A stretch of 64,000 nt of DNA from Dryococelus australis (lineage: Eukaryota > Arthropoda > Insecta > Phasmatodea > Phasmatidae), in contig CM056994.1 in NCBI GenBank assembly GCA_029891345.1, forward strand, positions 138,902,457 to 138,966,456, given 5' to 3'. The stretch's first letter is position 1. Each line of letters begins with the position of its first letter. The position numbers and the translations under genes were made by a program. The notes below the pieces were generated by a model. That model was not told where the DNA came from and ran no database searches. It worked only from the letters and a program-made list of their open reading frames with translations. This document shows, in pieces, positions 1 through 64,000 of this stretch.

Positions 1-1952
1 GTACGATACTAGAAATATGTGCTGTATCGTATTTTCAAACTAGCATTTCTTCCGATATTTAAATAGTGTTTTCATGAAGTTTCCGGTGCCTAAATTCTGC
101 GAGAGGCGTGAGTCGTGTAAGTCGGCCCTACACGATATTCAATCTCTGCTTCCTTCTATTATACCCATGGGCACGACAGAAGGCATGCAATTTTCCATAG
201 AAACAGAGAAGAAAGAATGCAACAGTTCATAACCAGACGTTACCTATAGCGCTACTAGAAAATTGTAAATGGCAGGCAAAATATATTGAAGGGGAGCAGG
301 GGTACAAATGAAATCAAATTAAACATGTAGGCCCTTTGTGGCGCATCCAAAAGTAGGAAGATTGTTTCTTTCCCCTGAAGACTGCAGTTATTTAGGTTTA
401 GAAGTACAAGTACTACTAATGTATGGAAAATGAGTGAGTTACGTCACTGTTTACGTATGGAAAACAAGGTATTTTATTTACGTGTGTGCACTATGGGCAT
501 TTACGCCACTCTTTATAACATTAGCAAATTATTCAAACCGGAGGCTAGCCAAGAATTTACTTCGTGGCTGTGGGGTATGGAGGGGAAATTTCATATTCCT
601 ATTTCTGAAAAAAATACGGAATATATAATATTAGATATTAATCGACCCGCTAATATGCAGTTATGGAATCGCAAAATGCTATATACATCCATTGTATTCA
701 AAGGAGATTAGATTTTCCTTACATTAAAATAAAATTAAAGTTGTCGCTTTGTTTTCAAATTTTTGTTTTGAATATTTTATTTATATTTCGGTGGGGAGAA
801 TATGTCCCAATATAACAACTCCATTCCCCGCCCAGCTACATCGTTTTATTTGCATATGTATCTTAAATGACATAATTATCAATCTTTTGCTTTCCGTAAT
901 TAAACAAGCTTTTACGGTTAGAAAATCAAATCAAGCCAAAACTATCACAATATTAAACTTAAGGATTTTATGTGTGGCTGTTAAAATTACTCACGCTACA
1001 CAGCTCAAATGATGTATATCAATACTTTAGAAACAATAATTGATTTTATTAACAAACAACCACAGCTAATCGATTGCACTGTTCTGTTACATACGTATTA
1101 TTGATTTTAGACAAAGGGATTAACGAAATAAATTTTTTCTGACAATAATATAAGTTATAAAAAGAAATAATGTTTCACATAAAAAATTACAATACACCAC
1201 GGCGAATTTTCCACTAAAGACTGCAATTATACGGCGCAGACTGATACACCAACCTATTGAGCTACACACACAGCCTACAGATCGTCCGTATGATAACTTT
1301 AATACATTACATAAATAAAAAATTATCGCGTATTTTATAAATTGTGTTGATTGTTTTACTGTGACAGTGTAAGTAGAACGTTTCCCCGTACTTACACATA
1401 TATTAACTTTAATTTTGTACATACACAAGTTTCAAAAAGCCCGTAATATTTTCTAAATGAACATAAACGGGTTGAGGTAGTTACTTGGGTGTCCGCCATC
1501 TTGTCTGTCCCAGCTTCGTAGGTGTAGCAGACATTCATAACACTTTCAACTGTTGCGAATTTTGGTCTGGAAACGACAGAGATGTAGTATAAGTGAGAGA
1601 GAGGGTAGATGTCATAGTGACATCGCTGCCGACTTCCCAAGCAGCCGTCACTAATTAGACTAGTACTACATTGGGTTCATACCAAGAACTATAGATTCTT
1701 ACCTGCTGGAGTGGTCAGAAACTTTAGGCTAGGGAAGTCCATTCTAGGTGTATCTTTACTCAATGGTGCATGTCCTGTCACTGTAAACTTATATTAGAGT
1801 TTTTTCTCAATTTAAAAAAGACTAATTGAGAAATAATAATGTTTTTTTCCAGCAGATTTAGGCTTTAAATATAATACCAATTATCCTCTCTCCTTGTGCC
1901 CTGCACCTTTATGCTTATACAAAACGAAATAGATACTTTTCTTTCTTTCTCA
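1..1952. other. No recognisable gene
   Basis: AT-rich sequence with short open frames only. None has a recognisable motif, codon bias or splice context. The stretch 1460-1650 is less AT-rich than its surroundings and could belong to a promoter or an untranslated exon of something outside my recognition, but nothing proves it. Confidence 0.5.
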
Positions 1953-2180
1953 GAACTGCGGTGGTGTAGTAGTTAATTACATTCCTCCCACCTAGGCGAA
2001 TCGGGTTCGATGACCGGATGGGTCGCTCCCGGGTTTTTCGCATGTATCTCCCGTTTTCATCACCCTTTCATTCCGGCGTTCCTCGATACTCGCATCGCTC
2101 CATACTCATTGGCTCTCAAAACCTACTTGTTAACAGCTGCCCTAATCTCTCCCCTCAATTTTCCCTTTCCACGACTTAAT
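1953..2180 (+). repeat. tRNA-derived SINE, body and head
   Basis: A tRNA-like head at about 1958-2015 carries an A-box-like segment (TGGTGTAGTAGTTAA) and a B-box (GGGTTCGATGACC). The body that follows matches, with divergence, the minus-strand copies at 35288-35492 and 45569-45742 through blocks such as GGGTTTTTCGC, CGTTTTC, TTTCATTCCGGC and CTCCATACTC. The 3' stem-loop tail seen in other copies is degraded here. The family match is seen directly; the exact ends are approximate. Confidence 0.7.
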
Positions 2181-3309
2181 TCAGTAAAGTACATAAAACC
2201 AGTAAATTCCTGGCTGAAACCAAATTATTGGACACAGTTGCAAATTTTTTATATTTTCGAATGTGTTCAGTACATTGACGAGGATGTGAAAGGCTATGTT
2301 TCTATATATGTTTCTCGGTAATGGATTAACTGTTCTCAAAGAGGTGTCCCGTCAGCCACTCTTCGTAGTTTATCTTTAAATATTTTCTTATATGACCAGA
2401 CTTTCCTGTATTGGAGTGGCTAGTGTTTCATGGCTCGCAATGGCAATGCTATCGTGTTTTGGATACCATCACACTTGATTGAAAGATTACTAAGTTTACT
2501 TAATGATTAGAAACCTGGTGATTTCGTGAGTACCGGCGAAACAGTGATAGTCTTTTTACATACCTACGATATAGTTACTTTTGTGATATGGCAATTCGTT
2601 TCCTTTCACGTCCTTCAGGACTGTCAACCAGTAGTGTATAAATTGATTAAGAGAAATACGTAGAATATAGTACAAAGTACCCGTCAATGACAAATTTGCA
2701 GGGTGTAGAGTGTCTACAGAACTATTGCGGTTTTTCATGATTTTTACTTATGAAGTATACTTGAGGTCTCTCATACCAAAACTCTCTAACTCCATTCGAG
2801 GAAAATTGTCAGAAAACACAAAAAATTTATTTCAAGTTACTATGATATTTACCAGCAGTACACATGGCTTGGGCCTGTTAAAATTGCATGGCTGGGGAGT
2901 CTGTACAAATCTTGTAAAAATACATCTAAGGAATTCTGTGAAAAGTGCAAAAGAGTTATAGAGTTAACGAGTTTGGGAATGACTGAATTGAGACAGAAAA
3001 TTATGGAACGACAGAACGTGGAGAATGGCAGTTTGACAATGACCACTCGAACAAAGAGAATAGTCATTGCGCCTCTATTGCACGCAAATTGTAAAATATA
3101 AAAAAAAAAATGATCACTTTGATAGGGAAATAACAATGAAAATTAAAAAAAAAATTACATAATACTTAATACAGCATTTGAACTACAGATAAACACATGG
3201 CATTAGGTTATAGAATATTCACACCAATTGGTCTGCAACATCAAAACACTGCTTGGTACTACACGTTCTGAAAAGAGGAAAATGCATTGAATGGTGAAAA
3301 ACGAACACC
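2181..3309. other. No gene recognised; weak coding-like trace
   Basis: Mostly structureless AT-rich DNA. A plus-strand stretch at about 2915-3100 stays open and has a plausible composition (CEKCKRVIELTSLG and then MTELRQKIMERQNVENG), which looks like an eroded coding piece. I cannot place it in a family. Confidence 0.35.
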
Positions 3310-4121
3310 TTAGTTACCTAAGTCCTGATCTTGAGTAACATCACTGTGTTCACAATAAACTATATTCGCAGTAACAAGCGTTACTTTGTATTGAAACTTC
3401 AATTTGACTGAAAATGTTTTTGAAATACTGACAGCATTCATCTTCAGCACATTTATCGCCATAATGTCTGACCAGTAAAGTCTTGATGTCAATAACTTTC
3501 ACTGGATTAAGTACCATACCTTATGGCACAAGTTAAGGGTGCAGTCAATCAACTGTTTCACTTTCTTCATCACTGACTTAGCCTCTCCTATATTTGCATA
3601 ATGTGTCAAAGAGAAATACTTTACGTTCCTACAACATTAACTCTTTGGAAAGAAGTAACATTTTTGATGTAATTCATAATGGCGTTTTCAATGTAAAATC
3701 AACACGTGGATTTTAAATATAATTTTTACAACATTGAATTGCTTGTATCAAGGCAGGTAGCCATGTCCTATGTTTGGATACTTGTGGCACCCATATACAC
3801 ACGCAGTGTTTAACTAGGTCAATTGGAAGTGATTACACGAACAGTAGTTACTCATCTCTTCTAACTCTGTAAGTTCTTTCACGGTAGGCATTGGCCATAA
3901 AGCAGTTATTCTTGATTTCAAATCCTGGTGACAAGCACGTTATAAAAACATGTTATATCTATGGAACCTCAGGGAAAGAAAGTACCTTGAGAGACCAAAC
4001 AAAATATTTCTCTTTCAAAGTTTCTAGAGTTTTCCTGCAGCAAACAAACTTCTGCTACTGTCAAAGCTCGACATTTCCAAAACAGGTTTCGGGCACAATT
4101 CTTCAGACCTGCAGAACCTAA
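3310..4121 (-). pseudogene. Unidentified decayed coding trace
   Basis: Minus-strand frames here contain protein-like segments separated by stops, for example KVIDIKTLLVRHYGDKCAED near 3450-3520 and GFEIKNNCFMANAYRERTYR near 3860-3930. Composition is unlike random AT-rich DNA and suggests an old pseudogene or transposon remnant. I do not recognise the family, and a chance open frame is possible. Confidence 0.22.
3765..3831 (+). mobile_element. LINE ORF1 fragment (second copy)
   Basis: About 65 bp here resemble 5615-5680 of the LINE downstream: both read TGTTTGGA.ACTTG.GGCACCC, then TACACACGC.GT.TTTAAC.AGGTCAATT. The shared piece corresponds to the Cys/His finger segment of the LINE ORF1. It is a small scrap of a related copy, too short to date. 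Confidence 0.55.
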
Positions 4122-5439
4122 CCTCATTGCAGATTTTCCATCAGGGGAACTTTCTTCTCTAAAGTGACAATAGTTGCTGATATTAAAGTTGTCGATTAAA
4201 GAAACATTTAGAATCCAAAACCTTTCAACTCTCCAAAATTTAGATATTTTATGGCAATTGTCATTAGTATTCCACGTTCAAGAATAGTATAGGTAGTGAT
4301 TTGGTACAGAAGTGTATAATTGTTAGTAATTTTGTGCGTAACATGTACATGTTACATAGGAGCTACAGAATACATAGGAGCTACAGAAAACTTGTGCTTT
4401 TATCTAGTTTAGCTAGATTAAATAAGATTCCCATTTGCTACTCTATGTGCACAATAGTATAGATTTTTCTTTCTTACGGAAAATAAATTGATAATGAGGG
4501 GTTCTCTGCAACTAGCAATTCAATTTTTATATGTTTGCTTTCCTCTATGAAATTCCTTGAATTAAGAGTTAGTAACGTTTTATACCACGACATCCAAAAA
4601 TCTTTATCTGTTGATATATTTGTAAACTCATACCACATAAAAGAGAATACCAGCCTTTTACATACACGCATACAGTAGTTTTATTTCCATTGTAATTTTG
4701 CAACTACATGAGGTATATTAACAGCTTATTATAATTAATTTCCTAGTTGAAGCATTATTAATTCCATTTAACCTTTTTTCACTTTAAAAATTTTCCTTCC
4801 TGAAAAATCGGTGTTGATAAAAATTTTTGTCAACTTCAAGGTGGAGGCTGTATACACAAAAACGTTAAGTTTAAGTAGTTATTTTCAAATGTTTATTAAT
4901 TTAGAACATTTCTATATAAAAACATTTTTCCATTAAATTTTTGCTATTTATTAAAATCATTTCTTACATTTTGCATTTATTTATATATAACATATGTCTA
5001 CTATGGCCTAAAATTTCTGAAAGATTAGCTTTTTACAATGATAGCTATTTTATTGACTATTGATGCTTTCGATTTATTTTTAAAAAAACACTGAAGACGA
5101 ATGTATTATTTACAACGCGCATAAACAATTATACTGAAAATAATGCCAATAACATATTTGAAATAATTTTCTGTAACATATTGTGGACATGATCAGGTTT
5201 TGCTTATTAGTAAAAATGTTCTTCGCAAAGACTGTTTTTATATTTGCAGAACATCCTCTTACACTGGATGCTGCGCAAAAATTCATAAAAATAGTTTCAA
5301 TACTTTAATGATAATCCTTACAACACCAAATATATAAATGCCGTTTTCTGATGTATATATGAGCAAACAGCTCGTTTCATTTATTATTATAACGAAAAAT
5401 TTTAAGATTTCATTATCATTATAACTATTATTATTATTA
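4122..5439. other. No gene; short tandem duplication
   Basis: AT-rich intergenic DNA without coding signal. The only structure seen is a direct duplication of ACATAGGAGCTACAGAA at about 4354-4388. Confidence 0.5.
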
Positions 5440-5559
5440 GGCGATCGGCACTCGTAGGAGGAGGATGTGTCTCACTTCTCCTGCTCGAGGATATTTTTAA
5501 GTGTTTAAAAGTGTTGGAAACTTCCGACTTCTGAACACTGGGAGTCTTTTGTATGCCTC

Positions 5560-6050
5560 CAAGTGCAGATTTGTGTTCAGTATGCTGTAACACGTTTTAT
5601 GGTAAACAAAAGTTAGTTAAGTGTTTGGAACTTGCGGCACCCGTCTACACACGCTGTATTTAACCAGGTCAATTAAAGTGAGAACTATGTATGTCTAAAC
5701 TGTAGTGATGTTTCAACTATGACTAGTTATTCAACTAAACGCAGTTGTAAAGCAAATAACATTCTTGAAAAAATTAATTCAAATGCTGAACATAAGAATT
5801 GTACCCTGAATTTTACGCACATGGACAGTGAAGATTAAGGTCTAGAACACATCTCTACTAAATTACTGATAATATGGATTCCAGAGTAAAGTCTACGTTT
5901 GAGGGTCTGTGCGGTAAAATTCGTGAATTAACTGAGGAGGTGAGAGGAAAAAATGTTGAGATGGTTTTGTGGAGGTCCGCAGACGGAAACTAAGTCCTTC
6001 GCTGCGCCATAAAAGGGTCACCGACATCCAAGCCAGCTGCGGCGTGTAAA
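5560..6050 (+). pseudogene. LINE ORF1 remnant with PHD-like zinc finger
   Basis: In broken frames the segment reads CSVCCNTFYGKQKLVKC, then HTRC-like and YVCLNCSD pieces. That spacing is the one found in PHD/treble-clef fingers at the start of ORF1 in several insect LINE families. A helical stretch beginning MDSRVKSTFEGLCG follows. The role in live relatives is nucleic-acid binding in the ribonucleoprotein. Several frame changes make it non-functional. Confidence 0.55.
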
Positions 6051-6512
6051 CAAGTGCAACTTGGTGTTAGAAATGACGTGAATATTAAAATAGTTCCTAT
6101 AGCTCTAAAGTCCCCTATGAAGGCTATCTTTGTTTCTCGGTTTACATTTTATGTACAAAAGAATATTATAGTGACACACACACACAGATATATATATATA
6201 TATATAAACAAGAGCTTTTTGTTTTATGTGTCGGTGGTGGAATCTGATTATGAACGTAAATTTAAAACGGTGTTTTGGCCTGCTGGTTGCTTAATTATCT
6301 CATTCTACGGTAGGCTACAGAACGAACAGCTGTTTGGCGCAACAAACGCATTAAATTCTCTCAGTTTAACGCCACAGAATGAATATCAACCTTCTGTTAT
6401 TATTCATAACAATAGTGAGACGACTGGAGGAGTCTAAACCGAATCCACCTAGGTTATGTTGAGGCAAACGGAGGTGCTACTATTAATTATAATTAACTCC
6501 AAGGAAGGATGA

Positions 6513-6569
6513 GGATCTCAAGACCTCGATGTTAAGGGCCGTCCATATCTATTCACTCACTCACTCTAC
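6513..6569 (+). repeat. 5'-truncated SINE 3' end with 10-bp target duplication
   Basis: This 57-bp piece is the SINE tail in plus orientation: CTCAAGACCTCGATGTTAAG, then GGCCGTCCATATCTATT and a (CACT)n end. It is flanked by an exact direct repeat GGAAGGATGA at 6503-6512 and 6570-6579. That is the signature of target-primed retroposition. It lies between the ORF1 and endonuclease parts of the LINE, so it inserted after the LINE. Confidence 0.8.
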
Positions 6570-6576
6570 GGAAGGA

Positions 6577-7400
6577 TGAATTTTGTCTTTATTATCAAAA
6601 CGTTAATGGTCTCCGAAACAAATCTTTGATGTTCTCACAACATATCAACAGTGTTGATTACTCTGTTATATGTCTAACAGAATCTGGGCCCAATAGTAAT
6701 AGTCTTGATTAGCAACATTTTTTCTGATAATAACTATATTTACATATATATAGGTCTAATAGTAATAGTTTTGAATCTCACTATTTTTCTGATAATATAT
6801 ATGTACATATTAATATACATCGATGATCGTGATGCCAAATTTACTAACCTCTAAAGAGGTGGTGGATTTCTTATAGCCGTAAATTAAACTAAATAATCCA
6901 CATACTGTACAAAAAATTGATTTCCTAAAATATTACGCTGAGTTTGTCTGGATATAAATTTTTATTTGTATTGCCAACTAATTTTAAATCGGAAACATAT
7001 ATATTCCTCCACAACTGTTTGTTGATAACGATATTAATTATTATTTGAATTTTCTACATTCTATAAATTACCTGTTTATAACTGATCAAATAATGATTGT
7101 TGTTGACTCAAATATAACTGGTATTGATTGGAATTCTGTTCATACTCAGAATATTGCTTATTATTATTATAAACAAAAAGGGTAAATACTTTTACAAATA
7201 AGAGTTTGCTTTATCTGGAACAATTTAATTTCACAGAGCGTTTCTCTGGATTACTTGACATAGTGTTTTCTAATTTTCATATAGATATAGTTGTAAAATC
7301 TGTGGACCCTATTGCACAGGAGGATGTATATCATCCTGCTTTATTATAATGCCATAAAGTTGATTTTGAAAGTTACAAAGAAAGTAATAATACTTCTTAT
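6577..7400 (+). pseudogene. LINE endonuclease domain remnant
   Basis: The start of an APE-type endonuclease is readable at 6578-6690 (CLYYQNVNGLRNKSLMFS, then SVICLTESGP). Weaker pieces follow, including IDWNSVHTQN near 7125, which corresponds to the GDFN...DW region of the family. In an active element this domain nicks target DNA. Frequent stops and small indels show it is inactive. Confidence 0.65.
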
Positions 7401-8259
7401 AATAGGAATTATAAAAATGCGGCTATTTATAATTATTTTTAGCTTTTAAAGGTTTTGATTGGAGTCCCTTTCGTAATATACAAGATGTTGATCAAATGGT
7501 AGATTACCTTATCAGTAACTCTCAATAAATAACATTTCACTTAAATTCAAAGGTGAACAGTTCTAGAAGTAAATACCATGTATGGTATTCAAAAAATCTA
7601 ACTATACTTTTAAAAATGAAGGAACTTCTATTTAAATTATGCAATTGTATGAATTTAATTAATATCCTTTTTCTGAGTACAGGAGAGCTGCGAAAGAAAA
7701 AATTAAATTTGATGAGAAATGTGGCAAGCCAATATTAAATGTAATTTGAAAAACATCCTACTATATTTTGTAAATATGTTAAAATTATGAATAAAGATGA
7801 CAGAGAGAAAATAAACCTATCATCCAATAGTAAAGTAGTTAATATCCTGAAGCCCTTGACAATAATTTTGCCAAACATTTGCAGAGGTATATGTACAGAC
7901 CACTCATTATATCAGTCCTCAATTGAATTATTATGGTAACGATTAGCATCCATCAACTCCGACAGTTACACAAGTTTTGGTTCTTTAGACAATAAAAATA
8001 CTAAAAAGTAGTAAGCCTAGTTAATTTATTCCACTATTTGAACATATCTTTAAAATTTAGTCTTTCTTGTAATGTATAGCCAAGCTTACGGAAAAAAGCA
8101 AAAGTTTTCCAATTTTTAAGAAAGGTAATAAGCATGGTGTACATAATTACATGCCTATATCTCTATTATGTAATTTCTCAAAAAATTAGAGAAGGTAATT
8201 CATAGATATGTATATTTTCACAAAAAAAATCTTAGTTTCAGATAGCCAAAATAATTTTC

Positions 8260-8870
8260 AGATGGGTAAATCTACAGCAATGAATTTATTTAACTTTTTT
8301 AGCGATTTATATGAAGGTGTTACATCTACAAAACATATTGATGCAATATATTTTGATTTACGAAAAGCTTTTGATACTTGTTAACACTCGGTAATATTGG
8401 AAAAAATACAAGCCATAGGTTTAAGTAAGACATATTACAGTTGGTTTTCCAATTATTTTCCTATAGAAAGTTTGGTAATGAAATTAGAATATTAACATTC
8501 TTATAAATTTAATGTATCTTTGGGTGTTCCACGAGGCGGAGCACTATCTCCATTGCTGTTTAATATTTTCATAAGTGATATTGATAGTGTTATAAATAAT
8601 TCACGAGTTCTTCTTTATGCTGATGACTTGAAGATTTATAAAAATATTGATGATTTAAATGATTATGTACTTTTACGGGAAGACGTTTTTGCTTTCATTA
8701 ATTGGTGTGCGAATAATGCAATGCTACTTAATCTAGGCAAAACTATTTGCATTTATTTTACAAGACAAACAAGTCCTTTTGTATGTAAATATAATATAAA
8801 TAAATATGTAGGTAATCTACAGAGAAGATTATGTTCGTGGTATTGGTGTGATTATAGACTCTAAATTATA
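8260..8870 (+). pseudogene. LINE reverse transcriptase domain remnant
   Basis: Canonical RT motifs follow one another. MGKSTAMNLFNFFSDLYEG is at about 8262. Motif A, DAIYFDLRKAFDTC, is at about 8341. Motif B, GVPRGGALSPLLFNIFISD, is at 8521. Motif C, LLYADDLKIY with the catalytic DD, is at about 8610. The longest open part is 8520-8864. The downstream segment 8848-9042 continues the thumb region in another frame. The clear motifs make the identification firm; the interruptions make it a pseudogene. Confidence 0.85.
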
Positions 8871-9741
8871 TTTCCATGACCGTGTTCATAGTCATATTAG
8901 TAACTCTAGCGGTACTTTAGGATTAATTAAATTTATTTCCTTTTCTGCTTCAACACCTGAGTGTCCGTTGTTTCTGTATTATTTAGTTAGACCTAATATT
9001 AGGTTACTGTCCAGTCAATTGGAATTATATTACCACCACTGATTCAAATAGATGGTAAATGTTTAAATAACTGTTTTTAAATTATATTTAATAGATTCTC
9101 ACTAAACAATAAATTTATCTATTATAATATAGAGCTCATTATATTTAATGCCCTGACACTGAAAGACAGACGAGTTGTTAAAATTGCTTTATTTTTCGTA
9201 AATGCTTTTCTTTCTCGCTTATTTTGTTCCACTATTAATAAACTGGCATGCCTAAAGATTCCCAATTATATGCTTAGAACTTAGAATACCTTCTGTACAT
9301 TAGATCCTACAAATTATCTAGTCGAAATAAGCGTTTTTAATTGTAATAAATTCTGTTCTAAATTTGATCCCTTTCAGGGAAATAAAATAACTTTTCTTGC
9401 TCTATTAAAGCATAACAATAGTTAAGAGCAATGTTTGATTTTTGAGCTTCAAACCGTTAATTCTCATAAATTTATTTTTACTCTTTATTATTTTAGTAAA
9501 GTAATTATGTATTTTAGCAAAATTGTGCAAATTTTGTGTAGAGTCCATGTATGTATATTTGTGCCTTTTGTGTTGTTTTGGTAATGTGTAGGTGTTCAAT
9601 TGTCTGTTTTTTGTGTATTCGTCTTTTGTTCTGAGTTTTTGTTGTCTAAATTAATGTTTGTATGTGCGTGTCACCCAGTTAATAAATAACACTGTTAGGT
9701 GGTGCATTAAACTTGCAATAAATAAATAATAATAATAAATA

Positions 9742-11129
9742 CTATAATTTTTATTATTAAGAAGATTTTTATGCACATAATATTATTTCTCAGATGTTTT
9801 GGTTAGGTTAACGAACGATAAAATTACGCTTTCCTGTAACAAAATTTTATCGACCTTCCTTTGCTTTTCTTTGTAGTTTTATATTATCTGGTAACTTGTT
9901 GACTAAATAAAATTTTAACTGTTTCTCTTAAAGTCAATGAGTCAATGAACCAATGTAGCCTGTTTTGAAATATCGTATACATGAAACAATGTTTTATTTC
10001 ACTTGCTAGTTTATTGAACCTGTAAAGTAAGTGTTTCAAGGTTTTTTTTTTACTTTAATCATTCCTCGTGCTTTCTTCATGGTTGTGGGGGGAAAAAAAA
10101 CTTCGTTTGGAAAAATCTAAAGTTTCAACCCAAAAATGTTGTTACGATAAAAAACGAATAAATAAATGAATAAATATAAAACAACATTGAAAATTGTTTA
10201 CTTTTGCCTACGTTCCGCGAATGAGAGGATTTCTATTGGTTCGGAAACATACCCGTTTGAAACAGGAAATCGAAAGTGTTAGAAATATTTACTGACGTAT
10301 ATTATTGATCTACATCTTTGGTGTGTCAATATGAAACCCTAACTGCGCACAAGTGTTTCTAATTTGGACATTGAAATATAGGCTCAAACCGGTTATAACC
10401 AAATGAGAAATAAATGCTATCAGCAATTGCAATCAATTCAAGGTTTTATTTGATGAAGTGCAAAGGGCGCGCAGTTTGGCCTGCTACGAAACATCACCGC
10501 GTAAATCTATACAACTTCATGAAGTCTAACGGAACGTTTACATACGGCTATATGAGAGGTATTTTTGGTTACATATTTTGTGTTAAATTATCTCACTTCT
10601 TCATTTTCAGACGTCAGTTAGTTCTTTGAGGTATTGTGTGGTCTGGGTTTAAATAATCTGCGGACACTTAAACTTCGTTACTTTAAAATCGTTTCTACAA
10701 AAATTAATAAAAGTATTGAAAATGAAGGAAATAAACGATGAAATGTATCGTCTATACAAAAGTAATGAATGAATTGCTTTGGAGCGTTAACCATTAAGGA
10801 AAGAAAACATACCTGAACACTTTTTACTGGCGTATTGTAATTGTATGTCGTTCTTAAATACACGGTAATATAAAGCCACAATTTTAAATTTCTGTTTGAA
10901 AATAGGATGGAGAGAGCAGTATTTAATAGAATGCAAAGCCGGTATGTATAAACCGTTTTCTTATAAACCATTCTTACAAAAATATTAACTTAAAACTTTT
11001 TATCCCATATCATATTCTTATAATTCATTTTAAATTTTGACACTTCGTCACCCTAACGCCTAAATGTAGCAACAGACTGACAAAGCAGTAAGAGATCACG
11101 TGAAGTGGCAGAAAATAATTAATAATCAA
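9742..11129. other. No gene recognised
   Basis: AT-rich DNA with short shadow frames. The frames at 10414-10629 and 10678-10971 show no motif and no codon bias. Nothing else supportable was seen. Confidence 0.5.
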
Positions 11130-11189
11130 TCAGAGCCTTCCACGATTTTTACAAGCTTTATTTAGTTTGCTTGTTAGTTTGTACGTTCG

Positions 11190-11740
11190 GGTGAAATCTC
11201 GCAAGTGAATTTTGACTATTCCTAGGTATTCAATGGAGCTGAAACTTGGTATACAAATAGAAACCCGATGACAATGCAATAATATGGTGACAGCGACCTG
11301 TGCTGCAGTCAGGATCATCTCCTCAGGAGGGAACTCTTTTTTTGAGGTGAAATCTTGCAAGTGAATTTTGACCCATTTCTAGATAGTCAATCGAGCTGAA
11401 ACTTGGTATACATATAGAAACCCGATGATAATGAAATTATATGGTGCAAGCGACTTGGTGATGTAGCTAGGATCATCTCCTCATGGAGTAACTCCTCAAC
11501 GGTTAATTGTGTGGCGAATTGAAAACCGCCACGATAATGGGATGTTTTTCCTACGGTTTTTTTCCTCCAATTGTATGTATGTGTGTGGGTGTGTTTAGTT
11601 CAAATCTTGCAAATAAATTTAAAACTATTTACCACTACCAAATAGAGCTGAAATTATGCATATATATGTAGTTCCGATAACAATACAATGTGAAGGTACC
11701 ACTGAGCTGATCTGTCGATGGAGCTGGAAGTTACAAGCTT
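11190..11740 (+). repeat. Diverged tandem repeat, three units
   Basis: Three related units start near 11194, 11348 and 11602. Each begins with AAATCT.GCAA.T.AATTT, continues with GAGCTGAAAcTTgg.ATA, and the first two end with AGGATCATCTCCTCA. Spacing is 154 bp for the first pair and about 254 bp for the second. The third unit is the most diverged and is preceded by a GT-rich stretch. No coding potential. Confidence 0.65.
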
Positions 11741-11820
11741 TTGTGTATCTTAGGCAGTATCCAAGACACTAGGAGTCATGTATTATTAATAAAAATTGGT
11801 GAAACTAAAAATTGAAAAAT

Positions 11821-12260
11821 AAAATAACTGTAGAATACATTTAAAACCAATATTTTATTTATAAATGCACAGAAAAGAGAAAAATAATTATAGTATTTAC
11901 AAAATTTGTAGAACTTGTAAGATGTGGTCGAACAGCTGTAATAGACTTTACTACAAATTAATATGTTTGTATCAAATTGTATTTAGTATTTAAAAGATTG
12001 GCGCAAATAGTCTCGTGTCTTACGCAAGATATGGGCTTACTACGCTTACGCAAATGAGGCATACGTTCAATATGGCGCCAAGCTTATATATATAAAAATT
12101 AATTGATACAAACATTGTAATTTGTAGTAAAGTTTATTACGGCTGTTCTGCCACATCTTAAAATTTCTACAAATTGCGTTATTAATATAATTATTTCAAC
12201 TCTTTAGTGCATTTATAAATAAAAGCTTGGTTTTAAAAGTTTTGTTACAGGTATTATTTC
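11821..12260. mobile_element. Fold-back / MITE-like inverted repeat element
   Basis: The left arm (11821-11975) is an imperfect reverse complement of the right arm (12103-12260) over about 150 bp. Examples are ATAAATGCAC against GTGCATTTAT, GATGTGGTCGAACAGCTG against CGGCTGTTCTGCCACATC, and TTTACTACAAATTA against TAATTTGTAGTAAA. About 127 bp separate the arms. There is no ORF, so this is a non-autonomous element or an inverted duplication. The terminal motif and target duplication were not resolved. Confidence 0.65.
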
Positions 12261-13900
12261 TATCTCGATGTTGCGCAGGTTCGCCCAGCGGTTACCTCGC
12301 ACATTTCCAGTACGAGTATCTATATCCAACTTTCAAGTAATATAGCAATCAGAAACCCCTTCCTACCTTCTAAGCCACAACTATCAAAAGCTTGGTTTTA
12401 TTCCTGCCAAATTTATCTAATTAAATTTAAATATGCATAAATGATAATGCCTTTCCACGTACGCTAAAGCCAAATAATAACACTTACACTTCAAACTTGA
12501 CATTGCGTAGCATATTTTTTTATGCAGTGTGAAACGACATTTCACTGTGATTACAGAATACTTCACCCAGCCCGCTTCGTTTGGAAACAGTCGATTTTCA
12601 CCTGTCATCTTAAATTTTTATCAATGATAAATGGTTTCAATTTAATATTCCTTACTATGTTCGCTCTTTTTTAAACTAGGTAGGCTTAGTGCCTACATTG
12701 CCGTTTCACGAATCTTCTTTAATTATTTCCATTCGGGTTTTTGCTGAACAATTAATTTCTTGAGGTCCGGAACCCTTAAGCAAGCAGACGATCTATTGGA
12801 GGATAATTATACATTTAGAGGCACTTACTGAATGTTTCATTCATTATATTATTTAAAAGTAATATTCTCTGAAGCATCCGGGCAATTAAATGACTAGGCT
12901 TGCAAGCTGTGAGAAAGCATTAAGCTTCTCAAATAATGGATATGATTTTTATAGTATCCACGTAAAGGTATTTACAAGAACATACTTCTACGAAAACTTC
13001 CGTGAAGTGACGCTAAAAATATTATTCAGGGTATAGAAACACTATGTGCAAAACTTTTTTTCATTTTCACACGGCGTGTGTCGTATATGGGCCAAAAAAT
13101 TTCTTCACAAATATTTATTTAAAAATGTGCGTAGAATATTAGAGAGAGTACAATATATTTGAATTCATCCTCTCAAGCACGCGTCACTGAAACTCTAGTT
13201 GAGAACGTCGCGCCAACGAATTAATGGAACGAATGCCCAGTAATCTTACGTATTAACAGATATGATAAACTTGAATTTCTGATATGATATCAGGTGTAAA
13301 GTTTCTGATAATAGCTTGGACAACAGTGCTTTTGCTTGTCAGGATTATATTTTTAACTGCTGACAATATCTGCACGTGAACAATCTACACCAGTTTGGGT
13401 CAAGTTCTGTAACTGACCATTTGTGATAAACCCGAAAAAACTTATATGTGTTTTCTATATATCATAACGTTAGACAAGAAACGGCTGACGCATTATTAAC
13501 CACAAAAATAATGACTGTCGTTATTTATTTAAGTTTCAAGTAGAGACGACTACGTCTGAACTCGTAAATTAAAATAATTTTATGTAAAATATTACCCCAT
13601 TCTCTTTGGCTTTAAAGATTTCTTCTTAAAGAATAATGTAACTAATCATTTCCAAAGCGATAAAATTCTCAGTAGCACTTTTTGTTACAAAACTATACAG
13701 TAAAATTGTTATGCGTATAACCATTAGAACTTTCTATAGGATTTTAGAACATATGCAAAGTCGACAAATAATAATTGTCAAAACATATATAAATTAAATG
13801 TCCTAGTAAATAAAGAAGTAATTGTGATAGCCAGCAATCTTGTCCGACACTTAGTGTCAATCTTTAGATGAAACAAACTTCGGCATGCATGTTTATACAT
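12261..13900. other. No gene recognised
   Basis: AT-rich, with no coding motif or RNA gene seen. A short repeat, AAAAGCTTGGTTTTA, at about 12388 duplicates part of the fold-back right arm at about 12221. Confidence 0.45.
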
Positions 13901-13959
13901 ATATGCTATCTAGTACGAACACTAAAACAAGTAGGAAAGTGATGGTTGACGCGCAAGGG

Positions 13960-14100
13960 ATTGAGGAAGTGGAGCCGGAGCCGGGGAAGCCGCCATGTTG
14001 TTACGTCGTCCGTCTGCCATTTTTTATTAATATAACCTTGACCTTGAACTTTGACCTTTGATCTTGACCTTGATACCGGTGACCCTGACCCAAACCCAAA
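13960..14100. promoter_or_regulatory. GC-rich block with array of TGACCT half-sites
   Basis: A GC-rich stretch holds CCGCCATGTTGTTACGTCGT and GCCATTTTTTATT, both YY1-like. It is followed at about 14033-14097 by closely spaced TTGACCT, TTGAACT, TTGATCT, TGACCCT and TGACCC. TGACCT is the complement of the nuclear-receptor half-site AGGTCA. I see the repeat; a regulatory role is inference, and a simple minisatellite could look the same. Confidence 0.35.
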
Positions 14101-14475
14101 CGAAATAATCCAGAACAAAACATTCAATAAAAAAGATAATAATTATTAAAAAGAATACTATAAAATAAATAACAATTAACATAATTAATAAAAAATATTA
14201 TTTAAAGTTTATTAAATATTTGAAAATAAAATTAACATTTATTTAATCATTTAACAAAGAATAACAAAATTTTCCAGTAAATTTTCCTAACAATTACCTA
14301 TTTAAAATTACCCTTTTTTCCTTTAAAATTGCTTTTCCCCTAAATCGTTCTAAAAATAATTCGAAAAATATTAAAACACATGTTAAAATTATTTAAAACG
14401 TATACTTTCGAGGTCTACATTAATTTGAAGATACCCATCAGAAAACTTGTTGAATTTTGAAAATATCCGCAGAAG

Positions 14476-14645
14476 TTAGAACTATCATAACTTTGAACTG
14501 TCGTAACTTAAAAATCTATAACGTAGAATTGTCATAACTTAGAAATACACATCCTAGAACTGTTAGAAACATACAATTTAGAAATATAATTTAGAAACAC
14601 ACAACTTACAAACACACAATGCAGAACATCATAACTTAGAAGGTG
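14476..14645. repeat. Minisatellite, ~18-22 bp unit
   Basis: Imperfect repeats of the type AACTTAGAACTGTCATAACT recur along this stretch, with variants such as CATAACTTAGAAATACACA and TTAGAAACACACAACTTA. The unit length drifts. No coding potential. Confidence 0.6.
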
Positions 14646-16506
14646 GGAAGTGAAAGTATTATATATATATATATTTTTGAAGTGATTGTAGTAGGGATTT
14701 TTTCTTATGCATTATCCTCGCATTCAGTTCTGCACTCTAACGAGAGCATTTTTACTTTTACAATTATTTGCATATGTATTGTATAGATGGCGCTGTAGAG
14801 CATGAATGGAACAGAAACCATTAGGCGAATTTTCTCTGTTGTATTGGCAACAAGCTGTTCACTGGCGTTTCTGACAGTTTACTTTCACAAATCAGCGCAA
14901 AAGTGCACTTTATTAACAGACGGCCGACTTTGGGCGGCAACTTCTAAAACTGTGTAATTACTCAAGCTCGGTCAAAAAAAGAAACGGAATGTACAGACAT
15001 TGTAAGCTATTTGTATGTAGACGCGGATATTCTTCAATACATTTTTGCCGTTATACCGATACTGGAAAGAAGTAATCGTTTTAGACTTCAGGTACACAAT
15101 TAATTTAATGACAATAATAAATAAATTATGCACAACAAAAAAAAACACTAAGCACTGAAACATTGCACTGGAACATTGAACTATACGAAAATAAACACGA
15201 ACACAGAAGCAAATAAAAATAGCTTCACATTATCAAACCGAATTACATACTTTCTGACTAATGTAACCAAATGTGGTACACAGTAACAAACTGTTTGCAG
15301 AGCGTTTACAAATAGCAGAGTAACCACGAGTACCAATCCACTGATTTAACATTATTTGCTATCGAAAACCGCGAAAATTCGCGGAACAAACATGTGAATA
15401 TAATGACAGAATTTATGATATTCGAATTCCTTATCTGATACACAATTTCAAGTTTGTAGGAAATGTAATGCAAACCAATGAACGTGCTTTGAATATAACT
15501 TTCCTAATAAATGATCGGAATTTTTTTATCATATTTATTTTAATGCTATGGGGGTGAGTTACAAGTATAGACCATTATGATGGTGGTTAGTCGCACTAGA
15601 TGTTACCACGAGCATGGTGAGTTTAGGCAAAAGTTTCCTGTATTGCCTGCAAGAAGATATATGAATTGTACATGTATAGGGTTAAATTTTTACAAAAACT
15701 GGATATTTTTTCGTATCCTTTGCTGGTGTTGGTACAGGGAGGGAGGGAGAATTGAATCTTGATCTGCAGGCTCCTCCCGGCTGAATAAATAACTGTGGTT
15801 TCAATGGGATTTTGCTTGCAAGAATTTGGATGAAAATGTTCTGCATTTAGGCTCTCAGCCTGAGTTTAGAATTATTCTCTTAATGAATTTAAATACCGCT
15901 TATGAGCTCAGAAATTCACCGAATACTGTTTTCTTTTTCTCTCATTTCATTGACGGCTATAAAAGTGTAACTTGTACCTACACATCTTGCTTTTGGAAGC
16001 CAAAAGTCGTTTTATTGACTAATGGTCGATGAATAAAACCAACTTGCTACACGCATAAAATTATTTTTTGAGTACTAAAGTTTATATTGATAAATCCAAA
16101 TAAAACAAATAATTTTTACAAACAATTTTTAAACATGTAAGATTTTATTCATAAATTTGTTAAACAGATGCGAAATTGGTACGCCATCATAAAGAAAGGT
16201 ATGAATTATTATTATTTAATATATAAAACTGCCCTATCAAAAACAGCAGCTGTACTCAAAAAATAAAACTAACATAATTGATCACAAAATTTTGTTTAAA
16301 AATGCATGTTTATATAACGTAGCTATTATTATCCGTTTATAGTAAGCGAAATGGAATATGCATTTAAAACAATATGAATCATGAGTTAATTTAATAATAA
16401 TTTCCATTGCGAATAATATTATTTTAAGTTAAATGTGTCTTCCCTTGCTTATCATTATCCGACTGGCATATACATATTACTCTTACAACTTACGTTTGTT
16501 ACCGAG
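14646..16506. other. No gene recognised; one perfect hairpin
   Basis: No coding or RNA gene signal. A perfect hairpin CCGCGAAAATTCGCGG lies at 15369-15384. The less AT-rich part around 14760-14930 has no recognised motif. Confidence 0.45.
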
Positions 16507-16560
16507 GGAGTGGAGTGGAGAGATTTGAGCCGCTCTTAACAGCCTGCGAGGTGTTACGAG
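16507..16560 (-). repeat. SINE 3' tail fragment
   Basis: GAGTGGAGAGATTTGAGCCG followed by CTCTTAACAGCCTGCGAGGTG is the reverse complement of the tail at 6513-6569 and matches 45575-45625. It includes the conserved stem arm CTCTTAA. Divergence is moderate and no target duplication was found. Confidence 0.6.
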
Positions 16561-17882
16561 TCGAACAGTACAGGGGGTGTAAATGAAGGTCGTTTAACTG
16601 AGTAGTGTGAACTCACTGGTAACTGTTTAGTCAGCTACATACGTTTTTGTATAAAAAAGAAACATCAAAGATAGGTATTGAAGAAACATTTGGAAATTAA
16701 CAAATTCTCTCAAATTAAACATCCATTGCAAACCCATTAAAATATATTACGTATTACGATAAAAGAAACTATGTTCCCACAACAGTTGTGTGAAAGTCTC
16801 CTCCTTTGCTTTGTGGTGCTCTACGGCGCATATTATGTCGTGTATCAGTAACAAACTATAGTTGGCTGTTGAATTTTGAGGGCAACGTCACCTACATAAA
16901 AAAACCACTTTCGCGCAGTAAATCATTGGTGCTCCACTTTACTTCCAGAAATGTAATGTTTGCCTGCCTTTATCTCACTGGATTCTAGTTTTTGGTTAGA
17001 CATGCACATCTATACTTCCACTTTGTCTGTGATTAATTCAAAATTTTAAGATTCCTTTACGAGATGGAAGTTAGAAATGATACACAGATTTCCCCTTATG
17101 GTTGTTCAAAGCCGAAAGTCGGTTCACTGCGAGATTCGCTCTTGTTTGCCACCTTTACTACTCCCGACGACGCCCGATCTGGTCTTCTTCTTCCGTGGAA
17201 ACCCGACCTATACGGCCAACTTGTTAGGAGCGAGAGTACAATTAATATAATAAAAATGCTGCGGGCTATGTGCTCTCGCTAGCCGCCCTTGCCATTTCAG
17301 TGCGCCTCTCAACCAGCGAATAATATAATCAAAAAAACTACGCGGGTGTTGCACCCTCAGGAGACGCACCAAGCCTTTCAGGGTAACTCTCAGGTAGCGA
17401 ATGTCAGAAACGCAACCGAATTCCTAAGACTGTCTTCAAGACGAGGGAAAATTTCCTGGCCAATGGCCGATTTTAACATTGAAGTTCATTGCTTTATCCG
17501 AGATTATGTCCGAAATTTATCTAATATCTTCACTGAATACTGTTGCACGATCCGAGTTTAGAGGATGACTGAATATGGGGATGAACTTCATTTTGACCTG
17601 TCGAATATGGTGGTTCAAAGACTTGATTCGAGATCAGAGTAGTGTCTAAGTTAAGCTTCATAGTATTTATATTAATTAAATTCTGATAAGTTTGTTTACT
17701 GTTGTAAAATATAAATTGAGACACATATAATAACAAAGGCTTAAAATCATACACATTTATTTAATTTAAAATAAATATTGATATTTTGTTAAGATATAAA
17801 AGTGAATCTCACGTCGAAATTTTTGCTTGTGAAAGACCAGACTTCACCGACAAATGTAGATTTAAAATACACCGACAGAGAG

Positions 17883-17924
<42 letters not shown>

Positions 17925-18400
17925 GAATATTCAGTAAAATAAGTACAATACTTTACTTAAAACAAATAATACATCGCAGCATCTAATTTTCTCCCCATTA
18001 ACTTCTTCAGAGTATTGGTATTAAAATAACGAAGCGAGTGTTTGTAATGCTAGTTGACTGGTAAATACAAAACTGCATTGAAAACAGTCATGTACAAAGT
18101 GTGCAAAAATGTTCTTTTTCCCTTATATATAATATCTCCCAATAGATAACCCACCTAACCCCAACACAGCTACAGTGAAATGCATGCACATATAAAAACA
18201 AAGTGCTCGTCGGATTTTCAATATAATCTCGTCACTGAACTCGTCGCTTAATTACATGTTATGCTATTGGAAGAAATGAGTACATTCCCATAAAAAAAAC
18301 TAAAGTTGATGCCGATCTCAGTAATTAATTACATTTCGGAACAGGCATAGGCGGAGTTTTATGATCCCGTAGTGCCATTTATGGATTCAAAATCAAATTT
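16561..18400. other. No gene recognised; less AT-rich patch and poly(T)
   Basis: The patch 17050-17450 is clearly richer in G+C than its surroundings and has two medium open frames (17064-17282 and 17289-17561). Neither contains a motif I know. A run of about 34 T lies at 17886-17919, possibly the complement of a retroposon A-tail, but no retroposon body could be identified beside it. Confidence 0.4.
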
Positions 18401-19772
18401 TCGAAGCTAATTAATGTGAAGATCTTAGCTGAATAATGATGTATACAATATGAAGTTGATGATAGAATATAAAATATTTTAAGGTTTTAATAAAATACAG
18501 TAATTAAAAATCATATTGATATAAACATTTATAATTTAAAATATTTTAAGTTTATAAATATTCATTATAGTATAACTTATTTTATGTTTATGAACTATGA
18601 TGAAATGGATTACTTATAAACTGCTCTTATTGTTATATTTGGCTCAAAAACAATGTTTTGATTACATTAATAATTTGTTGACGAACCTTTGGTATTATTT
18701 TAGAAAAATTTATAATCAAAGGATTTATTATATTTATTTCTAAACAAGCATCGAAAATGAAAATATAAACAAATTCGATAGTTCTGATAAAGAAGTTATC
18801 TTAGAAATGAAGAAAATTTAAATTTTTTATAATATATTAATTTCAATAAATGAAAATGTCACTCGAAATTTAGAATCTTGAATTATTAACTCTAAAGTTA
18901 TGTAATGTGAAACATTTATTAATGAAAATATTGCTAATTTCCAAATTTTCTAAAAATTAATACAAAAAGTAAATTTATTAAATTTGCACATTTTAAATAG
19001 GTTTTTGAGTTATATTGTAACAATTGTTAAGATTATGAATATACCCAAGAATATGGTACAAATCATTATTTAACTTAAAATTTTTTTAATTGTTATTGGT
19101 TGTTTATTATTGTTAAAAAAAAACATTTTTATTTCATATGTTATACACTAATATATATTATTTTATAATAGTATATTTCAAATGTCGCAGTGTCCTTAAA
19201 ATACTGTGTCAAATTTATTTTCTAAAATTATATGTTTATCATTTTCATGTTTCAAAGCTATTTTATTCATTTGAACTTTATATACCTCATGTTAGAAAAA
19301 TCATATATAAATAATATTCCTAAATATTTAATTTTTTCGAAATATATTTTTACTAGTCATTAAATATTATTTTAATTTTAACAACTAACATTTAAACTCC
19401 TTTTTACTTGTCTACTTACTAAACAAAAACTTAACATACAATTGTTATTAATTCTAATCAACTTATTCAGTCATAACGACAGTATTCATTCATATTTCAT
19501 CTTAGCTATTATTTTTTGTACCTTTGTGGCATATTCGATATATTATCATTCAAATAAAAACTAATAAGAAATACATTATTTACTTTTTAACATCTAGTTA
19601 AAAATTTACAATTTTAATATTATATAATAAAATCACTATCATAGAAGCACAGCTAAACATTTTATTTTCATAAATTTTTAATAATCGTTGTATATATATA
19701 TTTTTCTAAACACAGTTTCAGTGTTATAGTGTAAATCATATTTTTCTTTATTTTAAGATGGTATTTATGATT
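18401..19772. other. Extremely AT-rich tract
   Basis: About 1.4 kb of DNA is dominated by short A/T words, with very few G or C residues and stops in all frames. No gene or repeat unit is visible. It directly abuts the left inverted repeat of transposon A. Confidence 0.55.
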
Positions 19773-19919
19773 CTGGCTTCTACAATTGCTATTTGTTATA
19801 TTATTTCCTTTTCAACGATGTATTAGTCATTATCCTGTGATGGACTCTTGATGAAATACGGCTGCCTAATCATTGGCGCGAGTCGTCTAGTCACTGAGGC
19901 TCCTCGCCAAGTGCAACTG
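19773..19919 (+). repeat. Left terminal inverted repeat of transposon A
   Basis: Pairs with 26062-26212. Matching blocks include TCATTATCCTGTGATGGACT against TCATTATTCTGTGATGGACT, TGATGAAATACGGCTGCC against TGATGAGATACGGCCGCC, and CAATCATTGG-like and CGTCGTCTAGTCAC-like blocks. Identity by eye is roughly three quarters or better. Confidence 0.8.
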
Positions 19920-20100
19920 CGAGCCGACTGAATCTAGATAAGTATAAGCCAGTTATAATTTCCCATTAACATATGTATAATTTCAGTCTACTCTTCGATT
20001 TTGCATTATAAACAAAGGAAAGAGAAGGCAATTTAGTGATTTTTTTTATAAATTACAAATCGATATTTATAAAGGAGCCTCCTCAGGATCATCTTCGTAA

Positions 20101-20692
20101 TCACTTCCGTGAGAATCTTGAATTTTTTATATTCATGCAACTTCCTCCTTTACACTGTCCACACATTGTCGAGTAGGCCAATCCAGCACGCCTGCATTCA
20201 CATCTGTAGCCACAGTCTGTCTTACAGCCACAGAAAACCAGGCGCAACAAAGACTCTGGTGCTGGTGCCCGGCTAGTCAGTATTGGAACCAAGAATCCTC
20301 CAAGCAGTTTCCACCCCTCGTAAACTGGACTTAGGGATATGTTATCGCACCTCTGCTAAACCTAAGGAAAAGAACAAGTTTTTGTTATTTACTGTTTCGA
20401 TATTATATGTGTACATTTTGACTCTCAGTGTAGACTTGAAACAACATATTTGATAATATGCCCGCAGTGAATGTTCGGCACATATTGCACTTGTTAATGG
20501 CGATGTCGCTAGTTCAAAAGCCGCCGTCATAGGCTGCTTAGCGATGGAGAGTGTATACTGGATTACTCTGAGTTCATCCAAACTGTTGACATTTATCATA
20601 CAGCATAGAGCTATGACGAACTTCTCTCCAGCAGCACAAACCTCCTCTTTCGTAGACTCTGGACTGTTGAACACTTTAGTGTCATTTCTCAT
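20101..20692 (-). pseudogene. C-terminal region with Cys-rich (CXC-like) module
   Basis: The 5' part of this stretch (20692-20342) encodes STKEEVCAAGEKFVIALCCM and ATSPLTSAICAEHSLRAYYQ, recurring blocks of the family. The last part (20292-20101) encodes APAPESLLRLVFCGCKTDCG followed by a run of regularly spaced cysteines (CxCRRAGL, CGQCKGGSC). In the family this is a compact zinc-binding tail. Stops separate the two parts here. Confidence 0.65.
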
Positions 20693-20818
20693 GTCAGGTC
20701 CCTAGAGAATTTCCTATACTTTCTTTTACCTTTGCCAAGGAAAGCAGATGTGCCACATCCAGTAACTGCATGACAGAAAATTTACGCTATCTTTGCTAAC
20801 CCCGATCTTTTCTTGAAT

Positions 20819-21328
20819 TTACCTTACATTATACACTTTGTTACATTTTGTATTCGTACCTGGACTAAGGACTCTTAATTCCATGTCATAAGTGGCGCGG
20901 GCTAGTATCATGACTGCAATGTCTGTGTCAGAGGCAACGATTGTGACATTGTTTTCCGCAGAAGCCAGCTCAAGTGCTTTTTTCACAATCAGAGTATTGG
21001 CATCGCCCTCAGAATTACACACTTCGATTCTTGCTGTTTCAAAATGGTGGGACAACAAGGTTATCAGTCGTCCGTTAATGTGATGGTTGCTTAGGATATC
21101 TGCTTGTGTTGTGCTCGCATATGTGTTCATGTCAAACATAATTTCAGCAGATGTCCTTTTAGAAGCACGTCGAAAATGTTCTTGTGATTTTGGAGAATGA
21201 ACATTGTAGCAATCAAATACAACAGTCACCGATACTCTATGATGCTTCTGCACAAATTCTAAGTATGAATCCGCTATTTGGCCATAATGCAGGATATGGC
21301 TAAACCAGAGCATGAAGCAGATGTCCAC
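20819..21328 (-). pseudogene. XPG/PIN-like nuclease domain of transposon A gene
   Basis: This is the longest open part of the gene. VVFDCYNVHSPKSQEHFRR supplies a first acidic residue; SEGDANTLIVKKALELA and VTIVASDTDIAVMIL supply further Asp residues in the order and spacing of XPG/PIN I-region motifs (E-x-DA..., then SDTD). The next exon, at about 20730-20768, reads TGCGTSAFLGK, matching the family's usual TGCDTTSAFxGKGK. The fold assignment is inference from these motifs. This region has kept its acidic residues better than the rest of the gene. Confidence 0.65.
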
Positions 21329-24300
21329 AACCGATTACTATTCTTCTTGGGTTGTTTGTGGAGTTTTCCTCTGGTGTGGTGTAGGAGAACAACTCCAAGA
21401 AAACTGATTTGACTGTATTATACATTGCAACTTAATCAAAAACAGCTGGAGGTCTTGGAGAAAGTTCGTAACTGGGACAGTGTTTGAGGTCATTCTCAGT
21501 CTTCATTACATAAACTATCCGCATAAAGAGCTGGTGAGAATTTACAACTACAACATCATCTAGAATCAAGATGCTTCGAGCCACTGCTGAGAGAGGTTTG
21601 ACTCTATTCTTCTGCGTAAGTTTCACTTCACCAAAATTTGAGCCTATTATACATTTCATAGCACCCAAACCAAAATATTCTGCTTGATCACAATTAATAC
21701 TATCATCTCCGACAACACCGGATGCAATTGATTGCAAGCAGTCAACATCCCAAGGTATGGGTTCCTTAAACAATGTCAGTAGGACAGCAATAATGCGAGC
21801 ATCTCTGGTTCTGCGGGAATCCCTTAACTCAACATGCTGCTCAGATAATTCAGCTTTGATGTCAGGAAGATCCTCTAAGGCATTTCACAACTTCAGGCAT
21901 ACTAGAAAAGCAGCTACAAAATATGCAAGTGTACTTTCTGTGATTCCACGCGCTCTTGTAAGTCCCCTTTAGTTTTCAGAGCATGCATAAGATCCTGCTC
22001 TATTTACAAGTCTGTCCATACTCCTCCCCAGAACTCGTTCTTCCTCCGCACAGTGAAGAAACCTTCTAAGATAAATTTGTTGTACTCATGTGGTGGCATT
22101 TGAGATGGTAGTTCCTCCATCTTCCAGAGATCTAGGAAGCTGATTTTGCATAGTGAATGTGTCCAGCAGCATGCAGGTACGGCAACACTGGCCACACACA
22201 CTAAATATGAAGTTCCCAATCACAAGACATTTCAGCTATCATAAAGATGTGCAATATGTCCACCTGCCGGAAGTACTGGACCCATAACTTGCCAGTACGA
22301 CTTTGTTCAGACAATGCTGTGCACTTTCTCTCAAATGATGCTAGAAAACTCACTAGCACAGGTGACTCCAAAGCATCTGGAATAATTTTCTCAATGGTTG
22401 AAACCTCATGAAAGAGTTTGTGTAGTTCTTCTTGATACACCCCAAACAAGTTTTCCATTCCTAATATCATCGTAATCAAGGCTTGGGAAGTTAACATGTA
22501 TGCTCGCACAGTTCTAGAAAATGCATGGCCCGAAATTATGTGTGTTACTGAAGCGATTTGATGGATCTAAATGTATTTATGGAGCTACCTAAATTACAGT
22601 GACTCTACAACTAATTTCCTCTGTGTGTATACAGCTTCGCATAAAACCATTCCAGGGTGGTGCTGAAGACTCTTCTAACCATATAGCAGAGGACAAAAGT
22701 ACATCTGCTGCAATAGAATTTTTGACAGACCGAGCTGTAGCATCAGAGACAGTGGCTATCTCGCGAATGTTAATGCCTTTGAGTTCTGGCAATGCTGACT
22801 TTTTGTAACAATTAACTTGAAGTTTGCCTCTGGCGGCTATGGTGTCTGCTGATGGTGGATGAAGCAGTCTGTTGACTGTCATTGATTATTGGTTTTGGGC
22901 TGGGGTAATAAATCCGGCACTGCCCACTGAGTGAAATGTGCAATGTCCTGTAAGGGTTCCGGTATTAAAATCAGTGTTGTCAAAGCATATTAGATATATC
23001 CTTTCTTGCTTCCACCTGTATTGGCTCCGTCGTGCTCCCTAGCCAAAAATTCATTTCTGCACGGAAAATATATAAAATACCATAGCAAAGCTAATAAGTT
23101 AGGAACAACAAATATATTGGAATTAAGAGTGCTCTTACAAAGGTAGAGAGAAGGAATTGATGGATAAGGAGTGATGATACGAATTTATTTGTAATAGAAA
23201 TGGATTAATACAATGCCTTACCTTTGAAACTCCTTGTAGCTTGCAGAGAATGAAAGACTGCTGAGAATATATCTACTAGCTGTCTCGATGCACGTTTCCG
23301 GTGAATATATACACCAATGCCCAGAGGTGTAGGAGATGTATAAGACATGCAGATATTATAGCTTCTTCGATTGCTGTGTTCTGTTTCTCGATGACTTCAC
23401 CTTGAATTACTCTGTTCAAAAATGTCTTCAATGTTTAAGGCAGCTGTTCTGAATCTAGAGACTCCATGGCAGGGAAAATTTTGGTGTCGAATACTAGTGA
23501 TCGAATATCTCGTTTGATTATATCTGCTGCTGCCTCTACAATGCGAATATTCTTCTATTCTTCCATGTTATTCTTGTCGAAGTACCATTTGTCATGCAGA
23601 ATACTTCTCACTTCCCTTCAAGTTTACAAAGGAAGATTTTCCTTATAGTTCAGTTATAAAAACACTATTCCCATACTGTGCATTTAGTTTCACCTTCAGA
23701 TATTTGGCAGTACTAACGGAATCATTAGGATTATTTGTATTGAAGTTTTACATAGAGTCTACGAGGTCACTTATAAGAAGTTGTGAATCTTCAGCACTAT
23801 CCATATACGCCTACAGCTTTGTAAACGCGAAAGTTCTGCACTCATCTTCAGGCCACCCTCTTCCTCGAAAAAAAGGTTTTATTGTCTTTCAGACTTTGCA
23901 GTGTTCCTAAAATAGACATAATAAGCACTCATTAATAAAAATAATTTTGTAACATTTATTATACTCCTGTACATTACATTATGCTAACAGAATTACTGCC
24001 AGTGAATTAGCTGGAAGCTTACCTGTATATGCAAATAGTAATCGATATTGGTTGTTGTATTTAGCCTCAGCAGCCACGAGGTCAGCTATATTTACAGCCC
24101 GATCATGGACGATCTCGCCCCACGCATCCCCCCGTTCAAGTGCTCAAGCAATAACACTACCCTTAAACGGCAGTGTGATAACTTCCTATATAGTTTTTCT
24201 GAACTTTACTTCCTTTTTGGTTTCCTTCCGAACAGAAGCTTCTTCTCCACAATAAAGGCAGTCCTCCTTTATACTGAAGACATCTACAGAGGAACGAAGG

Positions 24301-24635
24301 CTCCGTTTTGTACCAAGATCGGGATCTTCAGATTTCTTTTCACTACTAAGATCTTTCTTTATTGTACTGAGTCCTGTGTTGTCTTTCTTGGGACAGAAAT
24401 TAGGGAATGTTGTGAATGAGATTATTTCAGTCCCATTCAGCTTTGTCAACAACATTAAGTTTCAGTATAAACCAAATCAAACTTTCACTAGCTTCTAAAC
24501 TTCTAAGCAAACACACATTACCAAATAAATTAACGGATTCATTTTGTAGACGTATGTAGAATATCTGTTTCACCTATCTTAAATGTAAGGTCAATGTGTT
24601 TTACCTACAATTTTTTAAATTTCGTGATAAACGCA

Positions 24636-24745
24636 GGGGCTGCGGTGGTCAAGCGGTCAGATCGCTTATTTTCCACAAAGGCGATCAGGGTTCGATCCCG
24701 GTCGGGGCCACCCCGTGTTGGAAGATGTCGCTGGTCAGACTGATT
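24636..24745 (+). repeat. tRNA-derived SINE (family 2)
   Basis: An A-box-like TGGTCAAGCGG (24646-24656) and B-box GGTTCGATCCC (24689-24699) are followed by GGTCGGGGCCACCCCGTG. The 5' and 3' acceptor halves do not pair and no 3' processing context is present, so it is a SINE rather than a tRNA gene. It sits inside transposon A, upstream of its gene. Confidence 0.7.
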
Positions 24746-25385
24746 TCTTCTTGTTTTTGATTATTATTTTAAGGGTTAAGGATTTTGTATTTTCGAATTT
24801 TATGGTAACATGCACATTCAAATGTATTTATGAGACAAAATATATTACATTTCAAAAAAAAAAAAAACATTTCTACTTCTTTACAAAAAAAGTCATTCAA
24901 CATGCATATATGCCACTAAGAGTGTTATTATGGTTATTGAAATACTAAATCAATAATACTGTTTATGAATGGTGGAACAAACAAAAGAAATGTGCTTCCT
25001 ATCAAGATAAAAAATTCGATAAAGCTCGCAAACACAATGCTCATTCGAAAATAATATAAAATGGGTTTATTTAGATGTTATAAAATCGCACGCAAATTTT
25101 ATTCAATCATAATTTTGATTCAAATGAAAACAGTTCATTACACACAAAAATGAGTTGCGTAAAAATATGCAGGAAAAGGTTAATCTAAATAAAGTAGGTT
25201 TAAAAACATTTGTTTTAATTTACACTGTAAATGTTATTTAGTTCGGCTGTATAGAAGAAGCAAATACAGAACATTGTTGAAATTATTAATGGTGTTTACA
25301 AATTAGTATTATTGTATTGTTAGAATTCTTTTGCATATCTCGCAGCTGTATTTTATGCAATAATTAAAACTTTGAAATCACTTTA

Positions 25386-25535
25386 TTGGATTATGGCCTT
25401 TGCTAAGGAACCATCCCAGCATTTGCATGCAGTGATTTTGGGAAACCGAAATCAGAATGGTTGGGCCGGCGATCTAACCCGAGGCCTTCCGATTGCAAGC
25501 CCAACATGTTACCGTTGCGCCACCTCGCTATTGTA
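25386..25535 (-). repeat. tRNA-derived SINE of a type widespread in Polyneoptera
   Basis: On the minus strand: AGCGAGGTGGCGCAACGGTA (A-box), GGTTAGATCGCC (B-box), ATTCTGATTTCGGTTTCCC, and the tail block GCAAATGCTGGGATGGTTCC, then GCAAAGGCCATAATCC. The body and tail match SINEs I recognise from locusts, cockroaches and termites. It inserted into transposon A. Recognition is from memory, not a search. Confidence 0.8.
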
Positions 25536-26061
25536 ATGAACGTTGTAATAGAGATGCAATACTTAATGCTATATCTAAACGAGTGCACGCGTTTATAATA
25601 AAGCTATAATAAATAACTTAACCTGCATCGTTCGTGCAACTTCAATGGCGACCCATTCTCCACGAGAGATCACAAAAAAGGGACGTTTCCATCAGCCCTT
25701 TGTTCACTGGCATTAACAAGTTACAACAATCCTCTTTTTACTGTAGTTACTTCTTCCTGACCAGGCTTCAATGTTTTTTTTTGGAAACCAAGCACTAAGA
25801 TCGACTAGCCATATCTACTAGTACTTCATTTCTAACAACCAAATCACTCTACAAAATAAATCATTCATTCCGAAGCACCAGCAAATACGCAACTGCACAC
25901 AGTGTGTTAATATTTCTGATACGTCCAGTTAAACACTGAACATTTATGCGACGAGTTATTCACTGTTCAGTCGACTGCATGTAATCGACATGGTAGACAA
26001 TAGACACGTGTGCAAGTATTTGCAATAGGACGCGTTGGATGAGCAGGTCTAGACAACACAA

Positions 26062-26212
26062 CCTGCACGTGGAGATGCGCGCCAGTTCTTGTGACTAGAC
26101 GACGCGCACCAATGATTGGGCGGCCGTATCTCATCAACAGTCCATCACAGAATAATGACAAATACGCCGTTGTAAAGGAAAAAATATAACTAATATCAAT
26201 TGTAGTAGCCAG
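26062..26212 (-). repeat. Right terminal inverted repeat of transposon A
   Basis: Reverse-complement partner of 19773-19919. The plus-strand outer end reads CAATTGTAGTAGCCAG. The open frame at 25967-26161 lies largely on this repeat and is not a gene. Confidence 0.8.
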
Positions 26213-26589
26213 TTTTTAGCTACCTGGCATACTTTGTAGTCTCTGAGTCAGTTTACTCTTCATGTTACTAATTTTTTTAACGAATTCTTGAAGGACAATC
26301 GCTATAACAACACCTTAAAGTTTTTTTTCCCCACTGAATGAACATGTAAGGCAATTCAGTATAGTCTTACAGCGAATTTAAAATTATATACAATAGTATT
26401 GATATTTAGGTATAATATCTGAAGAATCAATTTGGCCTGTGTCGATTCTTGCGACTTAAGACATTCTTGCCCGAAATAAATAAGGACGCCAGCTCAGCAG
26501 AATAAGGGAAATTCAGTATGTTTTTCAGGAGAGTGAATAGTACTAATGGCCAAATTTGCAGCTTTATATTATTTTTTTACGGGTAGACG

Positions 26590-26900
26590 CTTGAGGCACG
26601 CGACATTTAAAACCATCCAACCACGAAAGTGCATACGAGCACAAGTGTTCTGAAGTACAACTTGTATTGAAATCTTTTCGCGAAAAACACATGTTCCTAC
26701 CTTTTTATGTTGTACCTACATTTGAATTCCTAGCAACATTATTGTATCGGTTCATCTTTACAGCTGTCTTCGAAAATTACTCATACCTAGGACACCTGAT
26801 TTTCGCGAAAAGATTTCGTGACCAGTTGTAATTCACAACATTTCACCTCAGACCCATATTTTTGATTGGATGGTTTGTGTTTCACGCATCTTACGTATCT
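26590..26900. mobile_element. Inverted-repeat element with TTTTCGCGAAAA palindromes
   Basis: The left arm (about 26590-26700) and right arm (about 26795-26900) are imperfect inverted copies. AAACCATCCAACCA is opposed by AAACCATCCAATCA, and GAAATCTTTTCGCGAAAA (26669-26686) has its exact complement at 26800-26817. A third copy of the motif, GAAATATTTTCGCGAA, stands alone at 27053-27068. There is no ORF. A small MITE or a nested pair of repeats is likely; the ends are approximate. Confidence 0.55.
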
Positions 26901-27303
26901 GCGCGCGAATCACAGACTTACAATATTGAAGTTACCTAATTCTGATTGGCTAGTCAAGCAGGAAACTGTCTTCTCACAAAGAAACAGCACCAATAAGTGA
27001 AAGAAAACTACTGGCACACCCGTAGGGTATTGTAATCTATAAGCATGTGAGGAAATATTTTCGCGAAGTACCAAATAGTACACTTGTGTGTCTGATGTAC
27101 ATAACACTAGTTGTTAATATCATACTTTTAATCTTTTTACTATTTGAAAGAAGAGAATTTTCGTCCAAAAATATCATTCTTTGAACACAAATAATAGTGA
27201 CTTCAGCTTTAAATTGACAGATAATAGGGAGTGATTGATATTTTCTCTTCGTCAATAGTATACGATAAATAGCGAAACTGATGTTTTATAATGGATTATC
27301 TGC

Positions 27304-27325
27304 GTGTGTGTGTGTGTGTGTGTGT
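27304..27325. repeat. (GT)n microsatellite
   Basis: Eleven GT units, uninterrupted. Confidence 0.9.
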
Positions 27326-27670
27326 TTCCTTGGTTAATTCCTACAGAAGGCTTTGCTGGTAGCATTTTTAAATATTTTTAGCACAAGTGACCAGTAGTAT
27401 CAGTGCAGACGTATATGCAGACAATCAGATTTCAGAATGTCACCAACACAGAACAGCACTATACTGTACTGTGTCAGTGCGTCCGGACTCCCAATTATTT
27501 CCCAAACTTTCAGAAATAAGATTTCTGTATAAATTTGTATTCTATGCTTAATTACATTAATATTTCTGTTTGCAAATAAAAACTTTTTAATTGTAAATTG
27601 AGAAAGCTTACTTACTCTTTTCCGTATCATATGGCAAATTTCAATATTACCTCAATCTTAGACAGTAAGC

Positions 27671-29660
27671 TGGGGTCAGGTACTTTTTAGCTTACTTTCA
27701 GAAGGAAAGAAAGGCTATGAGATCACTTTCCTGACTGTGTGTCTAGGCGAGTATGAGTGTGTGTATATGTAAGGGTCTGTGTATGAATGTGCCCCCTTTC
27801 AATTTTTGAACGCGTGAACCGAATAACACGAAACTCGGTACACATATATTACTACATAAGTTCACCCGACTGTTATAGTTTGTGACCACACTAGGCACTT
27901 ACTTTCAAAATGGTGACCAAAAAATTTTAGTGTGATGTCATATCTGGAAAACCATTCCACTGATTTAAACCAAATTTTGTACGCTGACAAGCTAAGGTGT
28001 AAGTATTGAATACCGAGGTGAATATTGATGTTGGTTCACCATTTTGGAAGATAGCGCCACAAGAAAGAATAAAGTTTGTATGTTATATCTTGATAACTAC
28101 TAAACCAATTTTCGCTTTATTTAGCACGCCTTATTTATTTGGATATGTCAGATAAACGTTAATAATTGAACTTATTAGGTATTTATTTTCAAAATGGTGA
28201 TCATACAGTTTTTTTATGTTTATTTAGCGTAACTACTGTAGTGCGCCAAATTTTATATTATATTAAACCAAGTTTTATATATTGACGCTATCTATTACAA
28301 GGATCATATACGTCAAACAACAACCAACTTTGCAAGTATTTTGTAAAATATCATTACATGAATAAATGAAGTATTTTGTGTTATAACTCGAGAAACAATT
28401 GACCGATTTCTACCAAACATGGCAAAAAAGTAGGCGTAGTACTGTGGTAGTTCATGTCAACATAGTGTCTTAGGTATGCCAGGCACTTATTTTCAATTTT
28501 CCATAGCTATTTTAGTTTTATATGTTATAGCGTTACTAAACCATGTAATTAATTCCAATGAAACTTTGTATGCTGCCTGTATATATTACAACCATATAAT
28601 TTGTCCATACAAAATCTCTTTTGTCCGCCAATTTGTAAAAGAGTACCATGTGACAAATTAAAATTACGCGGTATCTCCGAATAAACAACCGATTTCTACC
28701 AAATTTGTCAAACAAGTAGCACTATGGCAAGCCATGTAAACTGATAAACTTTGAGAGTGTCAGACACACATATTTTCAAAATGGGGACCATATATATATA
28801 TATACATTGTAGCCCAGAATGTTTTATTTACGAAACTGTAAAACTAATTTCAACTTAACTCCGTATACTGACAGTATGATTTATAAATTGTATAGGCAAA
28901 GCCTTATTTCTCCGGAATTTTGTAAAATAACACCACAAGAAATAATACAGTTTTTATGTCGTTTCTCAGGAAATAATTAACCTATTTCTTTTAAATTTGA
29001 CGAAGATATTGTACTTTGGTAGGCCATATTAATTAATTGGCTTTTAAGTGTGTGTGTCTTTTATTTTTGAATAGTGCTAATACAAACATTTTAGTTTAGT
29101 GTGCTTTATCTACGAAAATATGGAACAGATTTAAATTTAACTTTGTATATTGTATCCATGAGAATCATCGAATGTGCTAACACATACATTTTTGTCCTCC
29201 ATTTATGAAAATCTTCACATGAATAATTGAGGTTTAATGCCATATCTCGAGGATCAATCAATCGATTTATACCAACATTTCACGCAAGTATTGCTACAGT
29301 AGGGTATGTAAAATAACATGTGTTATGTGAAGGAGGCATCTTTTAATGGGGATTTATATAAATAAATTATAATAATTAATTATATCTGCCAATAGTTTCA
29401 ACAAAATTCTACTAAATTTTGTACCCAAACCGTATTAATTATAAGTATCAATTATGCATACAGAGATCCTCTTTTGCCAGATTTTTTGCAAAATATTGCC
29501 AGATGAGTAAATTGGACATTTTGCCATATTTTCGCAATAATTAAACTAATGTTCACCAAATTTTTCACACCTGCAAAAGGCCATGCAAAATTACATTATT
29601 TAAATGGGGTCAGGTAATGATTTTCAAAATGGTGGACACACAAACATTTTGATATGTTTG
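27671..29660. repeat. Ancient tandem array, ~288-bp unit, six to seven copies
   Basis: The block TTTTG.AAAATA.C.CCA..A.GAATAA occurs at about 28048, 28333, 28628, 28918, 29205 and 29490, a steady 285-295 bp apart. A second landmark, ATTTTCAAAATGGTGACCA and its variants, recurs at about 27904, 28187, 28493, 28770, 29060, 29335 and 29620. Each unit also holds two related halves containing ATATCTcGA.AA...TAACCGATTT. Units are heavily diverged, so the array is old. TGGGGTCAGGTA occurs near both ends. No coding potential. Confidence 0.75.
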
Positions 29661-30660
29661 TATGCTGCGAATCCTACCTTCGTGATACAGTTGATAGCAA
29701 GCTATGTTAATTTTACGAGTTTTTCTGAACTCGAATCCAGGGTAAGTCACTCGTGTATTTTAATTGCCTTGGTACTGTTTTACATCTTACTGGTTTCATC
29801 TCTAATGATATTGCTGTCAATGAGACGTTAACGCCTACCTACCATCTAAGCTTTAAGGAACTTAACTAAAATTTATTTCCGCTGATGTAGAGGAAAGAAT
29901 GCTCATAAGTTATCAGTAAATTCTTGTGTTTTTTTACGAGTCTTGCACATTTAGATAAAGAAGTATGGCTGTCTCTAATTAGCATACATTAACAACTTTA
30001 CTCTGACCCCACAACAGATACCATTGGAGGTATTTAATTGTAAGAAACGCCTAAGGATATCTAAATAAAACAGTTTTATTAAAATAAAATAATAGACCTC
30101 ATACCGTATATATTACAATTCAGGCTTGTTCTCAGCAAGCCTTGTTTCTCTCCGGTCCTGTTCAGTAATAGGTATAAATAAAATAAGTCAGGAACATACA
30201 TTACACACACAAAAGCTTATTAAATAGATAACAACTTCTGTACGCAACAGTTTGTATAGGTGTAGAACTAAAACATCAACGATTTAGTTTCACTGAGAAT
30301 TTTTTTTTGCATAGTGACTAGTGTAATGACGAGCATACTTAAAGCAAATAACTCTAGATTCTTAGTATATTCAAGACTTTTAAGCTCTTAGTGAAATAAA
30401 TACAATGTTGCGAGATTTTCCAGGTAAGGTAATTTCTGGTTATTTATTGGTTGTGTACGTTGTGAAAGGAAATAGCTATAATCTATGAGTAAACATAACA
30501 CAAACTCGTTAGTTAGCTTCTTATGATTCTTTGACACTAATACGCATCAATATTTTCAAAATCATAATTAGACACGTCAATGTACGAAACATAATAGCTG
30601 AACTGCAAAAAAAATTATACAAAAAGTTTCTATATTGATTTCGGCTCCTTGGGCTATGGT
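29661..30660. other. No gene recognised
   Basis: AT-rich spacer between the tandem array and element B. No coding, RNA or repeat signal that I can support. Confidence 0.5.
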
Positions 30661-30859
30661 CAAAAATGTATTAAAATTCTAGTTATCTGTGACCTTGAGA
30701 TATGTTGTTTTTTCAAGATGGCGTCCAAGGAACATGTTATGAGAGGAAAAGTGTTTTATCTCAAAAACTATTCAACCTTGGAAGGTAATTTTGGTGCCGA
30801 ACCTCATGTTTATGGGCCCAATAAATTAAATGAAATCAAGTTAAATACTCTCAGTTTAG
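30661..30859 (+). repeat. Left inverted repeat of element B
   Basis: Pairs with 33544-33747. Similarity is patchy, with strongest blocks at 30708-30725 (CAAGATGGCGTCC), 30781-30795 (AAGGTAATTTTGGT) and 30845-30858 (ATACTCTCAGTTTA). The outer end is uncertain. The open frame 30649-30960 overlaps it and is not considered a gene. Confidence 0.55.
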
Positions 30860-31027
30860 AATTCACCTCCAACATTTCAATATTATGTTCTAGATTAAAT
30901 TTTAATCATTTGGAATGGGCTGTTATTAATCGGATATGTGCCTGTTTGCTGGTTATTTAATACATGTAACAATGCAGTCAATAGTGTTTCTATTTACGGT
31001 ATTTATATTGACTGTTCCAGGTTAAAA

Positions 31028-33352
31028 ATGAGTACTTTCAGTGCTGACGAAACTTGTCCAATTTGTCACATCCAAGTGGGTGCTGGATATGATGTCCATA
31101 TTTGACAAAAGGGTGCGGATGGAATAAATGCAGCAAGTGCGCAGAGAGATGATACTATTACTGTGACTGCTGGCAGTAAAGTAACAACAGAAATATAACT
31201 TAATTTGAAGAGGAAACATCTGGGAGAATCTGGTAATACTCAAAGGAGTACTAGAGTGTATGAGGGTACATTCAATAGTAAAACCGCCTGCTTATTCTCT
31301 GGAAAAAGTGCTCTGGAAGTGAGTAATACAGGATATAGTTCTGTAAAAACTGATATCTTTACAAAGATAATTTTTCAATATTGTGATAGTCGTCGTGATG
31401 AGTAGTCATTCAAAATAAAAGGTAGAATCGAATACTTTAATGGTGATCTTCATGGTGCTAACAGCAAGTACCATCACAATTGTAGCAACAATTTTCATTG
31501 TGGCTGTAATAAAACCCAGCTATTTCGAAGTAACCCTGAGATGAAGCGAAGGAAATCGGGAAGGTCTACGAATGAAGATTAAAAAACAAGCATTCTCAAA
31601 AATGTGTGCCTACCTAGAATCAAATAACGAAGAACAGCTAACAGTGTCTGACCTCAAGAGCAAAATGAAGGAGTATTTGTTAGATATTGATTCCTTACCC
31701 TATGTTCATCAGTACCTATTAAAAAAAAACAGCTGAGGGAACTGTATGGGACTTCTATACATATTGCAGAAGGAGACAGTTTACATGATATAGTTAGAAT
31801 GAGAGAGAAAACTGCACACATTCTCAGGACATATTTCGACACTTCGCAGAGACTGTCGGTCTCCATCCAACTATTGATTACATTCCAGAATCCCTTCGTA
31901 TTCTGTTAAACACAATGTTTGTGGGGAAAGATACTCAACAGAAAGATGCCAGAATAGCTCAGGCAATAATTCAAGCAGATCGTCCAAGAGCTGTCATTGC
32001 ACCATTGCAAATATATCTTACAGTGAAAATGCATCACTTAAATAGGTCGACGTTTCTTGTGGGCATCTTGCGTAAGTAAGATGGGGTTCTGCTCTTCATA
32101 TAGTGAAATGCACAGGTTTGAAAAAAAAAAATGCTGCTATTTTTGCTCCTCCGAACATACTTGGAAGCGATATTAACGTAAGGAACACAGCCGTGCTATT
32201 TGCAGATGACAATGTTGATCACAACATTATTACAATCAATGGACAAGGAACTTTTCACGGAATGGGTATGATAGCTGCATTGACACCAGGGCAGAAGACA
32301 GTGTACAGTTTCCTTAGGCACAAACCTATGGATATTAACATTGTGGAGCTTTCAAAAGTTCCGATAATATATCATATTTCAACAAAAAACTACCATCAAG
32401 ATGTAAAATTCGCAGTTCTTCCAAGTCTTTCAGAATGTGTAAAGAAAGTGGATATATTGTGGGAATTGCCATTCAGTCTCAGAAACGCACTGCCAGGTTG
32501 GCACTGGATGATGCGCATTATTCATCAGGGAAACGAACACCCATATCAGTCTTCAATCAGGTATCTACCCATGATAGACATGCATTCTGGGGACAAGACT
32601 TGTATTCTTTGAACATTGGAGTTCTTTTGTAAGCTTACGACCAAGCACCGCCTTCAGCATATAGTCACATTCCAATCAGCCTCTGGACTGGAAGACCGTA
32701 GCGATAATCACCGACTCACCATTAGACAGCCATCTGAAATACATTGCCCTGTTCCTAGGGAGTTTCCACATGTATATGAATTTGCTGGGAGCAGTTGTTT
32801 CATTTATGGCAGGCACAGGACTTACTGAAATTCTACGAGTAGTCTATGTTGAGAATTCAGTAGCTCATATAATGACCGGGAAATCGGTTCAGAGAGTGTT
32901 TCGTGGCCATCTTCTCGTAGAAAACTGTCTGAATCGTATAATGGTGTCCGAGATGACGAATGAAGACCCAGATTTGGCAACAATGGTTGGAATATGTGAG
33001 GGGTATAGTGTACTATTGAATGGTGAGGTGACGTTGGAAACATTATTAAAATCAAAAACACTCAGTCAAATGACAATAAAGTTAGAGAAAAGGAAGATCT
33101 AACTGTGTGGTATGTCTGAGACAAGTTAATTATGGCTAAATTATCAAAGGGTGGTTGCAGTTGCAAGGTCATTAATAATGGCAGATCGAACAGGTTCTTG
33201 GTTGAATCACTTACGTGCTGTTTCTGACTGCCTTCCAATATTCGCTGCAGCAGGGCATTATAATGATTGAAATCTGCACACTTCTATGTTCAAGAAATGA
33301 CTCAACTTCACACAAATCACCCAGATGTATTAAGCAATTTTGAATATTAAGT
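31028..33352 (+). pseudogene. Element B gene: N-terminal half of the same multidomain family
   Basis: In order: CPICHIQVGAG (Cys pair), KGADGINAASAQRDDTITV, CLFSGKS (second pair, one Cys lost) and HGANSKYHHNCSNNF. Then come LYGTSIHIAEGDSLHDIVRM and YIPESLRILLNTMFVGKDTQ. The signature ADDNVDHNIITINGQGTF followed by HGMGMIAALTPGQK lies at about 32200-32300. SIRYLPMIDMHSGD, FHMYMNLLGAVVSFMAGTGL and LRAVSDCLPIFAAAGHY (about 33210) end the copy. It reads without introns, with several stops and frame changes. The part that follows in the family is absent; the sequence runs into the right inverted repeat. Confidence 0.78.
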
Positions 33353-33543
33353 AATTTAGGAGAAATGATATGATCATTCTATTGGGTGTAATATATAGCT
33401 TTTTAATTTTTTTAAAACCATAATTTACTGTAAATACTTACAGAACACAGTTTTGACTTTTTTTGCTCATAAAATTTTGGTAACTTAAACGTCCATAACT
33501 TGACTGTGAATAATTCTAATTTAATTTCATTCTTATTTAATAA

Positions 33544-33747
33544 TAAACTGAGAGTAATTTACTGGATTTCATTGCACATCTTCAGTCTTAAAATATAAGC
33601 TTATAAACCAAAACCACCTTTCTGTGCTTAATTGTGATTCACATATCTATTTTTATGCTTTTGGTAGCCACTTTGGGCGGCATCTTGGAAATTACCCCTT
33701 TAAAATGCTCCGAGTGAACTACACTTTTAGTACTTCATTTAATACAT
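33544..33747 (-). repeat. Right inverted repeat of element B
   Basis: Reverse-complement partner of 30661-30859. The plus strand shows TAAACTGAGAGTA at 33544 and GGGCGGCATCTTGG at about 33674. Confidence 0.55.
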
Positions 33748-35287
33748 CTGTTGCAGTCATAATCCGTTGAAAAACATTTTTTTATCATATTTTCTGCGGT
33801 TCAAACATTTGTTTAGGTGAGTGTAACGATTAAGGTTGTCAAAACAGTTGTACAGCTATACTCTGTCATCATGGTGACTCAGTTATGTAACATTTTGTCG
33901 ATTGAACATCGAAGTGAAACATTTCTTTCGTAATAAAATTGGGTGTCTTTGTTATTAATATTAATAAGACAATTTATTTAAAGTTGTTTCCTCATAAAAT
34001 ATGACAATTTCGAAGTCTTTTGCGTTTGGTACTGTAAAATTGTGCATAATATAAATGTAATTGTAGACATTCATTATGCTTAGTTTTATTCACACTTAAA
34101 CTACAGAATAACGGTAACTTAGTTAGTTAAACTAATTTTTACAATCCTCCTTAAATAGCTTTTATAAGCAATGTTTCGCAATTAAAAGACGATTATATTT
34201 TATATTATACGTTAAGTTACAATAACATTAAAACACCCCTTTAAAATAAAAATCATAGTCTTTTAGACATTCCTATCATATTAGTTGTGGGTACATCAAC
34301 ACACTTTTATGAATCATAAACAAATTTTATTTTATTGTATTTATGATTTCATGCGTTATAACGATGAACATGTTTTATTGATTTACGACTGATATTTCTC
34401 ATACATAATGTTTTATTACAACATTAGATAATAATTTAAAATATATTTATTGCGGACATCACTTTTACACTAATCAGTGGTAAAATAAATCGCATGTAGG
34501 ACGTAAAATACATGCTTTATTTGCATATATGATATATGGCCTACAGGATCTGCAAACGATTTTGTATTGTTAACGTTCCGGCAATGGTAATGCATGCTTG
34601 TCTTGATCAAGATCGGGGGAAAATATATATAGCAAGAGAATAAACATTCCAACAAATCCACCATTTCTTTTTAGCAAAGTGCATTTGAGCTAGAATATGG
34701 TAATTCTTTGTAAAAGTTATCTTTGGTTTTTCAAAAGTAATGTAAATAAGGCAAGCTATTTCCAGAGGTACTTGTAACATGAGCAGCTAGAATAATACGT
34801 GGATAAATCAGTAGACGAGACACACACTGGATGTAACAAATATATGGAATGTTATACAATCATATATTTAAAAAAATGTAAAATCTGCCTGGAACTGGAA
34901 AGTAACTAACTAAATGGACAAACCTCCCTTACTGTAGTCATATGAATCACAGGGTACACTCATTATCCTGAGTATTTTCCATATTTAGGAATTGTAATCG
35001 AGCAAATGTTCCGCATCTGTATCTCCATGTAGCTATAAAAATAATAATTTAAAAATGAAAATGAGGAAATATAAATTAGGCATAATTGAAAGTAGAGTTT
35101 GACAAACTTTCGTATACTTGCATACACTTTGTAGTTATTATATTGTTGTTAGCCTGTAAATAGTTTTAGCTCTTATATTGCAACTAACAAGTTTGTATAG
35201 GTACTTGACAAGGTAGCCGGCTAAGCTTGTCCCCTGTTTCATTTGAGAGTTAAGAGATTTTGTGTGGCATCAATAGTCTTGTGTGAG
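33748..35287. other. No gene recognised
   Basis: AT-rich intergenic sequence. Short frames only, no repeat or motif that I can support. Confidence 0.5.
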
Positions 35288-35492
35288 GGCCGGGGAGGAT
35301 GAAATTGAGAAGGATGTGGACAAATGCTGGAATACAATGCCAAGGAAAACGAGACACTCCCGAAAAAATCCATCCAGCAGAAGCATCTTCAAAAACTATT
35401 TTCACATGCCAAAATCCGATCCTAACCATGTCGGGTGTTGAACCGATATCGCCTGATAGAGATGAGAGCCCTCGCCACTGTGCCAACCACGG
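35288..35492 (-). repeat. tRNA-derived SINE (same family as 1953-2180)
   Basis: On the minus strand: A-box TTGGCACAGTGGCGAGGG, B-box GGTTCAACACCC, and a body with GATGCTTCTGCTGGATGG, TTTTCGGGAGTGTCTCGTTT and TTGTATTCCAGCATTTGTCC. These blocks align with the body of the copy at 45569-45742. The two open frames across it are accidental. Confidence 0.7.
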
Positions 35493-36555
35493 ACTCATGT
35501 TCGACTTGGAAAACACAACATTCCTCTATGTATGCGTGAAATATTCTTCATTCATACATCAAACTACGCTTCAATAAATTCATCGGAACTAGCGGAAAAC
35601 ATCTCTATGTTAAGTAGTTTGATAAATTACGGCACCAAAATGTGTCCCTAAATATTCGTTCTTAGAAGGCAAGGAATGCAGCAGAGTGAAGCATGGCAAC
35701 ACTCCAGCCAGTACTGCGAATAATCGCGCGAGTAATTTCTCGGAATAACCCTTCAGCCCAAGCCTAGTTGCTCGGCTCACCTAACGGGACATACCTGTTC
35801 TTGAGAACATACAATACCCCTTTTCCGCCACGCCACTGCAACTTTACCCCCCTCCCCGCACGAAATTCCTTTGCACACTACGGACCAAATGAGGGAATCG
35901 CCTAGCTACAGTCTGTTCACTGTAAAGGCACTTCCAACAGGCTTTAACCTTTATAAATATATTTTATTACATCTTCAGACGTTAACTTTTGAGAAGTGTG
36001 AAATGCATACATTTTCTTTATTAGTCACATGACAGTGGTTGTATTAAAAAGTGGCCGAAAGATGGAAATTGACTAAAAGGAAAATTTTGCAAGGCCTTAA
36101 AAAGTGCTCACTTTATTGTGAACAGCCTATAGCAGAGAGCAGCATGACACGGGTCTTAAAATGTGCACAACATACCTACAGTTTTAAATAAAGGGTTAAA
36201 AATTAAATTTCATGACAGTACCTTTTTTTTTGTTTGGCGTGGTTGTTCTCAGAAAACTGTAGCTGATGTCAGTATAATTTTTTGTTTCAAGTATTTATTT
36301 TCCAATTGACAAAAAATCATGCGCAAAGTTTAGCAAATTCATCATTTTAAAAAATTGATTTAACATCGATAGAATAGCAAAGTATAATCACAGCTCGAAC
36401 AACTAAGTATTTTACTTATATGGAAAAAAATTTCGTTGCAATATCTTTCAGGCTCTCATAATTCAACGCCAATGGAGGCGGAATGCACAGTTGTTAAGCA
36501 TGAGTGGAAGTATCTATAAACGTAGCCAGTATTCAGGCAAAGAGTCGTGAAGTTG
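35493..36555. other. No gene recognised
   Basis: Moderately GC-richer around 35640-35900 but without coding motif. The remainder is AT-rich. Confidence 0.45.
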
Positions 36556-36614
36556 ATGAGTTGACAGATTTGAACGGCTCTTAACAACGAGGTCTTGAAA
36601 GCTGATAAGAGTCG
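36556..36614 (-). repeat. SINE 3' tail fragment
   Basis: ATGAGTTGACAGATTTGAAC and then GGCTCTTAACAACGAGGTCT match the tails at 16507-16560 and 45569-45640, including the stem-loop region. Confidence 0.55.
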
Positions 36615-38388
36615 TGAAATTTTCCAGCCATTACCACGGGCGTGATGCCTTCTACAATCTGACCTGCGTGAAAGCCGCTTTGGCCATTCGTACGATGTAA
36701 CGACATTGAGTGTGGATCTTACTACCACTGCTGCTGGTAACCCGACATACAGATATGTGTAACCTGCTTGTAGCTAACGGCACCATAAGCAATATACTGC
36801 TGACTTTTCTTGTCCATCGTGCTGCACAATTCTTCGGTAGGGTCACACGGAGGCACACAATACGCCTTTTCAAACTCAGTAATTGCGCATTTCTTTGTTG
36901 TTTATGCGCCGTCCTGGAATCCTATTAATGTTAAAATCAACCTCGGGTCGCACTACACCGCTATATAGTACACCTTCTGGTTCCCAGCTTCTGATACGCC
37001 TCAGTGTTCCACGGAAAGTACTGCAGCCCTTCATAGCGCAGTAATCTTGATTATCTTCTTCTAAAATGTATGAGTGCATACAAATGCTACTCAAAACACG
37101 TAAATACATACATATTCACATATATAGATACGCAAATAAATATAGAGAATATACAAGAATATAATTCACAATACGCGGCTCGAGGATAGTAAAAAATGAG
37201 ATTTAGTTGTCTGGATAACTTATATTCTTATATAATTTTTAATCATCCATTACGCGGTACCATGTTAGTACTTCTTTGTACAAGGTCTCCTTCATCATAT
37301 GTCATACCAGATTGCAAAGCAGTCGTCATGGCTTTCGTCACATTTTAAGGCTGGATTTTATACCAGCCACAAGGCTTCTATTTTTTGTCGCGGGTATTGT
37401 ATTCAGTCAGTCTCGTTGCAGATTAGCAGAAGGAGGGGCGTTACCAAAGCCATTACATGAAACTTACTGATGAATAAGACTTCATTTTAGTGATATCTGT
37501 TTGAGTTCGAAACTGCATAAAATTTTGTTTACAGTGCAAAGAAGTCAAATAAAATTGACGAAAATCGATTTTAATTTTGTTTTGTGGGGTGTTTCAAGAT
37601 TTAAGACACTGCCTACAGAACTTAAACTTTACAAGTAGCGATTTTAACGACGGCACTAAATTTATTTATTTATTTATTTATTTAAACCACTACGTTTCGT
37701 CAGTTTGTGCTTGCATAAATGTCTAGTTTTACTTCACATAATATGTTCGTTTTCAGTGGAGGTTATTTCAAAATCCCTTACATTTTTTACTTATATTTTG
37801 AATTTGGATATTAGCTCAGAAGTAACAAAAACCGTATCATTCAACATCATAAAAAATTTATATGGCCTATTTCACGTAATAGTTTTGATAGACTGAAAAT
37901 CAGTTACAACGAATTACAGTTATTTACCTACTACATAGAGAATCAATATTGGGATGTCATATACGTTTGTAACTTGCTATCATATCAACGAATTGAGTCC
38001 AAATTAACAATTTACTGCTTAAATAAGAAGTAGATATTCTACTTCAGTCCTTGGTGTTAATCCATGAGACGCTAGTAATGAAGTCCGGTTTTTAATCTAA
38101 TGGGAGAAAACTTATTTACTGAAATTCAATTGTTGTGCCCTTTGGATAAATTTGAAGTAAGACTGTAAAATTATCGTATCACAGATAAAAGTACTTAAAA
38201 TAGTGTGGCTACGTGACATTATAATAACCGACATCTTATCTCCTTCTCAAAAGAAAAAATAGTCGAGAATTTAATTTACCTTTGAACCTTAAAATTTATC
38301 TTGAAAAATGATAACTGTTAAGAGAGTATATCAAAAGAACAAAACTTCTAAATGAATCAAATGTTTCCAGAAATCATTTTCATGCACT
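36615..38388. other. No gene recognised; (TTTA)n at 37661-37684
   Basis: The frames at 36456-37109 overlap each other on both strands and show no motif. A 24-bp (TTTA)n microsatellite is at 37661-37684. The last few hundred bases are the 5' flank of the protease gene; AGTATATCAAAAG at about 38326 is a possible but weak TATA-like element 60 bp upstream of the start codon. Confidence 0.45.
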
Positions 38389-48660
<10,272 letters not shown>

Positions 48661-48790
48661 ATAATACCCCCTACCATCTCACCAGTCCACTTCTTTCTTG
48701 AGTATGCTCTTGAAAAATACACTTCATGACTCAAGAAACTTTAACACAAATTTTTCCCTCATCTGCATTATTTTTTCACTGTAACAGTTC

Positions 48791-48796
48791 AATAAA
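48791..48796 (+). terminator. Polyadenylation signal of the protease gene
   Basis: AATAAA lies 131 bp after the stop codon and is the first such hexamer downstream. The cleavage site is not determined. Confidence 0.6.
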
Positions 48797-48799
48797 AAG

Positions 48800-49530
48800 C
48801 AAAAAAAGATTTGCTTATTTCAGATGTGTGTCATCTTCAATTTGTAAACTGGACAGTGTAATAAATTATCCTTTTATGTCAGTGTGTACATCTCCTGTAT
48901 GTACTTAAAGTATTATATAAGGACGATACATAAATAAATAACAGAAATTTCAGTGAATATAAATAAACCTGTTTAATGATAATACTTTATTTTCATTTCC
49001 CGTTCTAAATACACCTTAACAATGGCAAAAGAATAACAAAATATGAAATTTTTCTTGTGCCGTATAGAATGCTAACATGCATATTAAAGTAAGACTGGTT
49101 TTAAAATAACCATGTAGCCTAACAAGTTACATTGGCTAGCAATTAATAAACTAAACTAGTTTATGTATGATTTAAGCTTTAATAAAGAGAACAAATTAAT
49201 TATATAAAAAATACTGTCATTACGAGTACCATATTTTTCATTTCAATACCAACAGAAATCAATCTACACAGCAAATGGAACATAACAACTGTAATATGAA
49301 AATTAATTTTTATATTTATTTTCAAGGGAATATTTTGTAAAAATCGTGAGCAACCTAGACTAATTATCTCATTGGGATGTTATTTCAATTGTTTTCAGCA
49401 CATATGACAACTGACAAAATAAATTTGAATATTCTACTAAATAGTAATATATGCCTGTAACAAGCTTGCCATCAGAAGTTGGTGTAAGTAGTAGAGGCGG
49501 GCAAGTTTTAGATACAAAGGGATGACACAT
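48800..49530. other. No gene recognised
   Basis: AT-rich 3' flank of the protease gene with no coding signal. Confidence 0.5.
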
Positions 49531-49700
49531 TTGATTAATCGGATTATCGATTTGATATCAAATCAATTGGATTAATTCTTAATCCAATCTTAATCCGATC
49601 AAAACATTTTAATACCTTAATATTATTCTTAATCAGATTTAATCGGATGAGAACTGTGATTGTTTAATCAATGTAATTTGATCAAAGTTTTTGCATCAGA
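49531..49700. repeat. Cluster of TTAATCGGATTA-type palindromes
   Basis: Contains a perfect 16-bp palindrome GATTTGATATCAAATC (49549-49564), a hairpin with 10-bp arms ATTGGATTAA / TTAATCCAAT (49566-49588), and several further TTAATC(C)GAT words in both orientations up to about 49690. No ORF. Confidence 0.6.
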
Positions 49701-50004
49701 CTTGTTTAAGCAAACTTATTTTATGGATTTTTGTGTATAGTTTAATGGTATGACACTATGTATATATATAAATTCTTGTGGGTGGAGAGCAGCTCTGGCA
49801 GTTGTTGACCCTCGGACATCTGGTGTTGTACTAAGGTGTGGTGTGTTGGGGAAGGGGTGTATATAGGAAATCTATGTTATCTGCATGACGACTGGCACTC
49901 GACTGAAAGGAAGGGTATATTGCATAGGGTATATATTACTTGGATTTGGTGCAAGAGTGGCATAAGTGTATTTTTGTTGAGAGGGTTATTGCTCATAGAC
50001 CGTA

Positions 50005-51110
50005 GTTGGAGATGCGGCCAATAGGTAACTGAGGTTATAGCAATTGAGAATCAATTAATTGGAAAGAGGGGTGAATACAACTTATGTCCTGTATGATATA
50101 AATAATGGAGGACCCATCTATAGTGAAAAATATTAACACCATACCTTACAAAGTTGAAGGATTTTAATAAACATATGTTGGGTCAGGAGATCGCTGAATG
50201 AATGATTCAAGTTTGCTGTATCTTATAAGCTGTGTGTTGTAATAGCGCATCTGGCAGGCGACTGAGGTAGTATCAATAAAAATGATTTTAACCACTGACA
50301 TTACCCATGATAGAAATTATGAAACATTGCACAGGAAAAACTGTAATCAATGGACTTATGGAATGGCAAATACAAATTTCAAACAGACCCTATCTATCCT
50401 GGTTTATAAAAAAAGAAAGAAATTTAGTACCTATATATAACTACAATTACAAGACATGTAATTACAACGAATTTAAAACAAGTATGAATAAATTAAATCA
50501 TACATGCATATCTCCCAAAACACATCTGGTCAGCTATAAGGTAAGTAATGGCATTGCCTTATAAGCATTGTGTAGTACCAGCATGTCTGGCAGGCGACTG
50601 AGTTTATAGCTATTCGTGAAGAGATGTGAATACACAACTATGTGACAGATGGATAAAAATTATGTTTATAACCCACGTACCAGATGAAACAAATAAATGA
50701 AATAATGCAGCATTATATAAAGTACACTACTTGAATTAAATGACACAATATAAACACATAGTATTAAATTAATGAATCTGTGCAAGAAGCTCACCCAAAA
50801 CATGTACATCTGGCTGTGAAGTAAGTGAAGCAATGGCTTATAATCTGTGTGTCGGGATCACGAGAAGAGAAATCTGTTTATAGGGCCAGTTGGCAGGCGA
50901 CTGAGTTAAAATTATGCGAAAAACTCGCTAATGAACAAAATGAGAGGTGAATACGATATACATCCAATTACAAAATACTGTTTCCAGATAAACAAACCAC
51001 TGATGTTTCACACAAGAGAAATTATGAAATGTCGCACACGACAAAGTATGAGGAATGGACCAGAAAATGAATAATATTTCAAACAGCAGACTGAACGATC
51101 ACAACTTCTA
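50005..51110. repeat. Diverged tandem array upstream of the Polinton
   Basis: CTGGCAGGCGACTGAG occurs at 50251-50266 and 50587-50602, TGGCAGGCGACTGAG at 50891-50905, and a weaker version near 50013. Each is preceded by GGC.TTATAA..TGTGTGT-like and followed by GAG.GGTGAATACA-like sequence. Distances are about 246, 336 and 304 bp. The frame at 50307-50564 falls within a unit and is not a gene. It may be a satellite or part of the terminal region of the neighbouring Polinton. Confidence 0.6.
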
Positions 51111-53399
51111 GTGTTAACTTACTAAAGGAATAAAAGAACCTATTTGTGCATCAAAATTAATACTGGCTTACCATCCACAGAAATCCTGTTAACTTAAACA
51201 TGGAAGCACATTTATGCAAACAAAGTGATATAAAATAATTAAATTTTAACCAAAAAGGTATATTCCACATAGCGATAGAATGGCCAAACAAACATTTCAG
51301 ATGCAAACTAGTACTGAAAAAAACTTACCCCATTTTAAACACTTCTTTCACTTCCTTGGGGAAAATAAATTTACAATTTACTATTATTATTTTACATATT
51401 TTTCTAGCATGACAATAAATGATTTTTTAAAACAATATTTTCGTCGAAGCATAGACAGACTCGGATCGCACAAACATACTAAATCACACAATACAGATGA
51501 AATTCAACATAATGATTATTTTACTAAGACATGTGTAGTATGTAATCAGAATAAATCTATCGATTAATTTTGTCCTTATACAGCAACTTTAGACAAACTT
51601 ACAACAAAATGTAAAAATTGTTTTAGTTAAAATAGTAGAACTAATTATGAGTTAGAAAAGGTGATAGTACTATGTGAATTTGGAAAAAATGTTTATAATA
51701 TATAGCTCGAAAAGCATAAAAATTGTAAATCACACAAAATAGCATTAGGTATTCTAAATGAAATTCATCATGATTATTATCCAACAAAGACAAGTACAGT
51801 GTATAACAATAAATCTATAATTTTATTTTCTCTTCATAAAACTACTACAGACAAACAAACAACAATCTGAAAAAAAATGCTTTTATGAGAAATATCGTCA
51901 TAACAATAAGTTATAATACGATTTCGCAATAAGTTAAACTTTTTCGATCTAATCCCATTATATTTATTTTACGTTTTCGTCATAATTTTTTTCCCATATA
52001 AAGTTAAATTGGCAGCGAACAATCTAACAGTTTAGTTGATCAGGGAGGGAGAGTTGCGAGTAATAGGTAGATATTTTAAAATAAAAAATTGGTACAATTT
52101 ATGTAGAGCTAATATAATTTCTGTTATTACCATTTATTATAAATAAACAAAGAAAAATAATCTTTGAAGATTTACCATAGTTATATGCTAATGTTAAAGA
52201 ACTGTATTCAAAAGATAGAAATAAATTAAATAAATGTTTCCATTATCTAAAAATGCATTTGTAAAACCTAGAAATAAAAGTAAGCAGACCACAAAATTTA
52301 TAACAAAAAGCAACTTTACTAATTGACCTTTATCAGATGTCAATAGCAATTATTTATATGAAGAAGATAAACATTATATTAAAAAAATTCCCAATTTATA
52401 CTAATGTATTCCTAAATAGAAGTAATAGAATAAACAAAAATAATTACAGAATTATAAGAGCTCTTAAATGTAGGATATCAACATATAATATTGGAAATAC
52501 CTTAAATTTAGTACATCCTAATCAATTTTTAATGTCATTAAATAAAATTATTTGTTTGAGATAATATGTCATGAACTTAGAAAATTTAGAGGGTTGAAAA
52601 CAAACACTAAATAATGTACCAATTATCACAAACAAGAAAATAATCAAGAAGAGCTATTCACAAAAAACATTTAATAATAAAATATTATATGCAGTAGAAA
52701 TTAACAGGTTTTATAAAATTATATAACAGGAATTAATGACACATTTATCCACATTTCAAAGACGAGGTACTGGATGGACTTGAGATAGAATAAGTGGAAT
52801 ACAATTAGCATAAAATAAGACTAGTCTACTAAATGGTACATCATATAGAGAATTACCACAAGCGATTACAAATAAAAAAAACCATGTATTAATATAAAAA
52901 AATATGATAAAAATTGTTTTCTTTGGGCAATAAAATAAGCACTGTTTCGAGCAGAAAAAAATTGTCAAAGAGTTACTAAATATAAAATGAGGGGTTTGAT
53001 GTCGATAAAATAATAGATAAATATGAATATGTAATAAAAATTGATGATATACCAAAAATAGAAAATCAAATTTTTGTACCTATAAATGTATACTCTTTAG
53101 AGGATTGGGTTAATGTATACCCATTAAAACATACGAAACATAAAAATAATAAGCACTTAAATTTACTCTATTTAAAAATGATAGAAACTCACATTACTGT
53201 TGGATAACAGATTTACCGAAGTTGCTTTCTGCACAACAAACTTAACATAATGGTATAACTTAACTGTACGAAATGAGTCTTCAGTTTTTTACATTATAGG
53301 AGAAATTAGCCAAACAGAAGATTGTTCTAAAAATGAAGCTGTAAAAATCATTCCATTATGTAAAGGTGAGAAATAAATTCCAAAAATTGCCAACATACA

Positions 53400-55562
53400 A
53401 CAAAAGTTCCTTTTGCTATATATGGAGATTTTGAATCAATTCTAAAGAAAATACTAACTAAAACATATCCGAAAGAAATATATAAATCTAAACTAATCAA
53501 AAAATATCTAATTTTAACATAGTATGATATAGATAATGGTCTTTATAAGTAAATACTTAAAACAAGATAAAAACTTTCCAATGAAAAAAATAAATAACAT
53601 TGATTTAAATTCGAATGACGAATCATATACTATGAAATATCAAATATACGAAGCATCTTGTTTTTGCTATTATATTGCATTTAATTATGGTGTTTATAAG
53701 CCTCCAGTAGTATATGAAGGCCCGAATGCACATGAAAAATTTATAGAAATAATAAAGAAAGAAATAGAAGAAATTACGAAAATATATTTACAAATTGAAC
53801 CAATGCATCCATTAACAAAAGAAGAAAATATTTTATAGTAAATAAAAAAATGTACTGTATGTGAATGTTAATACACAAAGGATAATAAAAAGGTACATCA
53901 TCATGATCACATAAGTGGAAAATTCATTTATCATGTATGTAATAATTGTAATTTACAATTAAAATTACCCGACATTGTACCAAATTATTCCATAATTAAG
54001 CAGGGTACAATGGCCATTTATTTATTAAAGTGTTAGGTTATGATAAAAAATATATATTTTTTATTGCAAATAATGGAAAAAAGTTTATTACTATTGGGAA
54101 AGAAAGAGAACATTTTAAATTGATATTAATAGACATATTTAAATTTATTGCATGTAGTTTAGGTCAATTAAACTATAATTTAAACCAAAATCAAACAAAA
54201 AAATTCCAAATGATCAAGTAGAGTTAGTACCTAGGAAAGGGGTTTATCCATACGATTATATGGATAGTTGCAAGAAATTTAAAGAAACATAACTTCCACC
54301 AAACTGTGAATTTTACTTCAAATTAAACAAATCTGATATAAGTGGTGATGATTATAAACACGCAAAAGGTTTATGGAATGAATTAAATATATTAAAACTT
54401 GGTGAGTATCACGATTTATACTTAAAAAGCGATATATTACTTTTAGTGGACGTATTCGAAGATTTTAGAAATATGTGTATGAATGCATGTGAATTAAATC
54501 TTGTGTGGAATTTTACTTCACAAGAATTATCATGTCATTTTATGTTAAAAATGACAATACAACCATTATATTTATCACATAGTTATGACATGATTTCAAT
54601 GATAGAAAAAGGAATTAGAGAGAGATTATCACACTGTTGTAAGCGGTATGTTAAAGGCAAAACAAATATTTGGAAGAATATAATCCTAATGAAGAGTCTA
54701 ACTATTTAGCATATCTCGATGCAAATAATCTTTACGGATGGGCGATGTCTCAGTGTTAACCATATGGTGGTTTCGAATGGATTTATTATACATTATCTGA
54801 TTTAAATTACTGGAGAGAAAATATATTTGTTTTGGAGGATGATTATAATTATGGTTATATATTAGAAGTTGATTTGGAATGTCCACAAGAATGGCATAAA
54901 ATGCATAAGGTTCTTCCATTTTCCCCAGAAAATAACGCAGTTCCAGGAACAAAATAAACTGAATTGTTAACAACTTTACTTAATGAACAAATATATGTAA
55001 TACACTATCATAATTTTAAACATTGCCTAAATAGTGGACTAAACCTTACTAAAATACATATAATATTGACGTTTGAACAGTCCGGTTGCCTGAAAAGGTA
55101 TATAGATATGAATACACATGTGAGAACTAATGCTGAAAACCAATTTAAAAAAGATTTTTATAAACCGATGAATAATTCTGTGTTTGGCAATACAATGGAA
55201 AGTATAAGAAAAAGGGTGGAATTAAGACTTATCTCAAATAAAAAAGCCTGCGATGAATTATTACCAAACCAAATTTCAAAACAGGTATTATATTTAATGG
55301 GAATCTTACGGCGATATATATATATATATATAAAGCAAACATAATATTTAATAAGCCTATTTATGTGGTATTTAAATATTGGACATATCAAAATAATTAA
55401 TGTACTATTTTCATTCTAAAGTAATGAAAGAAAAATATGGAAATATAATTAAATTACGCTATCAAGATACCAATTCATACTTTTATAACATAAAAATAGA
55501 AAAATTTAGGAAGATGTGAAGTCAATGTTTCATAAATGTGATACAAGTTGTTATCCAAAGAA

Positions 55563-55621
<59 letters not shown>

Positions 55622-55950
55622 ACAGGCCTCAAATAAATAAAAAAGTTTTAAGCAAAATTAAAGATGAATGTAATTGCAAAATAATAAAAGAATTTGTTGT
55701 TTTATGAGCAAAAATGTATGCATATAGTGTTGGGGATAAAGAAAACAAAAAATCTACAGGTGTAAACAAGTGTGTTGTTAGCAAGATAATTACATTTGAC
55801 AACTATAAGAAATGTTTGTTTAATGATAAAATAGAATATAAAACAATGAGTTTGATAAGAATTGAAAAGAATAAAATGTATACAGTAGAAATTAATAAAC
55901 TACCATTAGGTCCTTTGATAATAAAAGGATTATTTTACAAAATAAATTAG
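53400..55950 (+). pseudogene. Polinton protein-primed DNA polymerase B, fossil
   Basis: Family-B polymerase segments typical of the protein-primed type are legible: an exonuclease-like start (VPFAIYGDFES-type) near 53410, the segment GEYHDLYLKSDILLLVDVFE near 54400, YLDANNLYGWAMSQ near 54710, and FYKPMNNSVFGNTMES near 55160. Upstream, 51280-53400 is probably the N-terminal part and contains two similar units about 245 bp apart (near 51465 and 51710). It is a broken fossil. Confidence 0.75.
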
Positions 55951-55979
55951 ATGCATTACTATATGTATATTTAAAAACA

Positions 55980-56350
55980 TAGAATATTGAACATCTTAAA
56001 TTTACAAAAGAATATCGACATCATCACCATCAAAATCAATCAGTTTAAAATTTTCATCTCTAATTTCCAAAACAATATGATTACTATGATCATTGTTAAT
56101 TTTGATAGAAAATGGGATACGGGGGCTCATAGATTATATAATCTCCAAAACCAAACATAATTTTTGTTGGAAAACTAGCAATTATATCAGTTTCTAAATC
56201 ATCAGACCTTCTCATATTTATAAACATTCCATAAGCCAAATTACAGTGAACATTTCGATAGCTGAGGACCAGAGTGACATAAGAGACATTTCCTCATTAT
56301 TTACGACAGAGAACTACACACCATTATTTAAAATGACAATCGAATGGTCT
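55980..56350 (-). pseudogene. Polinton structural-type gene, distal part, fossil
   Basis: The minus strand reads PPRIPFSIKINNDHS and RDENFKLIDFDGDDVDILL, which resembles the C-terminal end of a protein commonly found beside Polinton polymerases in insects. The role in the virion is not established to my knowledge. Fossil. Confidence 0.45.
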
Positions 56351-56871
56351 TTTCATTAATAATAATTTAGTAAATTTCCGAGGAGATATATTTCTATAAC
56401 TCTTACAAAATAATTTGTCAGATTATATCTGCAATGGAAATATGTTTGCAGGGCTATCCTAAACAATACAATTCCTATGAAAAAAAATTTAATGATGTGT
56501 ACCTAGTGCTACATTACAGTATTACGGTCAGGAATCAATACAAACATTTATTCAGAAAGAGACTTTGTTCTAAACATAAAAAACTTTTTTTAAAACTTGC
56601 TGCCTTTCATCTACACTGTCCACATTTTTTCGTCCTGTGGACGAGAGGTCATCACTATAGCAACATGTTTTACAACACGAAATTATCACTCAGCCATCAC
56701 ACTGTTCTCTATCAACACTGTCCACATTGTATCATCCCCATGCAAGAGACTGATAAAAATGGTGCTACTGCGTCTTGATTGTTTTAGAGGTACATAACTG
56801 AAACAAATCATTAAGTTTCTCCTTCTGGATTGTGAGGGAGCCACGATACAATGGTTGCAGTTAAGTTAATG

Positions 56872-59800
56872 TCAGGGATGTTCGAGATCTCCTCTGGGTT
56901 GCAAAGCTCTTGAAATCTTCATCACTGTCATATTTGAAGTATACGTGCAATAAGTCACTTTTCCAATACTGAAAATGAACTTCCTGAACCATAGTATGTT
57001 GTTTCCATTACTGTCAACTTGCTTATTTTTTAACAACTCCTTCTGCACTGTCTTAAAGACCAGGAACTCTTCTTGATCCATCTAATCAACCGTGTACAGT
57101 CAGTCTCTCCTTTGATGTCATTGGAACGAGTGTATACCAACCTGATGGGTCATAAATGTTGACATTTTTCGATGTTTTCTTAATGTTATCATGAACAGAG
57201 TCGCACTCCATTTGGGAATACCCAGTTCGAAAAAGCAGTGGTCGATGGTTGGAATATTTACAGTTTTCACTCCATAGAGAAGCATGGTGCACATTTTGTT
57301 GTTCCTATTTTGTCCACATGTATCTGAAAATAAATAAATTGGCTTCCTATCAGCGATGTTTTGGAGTTATTTGAGTAAACACGATGCTATTTCTGACGAT
57401 CCACTTCTAGCAGTTCCCTCATGCCACATGTAATTTGTAGCTTTTTTTGCTGGAGTGTTGTATACTCTTCTGTTGTGTACAGCAACCCTGTGTTTGTCAA
57501 AATGATTTTCCATATATAGATGGACAGTACCTAACAGCTTCTAGATCAAACTCTAGCAAGTGACAATGTGCATTCTTGGCAAGATCCTTAATCCGGTTTT
57601 TTAAATTTCGTGCAGATAACATGCACTTCAAATTTTCATTTTGGATATCTTGCTGTTCATCCTGTTTTTCAGATGCCAGATTTCTGAAACGAAAACAACT
57701 AACGAATTCATCTTTCCTTGGAGAATGGACAGACAAATTGAACTCTGTATTGAAAATTTGTCTGTAAAGCCATACTTTTTCAGGTTTCACCCTTGGTGAG
57801 ACAGCATCACATTCTGCTATATACAAACTGTACATTTTTTCAAGATTAAGATCTGATGCAAGGTACTGTTCAGACATGTCTCTACGGCAATAGTGTGATG
57901 GCACAACAGGAAAGGATGTAATATGATTCCTAATTCTTTCTCTCGCATGCATATCTCTTACATACCGGTGAATGATGCCCTCTTCCATTACTACTTACCA
58001 TAATGCTGCTGTCTCTTTTTCTTACAACAGTACGCAAAAATGTTAAATAAATTCCGAACATTCTTAGAAAAAAAACAGAGATCAACTTGGACTGCATTGT
58101 TCCCCTTGGGTATAAAATATTGCTTGCTAACTTGTCTCCAACATGATTTATCATTTCCACGAATTATTCCTTTGGGAACGATTTTTACAAGAGGAAACAG
58201 GCATTGCCTCTGTTTATTTATATCATTCATGTGCCAAAACCTTTCAAATATCTGCTTACTATCAACCTCATTAATTTTTTCATTGCACTTTCTAGTACAT
58301 TTGGAAGTCTTTGAAAGGAAATGACTTGCAAGGGATCTCCTTTCCAGAAGTGCATATGTATGCTTTGCCTGACTGCCTATTTTATTTTCCAACATTTTTT
58401 TTCTCAGGCAGAAATATTTTTTACCCTTTTCCTAGTTTTTTTCTTTTCAGACATGGCATCTTCTTTTGTAACCGGCACATAAGGTTTATTATTTTCCGAA
58501 AACAGTGACTGTATAAACAACTCCTTACCTTGATTAGCTGGATCAAGTGGACCAAATACTTCACTCATAATGGCACTAGCTGTAATATTACCAGTGCCGC
58601 CCTTATCAGTTTCAGGTTGTGGTTCAGCTCGATATGACACAAAAACTTTAAGCTTTTTGGTGATTTTATTCTTTTGATGGCACTTACATTTTTTCATTAT
58701 GTTGTTAGTTACTTTATCATGGCTGTCCGAAGAATAGGATCACTGTGTATGTTCAGTAGGGCTATAGTCATCAGAATATTCTGCTAGTAGTTCTTTAATA
58801 TTTTCCATATCATCCAAAGATTGATTCTCCTGGAATATCTTAAACATTCTCCACATCAGAAAGATGGATTTCTTCTATTTGAATAGCTGACTTTCCAAGG
58901 ATACTGTTCACTATATACGACATCCAGATTTGTTCTTCGGTTAACTCAGATGATACATCTGTAGTTGTATAACTTTCTTCAGCTACTGACTGACTTTCAC
59001 CACCTATAACAGAAAAACTCATTTTAAGTATATACTTTAGATGCCTTTTGTTACCCTGCAATTTGACAGCAAACAACACAGGAAGGTAATTTTGCCATTG
59101 TAGTTGGTACTCAGAACAACGTATAAATTCCAAAACATGCATGTAAAAGTGTATAGGGAATGTTATCAAGAAGCAGAAATGATGCAGTATCTCAAACATT
59201 TTCAATTTTTTTAAAGCGTTTCTTAGTCTGTCAAGAATATTGAAGATTTAAAACAATATCCACACAGAAACTTTTTTTGTACCAATAATGGCGGTCCAAA
59301 ATCTGTAATGTAGCACTTTTTAAAGCATATAAACAGCGACAATCTTTAGCTATTTCACTTTGGTCTACATTTTCTAATATAATCCAGACCTTACTGAATA
59401 GAGCTGGAACTAAATTATTATATACATCATTGTAGCAAACATTACACTCCCAAATGCAACGCAAATCACCATGTATACTCTTATTCAATACTATGATAAA
59501 TAAATGCACCGAACATAGCCCACACTAAATACAACCTATCCTGAAACTAGCCTAACTGAACCTACCCATCATATAAGTACAACTATGAAATTGTGAACGA
59601 TTTTGTGCTTCATTACACCAAAATGTATTTTCTGATAGTACTAGTATTAATCTCAATGCCCTGCAACTCGACTATACATTTAAAAAATGACAGTGGAATA
59701 CATACATGTTAAAGCACTGGGATAATGGAGGCAATGTTTTCGTAGTACAGCACATTATGTACCAGTATAACAATAACTACTAGTAATTTAATGCTTTATT

Positions 59801-59988
59801 TATAAATCTATCCAAAATGAAATGTCCACTATATTATATTTCTCAATCTTCAGATCTGTGTTTGCACAATACGGATACGGTAGTATGTAGTATGTCTCAC
59901 CTGTCAATTTTGAAACACGATTAGCTGAAATCTTCTCTCTTGGTAGCACTTTACTACCACTGCTCCCATCAGCCATATGTTCCGACAT
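56872..59988 (-). pseudogene. DUF7869-type (transposase-like) gene, decayed
   Basis: A start exon (59988-59901, MSEHMADGSSGSK...) ends in an ideal donor CAG/GTGAGA. It joins in phase, across an 897-bp intron, to an acceptor TTTTCTGTTATAG at 59004. Downstream, on the minus strand, come family landmarks: NDINKQRQCLFPLVKIV, SEQYLASDLNLEKMYSLYIA, RQIFNTEFNLSVHSPRKDEF, NYMWHEGTARSGSSEIASCL, IYLFSDTCGQNRNNKM and YSQMECDSVHDNIKK. These match a large arthropod/cnidarian family carrying the DUF7869 domain, an RNase H-like, transposase-like region (family knowledge from memory). At least six stops or frameshifts disrupt it. It lies inside the Polinton fossil and presumably reached it by transposition. 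Confidence 0.72.
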
Positions 59989-60789
59989 CTGCAACAGATG
60001 CCATATTTGTGAAAGTTACTTCATAGCGATTTTCTTTTCGTATTGCATAGTAAACAAAGCACTACACTTGGCATAGCCTAATTTTACTGTAATAAACATA
60101 CCATGAGCTACTAATATTATTGAATATTTATACAAATTATTATTACAATTTACTTATATTCATTAATGGTGTTGTTCAAGACTACATATACTAATCTTTT
60201 CCCTCTAGAAGTCAAATCTTTTCTTGACGACATTACTGTCACATAGCATATCCTCAAAAATAAACAACAAAATTAGCCTATACAAATTTACCTACATGGC
60301 AGCACCTATTACCTTTGCAGTGTTATCAACAGACATGGCAGACCATGGTAAAATATAACAACAAATATCTTATTTTAGGTATATATGTACTACAATAACA
60401 ATACAAAAAAATTGGAAAAGACCTTTAAAATAATTCTGTAATACTGGGGATATATAATGGCTACTTCATGAAATATACTTGTATGTTTAACTATAAATAT
60501 TATCATTGGTATTAAGAAGATATTCATGTAAAATCACATAAAAGCAAACCTAACTCCATTACAATTTTTTTAACTCATAGAAACAGAATAACATACGTGT
60601 CAATAAGCTTCTATGTTTCTGAATATATATTTGACACTAAGGGACAGAAAAAAGTAAGATTCATTGAATTTTTCGGGTTCTAACTAGGATCGATAACCAG
60701 GCAGAATGAATCTCCATTAAAATGGAAGAGAATACTGCTAGAATTACATTGCTCTGGCTCTATACAGAGTTCATTTTGATATGTACTTA

Positions 60790-61280
60790 TTTTACATAAC
60801 CCAATAATTGCTATTTTGTAAATACATCACTCTGGTTCTCATCCATAGAGTTACTGTTTTCAGTAGTTTAAAATAAGGTAATTTACTACCTACAATCACT
60901 ATGTATTTTTCAAGAAGCATATTTATTTCAAAACCAAGTACATAGGATAATCGATAGTCGAATTTAATATCAATCTTAGAATTAATAAAAACTCTATTTT
61001 TCACACTGTCTGTTAGTTCAATGTCATTAAATGAAATAGATTCTATTTAATTTATAGTTTCCTTTAATGATTCAATATTATAATGTCCTCTAGGTATATT
61101 CATGACTCTGTTATTATCAATAATGTTATAGTGTTGTTGTTTATAATAGGAGCTACAAATTTTGTACGATAATTAATAAAAGCAATTAGTTTGTCTTTGT
61201 GGATCATATCATAATAAACTACATTATTTAATAATGCAGTTTCATTTGTTAACTTGAATACTTAGTTGTCCATTTATTAC
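60790..61280 (-). pseudogene. Polinton structural-type gene, proximal part, fossil
   Basis: The minus strand includes KNRVFINSKIDIKFDYRLSY and LGFEINMLLEKYIV, matching the middle of the same structural-type family as 55980-56350. The two parts are now about 4.4 kb apart because of the intervening element. Confidence 0.45.
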
Positions 61281-61299
61281 TAAAAAATTATGTTATTAA

Positions 61300-61870
61300 A
61301 TGAAAAAAGTCGATTGGTGTATCATAGTTTTAATTTCAGAAGAAAATTCTAACAATAAAAAGAATGGCGAACTTTTGCCTGACAATATAAGTGCAATTAT
61401 TATCTGTCATAGTAAATGGGGGAGAACTAACTTGATGGATAATTTAATTTATAAGACAGAATGGCTAAATTTTAAAGAATTGCATGATTGCTCAAAAAGT
61501 TATATCAACCCAAACATATTCAATTACAAAATTACATTGATGTAATATCTAACAAGTTGAATAAAAAATGGCTTATTTTTTAAATAGCAATAATGAAATG
61601 ATACTTTTAGACTGCTGTATAAATAATTATCTAGTTATATTTGACAATGTAATTTTAGAGAATCAAGATGTTATCCACGAGTACTTTTTTATAGGAAGGC
61701 ACAAACATATTCGAGAGTGCCCAAACATCTTGTGAGAGACAATACAAATTTTCTGTGTATATGTAGGCAAGACAACACAAACCTAAAACACATTTATAAT
61801 GGTTTTGTTGGTGAAGATATGACTTATGAGAAATTTAAAGGGATTTGTACAAGCTGTTGGGATGAAGGCT
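61300..61870 (+). pseudogene. Polinton packaging ATPase (FtsK/HerA type), fossil
   Basis: Reads SKWGRTNLMDNLIYKTEWLN in the Walker-A region, then FKELHDCSKSYINPN. A later segment ends with TYEKFK and CTSCW-type sequence near 61830-61860, usual for the Polinton/A32-like ATPase. Fossil; relation to the neighbouring polymerase region is by family content and order. Confidence 0.6.
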
Positions 61871-61879
61871 GCATTTGTG

Positions 61880-62300
61880 ACTGCCAGTGAACTCTTACCG
61901 CAACAGGATGAAGTTTTTCAAACACTCTTCCAGGCGGCCTCCATTAAAGACTGCTGGCCGCTGGACTGCGGCATTATATATAGTGTCTTAGGCCGCCACC
62001 TAAAATCTTCCACAATGCGCATGATGCGTCACGGTGGACCGAGGCACCAGCCAGTATCACCAGAACATTCTTGCATCGTCGCCAGACCCATCGAAACCTC
62101 CAGCAGTAGACAGGGGCCGTGATGCAGGCAAGGCGCCGAGCAGCGTGGCAGCCCGACGGCCGCTGTCTATTATACATGGGTTCCCCGGATTAGGGGATCA
62201 GGTGGCAACAAGTTTGTCAGCCCGGTGGTGGGGAGGAGTGAGGTTCGTCGACCCTCACAGTGCCGAGCAGCAGTGCATAACAATATTATAAAAACGTCGG
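61880..62300. other. GC-rich insertion of unknown nature
   Basis: The base composition changes abruptly from AT-rich Polinton sequence to a GC-rich block of about 400 bp (for example GGCAAGGCGCCGAGCAGCG). Overlapping frames on both strands are open only because of the low AT content. No family recognised; a foreign repeat or a fragment of a gene is possible. Confidence 0.4.
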
Positions 62301-62640
62301 ATAAAGATAGAGTGGAAAAATATGAAGCAGTTAATTACATGTTGAAAATTGAGAAGAAAGATGGACTTACGCAGCCCTAAAGAGCAGTGGCGAAGAAGAC
62401 TCTCCAAAGCACATACCATAAAACTGACGAACTCAAATTAATCGTACATAGTATGTGCTATCTATGCTAATGTTTTACAAAGTCAAAATATTATTTATAA
62501 ATTAACATGTTATACCTTTTATTACAAAACATTTGTTATATTATGTTAGAAATTTGAGATAAATTTAATTATACATCGTTGCCGATCTCGGTATGTTCTT
62601 TCAATGTATCGCCTTGCACAAATTTGTGATGAAAAATTGT
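62301..62640. other. No gene recognised
   Basis: A short plus-strand coding-like trace (DKDRVEKYEAVNYMLKIEKK, about 62300-62370) is followed by AT-rich DNA. Confidence 0.35.
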
Positions 62641-62649
62641 TCATATGTG

Positions 62650-63280
62650 TATCAAAATGTGTCATTTGTAGAGCACAATGGGTTATTTGTGGAGCAAAGT
62701 GGGTCACTTATGTAGCAAAATGTGTCATTTGAGGAGCGAAATAGTTCATTGTGGGGCAAAATGGGCATTTATGGAGCACAATTTGTAATTTGTGGAGCCA
62801 ATTGGGTCATTTTGATCCACAACCACCCATTTTTCTCCATTAATGATACATTTTGATCCACAAATGACACCAAACGACTCATAACGACCCAGAAGTGACC
62901 CATAACGACCCATACAATACCTGTGACACTTGATTGTAGATCATGTGGAGCATATGGTGCTGATTGTGGTACTGATTGTAGTGCTGATTGTGGTGCATTT
63001 GCATGTGTATGTAGGTACATGTGTATGTGTGTGGTGCTGATTATGTTCCTGAATGTGGTGTTGATTATGGTGCTAATTGTGTTTCTGAATGTGATGCGAT
63101 TGTGGTGCTGATTGTGGCGTGTATGTATGTGTGTAGCCGTGTGTATATGCATAGGTGCGAATGTAGATGTGTGTAGACACGTTTGTATGTATGTGTGTAT
63201 GTAGGTGCATGTGATGTGTGTATACGTATAGGTGAGTGTAGGTGTGTGTAGGTATTTGTATAGGTGTGTGTTTAGCATAT
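62650..63280. repeat. Mosaic of three minisatellites
   Basis: 62650-62820: about eight imperfect copies of AATGGGTCATTTGTGGAGCA, followed by an inverted stretch built from ATTTTGATCCACAAATGAC and by CGACCCATAA-type repeats to about 62925. 62945-63120: a 12-bp GCTGATTGTGGT unit. 63120-63275: a GTGTATGTAG-type unit. The open frames across it (62769-63278 minus and 62923-63111 plus) simply reflect the repeats. Confidence 0.8.
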
Positions 63281-63480
63281 GAGCAAGTGGAGCATGATTA
63301 AAAACTGAACGAAGAACTTGTCCAAGAATGTAAGTTATAAATATGCTTTTCCATCACAATCAGGCAATAGATAAAATGTCAGTTTAAATGGAGGTAAAAA
63401 ATCCTTAAATCTTACTGACGAAATATGTAAGTTGTTTATATATAGCTCACTAACTAGGCAAAGTAGATACACATTTCGGC

Positions 63481-63825
63481 ATGATGGAAAATACTCAGGT
63501 TTTCTTCGTGAATATGTTGCGAGCCAAATATAGTACGAAATCTTCAGTACAGCCTACTTCAATGGTTGTACCTTCGCCCACTGCTGGAAAATTACATGAA
63601 AAACAGCACTGCTACTGTGTAAAGATCTTCAGCAAAAGCTACCATGCTCGTCGGCATGAGAGAATGGTCTGTACGAAGAATACTTTTCGCGCTATAAAGC
63701 ATTACGACATTGGCGTCATGCAGTTCGAACACGGCGATACACTGAAAGAACATACCGAGATCGGCAAGGATGTCGCCAATGCCTCCTGCTACATCAATGG
63801 GTACTTGTTTGGCAGACGATTATGA
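63481..63825 (+). CDS. Unassigned ORF with a C2H2-like finger
   Basis: A 114-codon frame, balanced in composition unlike its surroundings. Near residues 43-65 it has CYCVKIFSKSYHARRHERMVC, resembling the core of a C2H2 finger (C-x-C, F, H...H) though the Cys spacing is not standard. Rich in charged residues afterwards (FEHGDTLKEHTEIGKDVANA). Coding-like sequence seems to resume in another frame at about 63890-64000 (LPHYVDELKNRSLALNSDDD), so it may be a decayed or spliced gene continuing beyond the window. Family unknown; it could belong to a mobile element. Confidence 0.4.
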   Translation: MMENTQVFFVNMLRAKYSTKSSVQPTSMVVPSPTAGKLHEKQHCYCVKIFSKSYHARRHERMVCTKNTFRAIKHYDIGVMQFEHGDTLKEHTEIGKDVANASCYINGYLFGRRL

Positions 63826-63889
63826 CGCGACATTTAATGCTAAAGACGGAATGAGTGCAGTAGAGTCGCTATGTGCGGAATGTATACCA

Positions 63890-64000
63890 GCCCAGTAAGA
63901 CTTCCGCATTACGTCGACGAACTCAAAAATCGGTCTTTAGCTCTAAATAGTGATGACGACCATGTGACTACTACAAAGAAAAGCAAATTTAATATTGAAA
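63890..64000 (+). pseudogene. Coding-like trace running off the window end
   Basis: An open stretch SPVRLPHYVDELKNRSLALN, then SDDDHVTTTKKSKFNIE, reaches the last base. It is not in frame with 63481-63825 and may be a further exon or a frame-shifted continuation of it. No family recognised. Confidence 0.3.

What the first reader, a model, noticed from the sequence alone, without database searches (positions are those of the whole stretch)
19773..26212. A widespread 'uncharacterised' nuclease-like protein family sits between long inverted repeats
Seen: ~150-bp inverted repeats at both ends enclose one minus-strand gene whose product has the DNxDxN...TFHxxG block, an XPG/PIN-like acidic motif set (SEGDAN, VASDTD), a TGCGTSAF block and a Cys-rich tail. 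Family knowledge: proteins with these blocks are common, unnamed predictions in cnidarian and arthropod genomes. Inference: they are transposon proteins. The XPG-like domain recalls what I know of Academ transposons, but the family may deserve separate treatment.
Basis: partly seen in the sequence, partly recalled or inferred. Interest (0 to 1): 0.85.

Follow-up and report, generated by a model that had tools for sequence, protein, structure and literature searches.

The report
Dead DNA transposon with nuclease gene
This stretch is most likely the decayed remains of a DNA transposon (a jumping gene) bounded by 122-base inverted repeats and carrying a ruined gene that fuses a probable transposase to a nuclease; it probably belongs to an already named kind, Academ with a nuclease, so it is a modest find rather than a new system.

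Summary
Observation largely confirmed. The nuclease reading is supported: Pfam NYN_YacP (PIN clan, recalled) at E=3.2e-6, above its cut-off, with acidic motifs in the order and roughly the spacing of FEN-type 5' nucleases; no XPG family was hit. Best explanation: a defunct cut-and-paste element whose upstream domain (transposase by position, fold not shown) works with a FEN/PIN-type nuclease, most like AcademX. Membership is untested because no Academ sequence or other eukaryotic collection is searchable here. No target-site duplication of 3 bp or more lies flush with the ends, copy number could not be measured (no host genome held), and structure predictions failed (pLDDT 33 and 30). Nothing found supports a separate superfamily, and nothing excludes it. 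Low-to-moderate interest.

The parts
19773..19894 (+). left terminal inverted repeat (starts CTGGCTTCTACAATTG)
   Evidence: 122 bp, 107/122 identical to the right arm
26091..26212 (-). right terminal inverted repeat
24024..24461 (-). N-terminal coding block: CLYCGEE (possible zinc knuckle), ERGDAWGE..AAEAKY; two in-frame stops; GTAAGC after it is a possible intron donor
   Evidence: frames; motif positions; no Pfam match; motif meaning inferred
23279..23873 (-). coding blocks AYMDSAED.. and following, broken by stops and frame changes
   Evidence: AYMDSAED block collinear with the second copy (blastp E=0.009); no Pfam match
22560..23038 (-). DNTDFN...TFHSVG block to PPWNGFM and IHLDPSN; candidate first part of a transposase catalytic domain (inferred)
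   Evidence: tblastn E=1.4e-5 to the second copy; positions; no Pfam match
22133..22566 (-). HIISGHAF...WVQYFR...WELHI...AAGHIHYAKS block
   Evidence: Smith-Waterman 112 against second copy; 2000 shuffles mean 26.4, max 53; Pfam only DUF7905 below its cut-off (E=0.007)
21986..22057 (-). FTVRRKNEFWGGVWTDL-stop-IEQDLM block
   Evidence: frames; positions; family-wide conservation recalled only
21435..21884 (-). 150-aa open block of unknown function
   Evidence: no Pfam match
20822..21341 (-). PIN/FEN-type nuclease domain: IVIGCGHLLH, VVFDCY, NSEGDAN, VASDTD; frame change near 21302
   Evidence: Pfam NYN_YacP E=3.2e-6, 27.7 bits, cut-off 24.6; repeated
20692..20781 (-). TGCGTSAFLGKGK block, equivalent by order and spacing to the GD.SDN..GIG.K motif of FEN-type nucleases (inferred)
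   Evidence: 163 nt (54.3 codon lengths, across a frame change) after DxD here; 46-51 residues in 30 of 30 bacterial 5' nuclease loci
20104..20355 (-). Cys-rich C-terminal tail, candidate zinc-binding module
   Evidence: no Pfam or PDB match
24638..24712 (+). tRNA-Gly-like stretch, probably the head of a SINE inserted in the element
   Evidence: ARAGORN; no other copy in window; SINE reading inferred
31608..33401 (+). second, broken relative of the upstream part of the protein; no nuclease part seen; none of the main element's TIRs; an undecided 30-bp inverted match at 30829-30858 / 33544-33573 encloses it
   Evidence: inverted match

Best explanation
A degenerate, immobile copy of an autonomous cut-and-paste DNA transposon, 6,440 bp from TIR to TIR with a probable later insertion (a tRNA-like stretch) inside it. 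Its single minus-strand gene once encoded a protein of probably over 1,000 residues (my overlapping read-through has 1,350 letters) with, in order: an N-terminal Cys module, a large domain with the DNxDxN..TFHxxG block that by position is the transposase proper, a FEN/PIN-type metal-dependent nuclease domain, and a Cys-rich tail. Inferred mechanism: the Cys modules and the upstream domain bind the TIRs; the upstream domain (probably a DDD/E transposase as in Academ) makes strand cuts and joins; the FEN-like nuclease trims or cuts a strand or flap at the ends and so helps set a short target duplication. Shown here: TIRs, gene between them, PIN-type domain, decay. Inferred: DDD/E fold, division of labour, Academ affinity.
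For: TIRs far beyond chance. Nuclease domain by Pfam (3.2e-6) with a FEN-like third motif at similar spacing. A second, diverged and decayed copy of the upstream domain in the same window, as expected for a repeat family. Stops (14) and frame breaks plus an about 85-codon shorter centre (37 versus 122 codon lengths between matched blocks) fit a dead transposon better than a host gene. Print: AcademX with a nuclease and 3-4 bp TSDs (PMC10045372, passage); Academ listed among DDD/E superfamilies (PMC9587614, passage); curated Academ elements average 5,565 bp (PMC10294476, passages).
Against: No TSD: flush flanks share 2 of 2, 2 of 3, 2 of 4, 3 of 5, 4 of 8, 5 of 9 and 5 of 10 bases. No copy number. 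No Academ sequence to compare with. No transposase or XPG family in 25 overlapping Pfam queries (7, 10, 2 and 6); apart from NYN_YacP only matches below the families' cut-offs. Structure models uninformative (pLDDT 33 and 30). My own profiles of YacP, PolA-type 5' nuclease and NYN gave no significant alignment, so the YacP match rests on the Pfam model.
Confidence: 0.72

Rival explanations
1. It is a member of a transposon superfamily separate from Academ, whose sole or main transposing enzyme is the FEN/PIN-type nuclease and not a DDD/E domain.
For: No transposase family in 25 overlapping Pfam queries; the nuclease is the only domain recognised above a cut-off; no 3-4 bp TSD flush with the ends.
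Against: A described Academ lineage already carries a nuclease (passage); Pfam silence on a decayed single sequence says little; the copy is old, so a lost TSD is unsurprising.
Confidence: 0.13
2. A host gene family of nuclease-like proteins; the inverted repeats are coincidental or belong to a different element (for example a pair of MITEs) on each side.
For: Only one copy with these TIRs could be seen; the second relative lacks them.
Against: The TIRs sit about 210 and 1,630 bp outside the last and first coding blocks in the right orientation; both copies are broken; no other copy of either repeat in 64 kb.
Confidence: 0.08
3. A transposon of another kind (for example one whose TIR-bearing, non-autonomous shell was invaded by the gene, or a composite of two elements).
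For: A tRNA-like stretch lies inside the element; the right TIR is about 1.6 kb from the first coding block found.
Against: The long right side may be partly inserted repeats; gene and TIR layout is otherwise the usual one.
Confidence: 0.07

Closest known systems
AcademX lineage of the Academ DNA transposon superfamily (Kojima 2020; paper not held, known here only through a passage of PMC10045372)
   Same: TIR element of several kb whose gene includes a nuclease; XPG type and a Cys-rich module in AcademX are recalled
   Different: no TSD of 3-4 bp detected here; sequence homology untested; this copy is dead
AcademH lineage
   Same: same superfamily in the printed scheme
   Different: encodes a helicase, not a nuclease, and makes 9-10 bp TSDs; no helicase family in any Pfam query here
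FEN/XPG and bacterial PolA-type 5' nucleases
   Same: order VFD - E.D - D.D - G(C/D)..G.G.K, last spacing 54 versus 46-51
   Different: no significant profile match; the last motif's Asp is Gly here, and the domain's first Asp is absent (IVIGCGH) if the recalled family form is right
NYN_YacP (Pfam PF05991; PIN clan membership recalled)
   Same: significant Pfam match across the E.D and D.D motifs
   Different: bacterial proteins of another role (recalled); a FEN-type third motif is not part of that domain (recalled)

Membership tests
TIR DNA transposon | terminal inverted repeats flanking the gene | tested here: met
   122 bp, 87.7%
TIR DNA transposon | constant-length target-site duplication | tested here: inconclusive
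   no match of 3-11 bp flush with the ends; 2-bp TT only; single old copy
TIR DNA transposon | several dispersed copies with the same ends | not testable with these tools
   no host genome held; none in the window
AcademX | nuclease domain in the transposase protein | tested here: met
   PIN-type domain by Pfam; XPG subtype only by motif spacing
AcademX | 3-4 bp TSD | tested here: inconclusive
   ATT/TTT 2 of 3, GATT/TTTT 2 of 4; old copy
AcademX | DDD/E catalytic triad in the upstream domain | tested here: inconclusive
   the DNxDxN block is shared by two copies, but the fold model failed and the central part is shortened in the main copy
AcademX | sequence homology to named Academ transposases | not testable with these tools
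   no Repbase or eukaryotic protein set available; Kojima 2020 not held
AcademH | helicase domain | tested here: not met
   no helicase family in 25 overlapping Pfam queries; caveat: degraded copy
XPG/FEN nuclease | significant match to XPG_N / XPG_I profiles | tested here: not met
   no XPG family listed at E up to 10
PIN-like superfamily | significant match to a PIN-clan profile with conserved acidic residues | tested here: met
   NYN_YacP 3.2e-6, above curated cut-off; clan assignment recalled

The most novel reading that the evidence does not exclude
A widespread animal transposon superfamily distinct from Academ in which a FEN/PIN-type nuclease, rather than a DDD/E enzyme, carries out part or all of the DNA cutting needed for transposition.
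Probability: 0.12. Interest if true: 0.7.

Novelty: new member of a known kind. Interest (0 to 1): 0.3.

Why it matters
If the family is AcademX, this locus ties a set of unnamed animal proteins to mobile DNA, so that they should be masked and not counted as host genes, and it points to a fused flap-type nuclease as part of a transposase, whose role in cutting or in fixing the length of the target duplication is not settled in the passages I read (one search says only that the TSD length seems related to the enzyme). If it were separate from Academ it would add a transposon kind with an unusual nuclease.

Tried and rejected
Relatives elsewhere: two tblastn-confirmed scans of viral contigs with window pieces found none. 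Four degenerate motif patterns in viral contigs gave 0, 0, 10 and 2 matches; read by eye over up to 80 codons on each side, 12 of 12 look like chance. The patterns follow a recalled GCDT form that the element's own block does not have (a similar pattern had 0 matches in the window); the pattern does match both window copies. One pattern in genome contigs gave 2 matches, both read as chance by eye. tblastn of the nuclease piece against phages: no match at E up to 1. PDB by sequence: only unconvincing hits, best E=0.08, none for the Cys-rich tail. Structures of the nuclease piece and of the second copy's 178-aa block: pLDDT 33 and 30, not used for any fold search. Own profiles: a first attempt mixed strands and is void. 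The corrected one (YacP 30 of 30 fetched loci, PolA-type 5' nuclease 30 of 30, NYN 26 fetched, 19 given, 17 used after two short ones dropped; RecA 30 of 30 as negative control) gave YacP 6.5 and 4.5 bits (i-E 9 and 37), 5' nuclease 2.7 bits (i-E 110), NYN 0.1 bits, RecA nothing: the first two align on or next to the acidic motifs but none is significant. TSDs with ends shifted by up to 12 bp: only five matches of 4-5 bp, made of TIR sequence or AT-rich TTTA, treated as chance. TIRs of the second copy: a 30-bp inverted match (90%, E=1e-5) encloses it, but 3 of 53 random pairs of stretches of that size in the window also had a match that good (two of the three the same pair of places), and no TSD accompanies it; undecided. 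Literature: eight searches; nothing in the listings or the passages I opened gives AcademX protein details, and only one listed paper holds the word AcademX.

Full report
What is there. The window (64 kb, 33.5% GC) is eukaryotic by its content (inference) and has no genome held. Two inverted arms of 122 bp, 107 of 122 identical, lie at 19773-19894 and 26091-26212. Their alignment score of 169 compares with a maximum of 34 for up to 300 random pairs of stretches of the window. They begin CTGGC and end GCCAG.

Reading them takes 14 partly overlapping pieces in changing frames with 14 in-frame stops. Some joins may be introns (for instance GTAAGC after 24024); how many was not settled. The copy as it stands cannot code for the whole protein.

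Nuclease. The block 20822-21334 matches Pfam NYN_YacP at E=3.2e-6, 27.7 bits against a curated cut-off of 24.6, again at 3.5e-6 when the frameshifted start is trimmed and 6e-6 when neighbouring blocks are joined. No XPG family appears in 25 overlapping Pfam queries. Profiles that I built from bacterial YacP and PolA-type 5' nucleases align on or next to NSEGDAN and VASDTD, but without significance; a RecA profile gives nothing. In 30 of 30 PolA-type 5' nuclease loci a G(D/E).(S/A)DN...G(I/V)G.K motif (pattern recalled) follows the D.D motif by 46-51 residues; in the element TGCG..GKGK follows by 163 nt, 54.3 codon lengths, across a frame change. This third motif, and not the Pfam hit, is my reason for preferring FEN/XPG-type over plain NYN; it is inference. 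The first Asp of the domain (GCGH here; DGGH in relatives, recalled) and that of the third motif (GCG here; GCD in relatives, recalled) are gone, consistent with decay.

Upstream domain. A second relative lies at about 31.6-33.4 kb on the + strand: tblastn 1.4e-5 over the DNxDxN..TFHxxG block, blastp 5e-5 and 0.009 for two collinear blocks, and a score of 112 for the HIISGHAF-AAGH block, with 0 of 2000 shuffles reaching it (maximum 53). The DNA pattern of the DNxDxN block matches these two places only, and has no match in 100 shuffles. Between the W of PPWNGFM/PGWHWMM and the H of HIISG/HIMTG there are 37 codon lengths in the main copy and 122 in the second, so the main copy appears to have lost about 85 codons; alternatively the second gained them. 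No nuclease part was seen after the second copy (by eye) and the main element's TIRs do not flank it. A 30-bp inverted match at 30829-30858 / 33544-33573 encloses it (90%, E=1e-5), but matches that good also occur in 3 of 53 random pairs and no TSD is seen, so whether it is a separate small element with its own ends is undecided. Structure prediction of single pieces without an alignment failed, so the RNase H fold expected of a DDD/E transposase is not shown. Pfam has nothing for the upstream blocks above a cut-off.

Ends. Flush with the TIRs the flanks share 2 of 2, 2 of 3, 2 of 4 and 5 of 9 bases. No target-site duplication of 3 bp or more is intact. With a 12% difference between the TIRs (which need not have been identical at insertion) an eroded short TSD is plausible, but this is a test not passed.

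Known families. The paper on AcademH and AcademX is not held. A later paper (by the same author, as recalled) says that AcademH makes 9-10 bp and AcademX 3-4 bp TSDs and that this seems related to the helicase and nuclease they encode (PMC10045372, passage); another lists Academ among superfamilies encoding a DDD/E transposase (PMC9587614, passage); a bivalve survey reports 100 curated autonomous Academ consensus sequences with a mean length of 5,565 bp (PMC10294476, passages). An older paper mentions a RecQ helicase in Academ (PMC3627910, passage). The element's size and its layout fit AcademX. That XPG is the AcademX nuclease, and that a Cys-rich zinc finger is typical, is recalled and was not found in a held paper. 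Membership by sequence could not be tested.

Verdict. Most likely an ordinary, decayed transposon copy of a kind already named; the nuclease part is real and mechanistically interesting, and the claim that the family needs separate treatment is open but unsupported here.

Noticed in passing
31608-33401 (+), possible ends 30829-30858 and 33544-33573: Second, broken relative of the transposase-like protein (DDNVDHNIITINGQGTFHGMG and further blocks) without nuclease part; a 30-bp inverted match (90%) encloses it, not beyond doubt.
   Followed up: partly
25400-25535: Stretch inside the element that resembles, from recall, a reverse-oriented tRNA-derived insect SINE; no tool annotated it and no second copy is in the window.
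   Followed up: partly
11834-12243: Fold-back structure: arms of 44 and 104 bp, 84% complementary, 107 bp between the inner arms; looks like a MITE or hairpin element.
   Followed up: no
57497-57994 (-): 165-aa open frame without Pfam match; its SHYCRRDMSEQYL..LN..KMYSLY pattern recalls repeated insect proteins of unknown kind.
   Followed up: partly
43800-44273 (+): 157-aa open frame with a borderline Trypsin match (E=0.0006, 20.2 bits, cut-off 20.6); possible host protease exon.
   Followed up: partly
62573-63773: 44-bp inverted repeat (93%) around 1.1 kb that includes an array of 21-bp repeats at about 62622-62808.
   Followed up: no
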